A program made the translations under genes and the position numbers. From Nitrospinota bacterium (GTDB lineage: Bacteria > Tectomicrobia > Entotheonellia > J063): a DNA stretch of 11,872 nt. Location of the stretch: positions 1 through 11,872 of the forward strand of contig RFHZ01000299.1 in NCBI GenBank assembly GCA_003696125.1, read 5' to 3'. Shown here in pieces: positions 1-11,872 of this stretch. The notes under the pieces were generated by a model, which was given only the letters and a program-made list of their open reading frames with translations, did not search any database and was not told the DNA's origin. Position 1 is the stretch's first letter. Each line of letters starts with the position of its first letter.

Positions 1-18
1 GTCCCTGGCCCTAAACTC

Positions 19-432
19 TTAGCGAGTATCATCCCCAGGAGGCCGGGTAGAGATGGTTACTTCAAGGGCACCCGCCTGTCTCGAGATATCCATCGCTCTG
101 ACGAAGAATCCCAACGGGACTCCTCTATCCGCGTTGATCACCACCACCTTCTCCGGGGAGTTGGCCAGACTCTGCTGCAGGCGCTCTGGTAAATCTTCCC
201 AGGACACCGGTTCCAGGTCGAGATAGAGTTCCCCCTCGCCGGTAAGTGAAATCACATGTTCCTCGACATCCTGTACCTCGGCTGTCTGCGCTTCGGGGAG
301 GGTCAACTCAATCCCCGTATGCATAAAGGTAGAGGTCAGGAGGAAAAAGATGAGCAGCAGGAACACGATATCTATGAGCGGGGCGATATTCAGCGTGTTC
401 TCAACCCTCTTTCTCCGGGTAAACTCTATCAT
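19..432 (-). CDS. exbD: ExbD/TolR-family proton-channel subunit
   Basis: Inner-membrane partner of ExbB. Together they use the proton gradient to energise TonB, which opens outer-membrane receptors. The 137-residue length is normal for ExbD. A short cytoplasmic basic N-terminus (TRRKR, residues 5-9) precedes one transmembrane helix at about residues 15-36. That helix carries the family's conserved aspartate (D21, in the motif APLIDIVF), the proposed proton carrier. The rest is the periplasmic domain ending near RPPG. The ATG at 432 has a good AAGGA site 7 nt upstream and lies inside the 3' end of exbB, so the two genes overlap by 32 nt and are probably translationally coupled. Position downstream of a TonB-dependent receptor favours ExbD over TolR. 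No tonB gene is visible, although one could follow to the left. Confidence 0.93.
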   Translation of the reverse strand: MIEFTRRKRVENTLNIAPLIDIVFLLLIFFLLTSTFMHTGIELTLPEAQTAEVQDVEEHVISLTGEGELYLDLEPVSWEDLPERLQQSLANSPEKVVVINADRGVPLGFFVRAMDISRQAGALEVTISTRPPGDDTR

Positions 433-1042
433 AGGCCTGTCCTTTTAAGGTCTGTAAGATCTCCATGCTCGCATTTTGCATCCGGAAGGCGTACTCATCG
501 ACCTTCCCTTCCAGATAGTGGTAGACGAGGAGCACCGGGATGGCCACACTCAAGCCGGCTGCCGTGGTGAGCAGGGCCTCCCAGATTCCGCTGGCCAGGA
601 TGCTCGGATTCACCTTTCCCCCCAGATGGGCGACTTTCATAAACGCCTTGACCATCCCCAGTACCGTCCCCAGCAATCCCATGAGCGGGGTTATGTTCCC
701 GATCACCCCCAGTCCACGCAAGTATTTAGAGAGGTCCTGCAGGTAGCGGGAACCCAGGAGGGAGATCGTCTTTTCCAGGTCCTCTGGGGGACGGTGCCGG
801 TTTCGGATCACCTCTTCCAGCAACCGGGCTACCATATCCTGGGAGTGCTGACACAGGGCCATGGCTTCCTCGAACTTGTTCGAGAGGATGCAATGCTTGA
901 TTTGCGCCACGAGCTCTTCGGAGTCGTTTTTGGTCCGGGCAAACCGCACCGCCCGTTCGACGATGATGGCCACCGCCAGCACCGAGCAGAGAGCAATGGG
1001 GATCATCATGATCCCCCCCTTAGCCAGAAATTCGATCATCAT
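401..1042 (-). CDS. exbB: ExbB/TolQ/MotA-family proton channel protein
   Basis: Inner-membrane proton-channel subunit that acts with ExbD to drive TonB-dependent transport. It has three predicted membrane segments: near the N-terminus (about residues 9-26), and two long helices near residues 105-128 and 155-178. The second helix contains the family hallmark GNITPLMGLLGTVLGM, and the third contains EALLTTAAGLSVAIP. A cytoplasmic stretch rich in charged residues separates segments one and two, as in ExbB/TolQ. The frame can be read from a GTG at 1048, but ATG at 1042 has AGGG about 5 nt upstream and is preferred, giving 213 residues. ATG at 1039 is also possible. It starts about 12 nt after the upstream gene's stop and overlaps exbD, so all three are cotranscribed. 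Association with the receptor upstream favours ExbB over TolQ. Confidence 0.92.
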   Translation of the reverse strand: MMIEFLAKGGIMMIPIALCSVLAVAIIVERAVRFARTKNDSEELVAQIKHCILSNKFEEAMALCQHSQDMVARLLEEVIRNRHRPPEDLEKTISLLGSRYLQDLSKYLRGLGVIGNITPLMGLLGTVLGMVKAFMKVAHLGGKVNPSILASGIWEALLTTAAGLSVAIPVLLVYHYLEGKVDEYAFRMQNASMEILQTLKGQAYDRVYPEKEG

Positions 1043-1054
1043 AGACACCCTGCG

Positions 1055-1654
1055 CTATCGGTACAGAAAGATATCATCGACCCATAAGGTCCCGCTTGTC
1101 CCCGGCTTATTACGCGTATACGGCTCGGTCAAAAGGAACCACAGTCCAAAGGCCGCATCATCAATGGTCGGATGTTTGGGGAGTTTGGACTTCTCATACG
1201 CTTCTGGAACAAAGAGTTTAAACGGTATCCGCACTTCTGTCCAGTCGGGACGGATTTTAATGCGAGGACTGTACCACACCTCCTGGGAATCGTAGATACT
1301 CAATACCACATGCTTAAGCCCTGTCCCCTTGAGATGGAGACCGATCCCCCTATACCCGGCGAACTTCGGCAGTTTATGGGTCCGACCAAAGCGCAGCTCA
1401 CCGGATTTCAGCTTGACCGTCACCCGACCCGCACGCTTTCCCCCTGCTTTCTCCTCGGTGTCGCAGGTAAAGAGACCGGAGGAGGTACTCCCCTCTATCT
1501 CCGGTACAAACCAGATCTCCAGGTTGGGGTCACAATCCTCAAAGTCGTCCAGGATCAGGATCCTGGAGGCAGCGCCTGCCCAGCTCATGCCTCCCAGCAG
1601 ATAGAGCCCCAGACCTACCAGCAGCATTATCCTGCTCCATCTTCCTGTCACCAT
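1055..1654 (-). CDS. Exported protein with CBM11/CIA30-like beta-sandwich domain
   Basis: Function unknown. The first 30 residues look like a Sec signal peptide: an Arg-containing start, a leucine/glycine hydrophobic core near residues 10-24, and a probable cleavage after an Ala-Gly-Ala stretch. The mature part of about 170 residues begins with ILDDFEDCDPN and continues with alternating beta-strand patterns (GRVTVKLKSGELRFG, GIGLHLKGTG, WTEVRIPF) and ends with GTLWVDDIFLYR. That layout resembles CBM11/CIA30-type galactose-binding-like jelly rolls, where the opening D-D-F-E and the closing 'DDI' strand are typical. This is pattern recognition and not a proven homology. The gene lies between a TonB-dependent receptor and exbB, with about 50 nt and 12 nt gaps, so it is probably part of the same transport operon. 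It may bind a ligand or the receptor in the periplasm. An internal ATG at 1627 is an alternative start but would shorten the signal peptide's basic end. Confidence 0.7.
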   Translation of the reverse strand: MVTGRWSRIMLLVGLGLYLLGGMSWAGAASRILILDDFEDCDPNLEIWFVPEIEGSTSSGLFTCDTEEKAGGKRAGRVTVKLKSGELRFGRTHKLPKFAGYRGIGLHLKGTGLKHVVLSIYDSQEVWYSPRIKIRPDWTEVRIPFKLFVPEAYEKSKLPKHPTIDDAAFGLWFLLTEPYTRNKPGTSGTLWVDDIFLYR

Positions 1655-1702
1655 CCCTTCCTTACTCCCCTTGTTCCATTCCTTCCCGCTCTATCCCTGG
1701 GA

Positions 1703-3832
1703 CTAGAGGCCTCCAGACCAGGTATGGCTCAGGGAAAGCCCCCCGTACACGTTGAAATCGGGTCCCGGCTCAAAGAAGCGTCCTCCAAAGGCGTTAAGCC
1801 GGACGTTGGCGTTATACTGGTCATCAAAGAGATTGTTTAAACCGAGGAAAGGGGAAACCTCCCAGTTTCCAAACTGTCCGACATAGCCCAGACGGAGATT
1901 GGCAATCGTGTAGGCGTCGTTCTGTACCGTGTTCGCGTTATCGGCAAAAAATTTGTCCACGAACAGAATATCCCAGATGCCGTACAACCCGGAAGGGTGA
2001 AAGTAGGCGATCTCTCCATGGAGCTGGTGTTTGGGGATGCCCGGAATCTCGTTATCGTCGAACACCCCATCCTCGGTCCGAAACTCCTCGAAGAAGAAGT
2101 CAGAAAAGGTATAGGCCACAGAAGCGGTAAGGCCTTTCCACAACTCCGCCTTCAATCCCAACTCCACCCCATTCCGGGTAGATTTGCCGGCGTTACGGAA
2201 GAAGGTGCGTCCAGGGTTATCGGGGAGCTCAAAGGGGATGAGCTCATCTTCGACCCGTACCGTAAACAGGGCCAGCTCGTAGCTCCACCTTCCCCGCCAG
2301 TTTCCCTTCACCCCGATCTCATAGTTCGTTGCCTTCTGTGGTTCCAGGTCGGGATTGAATCCTCCGCGTCCAGAGGGATTGGCAAATTCCGTGGTTGTCG
2401 GGGTCTCAAAAGAGGTGGAGACATTCCCGTAGATGTGCAGGGCGGGGGAAAAGGTGTAGAGTAACCCGATCATGGGGCTGAATTTATCCAGCGTTCGTGC
2501 TCCCGAATCATCTCCATCGCTCAGGAAGAAATCCTCCACACTGAACCGTACCCGATCGTAGCGCACTCCCACGGTCAACTCCAGGTTTTTGAGGAGGCGA
2601 AACTCGTCCTGGATGAACGGCCCGATGCTGCTCACCTCCTCTTCCTGGTTGAATACCAGATCACCGAGCTGTCCGTTGTTGTTATCGAAGCGCCGGCGGT
2701 CATCGTTCTGCAACTCCAGATCGATACCGAGGGTCAGCCGGTTGCGTCGCCCCCAGATCTGGGTGGTATAGATATACTTCATCCCCCCTCCGACCACGAA
2801 GCGGTCGAAATCGACGCTCCCTCCTCCCTGGAAGGGGAGTTTATTGGCAAAATCACGAAATACATAGTAGGCATTGGCGCTCAGTTCATGACTCTGGCCG
2901 AACCGCTTCTGGTAGACCAGCCCGAAACGTCCCTGCGTGATATCCTCACCAGCATCAAATTGCACATTGCGATCTCTGGCCTGCCGGGGGTCTGCCTCGG
3001 CCTGCTCGCGTGTCAGGGCACCCGGGTCATCGGCAATCGGCGCATGGGCGAAGTTAATCAAGGCGGTGACCGTGGAAGTCTCGTCGATGTCTAGCCGCAG
3101 TTTGCTATTGACCAGTACGTTCTCCGTTCCACTATGCTCGCGGAAGCCTTCCATATCCAGGCGGGAGAGGTTCACGAGGTAGTTCAGCGGTCCGTGTTGC
3201 CCGCCGGTCTTCAGTTGATACTTCTGAAAACGAAATTCTCCCCAAGAGAGCCGGGTCTCTACAAACGGTTCCTCCGGTCCCTCTTCGGTAATGATACTGA
3301 TCACCCCACCCGAGGCGTTCCCGTACAGGGAAGAGGTGGGGCCGCGGATCACCTCAATCCTCTCTGCAGAGCCGAGATCGATGTTATCGACCTGTGCCTG
3401 TCCATCGGGTAGGGTTTCGGGGATGCCATCGACGAGGATCTTGACCCCCCGGATACCGAAGGCGGCACGTGCCCCAAAGCCCCGGATGGCGATCCGCAAA
3501 TCCTGGGCAAAGTTAAAACGGTTCTGGAAAAAGAGGCCGGGGATCTTGACCAGAGACTCATCCAGTCCCAGCTGTTGCCGACCCAGTTGAATATCCTCTT
3601 TCTCCACGGCCCCAACCGCTGCAGGAACCTCCAGCAGGGGTTTGGCCACACGGGGTGCGGTAACGATGTTCGGCTGGAGTTTGATCGCTTCTTCCGCCTG
3701 CTCCTCTCCCGGTTGTGGGGGAGCCGACTCCTGCTCCTCTGCGGCTCCCACCTCTCTCGATCCGGGATAAAACCCCAGCGGGTTGATCACCACGAGAAAC
3801 CCTACCAGCAAGAGAAGTACTATCTTGCGCAT
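1703..3832 (-). CDS. TonB-dependent outer-membrane receptor (LutH-like by context)
   Basis: Outer-membrane gated beta-barrel that imports a scarce ligand using TonB/ExbB/ExbD energy. At 709 residues it has normal length. There is a signal peptide at about residues 1-31, then an acidic Pro/Glu-rich linker. A possible TonB box lies around NIVTAPR (near residue 55). The plug domain spans about residues 65-185 and contains IRGFGARAAFGIRG, DGIPETLPDGQ and the classic VIRGPTSSLYGNASGGVI. The C-terminal barrel includes a 'FETPTTTEFANP' block and NPDLEPQKATNYEIGVKG, typical of this superfamily. The last strand ends SHTW followed by four extra residues (SGGL), not at an aromatic. The start at 3832 has an excellent GGAGGAGG site. 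Substrate cannot be read from sequence. Siderophore, heme, cobalamin or copper uptake are alternatives, but the neighbouring PQQ-associated ABC genes make a lanthanide complex the leading inference. Confidence 0.93.
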   Translation of the reverse strand: MRKIVLLLLVGFLVVINPLGFYPGSREVGAAEEQESAPPQPGEEQAEEAIKLQPNIVTAPRVAKPLLEVPAAVGAVEKEDIQLGRQQLGLDESLVKIPGLFFQNRFNFAQDLRIAIRGFGARAAFGIRGVKILVDGIPETLPDGQAQVDNIDLGSAERIEVIRGPTSSLYGNASGGVISIITEEGPEEPFVETRLSWGEFRFQKYQLKTGGQHGPLNYLVNLSRLDMEGFREHSGTENVLVNSKLRLDIDETSTVTALINFAHAPIADDPGALTREQAEADPRQARDRNVQFDAGEDITQGRFGLVYQKRFGQSHELSANAYYVFRDFANKLPFQGGGSVDFDRFVVGGGMKYIYTTQIWGRRNRLTLGIDLELQNDDRRRFDNNNGQLGDLVFNQEEEVSSIGPFIQDEFRLLKNLELTVGVRYDRVRFSVEDFFLSDGDDSGARTLDKFSPMIGLLYTFSPALHIYGNVSTSFETPTTTEFANPSGRGGFNPDLEPQKATNYEIGVKGNWRGRWSYELALFTVRVEDELIPFELPDNPGRTFFRNAGKSTRNGVELGLKAELWKGLTASVAYTFSDFFFEEFRTEDGVFDDNEIPGIPKHQLHGEIAYFHPSGLYGIWDILFVDKFFADNANTVQNDAYTIANLRLGYVGQFGNWEVSPFLGLNNLFDDQYNANVRLNAFGGRFFEPGPDFNVYGGLSLSHTWSGGL

Positions 3833-3881
3833 CTCCTCCTCCTCCCTGGTCCATCGAGTTACTCATACCATGCCGTCCTGC

Positions 3882-5093
3882 TCAAAATTTACACCGACTC
3901 TCTGCCCGGTCATAGCCGAGTGTATCCAGCTTGGTTGTCGGATGCAGAAATCCCTCCTGCGGAGAGATGGAAACCCGGGCACGGGGGGTAGCCAGGATAA
4001 TCGATTGTCGGAGTTGATGATTCCAGGGGCGAAAGTCGAGGGAAGGACCCTTGTACCCATCAAAGGTCACCTCCGGATCGAGGAGATAGGCTCTGACCGC
4101 CTGCACCTCGGTCGATCTGGTCCGCACCATCGCTTCGGCAATCATCTTCATCGCCATCCAACTGGCCCAATCCGTATTCTCCATCTTCCGGCCGGTCAGC
4201 CGGATGAAACGTGCGTTGAGCTGGGTAGCCCCCCATTGGGCAAAGCCCCAGAACCAGACCACCGGTCGCAGTCCCTGCGTGCCTGCCACCGGTCGCGGGA
4301 GATAGGTATGATAGGGGAGGAGTTCTCCAAATTCCGCCTCTTCATCTGCCACCACCACCACATCGTACTCGGCTCGTGCCGTAAACAGGGGGAATTCTGC
4401 CTCGGCCGTCCGCCGGATATCCGCGCCTGACTTCCAGAGTCGTGTATCCACAATGCGGGCACCGAAGCGCTGGGCTGCCCGTTTCATCGCCTGGGCAAAC
4501 GCCTGATCTCGTTCACTGGGGCCGGTCACCAGGAGCCAGCGTTTCCAGTTCCGTTTCATCAGATACTGCACCAGGCCGTCGGCGAGCATGGCACGACTGG
4601 GGACGACATGAAAGACGTGGGGAGCACAGTCTTCCTGGCGCAGGTTATCATCGATCGCCGCCACATTGAACAGCAACACCTCCTGCTGTCGTGTTGCCTG
4701 GGCGATCTCTTGCAGCATGGAGCCGGGCACATCGAGGAGAAAAAAACGGATCTGTTCCTGGGTGTAGAGGTTCTGAAGATGGGTGAGTAATTCTGGAGTC
4801 GAACGGCCAAAGCGGGGTACCAGAGCGAACCTCATCTGAAAATAGCGTCCCAGCGTATTCGCCTCCTCTAAGGCCATCCGCGCCCCATCCACCGCCGAAT
4901 ACCTGCCCGTACCGAGTCCAAACTGTCGCAGATCAAGGCCCCCCTCTGGTCCCAAAAACCCGAGATCGACTCCTCCTTCCAGGCCGAGATAACCGACCAG
5001 GACTTCCCGGGGTTGGGCAGCAAAACCGACACCGAGCAGCAGTGCCGTCGCCAGGAGGGTGAAAAGGAGAGAGCAGCGGTACTTCATGGACAT
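3882..5093 (-). CDS. lutA: PQQ-dehydrogenase-associated ABC substrate-binding protein (LutA type)
   Basis: Periplasmic binding protein of the family described as 'ABC transporter, substrate binding protein, PQQ-dependent alcohol dehydrogenase system', related to branched-chain amino-acid binding proteins. A signal peptide occupies about the first 25 residues. Recognisable family features are the early YLGLEGG, NVAAIDDNLRQEDC, PSRAMLADGLVQYL, the mid-protein VVVADEEAEFGELLPY, AGTQGL, QWGATQLNARF, and the distinctive C-terminal SFDGYKG-like/FRPWNHQLRQ, SPQEGFLH and LDTLGYDR blocks. Two cysteines, one after LRQED and one in the final SRCKF, could form a disulfide. Longer in-frame reading to 5210 overlaps the permease and adds a non-signal Arg/Pro-rich leader. 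ATG at 5093 (403 residues) or 5087 follows a GAGGAG site and places the signal peptide at the N-terminus. Known relatives are LutA in Methylorubrum and Ped system proteins in Pseudomonas, both tied to rare-earth-dependent alcohol oxidation. The lanthanide role here is inferred. Confidence 0.88.
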   Translation of the reverse strand: MSMKYRCSLLFTLLATALLLGVGFAAQPREVLVGYLGLEGGVDLGFLGPEGGLDLRQFGLGTGRYSAVDGARMALEEANTLGRYFQMRFALVPRFGRSTPELLTHLQNLYTQEQIRFFLLDVPGSMLQEIAQATRQQEVLLFNVAAIDDNLRQEDCAPHVFHVVPSRAMLADGLVQYLMKRNWKRWLLVTGPSERDQAFAQAMKRAAQRFGARIVDTRLWKSGADIRRTAEAEFPLFTARAEYDVVVVADEEAEFGELLPYHTYLPRPVAGTQGLRPVVWFWGFAQWGATQLNARFIRLTGRKMENTDWASWMAMKMIAEAMVRTRSTEVQAVRAYLLDPEVTFDGYKGPSLDFRPWNHQLRQSIILATPRARVSISPQEGFLHPTTKLDTLGYDRAESRCKF

Positions 5094-5121
5094 AACACTC
5101 CTCTGTCGTCTAAGCAACCGT

Positions 5122-5925
5122 TCAGGTGGCAATGGCCCGCCGGGCCATCCCCTTTTGCGGATCGTATCCATGGATCGCCAGGAGGAGGAAGAGGACAAAG
5201 CTGGTGGCAACGACCAGCAGTCCGATCCAGTTCACCTGGCGATAGATGGCAAAGCGGAGGAGTTCCACCGCATGGGTAAAGGGATTCCCCAGGGCCAGGT
5301 AATAGACCACTTCACTCCCTTCCAGCACCCGCCAGAGCGGATAGAGGGCGGAAGAGAGGAAAAACATGGGGAAAATGACGAAATTCATCACCCCGGCAAA
5401 GTTTTCCATCTGTCGGACATGGGTGGAGAGGAACATACCGAGAGCACTCAGCATCAAGCCGACCAGGATCATGGCCGGCAGTACCGTAAACCAGCCGGTA
5501 ACGGGGATACGATAGCCGACCAGATGGCAGATGAGCAGGAAGACGTAAGCCTGGATGATCGACACGGTGGTGCCGGCCAGCAGTTTTCCCACCAGCAGGT
5601 ACCAGCGGGGCAGGGGTGCTGTCAGCAGGACCCGCATCACCCCCATCTCCCGGTCGTACACCATGGAGAGGGAGGATTGCATCCCGTTGAACAGGAGGAT
5701 CATGCCGATCAGGCCGGGCATGATATATACGGGATAGTAGATATAGGTCTGGTAAGGAGGGATGATGGAGACCCCCAGGATACTCCGAAAGCCGGTGGCA
5801 AAGACCAGTAACCAGACCAGAGGACGCACGATGGCCGAAAGGAGACGGGCTCGCTGTTGCAAAAAGCGGAACCACTCCCGTTTGAGGATACCGCTTAAAG
5901 CGCGTAGCGCGTGTTGGGTATTCAT
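5122..5925 (-). CDS. lutF: ABC-2 type permease, PQQ-alcohol-dehydrogenase system (LutF/PedC type)
   Basis: Inner-membrane subunit of the ABC complex with the adjacent ATPase. The 267-residue length fits the ABC-2 permease family. An amphipathic N-terminus (about 1-25, KREWFRFLQQRARL) leads into six membrane segments at roughly 28-46, 62-82, 112-135, 145-166, 175-198 and 238-256. The cytoplasmic loop MVYDREMGVMRVLLTAPLPRW is the conserved coupling region of ABC-2 permeases. Gene start (ATG at 5925) overlaps the ATPase stop by 4 nt (ATGA), so the two are translationally coupled. The fold is the one usually found in exporters, yet the operon includes a periplasmic binding protein just downstream. 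In studied relatives (LutF, PedC) the same combination occurs, so family assignment is firm while direction of transport is not visible in sequence. Confidence 0.9.
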   Translation of the reverse strand: MNTQHALRALSGILKREWFRFLQQRARLLSAIVRPLVWLLVFATGFRSILGVSIIPPYQTYIYYPVYIMPGLIGMILLFNGMQSSLSMVYDREMGVMRVLLTAPLPRWYLLVGKLLAGTTVSIIQAYVFLLICHLVGYRIPVTGWFTVLPAMILVGLMLSALGMFLSTHVRQMENFAGVMNFVIFPMFFLSSALYPLWRVLEGSEVVYYLALGNPFTHAVELLRFAIYRQVNWIGLLVVATSFVLFLLLAIHGYDPQKGMARRAIAT

Positions 5926-6677
5926 GCCTCCTCTCCTTCTGGTGTCAACCGGGCAAAGGCCTCATGCAGATCGGCCGCTCCGGTCTGCCTGATCATATCC
6001 TCCGGGGTCCCTTCACAAACGATACTCCCTTTGTGGAGCACCAGGACCCGATCCACCCCATTGACCTCCTCCAGCAGATGGGTGGCCCAGAGCACGGTCA
6101 CCCCCTCCTGTCGGCAGAGCTGGCGCACGTGGTCATGCAGGAGGCGACGAGAAGCGATGTCTAAACCGGCTGTCGGTTCATCCAGCAAGAGGAAGCGGGG
6201 ATGGTGGAGCAGGGCACGCATCAGCTCCACGCGCCGGCGATGCCCCCCGTTCAGCTTCCGCACCTGCTCCTTCAACCGATCCTGCATTCCCAGGCGTTTC
6301 GCCTCCTCCTGGATCCGTGCCTTTGCCATGCGGCGAGACATGCCTTGCAGGGCAGCGTGGAACATCAGGTTCTGAGTGACGGTTAAGTCGAGATCCAGGG
6401 TCTGCTGTTGAAAAACCACCCCCAGCGAGGCCAGGGCAGCTACCGGATTTCTGGTCGTGTCGTACCCATTCACCAGCACCCGGCCGGCATCAGGATTGAA
6501 CAAGGCGGTGATCAGATTGAAGAGGGTCGTCTTACCCGCCCCATTGGGACCGAGCAGCACCACGAACTCTCCGGGGAAGATGGAGAGGGAGATGTCTTTG
6601 AGCGCCACCCTCTGGCCATAGGTCTTGCGGAGTTTTTCCACGACTAAAATCGGCTCTGCATTGGCCGTGCCTGTCAT
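5922..6677 (-). CDS. lutE: ABC ATPase, PQQ-alcohol-dehydrogenase system (LutE type)
   Basis: Cytoplasmic nucleotide-binding subunit that powers the ABC-2 permease encoded immediately downstream. All core motifs are visible in the 251 residues: Walker A GPNGAGKTT at 43-51, Q-loop at Q90, Walker B FLLLDEP ending at E167, D-loop GLD at 171-173 and switch histidine H200 in ATHLLEEV. The signature is LNGGH (142-146) where LSGGQ is standard, followed by RRRVE. I recall this substitution as usual in the PQQ-associated ATPase family, but cannot check it here. A single ATPase gene implies a homodimer. ATG at 6677 has an AGAGGA site 7 nt upstream and lies 18 nt after the beta-propeller gene's stop. The protein resembles DrrA/CcmA-type exporter ATPases and not importer ATPases, matching its permease. 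Confidence 0.92.
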   Translation of the reverse strand: MTGTANAEPILVVEKLRKTYGQRVALKDISLSIFPGEFVVLLGPNGAGKTTLFNLITALFNPDAGRVLVNGYDTTRNPVAALASLGVVFQQQTLDLDLTVTQNLMFHAALQGMSRRMAKARIQEEAKRLGMQDRLKEQVRKLNGGHRRRVELMRALLHHPRFLLLDEPTAGLDIASRRLLHDHVRQLCRQEGVTVLWATHLLEEVNGVDRVLVLHKGSIVCEGTPEDMIRQTGAADLHEAFARLTPEGEEA

Positions 6678-6695
6678 AACCGTATCCTCTTCCTT

Positions 6696-7676
6696 TTAAT
6701 CGTTCACCAGCACCGTCCAGGGAAAGCGGCCGGTGGGGACCGACTTGATCACCTCTAAGCGTTTCACATCGACGATGGAGACATCGTTGCTCGTCCCGTT
6801 GGCCACGTAAAGCTTGCCATCATCTGAGGTCAGATCCATGCCCCAGGGACGCCCCCCGACCAGGAGAAACTTGCGGATCTTGTAAGTGCGGGCATCGATG
6901 ACCGCCACATGATTGGCCCGTCCCAGACTGACAAAGGCCAGCCTGCCGTCTCGGGTCAACTCGATCTCCTTGGGTGTGATGTCGTACTTCCGGATTCCCC
7001 GCATGCGGATCTCGATCCTCTGCACGATCTGCCAGGAGCTGGTATCGATGACCGAGACCGAGGCGCCGCGTTCCGAGGAGACCCAGAGTTTTTTCCCGTC
7101 GTGCGAGAAGACGCATTCGCGGGGACGCAGGTCTACCGGTACCGTGGCCACCTCCTTCTGCACCCGCGTATCGATGATATGTACCATACTGGTCGATTCA
7201 GAGGTGACACAGACCCAGCGCCCATCGTCGTTTACCCCCACCCCTTCCGGCTCGATCCCGACCGGGATCTCCTGCACCACCTTCTTCGTCTCGATATCGA
7301 TCACAGAAGCGGTATTCTGGTCCTCGTTGGAAATGTAGATATATTTCCCGTTGGGATGCACAATAAACATCTCCGGATCATCTCCGGCCGGGAGGTGATC
7401 CACAACCTTCAGGGTCTCCGTATCGATGACCCCCAGGGCATTCTCCTCCCCCAGGGCCACATAGAGATGGCGCTTATCCACGCTCAGCTTCAGATCACGC
7501 GGGCGTTCTCCTACCGGGATGGTCGCAATAACCTTATCTGTCTGGAGATCGAGGACGCTGACGGTGTTATCCTTTTCATTCGATACATAGACATGATTCT
7601 TCCCTGCTGCCCATCCCAGAAGCGGGAACAGCAGTATGGTGCAAACGATAATAACCAGCAGGTGCCCGACTCTCAT
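6696..7676 (-). CDS. PQQ-catabolism-associated beta-propeller protein (YVTN repeats)
   Basis: Exported beta-propeller of the family named 'PQQ-dependent catabolism-associated beta-propeller protein'. After a signal peptide (about residues 1-24, ending LLGWAA) come seven-bladed-type repeats of about 42 residues: HVYVSNEKDNTVSVLD, HLYVALGEENALGVID, YIYISNEDQNTASVID, and further copies at about positions 152, 193, 245 and 285. Each is followed by an IPVG/VPTG-like strand and P-x-x-hydrophobic turn. Enzymatic function is unknown. Such proteins are repeatedly found with the LutA/E/F-type ABC genes, so a periplasmic accessory or chaperone role in the transport or dehydrogenase system is likely. The frame extends to an ATG at 7718, but ATG at 7676 (326 residues) follows AAGGAG by 7 nt and begins a proper signal peptide. 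It is the first gene of block B. Confidence 0.87.
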   Translation of the reverse strand: MRVGHLLVIIVCTILLFPLLGWAAGKNHVYVSNEKDNTVSVLDLQTDKVIATIPVGERPRDLKLSVDKRHLYVALGEENALGVIDTETLKVVDHLPAGDDPEMFIVHPNGKYIYISNEDQNTASVIDIETKKVVQEIPVGIEPEGVGVNDDGRWVCVTSESTSMVHIIDTRVQKEVATVPVDLRPRECVFSHDGKKLWVSSERGASVSVIDTSSWQIVQRIEIRMRGIRKYDITPKEIELTRDGRLAFVSLGRANHVAVIDARTYKIRKFLLVGGRPWGMDLTSDDGKLYVANGTSNDVSIVDVKRLEVIKSVPTGRFPWTVLVND

Positions 7677-7683
7677 AGATCCT

Positions 7684-7689
7684 CTCCTT
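7684..7689 (-). promoter_or_regulatory. Shine-Dalgarno site fixing the beta-propeller start
   Basis: Minus-strand AAGGAG lies 7 nt before ATG at 7676. It decides against the upstream in-frame ATG at 7718, which would add 14 residues before the signal peptide. Confidence 0.75.
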
Positions 7690-7720
7690 TTTCCCTGCAC
7701 AAGCTCAGGAACAGTCATCT

Positions 7721-7735
7721 TACTCGGTGCCTGGT
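7721..7735. repeat. 15-bp direct repeat, copy 1
   Basis: TACTCGGTGCCTGGT (plus-strand reading) matches the copy at 7804-7818 at 13 of 15 positions. The two copies flank the palindrome at 7766-7792 in the gap between the two ABC operons. They could be a regulator's paired half-sites, a leader motif or an insertion scar. Nothing in the sequence decides between these. Confidence 0.45.
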
Positions 7736-7765
7736 CTATGTGTGATCAGGTGACCGGTGCAGCGC

Positions 7766-7792
7766 GTAGGGACGCAGCGCGCTGCGCCCTAC
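7766..7792. repeat. REP-like GC-rich palindrome
   Basis: GTAGGG-A-CGCAGCG is followed directly by CGCTGCG-CCCTAC, giving 13 paired bases per arm with one bulged A. It sits in the 142-nt gap between the NitT/TauT-type operon and the beta-propeller gene. No T-run follows on either strand, so it is not a standard intrinsic terminator. GTAGGG...CCCTAC palindromes of this kind resemble dispersed intergenic REP-type repeats. In RNA it would form a strong hairpin that could cap the upstream transcript or separate expression of the two operons. Confidence 0.65.
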
Positions 7793-7803
7793 CAGATATC
7801 AAG

Positions 7804-7818
7804 TACTGTGTGCCTGGT
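7804..7818. repeat. 15-bp direct repeat, copy 2
   Basis: TACTGTGTGCCTGGT matches the copy at 7721-7735 with two adjacent mismatches (13 of 15). It abuts the TAA stop of the NitT/TauT-type ATPase gene (7819-7821). Confidence 0.45.
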
Positions 7819-8613
7819 TTATAACAACTCACTCACATCGGTCTCTTCGTAGTTGTGTCGCAAAAAATCGTTGACAATACGCGCATTCAGGGCAAAGATC
7901 TGCGGATCACTGTACCGGCGAGGCCGTGCAAGCGGGATGGTAATCTCATCGTAGATCGACCCCGGGCTCTTGGTCATCAGGAAGATGCGATCGGCGAGAT
8001 AAACCGCCTCGTACGCGTTATGCGTCACAAAGATCACCGTCTTCTGCAGGCGACTCCAGATATGCAAGAGCTCCCGCCGCATCTTGCGAGCCGTCAGCTC
8101 GTCCAAAGCACTAAACGGCTCGTCCATGAGGAGGACATCCGGGTCTACGGCAAAGGCACGGGCCAGGGAGACCCGCTGCGCCATCCCTCCGGAGAGTTGC
8201 GCAGGGTAGTAGTCGCGGTAATTCCACAACCCGACCAGTTCCAGATATCTTCTCACCCGCTCCTCCCACTCCTCTCGCGGATACCCCTCTGATTCCAGCA
8301 CAAACTCCAGGTTCTGGCGAACCGTCAACCAGGGTAAGAGCCGGGGTTCCTGAAAGATGTAGCCGATATGGACCGCTGGCATCTCTGCAGGGGCCCTCAG
8401 CTTCCCGTTGAAGAGGACACGTCCCGTATAGCGGGTATCCAGTCCACTCAGGATATTCAACAATGTCGTCTTGCCACAACCGGAGGGTCCTAACAGGCAG
8501 ACAAACTCCCCATCCTTCACCTGGAAGGAGACGGCATCGAGCGCACAGAAGGCCGGTCGATCGGCTCCGGTATCATACTCCTTGCGCACTCCGATGACTT
8601 CGATACTGGCCAT
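7819..8613 (-). CDS. NitT/TauT-family ABC importer ATPase (SsuB/TauB-like)
   Basis: ATP-hydrolysing subunit of an importer whose permease and binding protein are encoded directly upstream. The 264 residues show Walker A GPSGCGKTT (42-50), Q-loop Q88 within GYIFQEPRLLPWLTV, signature LSGGM (140-144), Walker B VLLMDEP ending at E165, D-loop SALD, and switch histidine H198 in FVTHNAYEAVYLADR. QEPRLLPWLTV and the THN-x-x-EA-x-x-LADR pattern are characteristic of the nitrate/sulfonate/taurine subfamily. ATG at 8613 follows the permease stop by 2 nt, with GAGGA inside the end of the permease gene, so translation is coupled. The substrate cannot be read from an ATPase. Family members serve nitrate, sulfonates, bicarbonate, pyrimidine precursors and others. 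Confidence 0.92.
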   Translation of the reverse strand: MASIEVIGVRKEYDTGADRPAFCALDAVSFQVKDGEFVCLLGPSGCGKTTLLNILSGLDTRYTGRVLFNGKLRAPAEMPAVHIGYIFQEPRLLPWLTVRQNLEFVLESEGYPREEWEERVRRYLELVGLWNYRDYYPAQLSGGMAQRVSLARAFAVDPDVLLMDEPFSALDELTARKMRRELLHIWSRLQKTVIFVTHNAYEAVYLADRIFLMTKSPGSIYDEITIPLARPRRYSDPQIFALNARIVNDFLRHNYEETDVSELL

Positions 8614-8615
8614 GG

Positions 8616-9428
8616 CTATCCTCGCCAGCGAAACAGTGCCTGTTCTACCCTTTTGACCACCAGGAACTCGATCAAGAGCATGACGCCGACGAATAAGAGG
8701 GTATAAGAGAGGACATGCGCCATATCGGCGAGCTGGAAGAACAGGTGTAACTGAAATCCCATGCCGTTACTCCGTCCCAGGAACTCGACGACCAGGACGA
8801 TCTTCCAGACCAGAGAGAGGCTGGAGCGGGCAGCAGCCATGATATAGGGAGCCACCTGGGGAAGGATGACCTTCAACAGGATACGACGACGCGAAGTCCG
8901 GTACGCCTTCGCCATGTCCACCAGTTTCGGATCGATAGCCTTTACCCCTTCCTGGATAGCGACGGTGATGACCGGAATCTTATTCGCCGCCACGGCAAGA
9001 ATGGCCGCCCACTCATTCAATCCCAGCGCCAGATAGGCGACAAAGATATAGATCAGGGCCGGCGTGTTTAACGCCAATACCAGCCAGGTATCGAGCAGGG
9101 TCTCTACCCGGCGGGAGAGTCCCATGGCCAGTCCTGTAATCACCCCCAGGAGCATGGCCAGGGTAAAGCTCCAGAAGATCCGGAACAGGGTGGTGCCGAG
9201 ATGATAAAAGATCTCCCCTTGCCGCACATCTTCCCACAGGGTGTGTATGGTCAGCCACGGACCCGGCAGAACCAGGGGGGAGAGGAGCCAGGAGGAGACG
9301 GTCCACACGGCCAGAAGCGCTACAGCAGAGACGACTCGATTCCAAAAGGGGTGATAGGCGAGCGGACGCAGCAGGGGGAGATTCCTGGTATCAACACCTG
9401 CCGTATCCATGAGTTTTGACTGTTCCAT
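8616..9428 (-). CDS. NitT/TauT-family ABC importer permease (SsuC/TauC-like)
   Basis: Inner-membrane channel of the block A importer, 270 residues. About six membrane segments are visible, beginning near residues 33-52 (SAVALLAVWTVSSWLL) and 84-104, then several through 115-165 and 205-260. The coupling (EAA-type) loop is at about 169-195, reading VDMAKAYRTSRRRILLKV then PQVAPYI, which is where the ATPase docks. LNTPALIYIFVAYLALGLNEWA follows the SsuC/TauC pattern P-x-x-A..P-h-h-h.a..GhG. ATG at 9428 lies 21 nt after the stop of the binding-protein gene and has only a weak GAGAG site, suggesting coupling to its neighbour. Substrate is unknown. Confidence 0.92.
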   Translation of the reverse strand: MEQSKLMDTAGVDTRNLPLLRPLAYHPFWNRVVSAVALLAVWTVSSWLLSPLVLPGPWLTIHTLWEDVRQGEIFYHLGTTLFRIFWSFTLAMLLGVITGLAMGLSRRVETLLDTWLVLALNTPALIYIFVAYLALGLNEWAAILAVAANKIPVITVAIQEGVKAIDPKLVDMAKAYRTSRRRILLKVILPQVAPYIMAAARSSLSLVWKIVLVVEFLGRSNGMGFQLHLFFQLADMAHVLSYTLLFVGVMLLIEFLVVKRVEQALFRWRG

Positions 9429-9449
9429 ACCGTGTCTCTCAGCCCGTTC

Positions 9450-10511
9450 TCAGAAAGAAATCTCCTTCAGGAACGTCCCCTCCGGGATCTGTTCCGTTCC
9501 GATAAGCCGTTTTCCACCGATACGCCGCATGATGTGGAAGAGTCGCTCCAGATTGGCAAAGGTCTCTGCATCCCATCTTCTCGGTACCCCCTTTCGCCAG
9601 GCCTCCCGAATCAGGATCAGCGTCTTTTCGTCAGGAGCCCTGACCAGATCCGCTATCTCCTTCCAGGCCTCATCATGGTCGAGCAGATACTGTTTCGCCT
9701 CATAGACGGCATGAATGAAGTTCTGCACCAGTTGACGATTCTGGCGGACCAGCTTCTCGGGGAAGACGTAGACCAGCAGCGGTACCGTTTCCGAAAGCCC
9801 TAACTCCCGCATCAGGGCATCGACACTCACCAGTTGCCGGGTCTTCCCTTTGGCCAGCAGACGGGCAATGAAGTGCCAGAACTGGACGATCGCATCCAGC
9901 TCGCCTCGCTCCAACTGGACCGAGGCCAGGGGAGGTGCCACCGAGACCGTCTCGGTCAGGTCTTGCAGATCGCTTCCATACCGTTGCAGGTAAACCGCAC
10001 GGAGGATCAACCAGCTCTTATCCAGCGGTCCTCCGGCCAGCCCGATCTTCTTCCCCTGCAGGTCAGGGAGATCCTGAATCGGCGAATCCTTGGGAACCAC
10101 CACCCCACCCACGGTTTGACTATACGGGAAAGCGGTCAGCAGAACCCCTTGCGACCGCTGACGGGCCACCCAGAACCAGTCATCCACAATCACATCGACC
10201 GCCCCTCCTTGCAGGGCGACCTCGGTGGCCGACTTTCCCGCGTACGGGACCACGTCCAGCACAAACTGGTACTTGGTATCCAATCCGAGCTTTTTGAGAA
10301 TCGTCATCTCCCACCGCACACTCCCTTTGGCCAGTGCTCCGACCCGCAGGTGAGGCAACTCTGCCGCCATACCCGGTCCCAGGAAAAGACCCACCAGGAA
10401 GACCACCAGGAGAAGAGAGCGGAAAATCGTCCTTCTGATTAATACTGCTGAGAGGGAAATAACCGGGGTACGCAGTCGAAACGCTTTAGTATCTCTTATT
10501 ATCCGTTGCAT
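9450..10511 (-). CDS. NitT/TauT-family ABC substrate-binding protein (SsuA-like)
   Basis: Periplasmic ligand-binding protein of the block A importer. Starting at 10511 gives 353 residues. An unusually long positively charged N-region (about 28 residues) precedes the hydrophobic signal core LLLVVFLVGLFLG and a cleavage site near MAA/ELP. The mature protein begins LRVGALAKGSV and shows the family's ligand-binding pattern: ALQGGAVDVIVDDWFWVARQR, a hydrophobic GVVVPKDSPI strand, DLQGKKIGLAGGPLDKSW, and ERGELDAIVQFWHF. The AGGPLDKSW block marks a subgroup distinct from the classic sulfonate-binding SsuA, so ligand specificity should not be copied from SsuA. The frame extends to an ATG at 10589, but that start falls inside a TTGACA box and lacks a ribosome site, while ATG at 10511 follows GGAGG by 6 nt. 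First gene of the minus-strand run. Confidence 0.88.
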   Translation of the reverse strand: MQRIIRDTKAFRLRTPVISLSAVLIRRTIFRSLLLVVFLVGLFLGPGMAAELPHLRVGALAKGSVRWEMTILKKLGLDTKYQFVLDVVPYAGKSATEVALQGGAVDVIVDDWFWVARQRSQGVLLTAFPYSQTVGGVVVPKDSPIQDLPDLQGKKIGLAGGPLDKSWLILRAVYLQRYGSDLQDLTETVSVAPPLASVQLERGELDAIVQFWHFIARLLAKGKTRQLVSVDALMRELGLSETVPLLVYVFPEKLVRQNRQLVQNFIHAVYEAKQYLLDHDEAWKEIADLVRAPDEKTLILIREAWRKGVPRRWDAETFANLERLFHIMRRIGGKRLIGTEQIPEGTFLKEISF

Positions 10512-10517
10512 GGCGTC

Positions 10518-10522
10518 CCTCC
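10518..10522 (-). promoter_or_regulatory. Shine-Dalgarno site fixing the binding-protein start
   Basis: Minus-strand GGAGG (within AGAGGAGGGA) lies 6 nt before ATG at 10511 and decides that start over the upstream ATG at 10589. Confidence 0.75.
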
Positions 10523-10560
10523 TCTGCCAGCGACCAAACTTAATCCCCACCTGTCCAACA

Positions 10561-10589
10561 TCTCTAATACAAATGGGAGCGATTGTCAA
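10561..10589 (-). promoter_or_regulatory. Possible sigma70 promoter for the minus-strand operon
   Basis: A perfect TTGACA lies at 10589-10584 on the minus strand. At 17 nt spacing the -10 candidate is TAGAGA, a poor match. TATTAG is better but sits only 14 nt away. The -35 is convincing and the -10 is not, so the promoter may need an activator or another sigma factor. It is correctly placed, 50-80 nt upstream of the first gene. Confidence 0.4.
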
Positions 10590-10610
10590 ATGAAATTTCC
10601 GGAGAAGCGC

Positions 10611-10639
10611 TTGACATCTCTCTCCGCCTATTCTATATT
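10611..10639 (+). promoter_or_regulatory. Near-consensus sigma70 promoter driving formate dehydrogenase gene
   Basis: TTGACA (10611-10616), a 17-nt spacer and TATATT (10634-10639) match the consensus at 11 of 12 positions with ideal spacing. Transcription would start near 10646, leaving a leader of about 257 nt before the ATG at 10903, almost all of it occupied by the repeat element at 10660-10868. Confidence 0.75.
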
Positions 10640-10659
10640 CCGGTCATTGGTACGGTTGA

Positions 10660-10868
10660 GTAAGTAACTATGACTGACTTTTGAGGATTTTTGTGTCTCG
10701 GTAAAACATCGCTGTCTGAAGGCTTTCACCGCCGAGGACGCCGAGCCCGCAGAGTTTTTTGCCCCTGCATCCCGGCGTTCTCTGCGGGCTCGGTGGTAAA
10801 AGATTTTTCCGGTCACGTATGGCCTTAAGATGACTCAGCGTGCAAAAGGGTGAGTAATAGCTACTTAC
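10660..10868. mobile_element. MITE-like element with terminal inverted repeats
   Basis: The left end (10660-10683, GTAAGTAACTATGACTGAC then TTTTG) matches the reverse complement of the right end (10868-10843) at 21 of 24 positions with one 2-nt gap. Between them there is no transposase, only a second, inner inverted repeat. This is the architecture of a short non-autonomous element of about 209 bp. No clear target-site duplication is visible. The inner GCCGAGGACGCCGAG-type sequence resembles intergenic repeats scattered through many environmental genomes. The element lies between promoter and gene, so it would be transcribed into the formate dehydrogenase leader. Confidence 0.55.
10741..10793. 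repeat. Inner inverted repeat (14-bp perfect stem)
   Basis: CCGAGCCCGCAGAG (10741-10754) is the exact reverse complement of 10780-10793, with a 25-nt loop. Pairing extends imperfectly outward (CACCGCCGAG near 10727 against CTCGGTGGT), with a small tandem duplication of GCCGAG in the left arm. In RNA it would form a strong hairpin in the formate dehydrogenase leader. It lacks a following T-run, so terminator function is doubtful. Confidence 0.7.
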
Positions 10869-10869
10869 C
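10849..10869 (+). repeat. Small hairpin at element's right end
   Basis: GGTGAGTA and TACTTACC pair over 8 bp (one G-U) around a 5-nt loop, 22 nt before the AGGAG ribosome site of the downstream gene. It overlaps the right terminal repeat, so it may be a by-product of the element. Confidence 0.4.
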
Positions 10870-10902
10870 AGGGATCAGATAACGGTCCAGAGGAGTTCTG
10901 TC

Positions 10903-11872
10903 ATGTCGCTCATTGCGGCGCTCAACGCCCTACAGAACCAGCATGGCTATCTACGCGAAAGCGACCTGCGACAACTGGCTGTCACCCAAAAGATCCCCCT
11001 TCACGCCATTCAAGCGGTGGTCTCCTTCTATCCCCACTATCGCACCACCCCTCCTCCGGCGGTACAGGTAAGGGTCTGCCGTGACCTCTCCTGCTATCTG
11101 GCCGGAAGCGATCAGCTCTATGAAGGCCTGCGAGAAGCCCTGGACGGAACCGGGGCCGAACTCCAGCCGGTCTCCTGTCTGGGACGGTGCGATGCCGCCC
11201 CGGCGGTTGCCGTAAACGAAACTCCCCTATCCGGAGCCTCCCTGGAGGCTATCATCCACGCCATTCACCATCCAGAAACCCTGGGAGACGGATGCTTTCA
11301 CCTTACCCAGACCCGCTGGCCGGGAGATCCCTACGCCTCTGTTGAGGATCGCTATGCCGTGCTCCGGCGCCTGCGACAGGGAGAGGCACTCCATGTCATC
11401 GGTATGCTCAAGGAGAGTGATCTGCGGGGGATGGGCGGGGCAGCCTTCCCGGTAGGGATCAAGTGGGAACTGGTCCAGCGACAAAACGCACCGGTGAAGT
11501 ATGTGATCTGTAATGCCGACGAATCGGAGCCGGGCACCTTTAAGGATCGGGTGATCCTGGCCGAACTCCCCCACCTGGTGTTGGAGGGGATACTCATCGC
11601 GGCGCATGTCGTGGGGGCGCAGAAAGGGTACGTCTTTATCCGCCATGAATACGCACCGGAACGACGCATCTTAGCGGCAGAGCTTGCGCGTATCCGTCAC
11701 CTCGGTCTCCTCGATCCGGGGTTTGATCTCGAGATCTTCGTCTCTCCAGGAGGGTATATCCTGGGAGAAGAGACCGCCCTGCTCGAGTGCCTGGAAGACC
11801 GGCGTGGGGAACCACGCAACAAACCTCCCTTTCCCGGAACACACGGCCTGTATAACCGGCCAACCCTGATCA
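10903..11872 (+). CDS. NuoE-NuoF fusion diaphorase subunit, likely NAD-dependent formate dehydrogenase beta subunit (partial)
   Basis: Electron-transfer subunit that passes electrons from a catalytic partner to NAD+ through Fe-S clusters and FMN. It is cut by the window edge after 323 codons with no stop. Residues 1-110 are a short NuoE-like thioredoxin-fold [2Fe-2S] domain with ligands C59, C64, C92 and C96 (C-x4-C and CLGRC). From about residue 135 the NuoF domain follows: the FMN/NADH glycine-rich loop LRGMGGAAFPVGIKW (174-188), ICNADESEPGTFKDR (202-216) and LGEETALLECLEDRR (287-301) leading into KPPFPG. The 4Fe-4S cysteines would lie beyond the window. NuoE-NuoF fusions occur in soluble formate dehydrogenases (Fdh1B/FdsB-like) and in HoxF hydrogenase subunits. 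Formate dehydrogenase is preferred from the C1-type context. ATG at 10903 has AGGAG 7 nt upstream. Confidence 0.88.
   Translation, partial: MSLIAALNALQNQHGYLRESDLRQLAVTQKIPLHAIQAVVSFYPHYRTTPPPAVQVRVCRDLSCYLAGSDQLYEGLREALDGTGAELQPVSCLGRCDAAPAVAVNETPLSGASLEAIIHAIHHPETLGDGCFHLTQTRWPGDPYASVEDRYAVLRRLRQGEALHVIGMLKESDLRGMGGAAFPVGIKWELVQRQNAPVKYVICNADESEPGTFKDRVILAELPHLVLEGILIAAHVVGAQKGYVFIRHEYAPERRILAAELARIRHLGLLDPGFDLEIFVSPGGYILGEETALLECLEDRRGEPRNKPPFPGTHGLYNRPTLI

Follow-up and report, generated by a model that had tools for sequence, protein, structure and literature searches.

A PqqU-type receptor with ExbB and ExbD joined to a Ped/Lut-type ABC block: a probable cofactor-supply locus for a lanthanide-type PQQ dehydrogenase

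The window analysed here, the whole of contig C620 (11872 bases) of genome bin G000, carries a row of genes that brings together a PqqU-type TonB-dependent receptor, an ExbB-ExbD pair and a Ped/Lut-type ABC block, known parts in a combination that we regard as a new variant. We propose that this locus probably provides a single lanthanide-type PQQ dehydrogenase with its cofactors, combining PQQ scavenging with lanthanide handling and encoding its own energising proteins. The original prediction had read the row as a complete, self-contained lanthanide importer; the ABC block and ExbB/ExbD stand, whereas the receptor is probably of the PQQ-scavenging type and TonB is not in the window.

Results

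Eight minus-strand genes lie in a tight row at positions 19-7718, separated by 6-49 bp or overlapping slightly, and their coordinates together with Pfam and NCBIfam matches bear out the earlier description of eight one-strand genes in tight succession. No Rfam or tRNA features were found in the window. Upstream on the same strand is a second ABC importer, comprising an NMT1/SsuA-like binding protein, a permease and an ATPase (window 7819-10589, minus), and the gap of about 100 bp between it and the propeller gene contains a GC-rich palindrome at 7770-7789. Expression of ssuABCDE shifts with lanthanides in one lanthanide-using member of the Beijerinckiaceae (PMC10848612), a parallel that may be coincidence. 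A divergent NuoE-NuoF fusion (window 10903-11871, plus) runs off the contig. Such fusions occur in the diaphorase units of NAD-linked formate dehydrogenases or hydrogenases, and formate oxidation by a unit of this kind would fit C1 metabolism. Between the two divergent operons lies a perfect 14-bp inverted repeat (CCGAGCCCGCAGAG / CTCTGCGGGCTCGG, 25 nt spacing, window 10741-10793), perhaps a repeat element.

The host bin contains a single PQQ alcohol dehydrogenase, encoded on contig C654; the original prediction had looked to the host genome for such an enzyme, and the one found there carries HDDWDYD, with the lanthanide-type D-x-D motif (DYD). This pair of residues marks lanthanide-type PQQ dehydrogenases and occurs in nearly all other PQQ dehydrogenases of the loci that we examined, most of which lie near Lut/Ped-type ABC genes. 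The nearest solved structure in the PDB is PedH, and genes for a cytochrome c and a MoxJ/XoxJ-like protein follow downstream. Judged from its gene content, the host seems unable to make PQQ: pqqC has no match in the bin (positive controls were detected), pqqB reaches 131 bits against a cut-off of 245 (positive control detected) and pqqE 74 bits against 381, an absence that falls short of certain, since the 4.18-Mb bin is split over 990 contigs and has a completeness of 94.8% and a contamination of 8.0%.

Four genes make up the ABC block: a PQQ-associated YVTN beta-propeller of the PedA2 type with a signal peptide (6696..7718, minus; TIGR03866, 389 bits, cut-off 287), an ABC ATPase of the PedB/LutE type (5922..6677, minus; TIGR03864, 338 bits, cut-off 302), an ABC-2 permease of the PedC/LutF type (5122..5925, minus; TIGR03861 (PedC), 389 bits, cut-off 241) and a periplasmic binding protein of the PedA1/LutA type (3882..about 5093, minus; TIGR03863, 447 bits, cut-off 414). 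Translation of the binding protein most likely begins with the Met codon at position 5093, ahead of its signal peptide; an alternative, longer frame begins at an upstream TTG and overlaps the permease gene. All four PQQ-associated ABC families are over their curated NCBIfam cut-offs, and the original prediction was right in assigning the block to the LutA/E/F and Ped type. The permease is 56-62% identical to proteobacterial relatives, and the binding protein 36-43% identical to plasmid-borne ones.

ABC-2 permeases are mostly exporters, and the window permease falls in their ABC-2/DrrB class, which would suit a block that exports something, such as PQQ made in the cytoplasm or alcohol, instead of importing lanthanide. 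We consider this improbable. In its favour, PedB is listed in P. putida as an ABC efflux transporter ATP-binding protein (PMC12997753), and two genomes of the host's class carry a diverged ABC ATPase-permease pair directly beside pqqBCDE (G001, L148 5788-14493; G002, L149 5905-10800). Against it, when lutE or lutF is knocked out La stays in the periplasm and La-dependent growth is blocked (PMC7391723), and almost all the dehydrogenases that accompany Ped/Lut-type ABC blocks belong to the lanthanide type. Moreover, if the host really cannot make PQQ, the persistence of the block in a bin without recognised pqq genes argues against export of home-made PQQ as its role here. The diverged pair of G001 and G002, near which a PQQ dehydrogenase also lies in G001 (L148), could itself serve either in PQQ export or in lanthanide transport.

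The receptor (1703..3832, minus), a predicted PQQ importer, matches E. coli PqqU/YncD (9c4o/6v81) in the PDB at 374 bits and the next receptor at 68 bits. Its best NCBIfam model, top of all families, is likewise PqqU at 450.9 bits, a score so far below the 1200-bit cut-off of the PqqU equivalog NF041535 that we term the receptor PqqU-type and not a member of that equivalog. In the definition of Munder et al. (2025), PqqU has an aromatic residue at Y99 and Arg at R304 and R365 (PMC12124388), and the alignment places F125, R326 and R379 of the window receptor at these sites; Q84, Q121 and R536 of E. coli PqqU are also kept, as Q110, Q147 and R542. This signature appears in 0/21 receptors located close to Lut/Ped-type ABC genes elsewhere. 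In a maximum-likelihood tree the window receptor joins PqqU sequences (88/95), whereas receptors near Lut/Ped-type ABC genes, with ~19-22% identity to it among those compared, form a separate, long-stemmed group (100/100); the LutH type is represented in this contrast by receptors near homologous ABC genes, M. extorquens LutH itself standing outside the comparison.

HMM, PDB match, tree and binding-site residues all place the receptor with PqqU, and on HMM, tree and residues we reject the LutH-like identity that it had earlier been given; the original prediction was probably wrong on its ligand, which would be PQQ. A PqqU-type protein might still import lanthanide or a lanthanide-chelator complex as LutH does, making the locus a complete lanthanide importer after all: the receptor adjoins a Lut/Ped-type ABC block, the lut cluster of M. 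extorquens includes LutH (PMC7391723), and receptor ligands can shift with small changes. Retention of every signature residue, a set lacking in the 21 receptors near Lut/Ped-type ABC genes, and the position in the tree make us regard such a function as unlikely indeed.

Receptors with the PqqU signature also stand beside PQQ dehydrogenases in Rahnella aceris (L153 5830-10561) and on Alteromonas macleodii plasmid pTE101a (L154 1-8941), the latter with Gln at position 274. In an E. coli record (L152 1-2525) pqqU adjoins a YncE-family beta-propeller gene, and since the window propeller also matches the Pfam YNCE model, a beta-propeller recurs beside PqqU-type receptors in these two neighbourhoods. 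Within the host's class, G001 and G002 carry pqqB and pqqC with scores above the cut-offs, plus pqqE and PQQ dehydrogenases, and no PqqU-like receptor, only distant receptors at 55-58 bits; G003 has a receptor of the host's type with no pqqB match. Comparison of the two sets indicates that PQQ synthesis and the receptor are mutually exclusive among the class genomes examined, a pattern and not proof in genomes that are few and partly incomplete.

The receptor gene is followed by one for an exported protein (1055..1654, minus) of unassigned function, perhaps a CIA30-like jelly roll (PF08547, E=0.009, below cut-off); a single-sequence fold prediction gave pLDDT 37, and a plasmid search returned only CIA30-family matches at E=0.2. 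Next come ExbB (401..1048, minus; MotA/TolQ/ExbB family, PF01618, E=1.2e-27) and ExbD (19..432, minus; ExbD/TolR family, PF02472, E=2.5e-31), the contig's last gene. The two overlap by 32 bp and pass the Pfam gathering scores at 96.7 bits (MotA_ExbB) and 108.8 bits (ExbD); as the window ExbB lies below the NCBIfam exbB and tolQ equivalog cut-offs, the choice between ExbB and TolQ was decided by context.

TonB is absent from the window, where ExbB and ExbD are the energisers present. Because the contig ends 18 bases past exbD, the row of genes may extend further. On C654, a TonB C-terminal domain cut by the contig end lies directly upstream of the PQQ dehydrogenase, and a search of the host bin with the TonB of G101 matched this fragment and nothing else. 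G101 and G367, genomes of another phylum, have the order receptor, PQQ dehydrogenase, ExbB, ExbD, TonB. From this gene order and the bin's sole TonB match, we infer that exbD is probably followed by the tonB and dehydrogenase genes of C654; the case for the join is indirect, as the ends of C620 and C654 share no sequence and direct overlap is ruled out. The two contigs are similar in G+C and tetranucleotide make-up, to each other and to further contigs of the bin. That two unrelated operons are adjacent by chance, or that the contig is chimeric or a contaminant, is highly improbable, for although G101 and G367 have a receptor-ExbB-ExbD-TonB set without the ABC block and bin contamination is 8%, the locus lies on one strand throughout with gaps <50 bp and fairly even G+C, its tetranucleotide profile resembles other contigs of the bin and G101 less so, and both of its halves share a link to a PQQ dehydrogenase.

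We compared the locus with the 80 named loci whose permeases are closest to its own, almost all of them in Pseudomonadota, and with eight plasmid loci, in each case including flanks of up to 10 kb on either side. ExbD, TonB and a PqqU-type receptor were found in none of these neighbourhoods, and four comparison loci gave weak ExbB-family matches with no ExbD; the view that ExbB and ExbD are unusual for such clusters agrees with the lack of any ExbB-ExbD pair beside such blocks in the 80 named loci. No further Ped/Lut-type ABC block or permease over cut-off appeared in 386 genomes, mostly of other lineages. A contig scan with the binding protein alone gave no match, and the loci were found through permease alignment. 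The only paper on PqqU and XoxF in the literature searched was that of Munder et al. (PMC12124388), which mentions neither ExbB nor lut genes, and we did not find the combination of a PqqU-type receptor, energisers and a Ped/Lut-type ABC block described in that literature.

Discussion

We favour a reading in which the PqqU-type receptor would capture PQQ outside the cell and ExbB, ExbD and TonB, the last encoded on the presumed next contig, would draw it into the periplasm at the expense of the proton motive force, so that the dehydrogenase there could bind it. The propeller, binding protein, ATPase and permease would meanwhile carry periplasmic lanthanide into the cytoplasm, the role proposed for PedA1A2BC (PMC12997753) and for LutAEF, whose role in lanthanide handling was established by knock-outs (PMC7391723). 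PQQ scavenging and lanthanide uptake have so far been studied largely apart, and this locus suggests that some bacteria acquire the two as one programme.

A bolder version, which we entertain as a possibility while thinking it rather unlikely, is that the receptor imports PQQ with lanthanide (or calcium) already bound, the ABC block then managing the metal. Lys274 of E. coli PqqU sits where the metal site of PQQ lies in the enzymes; many PqqU homologues carry Glu at this position, and a Ca or La ion has been modelled between Glu and PQQ, with low confidence scores for the metal, while the K274E change in E. coli PqqU impaired uptake (PMC12124388). At the site aligned with K274-T275 the window receptor carries Glu296 and next to it Asp297 (codons at 2942..2947, minus), a pair that could hold the metal in place of Lys274. 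Its three nearest receptors (G101, G367 and G003), 57-67% identical to it and sharing the PQQ-binding residues, likewise have Glu followed by an acidic residue, and for 3/4 receptors of this Glu-type clade a lanthanide-type PQQ dehydrogenase is a neighbour or a probable neighbour. If co-import is true, one receptor would deliver both cofactors of the dehydrogenase. The locus offers a natural setting for the published but untested idea that a Lys-to-Glu PqqU carries metal together with PQQ (PMC12124388).

The locus can be set beside several known systems. The window receptor resembles E. coli PqqU over its full length and in all key PQQ residues, and differs in its 34% identity and the Glu in place of Lys274; pqqU stands beside yncE in the E. 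coli record, whereas the window receptor has as neighbours ExbBD of its own and an ABC block of the lanthanide type. That block consists of the same four protein families as PedA1A2BC of P. putida KT2440, and occurs in a host whose PQQ dehydrogenase is of the lanthanide type, with PedH as its closest PDB structure. For P. putida, no homologue of LutH is reported and the passage across the outer membrane is not settled (PMC12997753); the ped transporter is listed there without a receptor or ExbBD, whereas the window locus has both. The xoxF3 clusters of Acidobacteria and Gemmatimonadetes share a YncE-type propeller and a TonB-dependent receptor with the window, and the available portion of that account makes no mention of an ABC block of this type, ExbB/ExbD or a PqqU assignment (PMC10875860). 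Like the window, the lut cluster of M. extorquens AM1 groups a binding protein, an ATPase, a permease and a TonB-dependent receptor (PMC7391723); unlike it, the window has a PqqU-type receptor with ExbB and ExbD, in a host from another, small phylum (five genomes of which were in our comparison set) that apparently lacks pqq genes. The operon of G101 and G367 differs in having no adjoining Ped/Lut-type ABC block and in placing the dehydrogenase between receptor and exbB, and yet its receptor (67%), ExbB (70%), ExbD (64%) and TonB (about 50%) are identical to those of the host to the extent given, with the same Glu at position 274 and likewise a D-x-D dehydrogenase.
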